From the NCBI GenBank assembly GCA_027071355.1, contig JALSUJ010000193.1, positions 1-37,531 on the forward strand: 37,531 bases of DNA, given 5' to 3'. Origin of the DNA: Gammaproteobacteria bacterium (lineage in GTDB: Bacteria > Pseudomonadota > Gammaproteobacteria > GRL18). The position numbers and the translations under genes are program-made. Positions within the stretch are counted from its first letter, which is position 1; each line of letters begins with the position of its first letter. Of this stretch, positions 1-37,531 are shown in pieces. Under the pieces are notes generated by a model, which worked only from the letters and a program-made list of their open reading frames with translations, searched no databases and was not told the origin of the DNA.

Positions 1-183
1 ACTGTCATGTAAATCATGACCGTGATATTAACGCTGCGATGAACATCTGGCAGCAGGGCATTATCAAGTTAAAGGCGGCTGGTCTGACCGTCTCTGCCAA
101 TAGAGGCTGCGTTAATCCGGTGCAAGCACCGGTTGCGGCCTGTGAAGTTGGAAGCCTCGCCCATTAGGGCGGGGAGCAGTCAC
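1..183 (+). mobile_element. IS200/IS605-type element, right end only (truncated by window edge)
   Basis: The segment contains the last codons of a TnpB protein followed at once by a GC-rich hairpin, arms near 154-162 and 167-177, and then AGCAGTCAC. That order (TnpB terminus, imperfect GC hairpin, TCAM-type cleavage tetranucleotide) is typical of IS200/IS605 right ends. In this family the same DNA also forms the scaffold of the omega RNA (reRNA) that guides TnpB. The bases immediately after about position 183 would then act as the guide. The left end and any tnpA lie outside the window. The exact cleavage point is inferred from the family pattern. Confidence 0.75.
3..167 (+). CDS. tnpB: TnpB (IS605 OrfB) RNA-guided nuclease, C-terminal fragment at window edge
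   Basis: The frame open from base 3 to the TAG at 165-167 reads CHVNHDRDINAAMNIW and continues for 54 codons. This matches the end of the TnpB zinc ribbon followed by the RuvC-III motif (D-x-NAA-x-NI) that supplies the last catalytic aspartate. The usual low-complexity tail follows, and the stop codon lies inside the right-end hairpin. The gene is cut by the window start, so I cannot tell whether the full protein is intact. TnpB cuts DNA next to the donor site under guidance of RNA from the element's right end. It is not required for transposition. Confidence 0.8.
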   Translation, partial: CHVNHDRDINAAMNIWQQGIIKLKAAGLTVSANRGCVNPVQAPVAACEVGSLAH

Positions 184-218
184 ATTCAAATAGCTCAATG
201 TGAAGATATAAATATTTA

Positions 219-992
219 ATGACTTTTTATTCAAGCACAATACAGCGTATTTTTGACGTAACCAGGTTTTGTCAAAACACATTGATTTTACATCTACGTA
301 ATCAGCGTGTTGCCCGCAATGGGGTAATGGCGAATAGTCTGGTTTTAATTGGTGCTATGTATATCGCTGGATTATTTTATCTCTATTTTTCGACAGTGAT
401 TATAAAATGGATGCTTCTTGTAGTTACTTTAATTGCCGTTCGAGTTATCCTGATTGTTCAGCATCGCTATGTTTCGGATGTTGAGGAAGATGTATGGATA
501 ACGCGATATGCGATGACGACATTATTTATCGGGTTATGCTGGGGCGGTCTGTTATTTTACCTGCCTGCAAAGGATAACCTGTTTGTTATGACAAATATTT
601 TTTTGCTTTACACCTGCATTAACACCTTTTCTCTCTTCATTATTGTTGATTATCTCCGATTGTATTATCAATACACAGTACCGATTTTGATTCTGGTTTT
701 ATGGTATACCTGGTTGCATACGACAACAGACGTGATGATTATGACGCTCTGGTATGTCGGGTTTAGTTTGGTCACGTACCTGATAGCGTATTACGGTAAC
801 CGACTGCAGAGACAAAATGACAAATTAACCATCCGCAACAGGTCTCTACTTCATAATCTTCAAGTGGAGGTTAAACAGCGAGAAAAAATGCAATCACAGA
901 TGTTGGCGCAGATCAATCAACTCGAAGAAAAGCTGTTAGCGCGAGATCAGCAATTATTGGCAAGGGACGATGTTAGATATACGGCCGAATAG
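219..992 (+). CDS. Polytopic membrane protein with C-terminal coiled coil (orphan sensor-like module)
   Basis: This 257-residue protein has about six hydrophobic segments between residues 35 and 195. A heptad-rich polar tail follows (about 196-250, rich in Q, L, E, K and R, with phrases such as NQLEEKLLARDQQLLARD). The layout is that of the sensory N-terminus of a membrane histidine kinase or diguanylate cyclase, where such a coiled coil leads into the output domain. Here the frame stops after the coil, and no kinase or GGDEF sequence follows. It could be a truncated signalling gene, perhaps broken by the neighbouring IS605 element, or a genuine small membrane protein. The start is the first ATG with only a weak upstream GAAG. 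I do not recognise a specific family. Confidence 0.6.
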   Translation: MTFYSSTIQRIFDVTRFCQNTLILHLRNQRVARNGVMANSLVLIGAMYIAGLFYLYFSTVIIKWMLLVVTLIAVRVILIVQHRYVSDVEEDVWITRYAMTTLFIGLCWGGLLFYLPAKDNLFVMTNIFLLYTCINTFSLFIIVDYLRLYYQYTVPILILVLWYTWLHTTTDVMIMTLWYVGFSLVTYLIAYYGNRLQRQNDKLTIRNRSLLHNLQVEVKQREKMQSQMLAQINQLEEKLLARDQQLLARDDVRYTAE

Positions 993-997
993 TAGTA

Positions 998-1897
998 TTA
1001 TTTTTTTGCAGGATACAGATGCAGGGCATCACACAGCGGGGAACTGTAGTCAATAAGATCATCCAGCCGTGAACGGTTAAGCCGGTTAAAGGCGGTATCA
1101 TCAAGATTTTTGGTGGCATCAAGGGCGAGTCCGTTGTGCACAACCAGGGTTGAGGATTCACGTGGGTACATGAGTGGCATGGAAGCGGTGCGCTGGTAGC
1201 GGTGGCCGTCGTGTGTCACGATATTAGCACGTACATGGGCAGCCTGTTTGCGGATACGATAAAACGTGGTGGAAGCGGGCAGGGTAGCAAGGTGGTTGGC
1301 CACGTTTTCAAAGTTATGGGCATCGATGAGACGAGCGGTTTCACTGAAGCTGAGTTTTTCTACAATCCGACTTTGCCTGGTAAGGGTAAAGCCGACGCGT
1401 CGTGGCTCATTGGGTAGCAGGGTAATACGGCGGGTTGATTGGCGCAGATGCAGTTTTTTTGCACCGATGGCATTAAGTATTGTTCGCAATTCCTTGTTAC
1501 CTTGCATGTGATGCAGGGTTTCTTCCAGACTGGTTTTCCGTACACTGTGCTTAATCAGTGCCACCACATCGCTGAGATTTTTTTTAGCAATATTGACACG
1601 TTTTGCCTGGGCGAGCGTGTCGTTATTGACCCCGATCAGTCCGTAGTGGGAGAGCGTGTTTCTGGGTTCAGCCGGGTTATGGATATTGATAGCCTGATAG
1701 ACCCCGATAATTTTTTCACGTATCACGGTAGCGGGTGTGGAAGACACGGTATCTTCAATCCATGCAGGGGCGATATCGTCACGGATAGACTGGCCAAGGT
1801 CCATCAGTGAACGGGTCAGGGTGATATAGGCATCGAGCAGGGCAACCCGATGGGCTTTTAGTTCTTTTTCTGTGTCCGGGACAGGGTTAATCATCAT
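998..1897 (-). CDS. tus: Tus-family DNA replication terminus site-binding protein
   Basis: The protein is about 300 residues, against 309 for E. coli Tus. In the long frame from 1912 (304 residues) the segment around 161-200 (RRITLLPNEPRRVGF, then IVEKLSF and ETARLIDA) follows Tus RTLTVLHDPATLRFGW, IIKNLHR and DEVLAQLEK. The stretch THDGHRYQRTASMPLMYPRES parallels the Tus [22 protein letters not shown] region. The C-terminus ALHLYPAKK parallels RLHLYVAD. Tus binds Ter sites and arrests replication forks approaching from one side. I cannot confirm equivalents of the E. coli cytosine-pocket residues (Phe140, His144). The longest frame starts at 1912, but the best promoter has its -10 box on codons 2-3 of that frame, so ATG 1897 or 1894 is more likely, giving an almost leaderless message. 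The gene is divergent from the RecG-like gene. Confidence 0.75.
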   Translation of the reverse strand: MMINPVPDTEKELKAHRVALLDAYITLTRSLMDLGQSIRDDIAPAWIEDTVSSTPATVIREKIIGVYQAINIHNPAEPRNTLSHYGLIGVNNDTLAQAKRVNIAKKNLSDVVALIKHSVRKTSLEETLHHMQGNKELRTILNAIGAKKLHLRQSTRRITLLPNEPRRVGFTLTRQSRIVEKLSFSETARLIDAHNFENVANHLATLPASTTFYRIRKQAAHVRANIVTHDGHRYQRTASMPLMYPRESSTLVVHNGLALDATKNLDDTAFNRLNRSRLDDLIDYSSPLCDALHLYPAKK

Positions 1898-1902
1898 ATC
1901 AC

Positions 1903-1919
1903 TATTATACATTCATGCT
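1903..1919 (-). repeat. 17-bp element, copy 1 (candidate Tus operator/Ter-like site)
   Basis: AGCATGAATGTATAATA reads 5'-3' on the minus strand and is identical to copy 2 at 2114-2130 on the plus strand. The two copies form a widely spaced inverted repeat bracketing the divergent promoter region. Preceded by T, it gives TAGCATG, one base from the TAGTATG of E. coli TerA. The 3' half (ATGTATAATA) resembles TTGTAACTAA only if a one-base shift is allowed. In E. coli the TerB site overlaps the tus promoter and mediates autorepression, which makes the same role plausible here. Confidence 0.5.
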
Positions 1920-1933
1920 ACAGGAATTATCAA
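1904..1933 (-). promoter_or_regulatory. Predicted sigma70 promoter of the tus-like gene
   Basis: On the minus strand TTGATA (1933-1928) is followed by an 18-bp spacer and a perfect TATAAT (1909-1904). Transcription would begin near 1897, at or next to an in-frame ATGATG. The -10 box lies inside the 17-bp repeated element, so any protein bound there would block this promoter. Confidence 0.55.
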
Positions 1934-2100
1934 CCCACCGAGCGATTGGCCCGCCATAATCCTAACCAAAGCAGTCTGTAGATGTGGCTTGCTATTCAAT
2001 CGGATGACCCCTTGACGCACCGGCTTTATTAAAAGAAAAATAAAATAAATAAAAAATAAAAAAAACGATTGGCAGGAAACCGGACAGGTTCGGGATGTGC

Positions 2101-2129
2101 TTGAAATCTTATAAGCATGAATGTATAAT
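2101..2129 (+). promoter_or_regulatory. Predicted sigma70 promoter of the recG-like gene
   Basis: TTGAAA (2101-2106), a 17-bp spacer and a perfect TATAAT (2124-2129) form a strong consensus promoter. A long A-rich tract (about 2029-2066) lies upstream. The predicted transcript start near 2136 is only a few bases before ATG 2139, so the message would be essentially leaderless if translation starts there. Confidence 0.6.
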
Positions 2130-2130
2130 A
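2114..2130 (+). repeat. 17-bp element, copy 2 (candidate Tus operator/Ter-like site)
   Basis: This is an exact second copy of AGCATGAATGTATAATA, inverted relative to copy 1 (1903-1919). It is preceded by ATA, giving ATAAGCATG against ATAAGTATG in E. coli TerB. It contains the -10 box of the recG-like promoter. Because both copies carry the promoter -10 boxes, one regulator could silence both genes together. Confidence 0.5.
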
Positions 2131-2138
2131 ATTATATT

Positions 2139-4076
2139 ATGAATACAAAAGAAACCCTTTCCAGGGAAGTCCGGCCATCCCTCGGGCGGCTCAAGGCACT
2201 GGGGCCCCAGCAGTTCGATCAACTGGCATTTCTGGTACCGCGTGACTACGAGGACATTGCCTTGCCGGTAGTCGATTTTGCCACCCTGGTAACACATGCC
2301 ATTGGCACAGAAATACTCACGGTCGAAGGTCGTCTGTTTCAGACACCGGTCAAACACTGGGGCAAGATTCCATCATTGACCTTGATGCTGGTCGATGACC
2401 GTGGCTACAGTCTGAATGTCTGTATTTTTGGCAATACCCAGTCACTACAACGAACATTAAACCCCGGTAAACGCTACTGCTTTCGCGGTAAACTCACCTG
2501 CTTTCAGCAAACGCTGCAACTGAGTGGTGGCGAGTGGATACCTGAAGAATGGATCGGTCGGGTGCGACCACGCTATCCGGGTAAAAGCGGTTATCTCAAC
2601 GCCGAGACGGTGGCCCGGAAAATGACCGAATACCTGCCGCTGGCAATACCGCTTGCCTGTGCGTTTTTACGACGGCAGCTGCGCATAAAAAACCCCTTGC
2701 AGGAACAGCAGCGTTTACACCGTTACGCTATTGCCTTTTCCACCCTGGAGGCTGTTTTTCATGCCGTACATACCCCCGAAACCCGCGATCAGGGCATCCG
2801 GGCCCGCCATGCCCTGTTAGTATTATCCGCCCATTATCGTGTAGCACAAATCGGTCAGCAATCGTCGCCAGCACCGGCTAATTGCCGACCAAATGTAATG
2901 CAATTACCTGCGCTGATGGCGCAACTGCCATTCACCTTAACCGGCGAACAACAGCAGATTGTTCGTGAACTTTACCATCGCATGAACCAGCCAAATGCCT
3001 TGCGGCACATGCTGATGGGCGATACCGGTAGCGGGAAAACTGTCTGCTACGCCATGGCGGTTGCCGGTATCATCGAGGCCGGCGGTTTTTGTGCGATCAT
3101 CTTGCCATCAACCAGCCTGGCCCGGCAGATTGCGGCGGATTTTCAGCAATGGTTTCCGGCTATGCCAGTGCAATTAGTTGTTGCCGGTGAAAAATATCAA
3201 TGGCCACAAAACCCGTCAGCACCGGCAGAAGTTCATATCGGAACCACCGCGCTGTTGCACAACAACCCGTGCCGCTACGCCCTGGTCGTCGTGGATGAAC
3301 AACACAAGCTGGGAACAAAACAACGTCAGCAGCTGCTCACACAGACGCATCTGCTGGAAGTAACTGCCTCACCGATTCCACGTTCAACGGCATTACTCAA
3401 ACTGGGTGTGATGTCGGTATCACTGATTCGTCACTGCCACGTTCAGCGTTCGATTACGACGCGTTTATACGAAGCATCAGCGCGACAAACGCTGTTTCAA
3501 AAAATCATTGAGACAGTAAACCGGCAGGAAAAAGTCCTTATCCTCTATCCGCAGATCGGTGAGAGTGAAGCGGAGAACAAAAAAGCACTGGCCTCCGCAG
3601 CCGGCCACTGGGAAAACCATTTTCCAGGTCAGGTCTGTCAGGCGCATGGTCACCTGACTGAAAAGGAAAAACAGACCGCCATTGAGACATTCAAGCAAAA
3701 TCAGGCCAGTATTCTGATTGCAACCACGGTGGTTGAATGTGGCATGAACATCCCGGGGTTGACGCTCATCGTTGTAATTAACCCAGAGAAGTTTGGATTG
3801 AGTACGCTTTACCAGGTCAGAGGGCGTTTGTGCCGGGAAGGAGGGAGTGGCGAATGCTGTTTGTTTGCAGACAAACCCCTTGCGGAGAAAACCCGTGCAC
3901 GTCTGCAGGCTTTGATTGATGCCAGAAATGGTGATCAACTGGCGCAGGCAGAATTACAACTGCGCGGGGCAGGGCAATTGCAGGAGGGCGTTGAGCAGTC
4001 CGGTCACCATGATTGCCTGGTGTACGGGTTTAGTGACCAGCTGGCACTGGAAGCTATTTTGCATCAGAAAATTTGA
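2139..4076 (+). CDS. recG: RecG-like ATP-dependent DNA helicase (plasmid-encoded)
   Basis: This superfamily-2 helicase of about 645 residues (E. coli RecG is 693) has all the core RecG motifs. The N-terminus LKALGPQQFDQLAFLVPRDY resembles the start of the RecG wedge region. Walker A is MGDTGSGKT (about residue 300), motif II is DEQH (about 390), and motif III is TASPIPRST. Motifs V and VI are ATTVVECGMNIPG and YQVRGRLCREG. The end (AELQLRGAGQLQEGVEQSG) matches the RecG C-terminal helical hook. RecG remodels stalled forks and R-loops and limits over-replication where forks meet. Its position beside a Tus-like gene and the origin suggests plasmid fork processing. A frame upstream starts at 2121, but that ATG overlaps the -10 box, so 2139 is preferred. 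No clear Shine-Dalgarno is seen for either. Confidence 0.85.
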   Translation: MNTKETLSREVRPSLGRLKALGPQQFDQLAFLVPRDYEDIALPVVDFATLVTHAIGTEILTVEGRLFQTPVKHWGKIPSLTLMLVDDRGYSLNVCIFGNTQSLQRTLNPGKRYCFRGKLTCFQQTLQLSGGEWIPEEWIGRVRPRYPGKSGYLNAETVARKMTEYLPLAIPLACAFLRRQLRIKNPLQEQQRLHRYAIAFSTLEAVFHAVHTPETRDQGIRARHALLVLSAHYRVAQIGQQSSPAPANCRPNVMQLPALMAQLPFTLTGEQQQIVRELYHRMNQPNALRHMLMGDTGSGKTVCYAMAVAGIIEAGGFCAIILPSTSLARQIAADFQQWFPAMPVQLVVAGEKYQWPQNPSAPAEVHIGTTALLHNNPCRYALVVVDEQHKLGTKQRQQLLTQTHLLEVTASPIPRSTALLKLGVMSVSLIRHCHVQRSITTRLYEASARQTLFQKIIETVNRQEKVLILYPQIGESEAENKKALASAAGHWENHFPGQVCQAHGHLTEKEKQTAIETFKQNQASILIATTVVECGMNIPGLTLIVVINPEKFGLSTLYQVRGRLCREGGSGECCLFADKPLAEKTRARLQALIDARNGDQLAQAELQLRGAGQLQEGVEQSGHHDCLVYGFSDQLALEAILHQKI

Positions 4077-4161
4077 TAAAAAAGTTTTTAACATCAACAT
4101 CAGTTTTTTAAACCGGATGGAAAAACGGTATGTTTTTGAGGGTTATGATGTACGTGTTAAA

Positions 4162-4188
4162 ACATATTAAACATATTAAACATATTAC
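4162..4188 (+). repeat. Three tandem 9-bp AT repeats (acatattaa)
   Basis: The 9-bp unit ACATATTAA occurs three times head to tail, with the last copy ending in C. It lies between the recG-like stop and the iteron cluster. AT-rich tandem short repeats beside iterons often form the DNA unwinding element of an origin. That role is inferred from position only. Confidence 0.5.
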
Positions 4189-4240
4189 ATAATTAGGGAG
4201 GCCAAAAAACACTAGATAAAACAATAAGATACAGAGGCAA

Positions 4241-4344
4241 CCTACACTAAAAATGTGCAAAACCTACACTAAAAATGTGCAAAACCTACACCAAAAATGT
4301 GCAGACCTACACCAAAAATGTGCAGACCTACACCAAAAATGTGC
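4241..4344 (+). repeat. Iteron cluster 1: five direct repeats
   Basis: The 18-bp unit CCTACACCAAAAATGTGC starts at 4241, 4263, 4285, 4306 and 4327. The first two copies have T for C at the eighth base. Spacing is 22, 22, 21 and 21 bp, about two helical turns, so bound Rep monomers would lie on one face of the DNA. Confidence 0.9.
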
Positions 4345-4489
4345 ACCATAAATAATCATCTAAATTAGCATCAATTGAACAATTAATAACCAAAAATAGC
4401 GTTATTTACCCTGAAATCGTCGCAATCACGGCGTTATAGAGTCATTTATCACCTGGAACAAGGGGGAAATCCTATTATTTTGTAGAACA

Positions 4490-4528
4490 CCTACACCAAA
4501 AATGTGCAGACCTACACCAAAAATGTGC
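4490..4528 (+). repeat. Iteron cluster 2: two direct repeats next to rep
   Basis: Two further exact copies of CCTACACCAAAAATGTGC start at 4490 and 4511 (21-bp spacing), separated from cluster 1 by about 145 bp. Their place just upstream of the rep promoter suggests autoregulation of rep or handcuffing with cluster 1. Confidence 0.9.
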
Positions 4529-4556
4529 AAAAAGGGCTTTTTGGGATAAAAAAGTG

Positions 4557-4585
4557 CTGAAGATTACAAAAAACAGCATCTTCAG
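4557..4585 (+). promoter_or_regulatory. Dyad element A upstream of rep
   Basis: The element is CTGAAGAT, an 11-bp A-rich spacer, then GCATCTTCAG. The arms are complementary (GCTGAAGAT/ATCTTCAGC when flanks are included). The same 29-30 bp pattern recurs before traI, the giant Ig-like gene, dsbC and the mini-traC gene. A weak -10-like CTAATC lies 26 bp after its end. Upstream lies only the iteron region, so it is more likely an operator than a terminator. Confidence 0.6.
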
Positions 4586-4635
4586 CGGTATGTCACGTTT
4601 TTTCTTTGTGCTAATCTCGTTTTTTGATTATCGCT

Positions 4636-5916
4636 ATGACAGGCAACCCCATGCAGGATGAAATTTTACCCTCAGTTGATGTACTGAAAAAACCCAGCGC
4701 TTTTGTTCAGATCGACGCGAACCTCAATTTGTTTGAGCGCCGTCTGCTCAACACGCTACTCTGTCATGCGATGAATGAGGGCAATCTCTATAACGGGGAG
4801 GAGTGTGTCCTTGCGCTCAAAGACGCAAGACCTACTGTCAGCCCAGGATCGAGGAGTTATCACCAGTTCCGTCCGGCCATTGAACGCCTGGTGTCAACAA
4901 AAATTAAATGGAATTCACTCGAACAAGACAAATCCCAAAACTGGGGGGTAACCACCTTCCTGGCCTATGGTGAGCGCATCGGATCAAATTTGATTTTTAG
5001 GGTCAACTCTGGGTTAGTAAAAAAAATGCAGGACCCGTATTTATTTAGTCGTCTTCGCATGACGATGCAATGCGGGTTTACAACGAAATACGCGCTGATT
5101 ACGTATGAATTTTTTAATGATGTACTCTGTCGGCAAAAAAGTTCCAATTTAACGCTAGATATAGAGAAGGAACTTATCTACAAACTCTACCTGTTGGAGA
5201 CGAAAGGCGAACGCAATCAAGCATTTTCACGGTTTGAAACTAATATCCTAAAACCAGCTATCGAACAGGTCAACGACAAATCCGATATTGATATTAAATA
5301 TACCGTAAACCGTGATCCAGAAAACAAATTAAAGGTGCTGACCTTATCTTTCACTGTTACACGTACCGGAGAAATGTTGACAAATACGTTTCACCTGGAA
5401 GATTTTTCAGATCAGTCATTGGTTAATAACAAAATATATCAACAATTGATTTCATTCAAAATCAGTCGAGCCGTTGCAGCCGACATTATTGAGAACTATG
5501 ATGACGTTAGGATCACCAACAACATTAATTACGCCATTCATCAACATAAAAATAAAAAAAAATCCAATCTGGCAGGTTATATCATTACCTGTATTCGTGA
5601 AAATATGGTATTGACAGCTCACTACCCGGCAAGTAAAAAGAAAGAAAAAGTGGATAAGGAAAAGAAAAGTGATACTACCTCTACGCCCTCCGTCACAGCG
5701 AATAACAGAGATAAACAAATCATCGAGGGTTTCTCCGCGCTGGACGAAACAACCAGGGAACAGCTGTTCAATCTGTTTGTGTCGCGGTTGAAAACAGCCG
5801 AACAACCCATCATTAAGACCGCCTACCGAAAACTAGGCATTAAATCGAAAACATTCCGGCAGCGGTTTACATCGCTGATGGCGGATGAAATAGAGGATTT
5901 GCTGGATATCAACTAA
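4636..5916 (+). CDS. rep: Rep_3/RepB-type plasmid replication initiator
   Basis: The protein has about 426 residues. The N-terminal half carries the tandem winged-helix pattern of Rep_3 initiators: a first domain from QIDANLNLFERRLLNTLLCHAM, the Y-x-x-F-R-P-A-I-E-R-L motif, then a second DNA-binding domain containing the LYLLETKGERNQAFSRFE region. Such proteins bind iterons and open the origin. The C-terminal part (about 290-426) has a lysine-rich linker (KKKEKVDKEKK) and a further helical domain. This makes it longer than minimal Rep proteins. Iterons directly upstream support the role. ATG 4636 is chosen. A TTG at 4624 extends the frame, and ATG 4651 is also possible. None has a strong ribosome binding site. 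Confidence 0.85.
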   Translation: MTGNPMQDEILPSVDVLKKPSAFVQIDANLNLFERRLLNTLLCHAMNEGNLYNGEECVLALKDARPTVSPGSRSYHQFRPAIERLVSTKIKWNSLEQDKSQNWGVTTFLAYGERIGSNLIFRVNSGLVKKMQDPYLFSRLRMTMQCGFTTKYALITYEFFNDVLCRQKSSNLTLDIEKELIYKLYLLETKGERNQAFSRFETNILKPAIEQVNDKSDIDIKYTVNRDPENKLKVLTLSFTVTRTGEMLTNTFHLEDFSDQSLVNNKIYQQLISFKISRAVAADIIENYDDVRITNNINYAIHQHKNKKKSNLAGYIITCIRENMVLTAHYPASKKKEKVDKEKKSDTTSTPSVTANNRDKQIIEGFSALDETTREQLFNLFVSRLKTAEQPIIKTAYRKLGIKSKTFRQRFTSLMADEIEDLLDIN

Positions 5917-5952
5917 AAAATAGCTAGACATTAAGGTCTGTGGCAGCAGGAA

Positions 5953-5972
5953 TTTGGATTGTGCAATCCAAA
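5953..5972. terminator. Perfect 9-bp inverted repeat between convergent genes
   Basis: TTTGGATTG and CAATCCAAA are separated by two bases and lie between the stop of rep and the stop of the minus-strand lipoprotein gene. The position suggests a bidirectional terminator, but no clear T-tract follows on either strand and the stem is AT-rich, so this is uncertain. Confidence 0.35.
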
Positions 5973-5993
5973 AATCAACAGGAGATACCTGAT

Positions 5994-6509
5994 TTACTTC
6001 TGAGGTGAACATTTATCATTCAATATATCCGGCATAGGATTGTTGTCAACAACGGTTTGTTCATGATCCGTTAAATGATTACCGAGACAGTAGGCTAACC
6101 AGGCATTCAGTATGTCTTTATTGTTTTTTGGTTTTTTATGCTGTTGCCCTTTTGCAAGAGCAATGGCTAAACTTTTCTGCTGAAGACTTTTTAGGACGCT
6201 TACTTCGTTAATTGCGTTGGCTTTCTGCTGGTGGCTTTTTGCTTTTTCTGGTGGTTGGAAAGCATGCCGGCTCACGACGGCCTGATACCCGTGTTCGTAT
6301 TGGACAATATCCTTTCTCTTCGTTAAAAAAGCGTTCGTATAGACAGGGTGATCAAGCTTTAAACTATCTTTTTTTATAACTGATTTTTTTTGTACAGCCG
6401 CTTCAGGTTTTTTATCATTTACCTTTTTTTTCGATGTTTTTACATTGTGCTGACTGCAGGCACACAGCAAAGCCAAAACGATACCCGTGGTTAGTTTCTT
6501 TTTTATCAC
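5994..6509 (-). CDS. Small lysine-rich lipoprotein of unknown function
   Basis: A GTG start at 6509 is preferred because GGAG lies 7 bp before it. It gives a clean signal peptide (VIKKKLTTGIVLALLCAC), with the lipidated cysteine in LCAC. An upstream ATG at 6557 would add 16 residues and spoil the signal. The mature part of about 150 residues is polar and rich in K and Q, and has no recognised domain. The gene is on the opposite strand between rep and traI, with dyad element B in the divergent promoter region. A role in entry exclusion or surface attachment is possible from context, but nothing in the sequence proves it. Confidence 0.6.
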   Translation of the reverse strand: MIKKKLTTGIVLALLCACSQHNVKTSKKKVNDKKPEAAVQKKSVIKKDSLKLDHPVYTNAFLTKRKDIVQYEHGYQAVVSRHAFQPPEKAKSHQQKANAINEVSVLKSLQQKSLAIALAKGQQHKKPKNNKDILNAWLAYCLGNHLTDHEQTVVDNNPMPDILNDKCSPQK

Positions 6510-6627
6510 CCAAATTCTCCAAAAATAAATAATAAATATCAGCAATCGCTTCGCCATAAAAAAAGAGCAAGCTGATCACCAAAATAGCAATAACCACCTT
6601 ATTCTCTTTGTCTACAAAAAAAAACCT

Positions 6628-6656
6628 CTGAAGGTTAATAAAAAAGCCATCTTCAG
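6628..6656 (+). promoter_or_regulatory. Dyad element B in the divergent traI/lipoprotein promoter region
   Basis: The element is CTGAAGGT, an 11-bp spacer (TAATAAAAAAG), then CCATCTTCAG, the same 29-bp pattern as element A. TATAAA begins 24 bp after its end, and traI starts 16 bp after that. Because the flanking genes diverge, no transcript enters from either side, so this copy cannot be a transcription terminator. Being a dyad, it could control both directions. Confidence 0.6.
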
Positions 6657-6695
6657 CGATATTTTTATTTTTTAAATATTATAAAGTATAACGCT

Positions 6696-9083
6696 ATGCG
6701 ATTACGCCTGAAACAATTGCTCAATCAGATACCCTTCGTCCATTTTGACGGGAAGACCAGTCAGAATGCGCCCGGTTATCCGCCTGATGAAGTCGGTTAT
6801 CACTATCACTCAGTTAAAGACCTGTTACGTCGCCAGGCATCCATCCTTAGTCGTATTCGTATTACGTATGGGGTGAATCCTAAATTTTTCGACGAATTCT
6901 ACATGCCAGTCATCGAGAATTTAGCAAACTATGTTCAGCTATTACCCGCCAGCGAAGCTCATCACCATCACGGACAGGGGGGGCTCTTACGACACAGCCT
7001 GGAAGTTGCCTGGAATGCCGGGGAGATATACAGCGGTAAAATCATGTCACCGGAGAAGTCGCCGGAGTTCCGGCGCAAATACGAGTCACAGTGGCGTCTC
7101 GCTGCCTTCATTGCCTCACTGTGTCATGACATAGGCAAGGCAGCCTATGACGTTACGGTAACCGATAACAAAGGTGAACAGGAGTGGAACCCTAATATTG
7201 AGACCCTGGGACAATGGTTAAAAAATAACGAAATTGACACCTACTTTGTGCGCTGGAATAAAACCAGGAAACATAATTCACATAATCATTTCGCGCTTCG
7301 CCCCCTGACCGTTGTCGTGCCCAAAAGAACCATCTTTTATCTTTCCAGGAATGTTGAGGAAGCAATGGAAAATGCGATGCTTGGCGATGTTAATGACTAT
7401 AACACTCAGATTGTTTACGACATGGTAAAGGAAGCAGACAGTCTAAGTGTTAAAACAGATCTGAAACGCTCAGGAACCTATACCGGAACCGGCCAAACAA
7501 ATGCCACCCCGGTAGTTCGTTATATCACGCTGGCGATGCGCCAGTTGTATGACGATAACATCTGGCAGGTCAATAAACCTGGCGGGCGTATATGGATATC
7601 CAGCGACGGTGTTTTTATTGTCTGGAAGAAGGCAGTAACCGAAATACTGGACCGTCTTGATGATGATGGTATCAACGGCATACCGCATGATCATGAAAAA
7701 CTGGCGACGATTCTCTATGACAGCAACATGATCAAACCCTACGTTAATTACCAGGGCATGAGCAACCCTTACTGGACTATTGTTCCTCACTCTGAAAAGA
7801 CAGACGCATCGCTTCGCCTTGCCGCCATTAATTTAAACAACTTTGAAATTATCAGCGGACACCAGCCAACAAGTTATGCACAAATAACGATTATCGATCA
7901 AGCCAAAGAGTATGCACAGTACAGAAAAGACAAGATCATCACCCCGTCACAGGAAAGCGATGGTACCCCAGTCAGGACAGAAGATGAAACAACCCTTGTC
8001 AAGCAGGAAACCGAGGCACAACCACCAAAAAACGTCGCCGCGTCACAACAGAACAAGGACAACACTGATTCTGGATTAAAAACCATGAGCGCTGCTGATT
8101 TGATTAAACAACAGAAACAGGCGGCAACGTTACCGAAGGAAAAAATTGAACTGGATTCACATGTTGGCCATCAACAAAAAAAACCCAGTAAAAAAACGGC
8201 TTTAACACCCATTTGTCCGGCTACCCTGTCGTCTGATAAAGAAAAAATCAGCAATAAAACGGGGGACAAGGCAAGGGAGGATGTAACAGGATCAGCTTCC
8301 GTCAAAAAAACAACGCAGGCATTAAATTCAACGTTACGTGACTTACTCAATGACCTCAGAACAGCCGGTGGTTTATCGCATTTCTGGCAAAAAGACGAAC
8401 AGGTTGCACTGGATTACCCGGTCGCATTACGATTAACCGATAAGGATCAGGCGATCAAACGCCTGGAAAAAATCAAGCCGTTTCTGCAATTAAGGCCAGG
8501 AAGTCCGACGATTTATGTGCATGAAGGGGGCTATTTACTCTTTAATACGCCCGAAAGTGCTCTTCTTATAAACGCATTTAAACAACACGGTATTACGCTG
8601 GTAACAAAGAAAAAACCGGCACCAACGTCGCCTGAAGAAAAAATAACGCCGCCGGAAACACAGAAAAAGATACGCCAGCCAGTAAAACGCAAAACCAAAA
8701 CAATCGATGCGCAAAAACGAACGTCTGCACAAATATCTTTACCTTTACAGCAACCAACGCTACCACAAAAGCAATCAGCACAACCTGTCGCTTCCGATGA
8801 AACCAAAAAAGTTACTACTACCCCGATAGATTATGCAGCATTTTACGCCTTTTGCGAACAACATGAACATCTACCCCCTGGTAAGGAAGTATTTATCATT
8901 TCCACCAAAACCCTCAATGCTTTTATTAAACAACATGGTCTGAAGCACTACGAGATACATGATTTTATGAAGGCCGCGCATAAACAGCTAATTATTAATA
9001 AAGAAGCAACCGGGAAAGATGCCCAACGTTGTTTTATTCGTGAATTAACAAATAAAAAAGAGGCAAGTCATAGTGAACGATAA
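6696..9083 (+). CDS. traI: MOB-H family conjugative relaxase TraI
   Basis: This 795-residue protein has the TraI_2 domain of MOB-H relaxases in its first 300 residues: HHHHGQGGLLRHSLE at 89-103 and the HD-hydrolase signature LCHDIGKAAYD at about 142-152. A variable linker rich in K, Q, T and P follows (about 430-545), then two C-terminal helical or winged modules. One begins near 546 (LRDLLNDLRTAGGLSHFW) and one near 712 (FYAFCEQHEHLPPGKEVF), matching the TraI_2 C-terminal type. MOB-H relaxases nick oriT through a metal-dependent HD fold rather than the HUH fold. The gene heads an operon, and its end overlaps traD by 11 bp. The ribosome binding site is weak. Confidence 0.9.
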   Translation: MRLRLKQLLNQIPFVHFDGKTSQNAPGYPPDEVGYHYHSVKDLLRRQASILSRIRITYGVNPKFFDEFYMPVIENLANYVQLLPASEAHHHHGQGGLLRHSLEVAWNAGEIYSGKIMSPEKSPEFRRKYESQWRLAAFIASLCHDIGKAAYDVTVTDNKGEQEWNPNIETLGQWLKNNEIDTYFVRWNKTRKHNSHNHFALRPLTVVVPKRTIFYLSRNVEEAMENAMLGDVNDYNTQIVYDMVKEADSLSVKTDLKRSGTYTGTGQTNATPVVRYITLAMRQLYDDNIWQVNKPGGRIWISSDGVFIVWKKAVTEILDRLDDDGINGIPHDHEKLATILYDSNMIKPYVNYQGMSNPYWTIVPHSEKTDASLRLAAINLNNFEIISGHQPTSYAQITIIDQAKEYAQYRKDKIITPSQESDGTPVRTEDETTLVKQETEAQPPKNVAASQQNKDNTDSGLKTMSAADLIKQQKQAATLPKEKIELDSHVGHQQKKPSKKTALTPICPATLSSDKEKISNKTGDKAREDVTGSASVKKTTQALNSTLRDLLNDLRTAGGLSHFWQKDEQVALDYPVALRLTDKDQAIKRLEKIKPFLQLRPGSPTIYVHEGGYLLFNTPESALLINAFKQHGITLVTKKKPAPTSPEEKITPPETQKKIRQPVKRKTKTIDAQKRTSAQISLPLQQPTLPQKQSAQPVASDETKKVTTTPIDYAAFYAFCEQHEHLPPGKEVFIISTKTLNAFIKQHGLKHYEIHDFMKAAHKQLIINKEATGKDAQRCFIRELTNKKEASHSER

Positions 9084-10968
9084 ATATGAAATGTTATGGC
9101 GACCAACCTTTGAGTTACGGGCATCCATCGCCTGGCTTGTTGGTGTATTTGTCTCGACCTACATCCTGCGGCATACCACACTGCCTACCGGTCCTTTTTA
9201 TTATATGATAGGTATTGGTTTATTGATGACATTTATTAACCTGGCACAGGGGCTTAAGCATCTTACTCTGAAACATTCGCTACAAGGAAAACCGCTTACC
9301 TTCATTAATGAAAAACAACTGAAGAGAATCGCAAAGCGCTTACACAATGAGGTGTGGTTGGGCTACGGCTTTATCTGGGGCCACCAACAGGCACAACGTG
9401 TTTACGAAATAAATAAACGTATGCGAGCCGACCTCTTTGGCTCACAGAAAAAAAGAGATAGCCAGATGGGTTCACACTGGATACATGGGGTTGAACCGCA
9501 TGAATCACCCATTAAAATCCCACTAAAACATCTTGAAGGCCATACTATCATTTTTGGTACCACCGGTGCCGGAAAAACCCGCTTATTCGATACCCTGATC
9601 ACGCAGGCTGTATTACGGTGTGAACCGGTTATTGTTGTTGATCCAAAAGGGGATACTGATCTTAGAATAGCCGTACAACGTGCCTGCATCATTGCCAGCC
9701 GCCCGGATGCCTTTGTACATTTTCACCCGGCATTTGCCAGTATGTCATACAGCATCGACCCCCTGAAGAACTGGAACCGCCCAACTGAGATAGCCAGTCG
9801 TATTGCGACATTAATAAAAAGCGAAGCAGGCATGGATCCGTTCGTATCCTTCTCATGGATGGCTTTGAATAATATTGCTAACGGACTGATCCTGGTCTAC
9901 GGAAAACCCAACTTAATTACGTTACGACGTTACATTGAAGGGGGGGTAGAGACGTTATTGCGCCAAACGTTTGAAGTTCATTTCAAGCGTACCATGAAAG
10001 ACTGGGAGACGCGGATTGAACCCTACCTAACCAGGTATAAAGCGACACAAAGCACTGAGAACACCATAAAAGCCTACTATGCCTTTTACCTGAAGTATTT
10101 TACCGATAAATATTCGTCATCGGAAATTGAAGGGCTGATGTCCATGTATACCCATAACCGGGATCACTTCTCCAAGATGGTAGCGTCTTTGTTACCTGTC
10201 TTGAACATGTTAACGTCCGGCCCGCTTAGAAATCTGTTGTCACCCGCCAGTACCAATGAAGAAAGTACCAGTGATATAGCAACAAACCCGAAAACAGACT
10301 CGTCAAGAATGATTGAAAATAATCAGGTGGTTTATATGGGACTCGATGCGCTATCCGATGCCACAATTAGTGGTGCAATCGGCTCCATTATTCTTGCCGA
10401 TCTAACCTCAGTTGCCGGTGATCGCTATAACAATAATAGCTCGACGCGCGTGAATGTTTTCATTGATGAAGCCAGTGAAGTTCTAAATGATTCCATGATT
10501 CAGATGTTAAACAAAGGACGGGGAGCAGGGTATTTATTGACGGTAGCCACGCAGAGTTTTTCTGATTTTGTTGCGGCAACGGGCAATGCCGACAAGGCGC
10601 GACAGGTTATTGCTAATGCAAATAACCTGATAACGCTGCGTGTGAAAGACGGGGAGACCCAGAAATTTGTGACCGAAACCTTCGGGAAAACTGTGATCAC
10701 ACAGATCATGGAAACCCAGAACACCAATGCGATTGGCGCTGACCGGGATCCCACGAACTGGTCCGGCGGTTATGGTGAACGGCGTATTGAGGCAGAAGGG
10801 GAGCTGTTTCCCCCGGATTTACTGGGTTCACTCCCGAATCTGGAATATATGGGGTCAGTGTCCGGTGGAAAAATAATAAAAGGGCGCATACCGATTCTTA
10901 CTAGTAAAATCAATCCAACATTGAACGATATGAAGTGGTTGAAAGACAGGGACAGGGCGGCTGTATGA
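9073..10968 (+). CDS. traD: Type IV coupling protein TraD
   Basis: The protein has 631 residues. Two N-terminal membrane segments (about 16-35 and 41-60) precede a VirD4/TraD-type ATPase with Walker A GTTGAGKT at 162-169 and Walker B VNVFIDEAS near residue 460. It pumps relaxase-bound DNA into the secretion channel at the inner membrane. The GTG at 9073 is preferred because AAGAGG lies just upstream at a suitable distance. This start overlaps the end of traI, consistent with translational coupling. The close fit of order and type with SXT/IncA/C/IncHI systems supports the call. Confidence 0.92.
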   Translation: MNDKYEMLWRPTFELRASIAWLVGVFVSTYILRHTTLPTGPFYYMIGIGLLMTFINLAQGLKHLTLKHSLQGKPLTFINEKQLKRIAKRLHNEVWLGYGFIWGHQQAQRVYEINKRMRADLFGSQKKRDSQMGSHWIHGVEPHESPIKIPLKHLEGHTIIFGTTGAGKTRLFDTLITQAVLRCEPVIVVDPKGDTDLRIAVQRACIIASRPDAFVHFHPAFASMSYSIDPLKNWNRPTEIASRIATLIKSEAGMDPFVSFSWMALNNIANGLILVYGKPNLITLRRYIEGGVETLLRQTFEVHFKRTMKDWETRIEPYLTRYKATQSTENTIKAYYAFYLKYFTDKYSSSEIEGLMSMYTHNRDHFSKMVASLLPVLNMLTSGPLRNLLSPASTNEESTSDIATNPKTDSSRMIENNQVVYMGLDALSDATISGAIGSIILADLTSVAGDRYNNNSSTRVNVFIDEASEVLNDSMIQMLNKGRGAGYLLTVATQSFSDFVAATGNADKARQVIANANNLITLRVKDGETQKFVTETFGKTVITQIMETQNTNAIGADRDPTNWSGGYGERRIEAEGELFPPDLLGSLPNLEYMGSVSGGKIIKGRIPILTSKINPTLNDMKWLKDRDRAAV

Positions 10969-11528
10969 ACAAAACGGATGTACGCAAAATTAAAGCAGAA
11001 AAATTGTCTGACAAGGCGGTTCAGGACATATTAAATACCTGTAAAGAAGCATCGAAGAGTATTACCGCCATACGCAACCTGTGTGTTATCTGGCCACAAT
11101 CTGATGCTATTTGTTATCGTTTATGTGAATTCATCCTTGATATCATTCCGTCGTTAGAAAATAAAAACCCCTTGCTTGAAGACTGTTTACGCCAGGCACG
11201 AAAGACCATTTTTGATTCGCTAACCCTGTGGCGCAACCATGAAATAACGGATGACGAGGTGTTGACACGATTTATCAATACATTAGTTCAACATGCGGCT
11301 GACACACACAACTGGGAAATCCGTATAGAAAACGAAGTCACGTCAATCTGGCAACCGGTCAATAATGGCACCTTGCGACAATGGCAGGCAGGTCAAACGC
11401 AATCGCTTGTTTTAAGCCATTTTCCCAATAGGTTTCCCCGCCATGAGGTCGAAAAAGCGATTTATGCTTACTTGATACTAAACCAGACCGATGCGATCTA
11501 TCCTTTATCGGTGCAGAGAAATGCGTAA
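10965..11528 (+). CDS. Conserved-position hypothetical protein between traD and the DUF4400 gene
   Basis: This 187-residue soluble protein begins MNKTDVRKIKAEKL, its ATG overlapping the traD TGA (ATGA). AGGG lies upstream. It is mostly helical by appearance, with no signal peptide or membrane segment. Related MOB-H elements carry a small gene at this place whose function I cannot state. Coupling with traD and with the next membrane gene (8-bp overlap) suggests a role with the coupling protein or DNA processing. Confidence 0.65.
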   Translation: MNKTDVRKIKAEKLSDKAVQDILNTCKEASKSITAIRNLCVIWPQSDAICYRLCEFILDIIPSLENKNPLLEDCLRQARKTIFDSLTLWRNHEITDDEVLTRFINTLVQHAADTHNWEIRIENEVTSIWQPVNNGTLRQWQAGQTQSLVLSHFPNRFPRHEVEKAIYAYLILNQTDAIYPLSVQRNA

Positions 11529-12153
11529 CCAACTCTGGGCTTTTTTTATTGTTCTTTTGCTTGAGATTATGATCGTTGGTGTCTTTACTCCGAGCGACTG
11601 GCTGGAAACATCGATCAGGAAAGAACGCGTTATGGTTAATAACTGGTTAGGGCCAACGACGACGCAGGCATTAATCGAACGTACCAATACCTTATATAAG
11701 GCGATGTTTGTGGAGACGGGCCTCGTTCGGGCTTCCTATCGTTATTACATTCCAACTGAGGATGAACGAAAGCATTCATTAGGCATGCAAACACTGGGAC
11801 AGCGTTATTTCTTTCCGTATGTGAAAACACGTATTGATGTTATGTGGTCCGCGATCTATCAATCTATCCAGCGAATGATTTTACTATGGCTATGGATGCC
11901 TTATATGTTGCCATTGTTTGTACCCGCCTTTATTGACGGTTGGCAAAGACGCGCCATTAAAAAGGTAACCTATGGTTACGCCAGTCCGGTGCGCTATCAA
12001 ACGGCTTTTATGCTCATTGTTCTTTTATTGGCTGCCATACCCTTTTATCTGGCTCTTCCAGTTGCTGTGACACCCTTGATTGTACCCGCCTGGGCCATGG
12101 CGTTATCCGGTGCAGTGATGCTTTTATCAAGCAATTTGCAGAAAAAAATATAG
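11521..12153 (+). CDS. DUF4400-like inner-membrane protein of conjugative elements
   Basis: The protein has about 210 residues and four hydrophobic segments: one at the N-terminus (WAFFIVLLLEIMIVGVF), one in the middle (MILLWLWMPYMLPLFVPAF) and two near the C-terminus. The pattern (periplasmic loop, then DGWQRRAIKKVTYGYASPVRY, then a hydrophobic pair) is characteristic of DUF4400 proteins encoded directly after traD in SXT/R391-like and IncHI/IncA/C elements. The start is the ATG at 11521, which overlaps the end of the preceding gene. An in-frame ATG at 11491 is also possible. Its exact function is unknown. It closes the traI operon. Confidence 0.75.
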   Translation: MRNQLWAFFIVLLLEIMIVGVFTPSDWLETSIRKERVMVNNWLGPTTTQALIERTNTLYKAMFVETGLVRASYRYYIPTEDERKHSLGMQTLGQRYFFPYVKTRIDVMWSAIYQSIQRMILLWLWMPYMLPLFVPAFIDGWQRRAIKKVTYGYASPVRYQTAFMLIVLLLAAIPFYLALPVAVTPLIVPAWAMALSGAVMLLSSNLQKKI

Positions 12154-12201
12154 CTTCTCGTCAAAATGTCTGTTTTGTGACCGGCAAAAGTACAACTTTC
12201 C

Positions 12202-12231
12202 GTGAAAGTGCATGAAAACACGCACCTTCAA
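12202..12231 (+). promoter_or_regulatory. Dyad element C upstream of the giant Ig-like gene
   Basis: The element is GTGAAAGT, a 12-bp spacer (GCATGAAAACAC), then GCACCTTCAA, one base longer than elements A, B and E. TATGCT lies 26 bp after its end. It sits in the gap between the DUF4400 gene and the giant gene, so the latter probably has its own regulated promoter. Confidence 0.55.
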
Positions 12232-12328
12232 CAGTATTTGTGTTTTTTTAAGATGTTATGCTTTGGCATAGATAAAATTTTATCCGGTTGGCAATACAAT
12301 AATTATGGAGATCGGTCAAAGAGCCGTC

Positions 12329-15300
12329 ATGAAAAAAATGAAGCTTACTCGACAAACTGTTACCACCTTGTTTTTTTTATGTTTTTCGCTGTTTACAACA
12401 CTTGCCCAGGCGGTTCCTTTAAACATTTTTCAAAACATAAATACTGACTATACTAACCCAACCCCGAATCGCCGTTGGCACGGGACTACATTAGGTGTTT
12501 CACCAACAGGTAATCCTGGCTCCTATATAACCCCAGGCACATTTACGCTTACCGGCGCAATCTTTGATTCACCGGCTTTAGGGTCAAAAACCGTTCGGTA
12601 TTTAAAGTTTACTGTACAAACCGCCAGGACTTATGCTTATGATATTAATGATTTTGGCAATGGCAATACCTGTCATCTACCGGCCGGACAGACAACCTGT
12701 GTTCTCGATATCGGAACCAGTCAGGCGTTTCCCACGGACCCGAGCGGTTTTTCTGACGGTTATGTTGTGTTTAAAACCGGATCGAGCAGTGACGTTGGAC
12801 TTTACTTTGTTAATATGTCAGTCTCGCCAACGCTGGTTTCACAGGCTATTACAGGGAAACAACTGACTGTTAAGATCAATACAACATCAAGCAGTCGATA
12901 TCAGATCCAGCCGGCAATTAGCACCGGCGCTGCAACCGCCACGACGAATACAATTATTCAGTTACAGTCACCAGACTGCAGCGTTAATTATAATACCCCA
13001 CCAACCATTACCCGTGCCGGGAGTGTTGCCAGTCTGGCATTTGATCTGTCCGGGATCACCGTTCCAATGGGTCAGCCCAGTTGTACACTAAACTGGTCTT
13101 ACGATGAAGTCCTGTTTAAAGGGCATGTTAGCGGGTCTATCACTTACCAGGTTCTTGACAAAACGCCGCCTGTCATTCACTTAAACGGAACATCGCCTGG
13201 TTTATTGAGCAGCTTTATTCCGGTCATTACTGACGACCATGATCCGGCACCGGTTATAACTGGCGCAACGATTTCCGGCGGACCAGCTGGCTTAACCCCA
13301 ACACCTTTAACCCTGAGCGGTGGACAAAACGGGGCACCTTACGCCTTGAGCAGTGCAACAGCTTATATCGGTGCCGGCTTTGTTATTCATCTGACAGGTA
13401 AGGATAAATCAGGTAATGTTGCCAACTTTGCATCGCAGCCCATCACGATCACCTTACCGGATACGCAACCACCGGTCATCAGTGTTAAAGTAAACGGTCA
13501 GATAGTTCAGGCAAACAGTGCTGGCAAAATCACGGATTTTACCGTTTCAGTAAGCGATAACACCGATCCCAACCCTACAATCACCTCGGTCACCCTGGCT
13601 GACGGACCAGCTGCCATGGGACAAACACCCCTGACACTGGTTACAGGCACCAACGGTAATAGTACATTACCCGCCATGGCTGTCACACCCGGTACCGGTT
13701 ATACCTTAACAATCCATGCACAGGATATAATGGGTAACAAGGCAAGCTACACGCAGTTGATAACGATTGATAACGTGCCGCCCGTTATTAGCTTTACCGG
13801 TACATCCCCGGCTGTTTTAGGCGCATTTGTTCCGGCAATAACGGATAATCTTGATCCACATCCGGTTATAACCGGCGCAACCATTTCCGGCGGACCGTCA
13901 TCCATTGTTTCGTTACCCTTAACCCTTCACGGCGGTACCGGCGGTACGCCTTATTCTTTAAGCAGTACCACGAATTTAATGGGGTCAGGATTTACTATCC
14001 ATCTGACGGGTAAAGATAATGCGGGCAATACCGCAACATACACAACGCAACCGATTACCCTCAGCCTGCCGGATAATACCCCACCGGTTATTGACGTGAA
14101 GAAAAACGGACGTTCTATTACCGCAAATACAGCCGGGAAGATCACAAATTTCACTGTCTCTGTCACCGACAATATTGATCCGAACCCGACGATTACCTCA
14201 GCAACCCTGTCAGGCGGACCAGCTGCCATGGCAGTTACCCCGTTAACGCTCGTTAAAACCCAAACAGGTTATATGTTGCCTGCCATGGCAGTTACACCTG
14301 GCAACGGTTATACATTAACGATCAATGCACAAGATATAATGGGTAATAAGGTAACCTATTCACAAACCATAACCCTTGATGATGTCCCGCCGGTTATAAC
14401 GTTGGCCGGTACATCACCGGCTGTTCTGGGTGCTTATGTGCCCACCATAACCGATAATGTGGACACCAACCCGACGATTACATCAGCAACCATTTCCGGT
14501 GGGCCGTCATCAATAACCTCTGCAGCGCTAACCTTAACGGGTGGTACCGGTGGGGTTCCTTATTCTTTAAGTAGTTCCAGTAATTTGATGGGTGCAGGCT
14601 TCGTTATTCATTTGACGGGTAAAGACAAAGCGGGTAATACAACCACGTTTACGTCATTGCCCGTTACGATCAGTTTGCCGGACAGTACCCCACCGGTTAT
14701 TGACGTGAAGAAAAACGGACAGTCTATTACCGCAAATACAGCTGGCAAAATCACGGATTTTACTATTTCTGTAAAAGACAATATTGACCCCAACCCGACG
14801 ATTACCTCAGCAACCCTGTCAGGCGGGCCAGCTGCCATGGCAGTTACCCCGTTAACGCTCGTTAAAACCCAAACAGGTTATACCTTGCCTGCGTTGACCG
14901 TTACTGCTGGAAGTGGCTACATCCTGACCGTAAAGGCACAGGATATGTCAGGAAACAAAACAAGCTATACCCAGTCGATAACAATCGATAACACACCACC
15001 AACAACACAATTACTATACAAGGGCGTGCCATTACCTCAGTCAGGTTCACAGACTTTGGTGTGTCCAACAACCTTTCAACCACAATCTCTGGCCATTAAA
15101 GTCAGCGATGACACTGACCCGGTGCCGGTGATACAAGTAACATTAACGGATGGCAGCAACAACAGCTACCCGGTTTCAACACAGTGGGACAGTGTATTGA
15201 AGCAGTATTTGCTGAAATTTACGGTACCGGACGGCGTTCTGACAATGCATGTGCAAGCGCGTGATGCTTCGGGCAAAGTGACTCAAAATCTTTACACAAT

Positions 15301-18300
15301 TGCCTGTGATACACACGGGCCGGCAATAACCCTGACAACAAACGGGAAGCCTTTTGTAAACGGGGCCGCTATTGCAGCATTCAGCGCTTTAAACCTTAAT
15401 GTTAATGATGCACTAAGCTCTAGCGTCCACCTGGATCCTGTTGTTATTACTTCGCCATCATTGGCTACACCGATAACAGTGAACGCCACATCAGGCACTA
15501 CAAACCCTTTGGTTACACCGCTTAGTATTGGTAGTCCACTAGCCGAATCGGTATCAACCAGCGTGCCGTATACATTAACGGTCAGCGCAACAGATACGCT
15601 GGGCAATAAAACCCAGAAAACGATAACTTTCTATATTGATCATTCTGCACCAACAATTCAGCTGAATATAAAAAATAATGGCAATACCTGGGTTAACGGT
15701 GATCCGGTTGCCGCGTTGAGTCAACTGGTGTATCAGGTTAGTGATACTTTTGATAAAAACGCAAAAGTTACAAACGTAAATATCACCGGTGGGCCGACAA
15801 ATGTAAACACACCTGTTGGGCTATTGCCGTCAACAACCGGAACCAGCATGCAGGACATGAGTCTATTTCCGTCAAATGGAACCCTGTACACATTAACGGC
15901 AACGGCAACAGATGCTGCTGGCAACACAACAACCATTACGAGCACACTGAATTATTCACCGACGAATGTTCCCCTGTTTGGCCATGCTAATTCAGATATT
16001 TACGTGCCGGCTTTAACCCGTACCTTTATTGATAATGCAGGACACCCGGCACTTTATACAGATCCTGTTACTTATAGCAACGGAAGTGTGTATACCGGCA
16101 CGTCACAATTAACCGCGTATTCTGCGAGCAACTCAACTGTTCCTGTAGTAATAGGCGGGAAAACCATCGCGCCAGGCCAAAGCGTGGTTATTAATCCGGC
16201 GTATGATTTCAGCAAAACAGCAGGAAGCATTAGTCTCCCGGTTCATACCGTCAAAGACGGCGATGAAGGGGTAGCGAACATCACTATTAAAACCGGGGTG
16301 GCTAATACCAGTATCTTCTCAACCAAAATTACAACCTGGTCATCCCATGTAACCCTTGCGGCTGATAACTGGACGGTACAACAGTTTTTAGGAAACATTA
16401 ATATTCGTGTTTTGATAGACAAAAAAACCATGTGTCGGGTCACGACAAATGTTGATGTGGCAAAAGCGGGTGATATTTATGCTGATCCGGTATGCCTGAT
16501 AAAATTTGATACAAAGCCTGCAACAACGCATGTGATAAACAAACCAGATGTAAAACTGGTTGGAACATCAAGTATTCTTGGTAAAAACAAGATATCGTAT
16601 AGCGTTTATCTCTATGAAGGAAGTAGTCAGATACTACTGAGTACAGGAACAAATTTTATCCAGGTTAACGCTTTAACATTAAATTATGATCTTGTTCTAC
16701 CTGCAGGCAATATCAGGCAGAATATTCAGTCTATCAACACAACGCTGAGATTAGTTTCAGGTGATACCTGTAAATTAACAATGAGTCCTGCTAGAGCAAA
16801 AGCAACCGTTCAACCAGGACGAAAAAAACAATGTCTGGTTGAATGGCTTAATTTGCCACCTGGCCTTTCTCAGCGAAATTATGTTTCAGCACCAAACCTG
16901 ATCGGGAGATTAACAACTTTAGGTGCAAATAAAATCGCCTGGCGAATAAGCCTGTTTAAAGATAATGGCTCAAAAACCGTTGTTTCAACGGGACAAAGGA
17001 TAACAAACGTTACCGCACCACAACCGCCTCAACTAACCATAAAATCTTTATCAAGTTTATCGATGGCAGGTAATGACTATATTACAACCACAGATGGTGG
17101 AAATATAGCGAAAGCTGATTATTATGCACCTGCGGGAGACTTGTTAGTTACAACAAGTATTGATGGTGTGGTGAGTAGTGTGCGTGCAGTAGGCTCAAGG
17201 ACAGGACGCGCAACACAAGGCTGGTTGTTAGTAAGAAACACTAAAACAGCTTTGTGGTCGAGCCACACTTATAAAATAAAGGTTGCCTATAAATATATGC
17301 CGCAACTTTTTATAGAAAAAACCATTACATCGAAGACAGCGCCCTCGTTACGTCTTGCGCTAAAATTATCGCAATCAACGCATACAAGAACAGTTATAAG
17401 TACAGACATTCAGCATTTCACTGTTAATCTGACAACCGCCTACTCAAGAATTAACAATTATGACAAAACAACAATGGGTGCATGGAACGTATATATCGGA
17501 AACCTGCAGCCTGATGGGACGGTTCATTCCCTAACACCAACAGTTCCATTAGCAATTGATACCCCCTTTGATGTTGATCTAACGGGTATAACACAAGCCA
17601 ACCTGGTTGCAGTGGCAACACTGAACAGTCAAGTACCAGGCTACGCACGAACAATAAAATCAAGAAGAATTAGTTTAAGGGTTCTGCAAGGACGCGGGAT
17701 TCATGGAACCATTGAATCAAGAAAAATAAGTGGTAGCGCACCTTTAAGAACAGTGCTTTATATACGGACAAGCCGCGATGCGTATTATCAAGTTGATAAG
17801 GTAGACTGGTATGTTTCACAGGATGCCGGCTTGACTTATACCAAAGCGATAAACCCTGCTCGTAATACACGTTCTTTTTATCATGTGTTCCCGCTGGGTG
17901 AATATAAGGTCAAAGCCGTAATCTTTAATAAAAACACAGGCGCAACTTATGAAACACCGCCGGTTAATATCATCGCTTATCATCGCCCCGAATTTGAAAT
18001 CAGGGGTGCGTTAAACGACTATATAGGCACGCCTCGACCAATCTTTGTTTATGATAAAGATCCAGGTGTATTGGCTAACGCATCCACGGCACTAACAACA
18101 GAGATGGCGACATTATCAACAACCTGCCAGTCACCACAGTTTGATTGTACGCCGAACACAGGCTGGTACTGGAAATTAAAAAATGACGAGACTAATGCTA
18201 ATGAATCAATGATTAACAATATATATGAATATTCGATTGATAATGGAAAAATCTGGCATCCGATGAATGGCTCGTTTACCCCATCGGCTACGCAAACTGC

Positions 18301-19459
18301 CTCAAAAGGATACATATACATAATGATACGCGGACGCAGCAAAAAAGCACCCGCAACGGACCGATACGCCTATACAACAAAAAGAACACGAATACATGTA
18401 ATAGCAATGAATAAAATTCGTGCTTATATTTATGTACCACGACGGATGGAGGCAGGAAAGAGTTATGTTATAAGAGGAATCAGGAGATCGCAACAAAATA
18501 TGTTATTGCCAGAGAAAAACTCATGGATATTGCCAGACGGAACCACCGTTGACGGCACTCTGAATTTGCATTACACACCAACAATCGCGGATGTAACAAA
18601 AGGCAGCGCACTCTTTCAGTTTAACCCAGGCTATTACGGAGGGTCTGCTTTTGATGCGGCACAAGGACATGCAACATCAACCGCTATGATATGGAAATAC
18701 ACCTTCCCAACCTTTATAATGAGTGTATATAAAAAAGTGGATTACGCACCCACCATTATCACTTTTATTGTTAAACAAGGAGTGAAAAGATATGCAGTTG
18801 ATGGTTTAAATATAAACTGGTTGTTACCATCAGGAGTCACAGTAAAACAAAGCGGATACGACAGAAGATCGCTCTATTTTGATAAAGCAGGTACCTACTC
18901 CATAAAGGCCAATATAAGCGATGCTAGAGGCAATGCTGTTACCTTGACAAAAACGGTTACGTTAGGAAGTATGCCACCATTTAATATATCTATAAGGGTG
19001 CTTGGTCCTACTAAGCACTACGCGCCTTATTATGTAAGCTTTAGGCCCACCATAACAGGCGGACATATCTACGACAGGATTACAAGTATAGATACTTATC
19101 TTGATGGAGTAAAACGAAGTAATAGTCGTAATATAATACTTAATCAAGGAACGCATAACATTAAATTCGTAATCAAATCACGTATGGGTGTTACTCAGTC
19201 CAAAACCATAACGATGGTTATTCTTCCACCACAGGCACCAATATGTACGCTACATACTTATAATAGTGGAGCATACATTATGCTACAACCTTATTGTCAA
19301 GATCCAAAACGATTACGACTCTCTTATGAATGGTATATAAACAATGTTTTTGTATCAACGAACAATAAATTATTAACCCAAAAAACAAATAAAACAAAAG
19401 TTACATTACGTGTTAAAAACAGCGCAGGTGTATACATAAAAAATGATATAAATTGGTAA
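12329..19459 (+). CDS. Giant secreted protein with tandem Ig-like/PKD-like repeats
   Basis: This protein of about 2,376 residues starts with a signal peptide (MKKMKLTRQTVTTLFFLC, with cleavage expected after TTLAQA). An N-terminal region of about 270 residues is followed by three ~203-residue composite repeats (13160-15000). Each contains a GTSPAVLGAFVPAITDN-type half and a VKKNGQSITANTAGKI-type half, with TGKDKAGNT and ISGGPSS motifs typical of bacterial Ig-like folds. More Ig-like repeats follow to about 15960, and PKD-like domains lie near the C-terminus. No autotransporter, sortase or membrane anchor is seen. Large Ig-like proteins on IncHI1 plasmids (R27 RSP) are secreted and influence conjugation, so a surface or mating role is likely. 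ATG 12305 is an alternative start. Confidence 0.85.
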   Translation: MKKMKLTRQTVTTLFFLCFSLFTTLAQAVPLNIFQNINTDYTNPTPNRRWHGTTLGVSPTGNPGSYITPGTFTLTGAIFDSPALGSKTVRYLKFTVQTARTYAYDINDFGNGNTCHLPAGQTTCVLDIGTSQAFPTDPSGFSDGYVVFKTGSSSDVGLYFVNMSVSPTLVSQAITGKQLTVKINTTSSSRYQIQPAISTGAATATTNTIIQLQSPDCSVNYNTPPTITRAGSVASLAFDLSGITVPMGQPSCTLNWSYDEVLFKGHVSGSITYQVLDKTPPVIHLNGTSPGLLSSFIPVITDDHDPAPVITGATISGGPAGLTPTPLTLSGGQNGAPYALSSATAYIGAGFVIHLTGKDKSGNVANFASQPITITLPDTQPPVISVKVNGQIVQANSAGKITDFTVSVSDNTDPNPTITSVTLADGPAAMGQTPLTLVTGTNGNSTLPAMAVTPGTGYTLTIHAQDIMGNKASYTQLITIDNVPPVISFTGTSPAVLGAFVPAITDNLDPHPVITGATISGGPSSIVSLPLTLHGGTGGTPYSLSSTTNLMGSGFTIHLTGKDNAGNTATYTTQPITLSLPDNTPPVIDVKKNGRSITANTAGKITNFTVSVTDNIDPNPTITSATLSGGPAAMAVTPLTLVKTQTGYMLPAMAVTPGNGYTLTINAQDIMGNKVTYSQTITLDDVPPVITLAGTSPAVLGAYVPTITDNVDTNPTITSATISGGPSSITSAALTLTGGTGGVPYSLSSSSNLMGAGFVIHLTGKDKAGNTTTFTSLPVTISLPDSTPPVIDVKKNGQSITANTAGKITDFTISVKDNIDPNPTITSATLSGGPAAMAVTPLTLVKTQTGYTLPALTVTAGSGYILTVKAQDMSGNKTSYTQSITIDNTPPTTQLLYKGVPLPQSGSQTLVCPTTFQPQSLAIKVSDDTDPVPVIQVTLTDGSNNSYPVSTQWDSVLKQYLLKFTVPDGVLTMHVQARDASGKVTQNLYTIACDTHGPAITLTTNGKPFVNGAAIAAFSALNLNVNDALSSSVHLDPVVITSPSLATPITVNATSGTTNPLVTPLSIGSPLAESVSTSVPYTLTVSATDTLGNKTQKTITFYIDHSAPTIQLNIKNNGNTWVNGDPVAALSQLVYQVSDTFDKNAKVTNVNITGGPTNVNTPVGLLPSTTGTSMQDMSLFPSNGTLYTLTATATDAAGNTTTITSTLNYSPTNVPLFGHANSDIYVPALTRTFIDNAGHPALYTDPVTYSNGSVYTGTSQLTAYSASNSTVPVVIGGKTIAPGQSVVINPAYDFSKTAGSISLPVHTVKDGDEGVANITIKTGVANTSIFSTKITTWSSHVTLAADNWTVQQFLGNINIRVLIDKKTMCRVTTNVDVAKAGDIYADPVCLIKFDTKPATTHVINKPDVKLVGTSSILGKNKISYSVYLYEGSSQILLSTGTNFIQVNALTLNYDLVLPAGNIRQNIQSINTTLRLVSGDTCKLTMSPARAKATVQPGRKKQCLVEWLNLPPGLSQRNYVSAPNLIGRLTTLGANKIAWRISLFKDNGSKTVVSTGQRITNVTAPQPPQLTIKSLSSLSMAGNDYITTTDGGNIAKADYYAPAGDLLVTTSIDGVVSSVRAVGSRTGRATQGWLLVRNTKTALWSSHTYKIKVAYKYMPQLFIEKTITSKTAPSLRLALKLSQSTHTRTVISTDIQHFTVNLTTAYSRINNYDKTTMGAWNVYIGNLQPDGTVHSLTPTVPLAIDTPFDVDLTGITQANLVAVATLNSQVPGYARTIKSRRISLRVLQGRGIHGTIESRKISGSAPLRTVLYIRTSRDAYYQVDKVDWYVSQDAGLTYTKAINPARNTRSFYHVFPLGEYKVKAVIFNKNTGATYETPPVNIIAYHRPEFEIRGALNDYIGTPRPIFVYDKDPGVLANASTALTTEMATLSTTCQSPQFDCTPNTGWYWKLKNDETNANESMINNIYEYSIDNGKIWHPMNGSFTPSATQTASKGYIYIMIRGRSKKAPATDRYAYTTKRTRIHVIAMNKIRAYIYVPRRMEAGKSYVIRGIRRSQQNMLLPEKNSWILPDGTTVDGTLNLHYTPTIADVTKGSALFQFNPGYYGGSAFDAAQGHATSTAMIWKYTFPTFIMSVYKKVDYAPTIITFIVKQGVKRYAVDGLNINWLLPSGVTVKQSGYDRRSLYFDKAGTYSIKANISDARGNAVTLTKTVTLGSMPPFNISIRVLGPTKHYAPYYVSFRPTITGGHIYDRITSIDTYLDGVKRSNSRNIILNQGTHNIKFVIKSRMGVTQSKTITMVILPPQAPICTLHTYNSGAYIMLQPYCQDPKRLRLSYEWYINNVFVSTNNKLLTQKTNKTKVTLRVKNSAGVYIKNDINW
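13160..15000 (+). repeat. Three composite 609-bp (203-codon) coding repeats
   Basis: Units begin near 13160, 13774 and 14384. Parts of the second and third are nearly identical: the stretch starting CCCCACCGGTTATTGACG at 14079 recurs at 14688, 609 bp later and in frame. The first unit is more diverged, so units two and three reflect a recent duplication or gene conversion. Confidence 0.8.
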
Positions 19460-19469
19460 TTCATACTAA

Positions 19470-19800
19470 CGTGAAGTAACCGTCTTAATGTTGTTCACCA
19501 GCTTGACGAAAGCATCAATGACGTCTCCAGTCGTCTACTTGTGCAAGCAGTATCCCGCATTGGTTAGGCATTACTGGAGGCGTTCTGTGGTCACCATTTA
19601 ACTTCGCAGTGTCCTGCGGTGGCGCACTGATCGAGATTGTTTGGCAGTACAATCTAGCAGCAGCAGAAACACCGGTTTAGCAGTGATAGGCTGTATCAAG
19701 TCGTTTACCCGGTGCGCTATTCATCCCGTCAGTTAACAGCTAAAGACATCTTTATGCATCGTAGGAACCCTTCGTCTTTAAGTGAGGGAGGATTTCAGCC
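19470..19800 (+). mobile_element. Degenerate IS605-like right-end relic
   Basis: The gap after the giant gene has no intact coding frame. Near 19760-19797 it carries GTAGGAACCCTTCG, then TCTTTAAG, then TGAGGGAGGATTTCA, which closely follows the common IS605 right end (GTAGGAATCCCCG, TCCTTTAGG, GCGGGGAGGATGTCAA) but with a decayed hairpin. Upstream frames contain many stops. A fragment reading LTSQCPAVAH and another reading AVSCGG are faintly TnpB-like, but I would not rely on them. It is a mobile-element remnant, independent of the element at position 1. Confidence 0.45.
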
Positions 19801-19863
19801 TAGCTGATGCATTCAAATAGGTCACTTCAAACACTAACTCAAATCGATATCTTCAATATTTCT

Positions 19864-19892
19864 CTAATGATGCCTTTTTTAATCATCTTTAG
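19864..19892 (+). promoter_or_regulatory. Possible dyad element G upstream of traL
   Basis: The sequence is CTAATGAT, an 11-bp spacer (GCCTTTTTTAA), then TCATCTTTAG. Left and right arms match element A at six of eight and eight of ten bases, with the same length. The spacer is T-rich rather than A-rich, so this is a weak member. A TGGCATAGT resembling an extended -10 follows near 19916-19924. The rest of the 19801-20031 gap shows nothing else I can name. Confidence 0.3.
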
Positions 19893-20031
19893 ATGTTTAT
19901 ACCTGTTATTTCTTGTGGCATAGTAGCGGCTATTAAAAAAACAGGCTGATGGTCAATGCGCTATCCATCAAGATTTGAAAGAAGAAAAAAAAGCAGGTCT
20001 TTGTCCTTTTTTATGCACAAGAGATTATTTT

Positions 20032-20343
20032 ATGTCAGAAGCGACAGTAAAACTACCAAGAACGATTGACGAGCCTCCTTATCTTTTATTTTGGCGAGGC
20101 GATGAAATGGGTCCCTTTGCTGTTTTATTTTTTATAGGTTTTGTTACCCGTGAAATTATTCTATCTCTAGTCATAGCTTATTTTTTTGTCAAAGTATTAA
20201 GAAAATATCGAGATATAACAGCAGATGGCTTTGTTTTACATTTTCTCTGGTGGAAAGGAATCTTTCCGATTTCAACAAGAACATGCGGAAATCCTTTTTA
20301 TCATCATTATGTTAATTTTCGCTTGACAGGAAATAAAGAATGA
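20032..20343 (+). CDS. traL: TraL, inner-membrane pilus assembly protein
   Basis: This 103-residue protein begins MSEATVKLPRTIDEPPYLLFW, with the conserved TraL opening (P-x-x-I-D-E-P-x-x-x-x-F-W), followed by two close hydrophobic segments (about 27-62). It is the VirB3-like component at the base of the F-type secretion channel. ATG 20032 is preferred over the longer frame from 19975 because the extra residues are not TraL-like. Its stop overlaps the traE start (ATGA). It opens the traLEKB operon. Confidence 0.88.
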   Translation: MSEATVKLPRTIDEPPYLLFWRGDEMGPFAVLFFIGFVTREIILSLVIAYFFVKVLRKYRDITADGFVLHFLWWKGIFPISTRTCGNPFYHHYVNFRLTGNKE

Positions 20344-20924
20344 ATTTTTTAACATTCAAAAAACAATGGCTATCGGTTGCGCATGACAATATTATTCTAA
20401 AAGCATTGGTCGTACTAATGATTGTTAGTAACACCATACTTGTTATTTACCTTAATTCACAACAAGCCATCATCACACTTGTTCCACCAAAAATAAATAG
20501 TCAACTTGTTATTGAACAAAGTACAGCATCAGGTACCTTTAAAAAAAGTTGGGGAATGTACGTTGCAAGCCTGCTTGGTAACGTAAAAGCGACAAACGTG
20601 GATTTTATAATAAAAACGCTCGAACCTTTATTGACGCCAGCGGTTATAAGCGCGATGCGGCAATCGCTTGTAGAACAAGTCAACGAAATAAAAAAAGAGA
20701 AACTGGCTATTTCGTTTTCACCAGAAAGTGTTTCATACGAAAAAAACACTAAAAAAGTCTATGTTAGCGGAAGACAGATAATTACAGGCAGGAATGGGGA
20801 TGCATTACGCAACGTTAGAACCTATGTGATTGGTATTGATATCGAAAATTATCAACCACGCGTTTTCTATCTCAATGCCTATAACAAAAAACCAAAATTT
20901 GAGAAACCAAAGGTAAAACGATGA
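20340..20924 (+). CDS. traE: TraE, VirB5/VirB8-like channel protein
   Basis: This 194-residue protein has a short cytoplasmic start, one membrane segment (about 20-41, ILKALVVLMIVSNTILVIYL) and a periplasmic domain. The order TraL-TraE-TraK with 4-bp overlaps and the TraE pattern (N-terminal anchor followed by TLVPP) identify it. TraE acts in the inner-membrane part of the F-type channel and is needed for pilus assembly. The C-terminal tail is rich in K and P. Confidence 0.88.
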   Translation: MNFLTFKKQWLSVAHDNIILKALVVLMIVSNTILVIYLNSQQAIITLVPPKINSQLVIEQSTASGTFKKSWGMYVASLLGNVKATNVDFIIKTLEPLLTPAVISAMRQSLVEQVNEIKKEKLAISFSPESVSYEKNTKKVYVSGRQIITGRNGDALRNVRTYVIGIDIENYQPRVFYLNAYNKKPKFEKPKVKR

Positions 20925-21880
20925 AATCGAACGCAATTTTAATATTAGTAATGATAGCGTTTTACTATCCTGTTGTAAGTCAAGCAAAGACACCTTACGC
21001 AGGTATTGCGCTACCGGGTGTCCCGGTTGAAATCACTGACCCATCGACAACAAAAAACAAGGTATCCATAAAACAAAAGACGAAAGTCGTCGATAAAAAA
21101 ATAACAGAAGCACCTTTAGTAACAGCACCAACAACGAGCCAGGTAGCAAGGGACGAAATCCCCTCACGGCAAATTATCCATATCATACCGGGTGTTAACG
21201 AGATAATCCCGGTCTCTATTGGACATCTCAATCGCATTGTTACGCCTTTTGAAAAACCGAAAGTTAAAACAGTATCGGATGTTTCGACACAGGTTATCGG
21301 TAACACCATTTATGTAGCATCAGACAAGAAAAGACTTTCCACGATGTTTATTACCGATTCAGATGATGGCTCTGCGTTGTCCATCACTTTATTGCCAAAA
21401 GAAATACCGCCACGTGATGTAACGTTGGTCATAGAATCAAAAACAGGTCAGGTCCAATCAAGGTATCGATCAAAAAAAGCATTGCACTGGGAAGAATCGA
21501 CACCGTATATTGACACGATCAAAGCGGCTTTCGCGCTAATCGCCAAAGGAAGTACACCTCCAGGCTACACACTAAGACACCCTTCGTCCAATGATAAAAG
21601 AATTCAATGCAATCAGCCTGGCTTCAGGCAAATATTGGGCCAGGTCTTAGATGGAGGAACCTATTTCGTACAAATTTACAAACTTACTAATACCACGAAT
21701 CGTACTCAGGAAATAAACGAAACCACCTGTTACATTCCTTCAGTCATCGCTGTTTCCAGTTGGCCTCATACCGTTTTAAAACCCATGCAATCAACAGAGC
21801 TGTATATTGCTTTTAACCGTGAATCAAGCGAGAAAGAAAAAATAACAAGGCCTTCCTTAATTGGAGAGAATAATGAATAA
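20921..21880 (+). CDS. traK: TraK, outer-membrane channel ring protein
   Basis: This 319-residue protein has a signal peptide (MKSNAILILVMIAFYYPVVSQA) and a low-complexity region. The TraK/secretin-like core follows: IIHIIPGVNEIIPVSIGHLNRIVTPFEKPKV, in pieces typical of the F TraK N0-like domain. Cysteines in NKRIQCNQPG and TTCYIP may pair. TraK bridges TraV and TraB in the outer-membrane core complex. The start overlaps the traE stop (ATGA), and its end overlaps traB by 8 bp. Confidence 0.88.
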   Translation: MKSNAILILVMIAFYYPVVSQAKTPYAGIALPGVPVEITDPSTTKNKVSIKQKTKVVDKKITEAPLVTAPTTSQVARDEIPSRQIIHIIPGVNEIIPVSIGHLNRIVTPFEKPKVKTVSDVSTQVIGNTIYVASDKKRLSTMFITDSDDGSALSITLLPKEIPPRDVTLVIESKTGQVQSRYRSKKALHWEESTPYIDTIKAAFALIAKGSTPPGYTLRHPSSNDKRIQCNQPGFRQILGQVLDGGTYFVQIYKLTNTTNRTQEINETTCYIPSVIAVSSWPHTVLKPMQSTELYIAFNRESSEKEKITRPSLIGENNE

Positions 21881-23168
21881 ATGGCGGGATAAATGGGAGC
21901 AGTTAAATCCTAAAGTCAAGCAACGAATCATTCTAGTTCTTGTTATTTTTATTTTCCTGTTTTTTATCTTTGTTTATACCAGCAATAAAGAAACAAAAAT
22001 AAAACATACAGAAAATACCAACCCGATAAAAAATATCAGCACGGATATTCTGACAGGGCGTGATACCAGCAATCTGGGCGTTGAAGGTAACGCGAATAGC
22101 ATACGGAAATTACGTTCAACTATTGATAATCTTAACGATCAAATCGATCAATTTATGAAGAAAACACATAAAGAGATTATAGCAAACAATCCCCGTGACT
22201 TAGAAAAGAAAATTACACAGTTAAATACAGAGGTTATGCGACTACGCCGTGATTACAAAGAACGGGCAAATACAGCCTTCAAAATGCATAATGAATTCAA
22301 ACGCAATCAAGGACACACCAGTAATAAAACTGTAAAAAAAGAACAGCCTGTTTTTAAACCTGTCGTTGCCCCTTCTCAATGGGCTGTAACCCCTTCGCAA
22401 AAGGTCAAAGCAGCTGCTCAGGGTGCATCGCCACAACAACAGGATGACAAGATAAAAATAAAAGTTATTGCCGAGAAAATAACGCCTGCAGAGAAGAAAA
22501 AAATTGAGGCGCAAAAGAACAAAAAAAATACACTGTTTGTACCGGCCGGTTCGATTATCAGCGGAACACTCATAACCGGGATGGATGCACCAACGAACGA
22601 TAGCACCAAAGGTAATCCATTCCCAACATTATTGCGCATTAAGGATGAGACGATTCTGCCAAACCGGTTCAAAATGAACCTGCGAGAATGTTTTATTATA
22701 GCGAGTGGCTACGGTGATTTATCCTCAGAACGTGCGTATGTACGAGGTGAAACAATTAGTTGCATCAATAATAAGAAAGAAATACTGGAAAGCCCGATTG
22801 ATCTTTATGCGGTTGGTGAAGATGGCAAGATAGGCATTCGCGGTCGTCTGGTCAGTAAAAATGGCCAGGTACTTGCCAGGGCGTTGGCAGCCGGTTTTAT
22901 GCAGGGTATTTCAGAAGCCTTTAAACCACAGCCTATTGCTCAGTTAAATACGACACCGGGTAGTAGTGTGCAGTTTCAGAACCCTTTGACAGGACAGGCC
23001 GCAACATCGGCATTGCTTAATGGTACCAGCAAGGCACTGGATCGTCTTTCAAAATATTATATCAAACTGGCAGAAGGCATTTTTCCGGTTATTGAGGTTG
23101 ATGCGGGCCGTAAAATTGACATGATCGTTAAAAAAGGAACTCGCCTGACATTCATGAAAAAGGATTAA
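21873..23168 (+). CDS. traB: TraB, VirB10-like scaffold of the secretion channel
   Basis: The protein has about 431 residues. A cytoplasmic tail and one membrane segment (about 20-37) lead to a coiled region (about 70-130) with lysine and glutamine runs, then a C-terminal VirB10/TrbI-type beta-barrel domain. That domain starts at FVPAGSIISGTLITGMDAP and includes LLRIKDETILPNRFKMNL. TraB spans both membranes and gates the channel. The start at 21873 is supported by GGAGAG just upstream and overlaps the end of traK. After this gene, dyad element D marks a new transcription unit. Confidence 0.9.
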   Translation: MNKWRDKWEQLNPKVKQRIILVLVIFIFLFFIFVYTSNKETKIKHTENTNPIKNISTDILTGRDTSNLGVEGNANSIRKLRSTIDNLNDQIDQFMKKTHKEIIANNPRDLEKKITQLNTEVMRLRRDYKERANTAFKMHNEFKRNQGHTSNKTVKKEQPVFKPVVAPSQWAVTPSQKVKAAAQGASPQQQDDKIKIKVIAEKITPAEKKKIEAQKNKKNTLFVPAGSIISGTLITGMDAPTNDSTKGNPFPTLLRIKDETILPNRFKMNLRECFIIASGYGDLSSERAYVRGETISCINNKKEILESPIDLYAVGEDGKIGIRGRLVSKNGQVLARALAAGFMQGISEAFKPQPIAQLNTTPGSSVQFQNPLTGQAATSALLNGTSKALDRLSKYYIKLAEGIFPVIEVDAGRKIDMIVKKGTRLTFMKKD

Positions 23169-23184
23169 TTTTCTCCAACTTTCT

Positions 23185-23214
23185 TTGAAAGTGATAAAAA
23201 ACACCCACCTTCAG
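23185..23214 (+). promoter_or_regulatory. Dyad element D upstream of dsbC
   Basis: The element is TTGAAAGT, a 12-bp spacer (GATAAAAAACAC), then CCACCTTCAG. TACAAT (23240-23245) lies 26 bp after its end and only 7 bp before the dsbC start, so the message would have almost no leader. There is no clear -35 box: the -35 position holds GACATT right after the dyad, as expected of an activator-dependent promoter. Confidence 0.6.
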
Positions 23215-23251
23215 GGACATTTTTAATTTTTATTACAGGTACAATACTGAC

Positions 23252-23941
23252 ATGGTAAAAAAATTACTAAAAACAGCTGGCCTTTTTTTATCTTTCTGTG
23301 CGTTTTCAGTTCAGGCAGGCAATATTGACCACATTGAGCCGTTACCCATTACGGGTGTCCAGATGGTACAGTCAGGCAATAAATATGTGCTCATGTCAAG
23401 TAATGGACGTTTTATTATCAACGGTGTATTTGACACTTGGAACAATACTGAAATCAAAAACATATCAGATGTAAAAAAATATGCTCAACGTATTGATGTC
23501 AAGCAATTAAAATTAGGGACAAACAATCAGACCTTAAAATATACCTATGGCGAGGGAAAATCGAATGTGATCGTCTTTGTTGACCCACAGTGCCATTTCT
23601 GTGCCGCGTTAATAGACCAGATGAAACCATTGGCCCAGCAGTACACCTTTACACTGTTGCCCGTTGGTATTTTAAGTAAAACTTCCCAGCTTAACGTCAA
23701 CAAGCTCTCATGTTTAAGTAAAGCAAAGGCCACGAAATTACTCATGAGTCACCATTATGCGTCAACAGATATTGCCCAAAAAGGCTGTCAACCGGAAAAA
23801 CAGTTAAAAACACTGGCAACAGCACAGGTTCTCGGTGTAAGGGCTGTGCCTTATATCATCGCGCCGAATGGTGTCACAAGAACAGGTGGGTTTACGAAAA
23901 AAGAAGGCTTTGGTAAATACCTGGCGATGAATCATGAATAA
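23252..23941 (+). CDS. dsbC: DsbC-type periplasmic disulfide isomerase
   Basis: This 229-residue protein has a signal peptide (MVKKLLKTAGLFLSFCAFSVQA), an N-terminal dimerisation-like domain (about 30-95) and a thioredoxin fold with the active site CHFC at 114-117 and the cis-proline loop GVRAVPY. The residues after the active site fit DsbC/DsbG rather than DsbA. In MOB-H elements this enzyme is encoded inside the tra cluster and is thought to fold disulfide-rich transfer proteins such as TraN and TraU. The predicted -10 box is almost adjacent to the start codon. The end overlaps traV by 8 bp. Confidence 0.88.
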   Translation: MVKKLLKTAGLFLSFCAFSVQAGNIDHIEPLPITGVQMVQSGNKYVLMSSNGRFIINGVFDTWNNTEIKNISDVKKYAQRIDVKQLKLGTNNQTLKYTYGEGKSNVIVFVDPQCHFCAALIDQMKPLAQQYTFTLLPVGILSKTSQLNVNKLSCLSKAKATKLLMSHHYASTDIAQKGCQPEKQLKTLATAQVLGVRAVPYIIAPNGVTRTGGFTKKEGFGKYLAMNHE

Positions 23942-24506
23942 GTTTATTGCGCTCATTGTTGTTGTTCTGTCTATAAGTGGATGTGCTTCGTTAGGTATTG
24001 GTGCGGATAATTATTCCTGTAAAGGCTACCCGAATCATCCTGGCTGTCTATCATCACGCGAGGTTTATAAGCAGACGAATTATCGGGATACGCTTTTTAG
24101 TGAAGACGATTATACCCATCATAAAAAACAGCAGGACACAAAAAAACCAACCGCCGATGACACAACAAACGATGACTTTGCGAATGATGATGATAATGAT
24201 TATTTTGATGACCAGCGTAATCCGACAAAGCAGGTAAACATATCAAAGAGTAAAAAGAATAACCTTCATGAAAAAAACAAAACGGTGTTAGGGCAGAACC
24301 GTTACATCCCAAGAATGATAGACGGCGTATTACCCGTGCGCACGCAGGCTAAAGTGATGCGAATATGGATCGCACCCTGGGAAGATGATGAAGATGCTTT
24401 TCATTCACCGGGTCTGGTCTATCAGGAAATTGAAAAACGCCACTGGTCATTGGGTGACTCTAATCATACGAGGACAAGGTATTTCAGCCCATTAAGCAGA
24501 CAATAA
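23934..24506 (+). CDS. traV: TraV, outer-membrane lipoprotein of the channel core
   Basis: This 190-residue lipoprotein has the signal MNKFIALIVVVLSISGCAS with lipobox SGC. The TraV cysteine motif follows directly (YSCKGYPNHPGCLSSREVY). The middle is acidic and disordered, with runs of D and N (about 55-100). The C-terminal part (PVRTQAKVMRIWIAPWED) is typical of TraV. It anchors the TraK-TraB core to the outer membrane. The gene overlaps dsbC. Confidence 0.88.
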   Translation: MNKFIALIVVVLSISGCASLGIGADNYSCKGYPNHPGCLSSREVYKQTNYRDTLFSEDDYTHHKKQQDTKKPTADDTTNDDFANDDDNDYFDDQRNPTKQVNISKSKKNNLHEKNKTVLGQNRYIPRMIDGVLPVRTQAKVMRIWIAPWEDDEDAFHSPGLVYQEIEKRHWSLGDSNHTRTRYFSPLSRQ

Positions 24507-24606
24507 AAGCATTCAAGAATATTGCAAGCCAGCATGACCGACAGGTGCGCAATTGGAAAACTATCAGGAACTGAGTCAAAAATATCTATCTATAAAGGTA
24601 ATTAAA

Positions 24607-24936
24607 ATGTTTAAATTCAATAAAAAATCAATAATGAAAACCCTGCTGGTTCTTTTAACATTCGGTGCTGTTGGTGCAGTATTTGCATCTTCACTTCCTG
24701 CATCTGCTACTCCCGCTACTGATTTCCAAACTGTATTGAACACAATTACAGGGTGGACAGAAGGTACGCTTGGTCAGTCTATTGCTGTGACCATGGTATT
24801 GGTTGGTTTAATTGGGGGTATTGCACGCCAAAGTCTGTTTGCTGCCGTTGTTGGTATTGGTGGTGGTATGGCGCTGGCGTATGCCCCAAGTATAATCGGA
24901 ACCGTGTTCACTGCAGGATTACCTGTAACACTATAA
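24607..24936 (+). CDS. traA: TraA-type pilin precursor
   Basis: This 109-residue protein has a leader peptide (about 1-35, MFKFNKKSIMKTLLVLL and an alanine-rich end) and a mature part of about 70 residues with two hydrophobic helices (SIAVTMVLVGLIGG and FAAVVGIGGGMALAYAP). A short positive loop between them contains ARQ. This matches F-type pilins. ATG 24607 has AAAGGTAA upstream, whereas the frame open from 24553 has no such signal. It is followed immediately by a strong terminator, which would stabilise a highly expressed pilin message. The 100 bp before it hold no other feature I can name. Confidence 0.82.
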   Translation: MFKFNKKSIMKTLLVLLTFGAVGAVFASSLPASATPATDFQTVLNTITGWTEGTLGQSIAVTMVLVGLIGGIARQSLFAAVVGIGGGMALAYAPSIIGTVFTAGLPVTL

Positions 24937-24957
24937 GTCAATATAGCAATAAAAAAA

Positions 24958-24980
24958 GCGGCCATACGGCCGCTTTTTTT
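24958..24980 (+). terminator. Rho-independent terminator after traA
   Basis: GCGGCC, loop ATAC, then GGCCGC, followed by seven T residues. The perfect six-base GC stem is the clearest terminator in the window, and it separates the dsbC-traV-traA unit from the traC unit. Confidence 0.92.
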
Positions 24981-24989
24981 GCTTTTTCT

Positions 24990-25018
24990 CTAAAGGTTAA
25001 AAAAAAGGGCACTTTCAG
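24990..25018 (+). promoter_or_regulatory. Dyad element E upstream of the mini-traC/traC unit
   Basis: The element is CTAAAGGT, an 11-bp spacer (TAAAAAAAAGG), then GCACTTTCAG, the same length as A and B. TAGGAT lies 26 bp after its end. Placed directly after the traA terminator, it should restart transcription for traC and downstream genes. It has a T-tract after it, so it could in principle also terminate, but a far stronger terminator stands 10 bp upstream. Confidence 0.55.
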
Positions 25019-25090
25019 TGCTTTTTTTTTATTGCACAATTGATAGGATAACCATTAAATATTGTTGTAGATATTTAAGAGGAAGCAATA

Positions 25091-25324
25091 ATGCAATTTT
25101 TAAATCGTGCTGGCCAACCGATAAATATAGATTTGTTCGACTCAGGTATAAATCACCACATTATTTTTACTGCTCAGTCAGTACCGGGTAAATCTTTTAT
25201 GGCAGATGACTGGACACAAAAAGCAGGAATTATAGACGAAGGATGGAGCTACCTTAAACCGTCAGAAGCTATTGACTGTGACCCAGAAAAAGAAAATATA
25301 AATATTATAACGAGAGAAAAATAA
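25091..25324 (+). CDS. Small traC-like protein: diverged partial duplicate of the TraC Walker-A segment
   Basis: The 77-residue product begins MQFLNRAGQPINIDLFDSG and continues to AQSVPGKSFMADD. This follows TraC from residue 415 (MQFVSRTGQLMNMDLFDSG, then AQSGSGKSFMTND). About a dozen residues are then missing, and the similarity resumes at WSYLKPSEAID (TraC RSYLKLSESID). The lysine-serine of the nucleotide loop is kept but the glycine pattern is damaged. It has its own ribosome binding site (AGAGG, about 8 bp before ATG), and its TAA overlaps the traC start (TAATG). It may be a decaying duplication, a leader cistron for traC, or a small modulator of TraC assembly. Confidence 0.65.
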   Translation: MQFLNRAGQPINIDLFDSGINHHIIFTAQSVPGKSFMADDWTQKAGIIDEGWSYLKPSEAIDCDPEKENINIITREK

Positions 25325-27717
25325 TGCATTTAGCTTCCGCCCCATCGTTATTTAGTGAGTTAGCGTATGATTTTAACAATCACCTTTTTTATCTTGAAGA
25401 GGATGAGAAAAGCAGTCATTTGGGGTTTGGTTATGTTTTTCCACCGATGCCAGGCTGTGATCATTTAACGACTGACAAACTTAGTGTTCTTTTTAACCAG
25501 AGCTTTCCGGATAATACCTTACTGCAAATCAGTTTATGGTCATCACCGGACCTTACTGAACCAATAAACAGGATACTTGCGCTGCGTAGTGAGGCAACCG
25601 GTGTCTTTAAAACCTTTACCGAAGAGAAAGTAGCTTACTTATATAATGCAATCAGTCATGAGCTCGACACGATCAGCGAACTAAAGCTTCGTGACATCCA
25701 ATGTATTTTAACTGTCAAAGTACCTGTTAAAGCGAATTTTACTGAGATTGATAAAGAGAATATAAATAGGCTCCGTTTAAATACCGAGCAAATATTAAAA
25801 ACCACCGGTATTTATGGGCAGCCCTTAACGCCTAATAAGCATCTTCGTATGATGGAGACAATCTTTAACTGGTCGGCAGATGCTTCCTGGCGAATAACAC
25901 CGTCTGATACGCATTATGATCCAACCATGATTATGGCAGATCAAATGATGGATCTTTCCACAATGCTTGAGATTAAAGCGGACGGGTTAAAAGTCAAAGA
26001 TAAATATATTCATATATTATCCCCGAAACGATACCCGGAATATATAACAACCGGCATGGCTATGCGTTATGCGGGAGATTATGAACAGGGATCGCGGGGA
26101 TTACGGGAGCCCTTTCTGATTACAGCTAGTCTGTATTTTCCCGCTGCCGAGAAAGTCAGGCAAAAACTGGAATTAAAAAGACAGTTTATAACCAAGCAGG
26201 CGCATGGACCCCTACTCGATTTTGTTCCGCGAATGGCTGTACAAAAACATGATATGGATGATTTTTTTGAGGCATTGGACAAAGGAGATCGTCCCTGTAA
26301 ATTCATGCTAACGTTTGCTGTTTTTGGTGACAAAAAAAGAAAGGCAGATGCCGCAGCCGCCAATATGAAAACCTACTTTCAGGAATTAGGTTTTACCCTA
26401 ATGGAAGACGCTTATTTTTGTAAGCCGCTTTTTCTAAATATGCTACCGTTTGGTGCGGACCCAAAACTCATTCGTGATGTTGTGCGCTATAAAACAATGG
26501 CAACGAATCATGCGGCACGCATGGTGCCGATGATGGCTGACTGGAAGGGAACCGGCAATGCCGCTATGCAGTTCGTTAGTCGTACCGGTCAGCTAATGAA
26601 TATGGATCTGTTTGATTCAGGCACAAACTACAACGCTATCATTGCTGCGCAGTCTGGTTCCGGTAAGTCATTTATGACAAATGACATTATTATGTCCTAT
26701 TTATCAATGGGCGCAAAAATATGGACCATAGACGTCGGACGGAGCTACCTTAAACTGTCAGAATCTATTGATGGTGTTTTTATGGCATTTGCACCTGAAA
26801 GTAATATCTGTCTTAATCCTTTTGATATTATTAAAGATTACTCAGAGGTCTCTGATGTTCTGGTTGGCTTGATTTCAGCGATGGCCGCGCAACACAAGCC
26901 ATTGTCCGATCTACAGGAGCAACAGCTTCGTAAGACATTAAAAGAGCAATGGGATATTCATAAAAATGCATTGACCATTGATATCATCTCCGAAACGCTG
27001 ATAGATCACCAGGACAGACGTATACAGGATATTGGAAATCAGCTTTATTCCTTTACCAGTAAAGGCGAGTACGGACGCTATTTCTCAGGTAAAAACAACA
27101 TAAATCTCGATAATCCTTTTACTGTACTGGAACTGGAAGAGTTAAAAGGAAGAAAGCATTTACAGCAGGTTGTGTTATTACAGCTTATCTATCAGATTCA
27201 GCAGGAAATGTACCTGGGAGAACTTGACAGGCCAAAAATATTAATTATTGATGAAGCCTGGGCGTTATTAACAGAAGGCGCGATAGGCAAGTTTATTGAA
27301 GATTCCTATCGACGAGTACGAAAATACGGGGGGGCCGTCATCGTTGTTACGCAGAGTGTGAACGATTTATATCAATCTTCAGGGGGGGCAGCCATCGTTG
27401 AAAACTCAGCAAATATGTATTTATTACGACAAAAAGCTGAAGTCATAGAAGCGATGAAAAGAGAAAAAAAATTACCGGTACATGAAGGGGGGTACGATCT
27501 GATAAAAAGCGTACATACCAACCCTGGACGGTATTCGGAAATATTCTTTATGACAGAAATGGGGGCAGGTATAGGCCGGTTGTACGTCAATCGGTTTTGT
27601 CAGCTGCTTTATTCAACAAAATCCCAGGAAGTTTATGCTCTTCAACAGATACGCAAAGAAAATAACTGCTCGATTGAAGTAGCAATTAATGAATATATCC
27701 GCCGGGAGAGTAAATAG
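25324..27717 (+). CDS. traC: TraC, VirB4-like secretion ATPase
   Basis: This 797-residue protein has an N-terminal TraC domain (about 20-410) and the ATPase domain, with Walker A AAQSGSGKSF at about 441-450, Walker B ILIIDEAWALL at about 640 and RRVRKYGGAVIVVTQS following. The length is right for F-type TraC (F TraC is 799). It powers pilus assembly at the cytoplasmic base of the channel. Its start overlaps the stop of the mini-traC gene, and its stop overlaps trbI, so translation is probably coupled throughout. Confidence 0.92.
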   Translation: MHLASAPSLFSELAYDFNNHLFYLEEDEKSSHLGFGYVFPPMPGCDHLTTDKLSVLFNQSFPDNTLLQISLWSSPDLTEPINRILALRSEATGVFKTFTEEKVAYLYNAISHELDTISELKLRDIQCILTVKVPVKANFTEIDKENINRLRLNTEQILKTTGIYGQPLTPNKHLRMMETIFNWSADASWRITPSDTHYDPTMIMADQMMDLSTMLEIKADGLKVKDKYIHILSPKRYPEYITTGMAMRYAGDYEQGSRGLREPFLITASLYFPAAEKVRQKLELKRQFITKQAHGPLLDFVPRMAVQKHDMDDFFEALDKGDRPCKFMLTFAVFGDKKRKADAAAANMKTYFQELGFTLMEDAYFCKPLFLNMLPFGADPKLIRDVVRYKTMATNHAARMVPMMADWKGTGNAAMQFVSRTGQLMNMDLFDSGTNYNAIIAAQSGSGKSFMTNDIIMSYLSMGAKIWTIDVGRSYLKLSESIDGVFMAFAPESNICLNPFDIIKDYSEVSDVLVGLISAMAAQHKPLSDLQEQQLRKTLKEQWDIHKNALTIDIISETLIDHQDRRIQDIGNQLYSFTSKGEYGRYFSGKNNINLDNPFTVLELEELKGRKHLQQVVLLQLIYQIQQEMYLGELDRPKILIIDEAWALLTEGAIGKFIEDSYRRVRKYGGAVIVVTQSVNDLYQSSGGAAIVENSANMYLLRQKAEVIEAMKREKKLPVHEGGYDLIKSVHTNPGRYSEIFFMTEMGAGIGRLYVNRFCQLLYSTKSQEVYALQQIRKENNCSIEVAINEYIRRESK

Positions 27718-28046
27718 TGAATTATTTCGACCTGTTATTGCGAGGGATTCTGGTGGTGTTAATCAGCGTCACAACCTGTTTTGTAATAATGAAACACTCT
27801 TTACCGAAGCCCGCCCCGCCCCAATCGATTATGGTCATCGATATTCCTAAAATCATTGAAACTCGCGTTAAGGCAGGCCATCTGTCAGCCAGGGAAAAAG
27901 AACAGTTTGCCGTGCAATTAATGAACAAGATAAAAAAATTATCGGATAAAGGGGTTGTTTTTATCAAGACAGATGCAGTGTTCAGAGCGCCCAAAAAAGA
28001 CTATTTCGTTTTCGACAAAACAAGAGCAAAACATCATGATCAATAA
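27717..28046 (+). CDS. trbI: TrbI-family inner-membrane protein (F-type)
   Basis: This 109-residue protein starts from GTG with GGGAGAG upstream. A single membrane segment lies near the N-terminus (about 8-24). The periplasmic part ends in KLSDKGVVFIKTDAVFRAPKKDY, the usual TrbI/TraW-neighbour pattern (G-V-V-F-x-x-D-A-V). In F, TrbI affects pilus retraction and length. Position between traC and traF supports the call. It overlaps traC by one base and the next gene by 11 bp. Confidence 0.75.
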   Translation: MNYFDLLLRGILVVLISVTTCFVIMKHSLPKPAPPQSIMVIDIPKIIETRVKAGHLSAREKEQFAVQLMNKIKKLSDKGVVFIKTDAVFRAPKKDYFVFDKTRAKHHDQ

Positions 28047-28563
28047 TATTTTAATTAAACTAAAAACCGATGTTTTTTACCGAAAACTTCTATTAACCGT
28101 TGTCTTCATTGTTTTATTTTTTCAGATTTTTGATTTTTTTACTTTTGGAATTGACCCGCAAACGTTTAAATCAAGTAATTACAGCTATTTCATTATTAAT
28201 AAACTCCAGAAAACGATTGTAAAAGGTAAAGACTATGCACTGGTAGGTGATTTTAATCTTTCAATACATAAAAAAGGCGAAACGATTATAAAGGTAGCCA
28301 GGGGTTTACCCGGCGATCATATTGTTGTAAAAAATGGTTACGTCAGCATTAACAACGGTAAAAAAGAGAAACTCTGGCTTTTTAAGACATTAAAGAAATA
28401 TTTTAAGAACAAACAAAAGCTATCAGATTATGATATGGATATTGTTCTAAAACCGGGTCAATTATGGATGATGGGAACAACGATTTATAGTTACGATTCA
28501 CGTTACCACGGACCGTTTAAGAAAAGCCAGATTATTGGTAGAGCTTACCCTGTCGATATATAA
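28036..28563 (+). CDS. traF: TraF-type S26 signal peptidase of the transfer system
   Basis: The protein has about 175 residues, with one N-terminal membrane segment (about 17-37). The S26 region follows: IIKVARGLPGD at about 84-94 includes the lysine of the Ser-Lys dyad, and GTTIYSYDSRYHGPFKKSQIIGRA near the end matches the YDSRY-G-F motif of conjugative TraF/TrhF peptidases. The nucleophile region is unusual: SSNYS (46-50) replaces the common SxPxG-type motif, so the catalytic serine cannot be assigned with certainty. It probably processes the pilin. ATG 28036 is preferred over the long frame from 27955. Confidence 0.75.
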   Translation: MINNILIKLKTDVFYRKLLLTVVFIVLFFQIFDFFTFGIDPQTFKSSNYSYFIINKLQKTIVKGKDYALVGDFNLSIHKKGETIIKVARGLPGDHIVVKNGYVSINNGKKEKLWLFKTLKKYFKNKQKLSDYDMDIVLKPGQLWMMGTTIYSYDSRYHGPFKKSQIIGRAYPVDI

Positions 28564-28570
28564 AAAACAC

Positions 28571-28616
28571 ACATCTTCTCTTCAGGACAAATATAGATTT
28601 TACTAAATGATAAAAT
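28571..28616 (+). promoter_or_regulatory. Partial dyad element F with -10 box
   Basis: The right-arm-like ACATCTTC and CTTCAGGACA follow an A-rich run (TAAAAAACAC), as in element D, but the left arm is missing because the traF stop region occupies that place. TAAAAT lies 26 bp after the CTTCAG end, the same spacing as in A, C, D and E. It is a weak member of the family. Confidence 0.35.
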
Positions 28617-28690
28617 GGTTTATGTTTCAACCAATGGTCAACAAGTAATAATAAAACGACATCAGATCGACAGTGAGGCAGAAGTAATTC

Positions 28691-29086
28691 ATGAAAAATG
28701 AACAACTTAATCGAATTACACGCAGCATAATTAGCTATACCTACCTTAACTTTATGATTAAAGGTTATGCATTAGTGGTTGGCATTTCTTTGTTTTTTAT
28801 TGCATCCCTTTATCACCAATCTGCCTCATTTCCTACTATTAACATGGCGCTTACCTTTATTGTACTTGCATTATGGCAAATTGATGCACACACCTACCGT
28901 ACAAAAATCGCCTACAGTCGTCTTTATCAATCCATTTGCAATAAAAAAACACCATCAAACTCGATGGACACCGGTCGTTTTATGAAGGACATCCCGATGA
29001 GACATATTTTATGGAAGTTTCATACATCCTCATTGTATGTTGCTATCATCACTGCTGCCGCCATATTTTCTTTCATTAAGATATGA
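28691..29086 (+). CDS. Small inner-membrane protein of unknown function
   Basis: This 131-residue protein has about three membrane segments (about 22-42, 48-62 and 112-130). The polar loop contains IDAHTYRTKIAYSRLYQSI. I recognise no family. It is set apart from traF by 127 bp containing the partial dyad F and a possible promoter, and it overlaps the next gene by 4 bp (ATGA), so it is co-expressed with trbC-traW. GAGG lies about 12 bp before the ATG. Confidence 0.6.
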   Translation: MKNEQLNRITRSIISYTYLNFMIKGYALVVGISLFFIASLYHQSASFPTINMALTFIVLALWQIDAHTYRTKIAYSRLYQSICNKKTPSNSMDTGRFMKDIPMRHILWKFHTSSLYVAIITAAAIFSFIKI

Positions 29087-30246
29087 AAAAAATAATTCTT
29101 TTTATCTCTTGCTGTCTACTATTCTCATCGGTCCAGGCCACAACGAGTCCGGATTGGCTACAGCATTCACTGGATATTGCCAAAAAAATTAAGATTGATA
29201 AAAGCCTTATTCATGTCAAACCGACCGAAGAACAGCGCAAGTTGGCCGCCGAACTTCTTCAGTCATCTCGAAAAATAACCAGCAGGGCGATGGTCAAAAA
29301 AGAAGCCGGCAAAATTACCAACCCAGCAAAACGATTATACAAAAAAGCAAAAACCTTTATTTTTCTCAGCTTTTCGATTCCGGAAAGTCAGTTAAAAAGC
29401 ATTATTAACACCATGGATACTGATGGCTCGACTGCAGGACTCATCCAGGGCTTGAAAAAGGGTATGAATATCACGCAGACAATGAATTACCTTCAATCGC
29501 TGCTCAAGAACAAAAAAAATCAGCCTTCCGTGTTTATCAATCCAGCACCTTTTAAAAAGTACAGCATCGATGTTGCCCCAACGATTCTCCAGCCAACAAA
29601 AAATGGATTCATTTCAGCCGCCGGCATTGTTAACCGAAACTGGCTTGATGAACAACGCAAGGCCGGTAAAAAAGACTATTTGGGCAAATATGGAACAACC
29701 TACCCGGTCATTGAGGAAAACCTGATCGATGTGATGAAACGCCGTATGGCTGCCATCGATCCCGAGAAGGAAAAACAGAAAATGATTGCTAATTATTGGA
29801 AAGAGCGTCATTTTGAGACATTACAACCGGCTCAAAAAGACCGTGCTTACCTGATTGATCCATCCTTGCATATCATGAAGGATATCAGAACCCCGGACGG
29901 GATCCTTGTTGCCAGAAAAGGGCAGGTGATCAATCCTCTGGACAGGGCACCACTGACCAAAACCATTGTTATTTTTAACCCGAATCGCCAGGCAGAATTA
30001 CGTTACGTTAAAGCCATGAGTGACCGCTTCTATAAAAAAACCCGAGGGATGATTCTGATTGCGACACAAATACAGCGCAAAAATGGCTGGCAGGTATTAA
30101 AAAATCTGAGAGCAAAATTAAAATATCCAATTTATTTACTGAGCAAGGCAGTTGAGGTGCGTTTTCATTTAAAGGTAACGCCAACCGTTATTTCAGAACA
30201 AGGCAAAAAGTTAAAGATGGAGGAAATTCATGTCAGTAATTTGTAA
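29083..30246 (+). CDS. traW: TrbC-TraW fusion, pilus assembly protein
   Basis: This 387-residue protein has a signal peptide (MKKIILFISCCLLFSSVQA). The first half carries the F-type TrbC domain (FIFLSFSIPESQLKSII, INPAPFKKYSIDVAPTI). The second half is TraW (PVIEENLIDVMKRRM, RAYLIDPSLHIMKDIRTPDG, KGQVINPLDRAPL, VIFNPNRQAEL). In F these are two genes. The fused form is normal in IncHI, IncA/C and SXT-type systems, so it marks the lineage rather than being an oddity. It acts in the periplasm with TraU. Its end overlaps traU by 17 bp. Confidence 0.9.
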   Translation: MKKIILFISCCLLFSSVQATTSPDWLQHSLDIAKKIKIDKSLIHVKPTEEQRKLAAELLQSSRKITSRAMVKKEAGKITNPAKRLYKKAKTFIFLSFSIPESQLKSIINTMDTDGSTAGLIQGLKKGMNITQTMNYLQSLLKNKKNQPSVFINPAPFKKYSIDVAPTILQPTKNGFISAAGIVNRNWLDEQRKAGKKDYLGKYGTTYPVIEENLIDVMKRRMAAIDPEKEKQKMIANYWKERHFETLQPAQKDRAYLIDPSLHIMKDIRTPDGILVARKGQVINPLDRAPLTKTIVIFNPNRQAELRYVKAMSDRFYKKTRGMILIATQIQRKNGWQVLKNLRAKLKYPIYLLSKAVEVRFHLKVTPTVISEQGKKLKMEEIHVSNL

Positions 30247-31339
30247 AACGCTGTGTCACACCATCTTGTTGTTACTTTCCTGTCTAAGCACGCTAGTCGT
30301 TGCTGCACCAGCAACAACAACGACAACAACACCCGATCCAAGTTGTCCTAACGCGCATTTTTTTAAACATATTTTAACCGATACCTGCTGGAACTGTTTT
30401 TTTCCGATCCAGCTAATGGGGGCGAAATTCGGATCAAGGAAAATAAGTGTCAAAAAACCATCAAATAAAACAGGAGGTGCAATTAGCGTAACCAATAATA
30501 CAGTCATTGGCCCTGATTATCCGTCTAGCGCCAACACCAATCCTGCTTGTGTCTGTTATGATAATCTAGGCGTTCCCAAACCGGGTTTTACCCTGGGGGC
30601 CTGGTTACCTGTCAACCTTACAGAAATTGTACGCACGCCTTATTGTTCACCAACACTGGGAGGCGTGAAGCTTAATCCGGGTATTCGATTATTAGGGGGA
30701 TCGCGGGAAAGAGACGGGCCGGGAAAACTAAGTTTTTATCAGTATCATTATTTTGCTTATCCCGCAATGTTCATGCTTGATTTGCTGTCTGAGCCAGAAT
30801 GTAATCCGGACGGTTATCTTGATATGGACTTAATGTTTATCTCAGAGCTTGATCCTACCTGGAACGAAGATGAACTGTCCCTTCTTGTGGTGCCTGAAGA
30901 GATAATATTTTCTAATCCGATTGCACTGGCTGCCTGTATTGGTGATGCTGTGTCATCAACAGCGGGGCATCCACTGGATAAGCTTTTTTGGTGTGCAGGG
31001 GGGTGGGGTTTGATGTATCCATTAACCGGACATCTAACCAATTTGGACAGCCCGCCAACCGATGCCGCATTACTGACAACAAGGGTGTTGGCAACATTGC
31101 ACCGCCGGGGGATGGCGTATGCAACAGTCGGCGATAGCAACCTATGTAAAGCACATTTCTCACCAATGATTCCCAAATCGCAATATAAAATGAGTCAGTT
31201 TTATCCGGTTGCCGAGGCAAACAGTAATCACTGGATTGGGCAGTCTTCTTTCACCTGGGGTGAATGGCGTAACGTGCCGGCCACGGGCGAGGACTTTGTT
31301 GAGGTTATCTGGCGTTGGACGGATTGCTGTATCCGTTAG
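30230..31339 (+). CDS. traU: TraU, periplasmic mating-pair and DNA-transfer protein
   Basis: This 369-residue protein has a signal peptide ending near VVAAPA. Typical TraU features are CPNAHFFKHILTDTCWNCFFPI, the many paired cysteines, and the WGEWRNVP and TDCCIR ending. GGAGG stands just before the ATG inside the end of traW. TraU is needed for DNA transfer more than for pilus formation. Its disulfides are probable clients of the DsbC encoded upstream. Confidence 0.92.
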   Translation: MSVICKTLCHTILLLLSCLSTLVVAAPATTTTTTPDPSCPNAHFFKHILTDTCWNCFFPIQLMGAKFGSRKISVKKPSNKTGGAISVTNNTVIGPDYPSSANTNPACVCYDNLGVPKPGFTLGAWLPVNLTEIVRTPYCSPTLGGVKLNPGIRLLGGSRERDGPGKLSFYQYHYFAYPAMFMLDLLSEPECNPDGYLDMDLMFISELDPTWNEDELSLLVVPEEIIFSNPIALAACIGDAVSSTAGHPLDKLFWCAGGWGLMYPLTGHLTNLDSPPTDAALLTTRVLATLHRRGMAYATVGDSNLCKAHFSPMIPKSQYKMSQFYPVAEANSNHWIGQSSFTWGEWRNVPATGEDFVEVIWRWTDCCIR

Positions 31340-31362
31340 CACAAAAACAAATGGAATAAAAT

Positions 31363-34155
31363 ATGTTTTTAACTAATACTATAAAAAGCAAACCTTTTAA
31401 TCTTTTTGTTATAACCGTATTTTTGTTAACGCAATCAACGTGGGTTATCGCTGATAAAATGGATGCCGCAGCATTAGTCGGTCAGAATGCAGCACGATCA
31501 GTGATGGATGGTGCTCCCATGCAACAAACAGGTACTTCATTAAGTAGTCCAAACTTTACTTACAAAGATATCAACGGGAATACCCATACGATTAATGGTG
31601 GCGTTCTAGCCACGCCGAATACGGGCGCTCCCCCGACAGCCGGGCAACAAAGTCAATATAATCTTTTTTCAACAAACAATATTTATCAAGACAAAACTGC
31701 AACAAAAAATCTGACGAACGCCTATGTCAACACACATGCAACCATGCAGGACCTGGCCGTTGATACGGTTAACCAGAGTGCAGCACAATCTCACCCACCG
31801 ATGACAAGCGATCCTGTCTGGGTGCAGTCTGATGCGACAATGAATAATTTAAGCACCATTGCCCATACTTTTGCAGACTGTTCGCAATCATCCACAATCA
31901 CGAACACCCCTTCGGTGACGCACCTGGCTGATTTGCGTCATTGTGAACGAAAAACCGTGCAGTCGCAAAATTGTTCCACACATCATAATTATGATAATTC
32001 GGTGTTTGAGATGAACGGAATAAGTAGTTCAGCGGGCGCATATCAGTCTTGTGGTCCAGGCTGTATCTGGTTATGGGTTGGCCATAACGTTGATAACAAT
32101 TATTACGGTGGAGCATGTACTGTCTTTAACCAGCTGACTTCCGTTAAAGTATTAAAACCAGGTGCTATTCTTTCCGCAAAAATGACCTATGTCAGGTATG
32201 ATGATCACATACAAATAAAACTCAACAATAACGTTGTCTATCAAGGTCACTGGCAATCGGGTGGTTTTACAAATGGTGTTAATTGTGAATTAGGTGTAAG
32301 TTGGACCGATGCTCCAAATCTTGATGTGACTACTGAATTTAAAAGTGTTCCGCCAGGGGGTACGTTGAATTTTTCAACAACAACTGCCGTTGGTGGTGGT
32401 GGCGAGGGTTACTCAAGGATAGAAATACACTACGACCCAACCAAACTTGCTGCCGCAGATAACTGGACACCGCAAAGCTGTGTGGATGCTTATACTTTTG
32501 CAAAAAATTCGCCTTTTTGCACGTCAGCCACAGCAACCTGTACCAATCAGCTACAGACCGGTACCTATACGAATTCATTAGGCACAACCTATACCGAAGC
32601 TAATTTACTCCCAAGTCCTTTTACTGGCGTTAGCAATCTTTGTAAGGATGTAAAAGTAAGTACATCCTGTGATTTCACATCTGGGAACCTGCCTTGTTAT
32701 ACCGACATCAATGGCAATACACAATGTCCCACCAACACCAATCCTGTTACTAATTCCTGCACGACGATGGCAGCTGATCCAAATTGTGCTTTTGTAACCG
32801 GATCAACGGTTTGTGTTGGTGGGGCAACTGATCCGGCAACCGGAAGATGCTTATTATACCAGGACACCTACGATTGCGGTTACAATGTAACGGTACCCAA
32901 TCAGACTATAACCAATTCCGTGAATTGTCCAGGGCCTATTCGCTGCATGGGAACGGCCTGTACCCAGAATATTCAGGAAACAAACAAGGATTTTGCGTCA
33001 ACAGCCGCTAAAATGCAGGCCATAAAAATGATGGCCATGGACACCAAATGCAACATTAGCGCAACAGGTGGAGGGGGACCGGGGACGGATTGCAAGGTTT
33101 TTACCGGAAAACCTGCGCAATGTAAAAAAGCGGTCGGCGGGACAGCAAACTGCTGCAAGGAACCATCAGGCATTAGTATGGCCGATTACCTGAAAATGAT
33201 ATATGCCGTGTATTCTTTAAATAAAGCAGCTTTAGCAGTTGAATCGCCAGGCGCACTACTGGGGTCATACCAGCAATTTGTCCATACAGCAGGTCGGACC
33301 TACAGCAATATCTCCAGTGGTGTAGGGAGTTTATGGCGTTCAGCCAAACAAAGTATTTTTGGCGGTGGGTCAGCGCAGGCCTCGGCGAAGGTAGCGGTAA
33401 ACACCGGTACCCAGGCGGCCAAACAAGGGATGATTAGTCAGTTTGCCAGTAAATTAACCACTAAAGCAGCTAATTATGTGGCAAACACGTTTGGTGCGAA
33501 TACGGCTAATTTGCTGTTTCAACAGACAACTGTTTCTGCTACTGGACAAATTTCTAACAGCCCCATAGCACAAGGAGGATCATATAGTAGTGCTACCTTG
33601 ACCGGCCCACTCAGCAGCGCCGCTGGCGCAGTCATGGCCGCTTACATGTATTACACCCTGGCCGTTACTATTATAAGATTAGCCTACAAATGCACCAAAC
33701 CGGAGTTTCAGCTAGGCGCAAAGAGAAAATTACGCAGCACGCATTTTGTCGGAAGCTACTGTGCGCAGAGTGCGTTATTCGCCTGTATCGAGAAAAAAGA
33801 GACATATTGTGAGTTTTCATCCCCCCTGGCTCGCATATTAAACGAGCAGATTCGTCCGCAACTGGGTCTTGGCTGGGGAACAGCAAAATCACCCAATTGC
33901 ACGGGCATGACAATCAATCAGATCAGTAATGTTAACTGGGATTTAGTGGATCTGTCAGAATGGAAAGCTATTCTATCGGCCAATAATATGCTCAAAACCA
34001 TTCAGGATACCACCATGAACAAGTTAACCGGGAGCGGCAATGTGATGAATGTTAACGGCGATCGTCAGACAGTATTAAAACGGGCACAGAACACCATTAA
34101 TACGTCTAACCCTGGTGTTGTTCGAGAAACGATAAGGCAGAACCCCTTGCCTTGA
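31363..34155 (+). CDS. traN: TraN, outer-membrane mating-pair stabilisation protein
   Basis: This 930-residue cysteine-rich protein has a signal peptide (cleavage near TWVIA-D). The N-terminal half is rich in N, T and S, with a large extracellular insert (about 220-400). The middle has cysteine clusters (CDFTSGNLPCYTDINGNTQC, CVGGATDPATGRC, CNISATGGGGPGTDC). The C-terminus contains KAVGGTANCCKEPSG and the TraN core CTKPEFQLGAKRKL. TraN contacts recipient outer-membrane proteins, and its variable part sets recipient preference. It ends the main secretion gene run. The next promoter overlaps its stop codon. Confidence 0.92.
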   Translation: MFLTNTIKSKPFNLFVITVFLLTQSTWVIADKMDAAALVGQNAARSVMDGAPMQQTGTSLSSPNFTYKDINGNTHTINGGVLATPNTGAPPTAGQQSQYNLFSTNNIYQDKTATKNLTNAYVNTHATMQDLAVDTVNQSAAQSHPPMTSDPVWVQSDATMNNLSTIAHTFADCSQSSTITNTPSVTHLADLRHCERKTVQSQNCSTHHNYDNSVFEMNGISSSAGAYQSCGPGCIWLWVGHNVDNNYYGGACTVFNQLTSVKVLKPGAILSAKMTYVRYDDHIQIKLNNNVVYQGHWQSGGFTNGVNCELGVSWTDAPNLDVTTEFKSVPPGGTLNFSTTTAVGGGGEGYSRIEIHYDPTKLAAADNWTPQSCVDAYTFAKNSPFCTSATATCTNQLQTGTYTNSLGTTYTEANLLPSPFTGVSNLCKDVKVSTSCDFTSGNLPCYTDINGNTQCPTNTNPVTNSCTTMAADPNCAFVTGSTVCVGGATDPATGRCLLYQDTYDCGYNVTVPNQTITNSVNCPGPIRCMGTACTQNIQETNKDFASTAAKMQAIKMMAMDTKCNISATGGGGPGTDCKVFTGKPAQCKKAVGGTANCCKEPSGISMADYLKMIYAVYSLNKAALAVESPGALLGSYQQFVHTAGRTYSNISSGVGSLWRSAKQSIFGGGSAQASAKVAVNTGTQAAKQGMISQFASKLTTKAANYVANTFGANTANLLFQQTTVSATGQISNSPIAQGGSYSSATLTGPLSSAAGAVMAAYMYYTLAVTIIRLAYKCTKPEFQLGAKRKLRSTHFVGSYCAQSALFACIEKKETYCEFSSPLARILNEQIRPQLGLGWGTAKSPNCTGMTINQISNVNWDLVDLSEWKAILSANNMLKTIQDTTMNKLTGSGNVMNVNGDRQTVLKRAQNTINTSNPGVVRETIRQNPLP

Positions 34156-34180
34156 CAATACTCTAATTAAGGAGTATATT
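34152..34180 (+). promoter_or_regulatory. Strong sigma70-type promoter overlapping the traN stop
   Basis: A perfect TTGACA (34152-34157) overlaps the TGA of traN. A 17-bp spacer and TATATT (34175-34180) follow. The spacer holds a dyad ATACTC/GAGTAT running into the -10 box, which could be an operator. A small GCTTT/AAAGC hairpin just before the next start encloses its GGAG ribosome binding site. Confidence 0.7.
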
Positions 34181-34208
34181 CAAATGATATAGCTTTTGGA
34201 GAAAGCCG

Positions 34209-35192
34209 ATGAAACTTTATTTATGTTTACCCGTCATTTTATCGTTGCTGGCCGGTTGTGCGGCAAATGCCCCGCGTCAGTACGACCCCTTGCACAGCGA
34301 GGCGTACAATATTGCGCGGGCGGATGGTTTGACCCTGGGACGTACCGATGATATTCATGATGTGCCTTACAGCAAAATCAAGGAAGCAACTAAAAACGTT
34401 GGACCTAATCATACCGGAACAGTATTAGGTCTGGCTTCCTCTGCCAGCGATTTTGCCAACCTGTCAACCCCACCACCGGGGTTCTCCAGCGCCATGAGTG
34501 GAACATTCTTTTTGCTGGGTGCATTGCTGAATACAGGGCATTACCCGCGTGCATTAGGGGGACATGTGATTGCCTGGATGCCGGCGGATATTGTCAAGGA
34601 CAAAGCGCATCCCAACCTGACCATGAAAGCCATCTACAAAAAGGCCGTCTGGGATGCGTTAAAAGCAAACGGTTATACCATCGAACAGAAACCGCGTCAT
34701 AGAAATGGCTATCATTTTATACGCTATGTGTTAACCGGGCATAATTGCAATCCGGATAAAGTGGCTGCGTATGCGAAAAAACATGATTTTTATAACACAA
34801 AATACGAGTGTGAGCTGAGTATTAATTTCAATGGTGGCATTGATAATGAACCTGACCTGGTATGGCCGCCTGCGTGGATAGGCAAGAAAAAAAGATATTA
34901 TTACGGTAGCGGTGAAAAAGATCCTGGTATTGGGTATGCTATTAGAATTATTAGTATTGAACCAGACACATATGACAGTAAATATATTGACCTAATAAAC
35001 TTTGAAAAGGTCAACATTCAGTTATCAATGAACTTGCCAGATTGGTTTTATCTTTATTGGCCACCAAATCCTAAACGTCCTTACCCAGTCATTCTAAACA
35101 AGGACAGGGTGCTGTATTTTATACAGCCTGACCCAAAGAAAAAGCATGCGTCACCCCCGGTGCCAACGACCGAGAGCGCCGCATTAAAATAA
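34209..35192 (+). CDS. Lipoprotein of unknown function downstream of traN
   Basis: This 327-residue lipoprotein has the signal MKLYLCLPVILSLLAGCAAN with lipobox AGC. The mature protein has no recognised domain. It shows a glycine- and serine-rich hydrophobic stretch (about 75-105), two cysteines (GHNCNPDK and KYECEL) that may pair, and a proline-rich C-terminus. It has its own strong promoter and GGAGA ribosome binding site, so it may be expressed independently of the tra operon, for example as a surface or exclusion function. That is context only. Confidence 0.65.
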   Translation: MKLYLCLPVILSLLAGCAANAPRQYDPLHSEAYNIARADGLTLGRTDDIHDVPYSKIKEATKNVGPNHTGTVLGLASSASDFANLSTPPPGFSSAMSGTFFLLGALLNTGHYPRALGGHVIAWMPADIVKDKAHPNLTMKAIYKKAVWDALKANGYTIEQKPRHRNGYHFIRYVLTGHNCNPDKVAAYAKKHDFYNTKYECELSINFNGGIDNEPDLVWPPAWIGKKKRYYYGSGEKDPGIGYAIRIISIEPDTYDSKYIDLINFEKVNIQLSMNLPDWFYLYWPPNPKRPYPVILNKDRVLYFIQPDPKKKHASPPVPTTESAALK

Positions 35193-35292
35193 ATGCCGAT
35201 TGAATAAAGACGGAAAGAAAATTCCGTATGCAAGAAAAATAAATTAACCCACCACCTTCCGGTGGCAACAAAACAAAACAACGAGAAAAATA
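35193..35292 (+). other. Intergenic hairpins before the S49 protease gene
   Basis: Two small inverted repeats stand in this 100-bp gap: CGGAA/TTCCG (about 35211-35226) and CCACC-TTCC-GGTGG (about 35252-35266). Neither is followed by a T-tract, so they are not convincing terminators. GAGAAAAATA precedes the next ATG as a weak ribosome binding site. Confidence 0.35.
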
Positions 35293-36300
35293 ATGAACGA
35301 CGAAAACAACAAAACCGTTGAGCCTAACGCCACCGAGGCGTTAATCAAAACACTGGAACGCTCACAGCAATTGGAGCAAAACCGCATCAATCAGGACGAA
35401 AAAAACCTGAAATGGGGAAAATTGAAATTTTATTTGATTGTGGCCTTTTTTGCACTCGGTGCATTACCCTATATGGGCGCTATGTATAAGATATTTGGTG
35501 AAAACAACACAACCAAGAATGACTATGTGGATGCTGTTAAATTAGACGGTCCGATTGAGCCAGGTGAAAAAAATAGTGCAGAAAAAATAAATCAGGCACT
35601 GGATACTGCCTTTAATGATAAAAAGGCCAAAGGAATTGTCTTCCTGGTCAATAGCCCCGGTGGAACACCCGTGCAGGCAGCGCTTATTGCTGATTACATC
35701 AAGATGCTAAGGAAAGAACATCCCAAGAAAAAGATCATAACGGTTGCTGAGGATGTTATGGCCAGTGGTGCATATATGGCGGCTATGGGTACGCATACGA
35801 TATACGCACATAAATCCAGTATTGTTGGATCGATCGGTGTCGTAACAGAAAGTTTTGGCTATCCAAAAATAATGAAAAAAATAGGACTGGAGCGACGAGT
35901 GCATGTTTCGGGTAAATACAAACGCAGCCTGGACCCTTATTTTCCAGAAAAACCGGAAGACGTAAAAATTATGCAAAAACGCCTGGATGATGTTCATAAT
36001 CAATTTATTACTATTGTGAAGAAATCACGCGGTAACCGGCTTAAAGCCTCGGATGATGTGCTTTTTAACGCGGAAGTCTGGACGGGTGATGAAGCACTCA
36101 AATTAGGCTTAATTGATGGACTGGGATCCATTGACAGCATTATCCGAAAAGAATTTGGCGTGAAATATTATAAAGTTGTGACCGAACCTGTACCGTTCAT
36201 AGACCAATTTACAAAATCGATTCGTAAGCAAGTTTCATTGCTGTATCAGAAAATACTGACATCAAATTCTTCAGGCAATATGGAGGCAATTTTAAAATGA
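35293..36300 (+). CDS. S49-family (SppA/SohB-like) membrane serine protease
   Basis: This 335-residue protein has a cytoplasmic head (1-44), one membrane segment (about 45-64) and an S49 domain. The nucleophile motif is VMASGAYMAA with Ser158. The general-base lysine is probably Lys210 in GKYKRSLDPYF. The oxyanion-region VNSPGGTP and the SSIVGSIGVV strand are present. S49 enzymes cleave membrane-associated peptides and proteins. Similar genes occur within transfer regions of large MOB-H plasmids. The substrate here is unknown, and the adjacent lipoproteins or residual signal peptides are candidates. It overlaps the next gene by 4 bp. Confidence 0.88.
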   Translation: MNDENNKTVEPNATEALIKTLERSQQLEQNRINQDEKNLKWGKLKFYLIVAFFALGALPYMGAMYKIFGENNTTKNDYVDAVKLDGPIEPGEKNSAEKINQALDTAFNDKKAKGIVFLVNSPGGTPVQAALIADYIKMLRKEHPKKKIITVAEDVMASGAYMAAMGTHTIYAHKSSIVGSIGVVTESFGYPKIMKKIGLERRVHVSGKYKRSLDPYFPEKPEDVKIMQKRLDDVHNQFITIVKKSRGNRLKASDDVLFNAEVWTGDEALKLGLIDGLGSIDSIIRKEFGVKYYKVVTEPVPFIDQFTKSIRKQVSLLYQKILTSNSSGNMEAILK

Positions 36301-36887
36301 AGCAACCCTTGGAAAAATTGGTTATCGGAATTTTAATGGTGTTACTGGCCGCCTGCAGCAAGGAAGACGTTAAAAAGGTACCGGTGGCAGACTGCGTTTA
36401 CCCTGATGATTTATCATCCCCCGCACCCGGCTGGGTATGTGATCAAAAAAACAAGGATATTGCAGTTTCTGCTGTTGGTACCGCCAAAAAATCCAAAGCC
36501 GGTTATGGCTTTATGAAGAATATGGCCGTAACTGATGCACGGGTACAACTTGCACAGGCAATAAAGGTTCACGTAGAAAACATGGTGAAGCAGTATGCTG
36601 AAACGACGGGGGCAGCAGACTCAGAAACGGTAGATAAGGTGAATACTTCGGTAACCAGGCAGATTACCGACCAGAGCCTGACTGGTTCTAAACTGTATAA
36701 AACCAGTTTAAGCCCGAAAGGTGATCTGTATGTCCTGGTTGGTATGGATAATGCAGCAATAGAAACGCAAACCGTGAACGCATTAAAAACCAGCATGGGC
36801 AATGATCGTGCTCTGTGGCAACAGTTCAAAGCTCAGAAGGGCCAGGATGAGATGGCTGCAGCCATTGCTTCACAAAAAGAAAAATGA
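36297..36887 (+). CDS. LPP20-like lipoprotein
   Basis: This 196-residue lipoprotein has the signal MKQPLEKLVIGILMVLLAACS with lipobox AAC. The mature part fits the LPP20 pattern: a GWVCDQ start, an AVGTAKKSKAGYGFMKNMA stretch, ARVQLAQAIKVHVE, and DLYVLVGMDNA followed by ALKTSMGNDRALWQQF. The family is found in outer-membrane lipoproteins of many bacteria, and its molecular role is not settled. It is translationally coupled to the S49 protease and to the paralogue that follows. Confidence 0.7.
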   Translation: MKQPLEKLVIGILMVLLAACSKEDVKKVPVADCVYPDDLSSPAPGWVCDQKNKDIAVSAVGTAKKSKAGYGFMKNMAVTDARVQLAQAIKVHVENMVKQYAETTGAADSETVDKVNTSVTRQITDQSLTGSKLYKTSLSPKGDLYVLVGMDNAAIETQTVNALKTSMGNDRALWQQFKAQKGQDEMAAAIASQKEK

Positions 36888-37531
36888 TTCACTCCTGGAA
36901 CAAATTAATTATTTTGTTGTTATTAGCGGTATCAGTATCTGCTTGCAGCCTCCTAAACAGTATCCAGGAATCGATGGACAGCGAATATTACTGGAAACAT
37001 CACTGTGCCTTCTATGGTGCGCCTGTTAAAAAAACGATGAAGTGGCATGCGCCAGAATGGGTATGCAACCGCTATCATGGACCGATGAGAAAAAGTGTTT
37101 ACTACATAAGCATGGATAATCCATCAAAACCGTCAAAAGATAGTCATAATACCCGTGTGAAGAATCTCTTTGATTATCAGCTATCACATATAGCTAAACG
37201 TATACGTGATGAACTAGAAAACATGATCATAACGATTGCTGAAGAAGGCCATATAACAGATGGTGTCGTTGATCATGATGAAAAAAAGTTATTTTACGCA
37301 AAATTAAACAAACTGATATCTCCGATACAAAAAAAATTCACGAAAGACACATTGCGTAATGTCAAAATATACGATGATGTCACCGATCCAAATGGAATTT
37401 TGTATCTGCGAATAGGGATAAATAGAAATACACTAGAAAAACAGCTTGATCAGGCATTAAAAACCAGCATGACGAACCAGCATGCATTATGGAAGCAATT
37501 GTTCGTTTACAATGATCCGGATAAACTTATC
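36884..37531 (+). CDS. Second LPP20-like lipoprotein, 3' end outside the window
   Basis: The frame runs open from ATG 36884 (overlapping the preceding TGA) to the last base, 216 codons. It begins MIHSWNKLIILLLLAVSVSAC, a lipoprotein signal with lipobox SAC. It is a paralogue of the previous gene: HAPEWVCNRYHG parallels APGWVCDQ, YLRIGINRNTLEKQ parallels YVLVGMDNAAIETQ, and ALKTSMTNQHALWKQL parallels ALKTSMGNDRALWQQF. It has a longer charged middle region. The pair may form a hetero-oligomer in the envelope. Confidence 0.7.
   Translation, partial: MIHSWNKLIILLLLAVSVSACSLLNSIQESMDSEYYWKHHCAFYGAPVKKTMKWHAPEWVCNRYHGPMRKSVYYISMDNPSKPSKDSHNTRVKNLFDYQLSHIAKRIRDELENMIITIAEEGHITDGVVDHDEKKLFYAKLNKLISPIQKKFTKDTLRNVKIYDDVTDPNGILYLRIGINRNTLEKQLDQALKTSMTNQHALWKQLFVYNDPDKLI

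Follow-up and report, generated by a model that had tools for sequence, protein, structure and literature searches.

Why should a 17-bp element, AGCATGAATGTATAATA, be present in two inverted copies at the starts of a tus-like gene and a recG-like gene? As judged from the comparisons described here, the most likely answer is that the plasmid encodes a replication-stopping protein of its own, which binds at both copies. The stretch of DNA analysed (hereafter, the window) is a whole contig of 37.5 kb from a fragmented 4.17-Mb assembly, and its relevant features are as follows.

998..1912, minus strand: tus-like gene, 304 aa; start at ATG 1897 if the promoter is right (inferred from sequence)
1888..1919, minus strand: 32-nt inverted-repeat arm, 88% identical to the other arm
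1903..1919, minus strand: ter-like site 1 (tus side), AGCATGAATGTATAATA; reads toward tus, as E. coli TerB does
1904..1933, minus strand: predicted promoter TTGATA-18-TATAAT of the tus-like gene, 11/12 consensus bases; overlaps site 1
2101..2129, plus strand: predicted promoter TTGAAA-17-TATAAT of the recG-like gene, 11/12 consensus bases; overlaps site 2
2114..2130, plus strand: ter-like site 2 (recG side), an inverted copy of site 1 at a distance of 194 bp
2114..2145, plus strand: the other 32-nt inverted-repeat arm
2121..4076, plus strand: gene for a recG-like SF2 helicase, 651 aa; likely start ATG 2140 (inferred from sequence)
4239..4346, plus strand: five iterons, ACCTACAC(C/T)AAAAATGTGCA, probable origin
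4488..4530, plus strand: two more iterons
4624..5916, plus strand: gene for the Rep initiator (Rep3_C, RepM-like)

An earlier note on this DNA had placed the element twice, in inverted orientation, at the starts of the two genes, and both the positions and the exact identity of the copies were confirmed. No further copy with up to three mismatches was found in the window, where 0.18 would be expected by chance, and in the 4.17-Mb assembly the exact element occurs only at these two positions. The best other match in the assembly bears two mismatches, lies inside a coding gene and was discarded. Among the inverted repeats of the window whose loop is 100 bp or longer and whose arms fall within 600 bp, the longest exact one was this 17-nt repeat, the runner-up measuring 13 nt; none of 1000 dinucleotide shuffles of positions 1701–2400 reached a 17-nt inverted repeat. 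The −10 boxes of both genes do lie inside the element, with −35 boxes at a distance of 17–18 bp, as had been proposed. If these strong promoters are used as predicted, transcription would begin at most a few bases ahead of ATG 1897 and ATG 2140, so that the tus-like and recG-like mRNAs would be leaderless or nearly so. Both open frames start with MYN, a sequence supplied by the repeat itself (positions 1895–1912 and 2121–2142).

The candidate ligand of these sites is the product of the tus-like gene. Model PF05472 (Tus, Ter protein) gave no match to this protein even at E ≤ 1, nor any match in a search of the window's own genome. In a profile–profile comparison (hhalign), the subfamily of the window protein aligned with the E. 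coli and plasmid Tus proteins over 263 columns (99.6%, E = 1e-24), a homology that extends over the whole length, and PF05472 was matched by four of the nine aligned subfamily members. By these profiles, the window protein is a remote homologue of Tus. The family is present in 26 of 369 sampled genomes of its class (∼7%). The family profile matched none of the solved structures, and an AlphaFold model of the window protein by itself reached a pLDDT of 34 and was left out. Residues F140 and H144 of E. coli Tus, which belong to the cytosine-binding pocket, correspond to N and R in the window protein in a remote alignment that is uncertain at those columns. The cytosine(6) pocket of E. coli Tus has been described (PMC8707476). 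The genome from which the window derives contains a second tus-like gene (locus L047, G000:C384, positions 5737–6651, minus strand), upstream of which the site recurs three times in a different spelling (GGTCTGGTATAATA), one copy being inverted relative to the two others. On this reading, one cell would have two Tus dialects.

How closely do the sites resemble those of E. coli? TerB of strain MG1655 reads ATAAGTATG, in agreement with the spelling quoted in the earlier note. Both window copies read AG(6)CATG, that is, G(6) followed by NATG, while the strictly conserved 12-bp Ter core, ATGTTGTAACTA, is absent, the window having ATGAATGTATAA in its place. Of the likeness to half a Ter site that had been suggested, what stands is the G(6)NATG end, present in both copies; the core does not, and the consensus of mobile tus loci fits the copies better. 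The one-base gap once thought necessary in the 3′ half is required only in the alignment with E. coli Ter, whereas plasmid-type sites align without gaps.

Such plasmid-type sites were found as inverted pairs at other tus loci. The tus gene of a Marinobacter plasmid is preceded by GGATGTTGGTATATTT, 38 bp before its start, and by GTATGTTGGTATATTT, inverted, 214 bp farther out. In the first set of plasmids, exact inverted repeats of 12–18 nt, with one copy near tus and the other ∼180–270 bp farther out, were seen in about half of the loci. When a uniform rule was applied (score of at least 12), a pair was found at 12 of 36 tus start sites as compared with 3 of 186 other genes in the same stretches (p = 1.8e-8, a value to be read as a guide rather than as a pre-planned test, since the near and far ranges and the score threshold were set after the first pairs had been seen); one of the 12, that of L051, which has a truncated tus, is doubtful, and pairs from close relatives are not independent. 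Two additional pairs, at loci L050 and L016, lie beyond the scan range, and positions across scans rest on slightly differing start codons. The window pair gave the top score among the 36 loci scanned. Identity among the Tus proteins of the paired loci is mostly 20–30%, and proteins of the window type as well as of the E. coli type are found among them. More than half of the scanned tus loci, that of E. coli among them, gave no pair under this rule; Rts1, Vibrio and Photobacterium are further examples of loci that lack one, the regions upstream of the Vibrio and Photobacterium tus genes containing no clear pair. Mirror-image pairs, each with its own spelling, precede many other mobile tus genes. 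The window conforms to this layout of two inverted copies ∼100–350 bp apart, upstream of tus; in every pair the copy closer to tus is on the strand of that gene, the orientation of TerB. These sequence comparisons support the view that the tus promoter has a Tus-type site that is repeated in inverted orientation.

Twenty sites from ten of the other loci could be aligned without gaps, yielding the consensus GNATGATGGTATAAT, from which the window element (GCATGAATGTATAAT) departs at two specified positions. With a matrix built from these ten loci, which excluded the window sites, the two window copies matched the consensus and ranked first and second among ∼75,000 window positions; an earlier 14-site matrix had given the same ranks. 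When each locus was omitted in turn, its sites ranked first and second in five of the ten cases and within the top 14 in the remainder. The matrix contains a −10-like (TATAAT-like) half common to ordinary promoters, so part of the signal may be due to the promoter; the left half of the matrix was not specific by itself. Across whole plasmids, exact consensus matches are confined to the tus pair in Marinobacter and A. salmonicida, while P. donghaensis has them at one further place besides its tus pair.

Among the genes of the contig are those for a MobH relaxase and an SXT-type TraD, together with F-type transfer genes. A 21–22-nt iteron present in seven copies precedes the Rep initiator gene, which places the site pair ∼2.1 kb from the probable origin. 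A 55-nt direct repeat (73%) flanks the rep gene on both sides (positions 4548–4602 and 6619–6673), and the transfer region includes, at 12305–19459, a gene whose 2384-aa product carries repeated Ig-like domains of the bacterial type. The contig ends were compared for an overlap that would mark a circle, and none was found. A search with the Tus protein in viral and named-genome collections rendered no close relatives of the plasmid; a separate search gave only three plasmid matches, all distant. The nearest plasmid relative found is that of Marinobacter (TraD 48%, RecG-like protein 35%), which carries an annotated Tus.

The sites, their recurrence upstream of tus, the common consensus, the homology of the protein and the iterons point, with a probability of about 0.7, to a pair of ter sites of the mobile-plasmid type for the adjacent Tus, which would repress tus and recG and form an outward-facing trap, making replication essentially one-directional. 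The Tus-like protein is predicted to bind both copies, covering the −10 boxes, and so would repress both its own gene and the divergent recG-like gene. Since the sites face outward, with a polarity like that of TerB forks could enter the 194-bp interval and could not leave it. The leftward fork from the iteron origin would be arrested at site 1, while the rightward one would copy the rest of the plasmid and finish at the trap, the predicted mode of replication being essentially one-directional, as in plasmid R1, where two ter sites close to the origin, terRL and terRR, enforce it (PMC10331603). The earlier note had proposed that the opposed sites meet both forks; the inverted orientation holds, and if TerB polarity is assumed the proposal is refined to a trap that lets forks in but not out.

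It could be argued that the element is a transcriptional operator only, at which the Tus-like protein or some other regulator co-represses tus and recG without any arrest of forks. Both copies overlap strong −10 boxes, the two flanking genes are divergent in the window and the lock residues are not conserved, all of which would suit an operator. At the other loci, however, the gene on the far side points toward tus in about half of the cases (the direction of some small open frames being assigned by us; the deposited annotation of pTK9001 shows a divergent gene), and the far copy, with no divergent gene to serve there, is not simply a promoter. Moreover, several pairs, those of A. hydrophila, Pseudoalteromonas and L050, have no good −10 box. 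A function restricted to repression is thus considered unlikely. The same pairs bear on the question, raised earlier, of whether conservation is confined to the promoter hexamers: across loci it is not, since GNATG upstream of the −10 box is conserved as well.

The observation that the repeat does not end with the 17 bp but reaches the first codons (32 nt, 88%) is what would be expected had a promoter segment been duplicated recently, in which case the copies would be two ordinary strong sigma-70 promoters and no specific protein would bind GCATGAATG. This is very improbable, given that differently spelled inverted pairs recur before unrelated tus genes and that the identity extends upstream of the −10 box, where promoters vary freely, and fits the consensus of other loci. 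A pair of dif/Xer-like sites, or sites for another site-specific recombinase, is scarcely credible and was rejected: AATGTATAATA has a slight likeness to the centre of dif, but the two-arm 11-6-11 layout could not be seen by eye, the sites of other tus loci are unlike dif and no recombinase gene is adjacent.

The ter sites that we favour in the promoter region of tus would also affect the neighbouring gene, whose product resembles RecG (E = 5e-95, under the curated cut-off). RecG and Tus of E. coli share a place of action, the terminating fork (PMC10331603), which makes the pairing of tus and recG functionally suggestive. Repression of recG by Tus on this plasmid is a proposal drawn from this one locus. 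Some match to the RecG-like helicase of the window was found in 5 of 13 tus plasmids, nearly full length in three; in these three, the plasmids of Marinobacter, Thioalkalivibrio and P. donghaensis, the recG-like gene and tus lie far apart, and two of them, those of Marinobacter and P. donghaensis, have a single inverted pair of exact consensus sites, which is at tus and not at recG. Other helicase genes were seen beside tus. In a small contig of a genome of the same family as the window's (L048, G008:C251), a tus-like gene preceded by an inverted site pair and a gene for a DnaB-like helicase are arranged tail to tail, and in L011 (CP136011.1, 5866–11183) a single gene separates a tus-like gene from a plasmid-borne gene for an mfd-like helicase, which is again an SF2 translocase in the neighbourhood of tus. 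As a tentative generalisation, with the odds somewhat against it, mobile tus genes may carry an entire trap upstream (two or three self-specific ter sites with a lineage-specific spelling); here, with the recG-like gene under the second site, occupancy of the trap would also determine how much is made of a helicase that keeps over-replication in check where forks terminate.

The open-access literature searched describes no ter sites for mobile tus systems. The Tus protein of E. coli is regarded as a domesticated plasmid protein. The presence of inverted pairs before tus offers concrete candidate sites for many replicons, including the chromids of Pseudoalteromonas, for which published work has left open how one-directional replication comes about. 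The E. coli consensus has been used to look for ter sites on a Pseudoalteromonas chromid, without success (PMC7858055), and the chromid ter site bears a question mark in a review (PMC10331603). When three chromids were aligned (NZ_CP077771.1, NZ_CP142031.1 and NZ_CP133572.1; L094, L113 and L114), TAAGTAWGATGTGTTC was found to be kept as islands within diverged DNA upstream of tus, two islands of identity being inverted copies of TAAGTA(A/T)GATGTGTTC. In two of the three a third copy of TAAGTAWGATGTGTTC lies ∼0.7 kb upstream of tus, and on replicons of 680–899 kb every exact or one-mismatch copy is within 1 kb upstream of tus. TAAGTAWGATGTGTTC / TAAGTATGATGTGTTC are candidate ter sites of the Pseudoalteromonas chromids.

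Among known systems, E. coli TerB resembles the window sites in that it overlaps the tus promoter, lies on the tus strand and starts with G(6)NATG; its autoregulation has been reported, and it is the GC(6) end of Ter that stops forks in E. coli (PMC8707476). In contrast to the inverted pair of the window, TerB is a single site; moreover, the Ter core ATGTTGTAACTA is missing in the window and the Tus proteins are only remotely similar. Edwardsiella tarda has a trap of just two Ter sites, one of them at the tus start (PMC8707476), although this trap is on the chromosome, close to dif, and has the Ter core of E. coli, while the proposed trap of the window is a plasmid pair in the tus promoter region. 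The Pseudoalteromonas chromids also have tus beside the origin of a plasmid-derived replicon and an inverted set of TAAGTAWGATGTGTTC upstream of tus; the published search with the E. coli consensus found no ter site there, and the site was given a question mark (PMC7858055, PMC10331603). Plasmid R1 resembles the arrangement proposed for the window in that its ter sites are plasmid-borne, two of them near the origin (PMC10331603). Unlike R1 and R6K, the window plasmid encodes its own Tus-like protein and has its candidate sites in the tus promoter. Those two plasmids rely on the Tus of the host and on E. coli-type sites, the ter of R6K consisting of two inverted sites.

Follow-up and report, generated by a model that had tools for sequence, protein, structure and literature searches.

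The window, by which we mean the whole 37,531-nt stretch analyzed here, is one contig (C193) of a draft genome of 4.17 Mb in 696 contigs. It carries a conjugative element with genes for a Rep3-type initiator, a TraI_2 relaxase, a coupling protein, TraE, TraK, TraB, a DsbC-like protein, TraV, a pilin-like protein, TraC, TraW/TrbC, and TraU, several of these assignments scoring below the curated NCBIfam cut-offs. The gene order is traB-dsbC-traV-traA-small ORF-traC, with dsbC placed between traB and traV. The traA stop lies at 24936 and the traC start at 25324, and the interval between them holds a terminator-like hairpin, which sets the traA side apart from what follows, and a small open reading frame (ORF) that runs into traC. 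The features of this interval and of traC are as follows:

24950-24981, plus strand: terminator-like hairpin with a T tail, downstream of traA (14 pairs, 4-nt loop)
25077-25084, plus strand: Shine-Dalgarno-like AAGAGGAA of the small ORF (duplex energy with the anti-Shine-Dalgarno −6.0 kcal/mol)
25081-25101, plus strand: left arm of a long-range stem predicted to form with the start of traC, also an imperfect inverted repeat (RNA prediction)
25087-25098, plus strand: direct repeat AATAATGCAATT, copy 1, at the small ORF start (repeat search)
25091-25324, plus strand: small ORF, 77 codons, ATG to TAA, a partial, decayed traC copy (homology)
25091-25210, plus strand: 5' block, homologous to traC codons 415-454 at 26566-26685 (alignment)
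25211-25222, plus strand: 12 bases out of frame relative to traC, flanked by a 22-bp deletion and a 1-bp insertion (alignment)
25224-25275, plus strand: 3' block, traC homology reaching 26771, silent differences unusually few (alignment)
25317-25338, plus strand: right arm of the same stem, at the start of traC (RNA prediction)
25320-25331, plus strand: direct repeat AATAATGCATTT, copy 2, at the traC start (repeat search)
25324-27717, plus strand: traC, encoding a full-length F-type TraC ATPase of 797 aa (NCBIfam TraC 656 bits, cut-off 567)
26566-26771, plus strand: the traC segment resembled by the small ORF, codons 415-483 with Walker A (alignment, own-genome search)

An earlier, sequence-only reading had described the small ORF as an open frame with a ribosome binding site, exact coupling to traC, and a promoter element of its own. 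The frame and the binding site were borne out, and the small ORF stop does overlap the traC start in a TAATG at 25322-25326. The promoter element was not recovered: a sigma-70 scan of 24600-25700 returned one site, on the opposite strand, against 3.0 expected.

Elsewhere in the window, short direct repeats at 4237-4532 lie just 5' of the Rep3-type initiator gene and by position may be iteron-like, and a RecG-like helicase gene (2121-4076; well under the RecG family cut-offs) lies near the same initiator. Within the transfer region, 12305-19459 encodes a 2384-residue protein with internal repeats, 13511-14283 matching 14123-14892 at 76.8% DNA identity over ~780 bp.

A partial copy of traC

The small ORF and traC share a common origin, as had been proposed: their DNA local alignment scored 70.5 against a maximum of 21 among 200 codon shuffles, and their protein alignment scored 152 against a maximum of 50 among 500 shuffles. 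When the genome was searched with the small ORF, codons 415-483 of traC were its single partner. Upstream of the small ORF ATG no significant homology was found (p 0.29), so the match begins at that ATG, which corresponds to Met415 of TraC, and the small ORF tail past traC codon ~483 matched traC no better than chance (p 0.45). The extent given previously, from about 415 to 500, is therefore right at its start and too long at its detectable end. The internal gap is likewise present but costs a net 7 codons, not about a dozen; it consists of a 22-bp deletion after Walker A, 12 bases (25211-25222) that are identical to traC at 10/12 positions when shifted and at 5/12 in frame, and then a 1-bp insertion, absent which the frame would stop after 47 codons.

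The small ORF and TraC were compared with a family consensus of 41 distinct TraC segments, drawn from 90 loci with a long enough match. Among the 62 residue pairs, 36 are identical and 26 different; four of the 62 (ORF residues 41-44) lie in the out-of-frame stretch and so lack true residue homology. Of the 26 positions that differ, TraC has the consensus residue at 19 and the small ORF at none, and 11 of the 36 common residues depart from the consensus in both. The 11 derived residues in common, together with the 0/26 of the small ORF, indicate that the copy arose inside this TraC lineage; as judged from these alignments, most of the amino-acid change fell on the small ORF side. Two of the changes, G445V in Walker A and N437H, affect positions invariant in 41/41 distinct homologues, and the Walker A motif reads SVPGKS in the small ORF against SGSGKS in TraC, as noted earlier.

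Much of the ATPase is missing from the product. Part of the helix after Walker A is deleted, the homology does not extend past about codon 483, and most of the ATPase domain is absent, including Walker B; the IIDEAW motif of TraC, which we take to be Walker B, lies at about codons 641-646, outside the copied segment. The small ORF fails the F-type TraC architecture (TraC_F_IV plus P-loop TraG), scoring 19.1 bits with NCBIfam TraC against the cut-off of 567. A Pfam search with it gave zero matches, a PDB sequence search gave chance-level matches only, and a structure model built from the single sequence had a mean pLDDT of 41.3 and no confident fold. At the sequence level these changes rule out a normal P-loop, and in that role the segment looks free of constraint. 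The small ORF almost certainly cannot work as a motor, and it is very unlikely that its peptide acts as a P-loop module. By its alignment it is a truncated partial duplicate clearly descended from the nearby intact gene traC.

The two start regions have a 12-nt direct repeat in common, AATAATGCA(A/T)TT, and the region of traC codon 415 reads ATGCAGTTC. The similarity of the two start contexts was significant with the start codons included (p 0.0012) and was not significant upstream alone (p 0.22), so homology of the two ribosome binding site regions is suggestive only. A second traC scrap is found on another contig of the same genome (C241; L033:4680-5027, minus strand), where codons 507-593 are present at 95% DNA identity in an open frame with a short tandem duplication inside, beside a TnpB-like gene (TnpB named by eye); fragment copies of this traC thus do arise in this genome. 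Other segments of the window also recur in the genome. A 40-bp stretch between traB and dsbC (23176-23215) is repeated exactly on C241 (25833-25872), with weaker matches on contigs C571 and C212, and 34281-34535, inside the gene at 34209-35192, has a 69% DNA match to C486:5912-6166.

Relatives and the place ahead of traC

The TraC of the window is isolated, its nearest relatives outside its own genome being 47-50% identical. Megablast of 24500-27717 against plasmids gave no match, and no TraC above ~50% identity was found in plasmids among the best 5000 records. TraC-derived patterns matched four stretches in genome contigs, none of them a relative, and none in viral contigs, while aligning TraC to genome contigs led us to keep 80 loci of 100 encoding a relative, the best at ~49-50%. 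Searches of 144 genomes of relatives, 369 of the class (with an E-value limit of 1e-150), and 24 of the order returned no TraC above 47% outside the window's own genome; among the 24 genomes of the order only that genome has TraC, and one other shows a 24% match.

Searches for the small ORF itself gave the same picture. As a query against plasmids it matched 963 records, all below 60% identity, the 20 matches listed being traC genes; against viral contigs it matched nothing, and against phages it gave three weak matches (E 0.1-0.5). The DNA of 24937-25330 had no match in plasmids. Among 112 loci matching the ATPase segment, own genome included and most of them taken with flanks of at most 3 kb, a second copy of the segment occurred only in loci covering the window; one further locus (L011) holds two neighboring pieces of one gene and is not a counterpart. 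In the tree, the window TraC stands beside that of G112 (support 95/90), both on long branches. In G112, 18 nt separate the end of traA from traC, and no ORF lies in them; the small ORF is thus absent from the nearest relative, yet at 47% identity this refutes little.

The sequence-only reading had taken the small ORF to be preserved and suggested looking for the same small gene ahead of traC in related plasmids and comparing synonymous with non-synonymous change. No such gene was found, the nearest TraC being only 47-49% identical, and plasmids, genome contigs, viral contigs, and the searched genomes held no close relative for a dN/dS comparison. With no relative close enough, no counterpart locus, and an openness that is only mildly unexpected under neutrality (below), the claim of preservation was left unsupported.

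The place itself is often filled. We surveyed 89 loci in 26 clusters at ~85% (4 more were unusable), with frames called mechanically, and in 14 of the 26 cluster representatives an upstream frame has its stop −9 to +11 nt from the start of traC. Most frames ending at the traC start are DsbC-like. SXT/R391 elements resemble the window in that the gene before traC ends on the latter's start codon (TTAATG in the dsbC-traC cluster, representative L055), and differ in that this first cistron is dsbC, for a thiol-disulphide protein, whereas in the window dsbC lies between traB and traV and a traC fragment stands there instead. In these elements the regulator SetCD binds upstream of dsbC, and traLEKBVA and dsbC/traC/trhF/traWUN are given as separate sets (PMC4344509).

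A second occupant is a small RRXRR gene, found ahead of traC at 25 loci in methanotroph conjugative elements (two were checked against Pfam PF14239). All 23 loci scored with the order traB-dsbC-traV-traA-X-traC, L103 and L104 included, carry it as X. The likeness to the window is close, with a small gene between traA and traC at the traC start and the same gene order, but the protein is unrelated and is found at 25 loci, whereas the traC scrap is seen only in this genome. The RRXRR protein stands alone (e.g., L088:2726-2977 and L035:3287-3472), has a core around LNPCHPARAR, and overlaps or adjoins the traC start; it presumably resembles the front part of IscB-type proteins. We also considered whether codons 63-77, the small ORF tail, could be what is left of an earlier RRXRR leader's end and dropped this idea because RRXRR tails are not conserved; the letters GQPIN, common to RRXRR and the small ORF, were put down to chance, since at that point the DNA aligns with traC.

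Since a closely packed gene is often found ahead of traC in relatives, the small ORF sits in a commonly filled place. Close packing is usual in operons, so the pattern fits coupling and does not show it. That unrelated genes take the slot ahead of traC in different lineages is a testable pattern.

Start signals, a predicted RNA stem, and possible coupling

The Shine-Dalgarno energy of the small ORF is better than that of traC (−3.0 kcal/mol), although a similarly weak signal is not peculiar to traC: the gene at 35293 has the same −3.0 and no such leader. In RNA predictions the two start regions pair with each other, the stem counting 19.4-20.1 expected pairs in each of 6 contexts. At −18.0 kcal/mol their duplex is the strongest of 15 neighboring start pairs (others −1.8 to −15.2), and among 1377 windows 0.07% pair as well with the left arm and 0.65% as well with the right. 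Of 19 gene starts compared, that of traC is predicted to be the least accessible (0.30 unpaired); with the upstream RNA cleared the value rises to 0.56, and 2 of 150 random sites gain as much or more. The whole 361-nt leader folds like its shuffles (z 0.31), and the pairing comes partly from the self-complementary ATGCAT and from A/T runs. The two arms were also considered as the terminal inverted repeats of a small mobile element; this was rejected, as the two-arm pattern matches nowhere else in the genome.

The reading that we favor, at about an even chance, is that the small ORF is a decayed partial traC duplicate whose translation, rather than its product, may matter through coupling to traC. 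A partial duplication of the element's own traC would have yielded a fragment starting at the internal Met codon 415, and the ATGCA-TT that the traC start and codon 415 have in common may have helped to join this fragment to a start codon and ribosome binding site, the remnant staying in front of traC. The peptide most likely has no function of its own. From its better ribosome binding site the small ORF would be translated as the first cistron before traC, and its ribosomes would melt the mRNA stem that joins the start regions and finish at TAATG, on the start codon of traC; stem opening and termination together would couple traC translation to the small ORF. Selection, if any, would keep the frame open and ending at traC and would not act on the amino-acid sequence. 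Coupling is thus a prediction from sequence, and the small ORF as a translated leader is plausible, a pure relic being nearly as likely. A translational leader was the better of the two functions suggested earlier: the predicted stem, the stronger Shine-Dalgarno, and the coupled position in relatives all fit it. If coupling is true, a pseudogene fragment has gained a regulatory role, controlling translation of its own parent gene.

A more specific form, which we regard as unlikely, is a start-to-start RNA clamp, created when a partial traC duplication put a start region complementary to that of traC 233 nt upstream of it, by which traC synthesis would depend on translating a relic of its own P-loop segment. 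Were it correct, a gene would be regulated through a scrap of itself at a place where relatives have dsbC or an RRXRR gene.

The nearest known case of a short leader cistron with the downstream start in a predicted stem is dba-dsbI of Campylobacter jejuni, in which mutants showed that the next gene is made only if the short first cistron is translated, and the downstream ribosome binding site is predicted to be hidden in an mRNA stem opened by upstream ribosomes (PMC3167755). For the small ORF and traC the corresponding arrangement is a prediction only. The cases also differ in that dba is not described as a copy of dsbI and lies 11 bp from it, whereas the small ORF copies traC and overlaps it. 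Our literature search, with partial coverage and few subscription journals, returned no title on a traC fragment preceding traC, and we claim no absence from print.

Drift, constraint, and competing histories

The main competitor is a neutral traC fragment without effect on traC, its frame open by chance and its TAATG derived from the ancestral traC start context; we see this as a serious possibility, somewhat short of even. It had been argued that a random duplicate would gather stops. This is too strong: in simulations that covered substitutions and excluded indels, neutral 77-codon copies were stop-free with a frequency of 0.144 at t = 0.3 and 0.072 at t = 0.5, and with such 7-14% survival the openness of the small ORF is mildly, not strikingly, unexpected. 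Across 59 comparable codons the small ORF and traC differ by 15 silent and 24 replacement differences. With traC omega set at 0.03 or 0.08, the best ORF omega was ~0.45, at which 25-28% of runs fell near the observed counts; values of ~0.3-0.8 were compatible, and omega 1 was not rejected, with 9-11% of runs near the counts at t = 0.3. As there were 300 runs per cell and one substitution model, these simulations rank omegas and do not provide a sharp test. The open C241 scrap in the same genome and the lack of a small ORF counterpart anywhere else also favor a neutral relic. Against it stand the two compensating indels that restore the frame, the better Shine-Dalgarno together with the predicted start-to-start stem, and a deficit of change at invariant TraC positions: at positions conserved in at least 95%, 3 of 17 are changed in the small ORF, compared with 23 of 45 others (Fisher p 0.022), one of the three (G463) falling in the out-of-frame stretch. 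This deficit hints at some protein-level constraint during part of the history of the copy and is left unexplained by the coupled-leader reading. The mean entropy of changed positions was not clearly higher (permutation p 0.10).

VirB4b of Rickettsia is a related case, also a duplicate of a VirB4/TraC-family ATPase gene with a damaged nucleotide-binding site. It is a diverged VirB4 duplicate with altered NTP-binding residues, judged a pseudogene or neofunctionalised, and every sequenced Rickettsia has it, at full length (810 aa) (PMC2653234); the small ORF, by contrast, is a 77-codon scrap in one genome. Should the small ORF be a relic and nothing more, duplication and decay would have left an ordinary mark in a conjugative element, and the case would warn against inferring function from short open frames.

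Constraint could also have been inherited. The fragment may have sat for most of its history inside a second full-length traC, in tandem or on a second element, and been cut down only recently, a history that would account for the mismatches by codon position in the 5' block (11, 5, 20), the fewer changes at invariant positions, and the 12-nt direct repeat at the two starts. We consider it improbable: the changes at strongly conserved residues and the frameshifted stretch also call for a long time without constraint, the upstream leaders by themselves show no significant likeness, and the contig has no further trace of a second traC.

The dominant modulator suggested earlier, a functional peptide resembling TraC that enters or poisons its hexamers, would draw on the open frame, the 14 of 17 TraC-invariant residues kept, and the protein-like mismatches of the 5' block, but it has very little chance, given that simulation yields the same third-position excess when traC is constrained while the copy drifts, and that the peptide has lost the Walker A glycine, Walker B, most of the ATPase domain, and part of a helix, carries a frameshifted stretch, has no confident fold, and was found nowhere else (plasmids, viral contigs, phages, loci with the segment).

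Later exchange with the parent gene may also have occurred. Degenerate codons encoding the same residue in the small ORF and in traC differ in 14 of 22 cases within the 5' block and in 1 of 11 within the 3' block (Fisher p 0.0038, with the block boundary picked after looking at the data), and a codon-permutation test of the low-mismatch stretch gave p 0.05-0.22 depending on window size. A later, possibly recent, gene conversion of 25224-25275 by traC is a possible source of this pattern.
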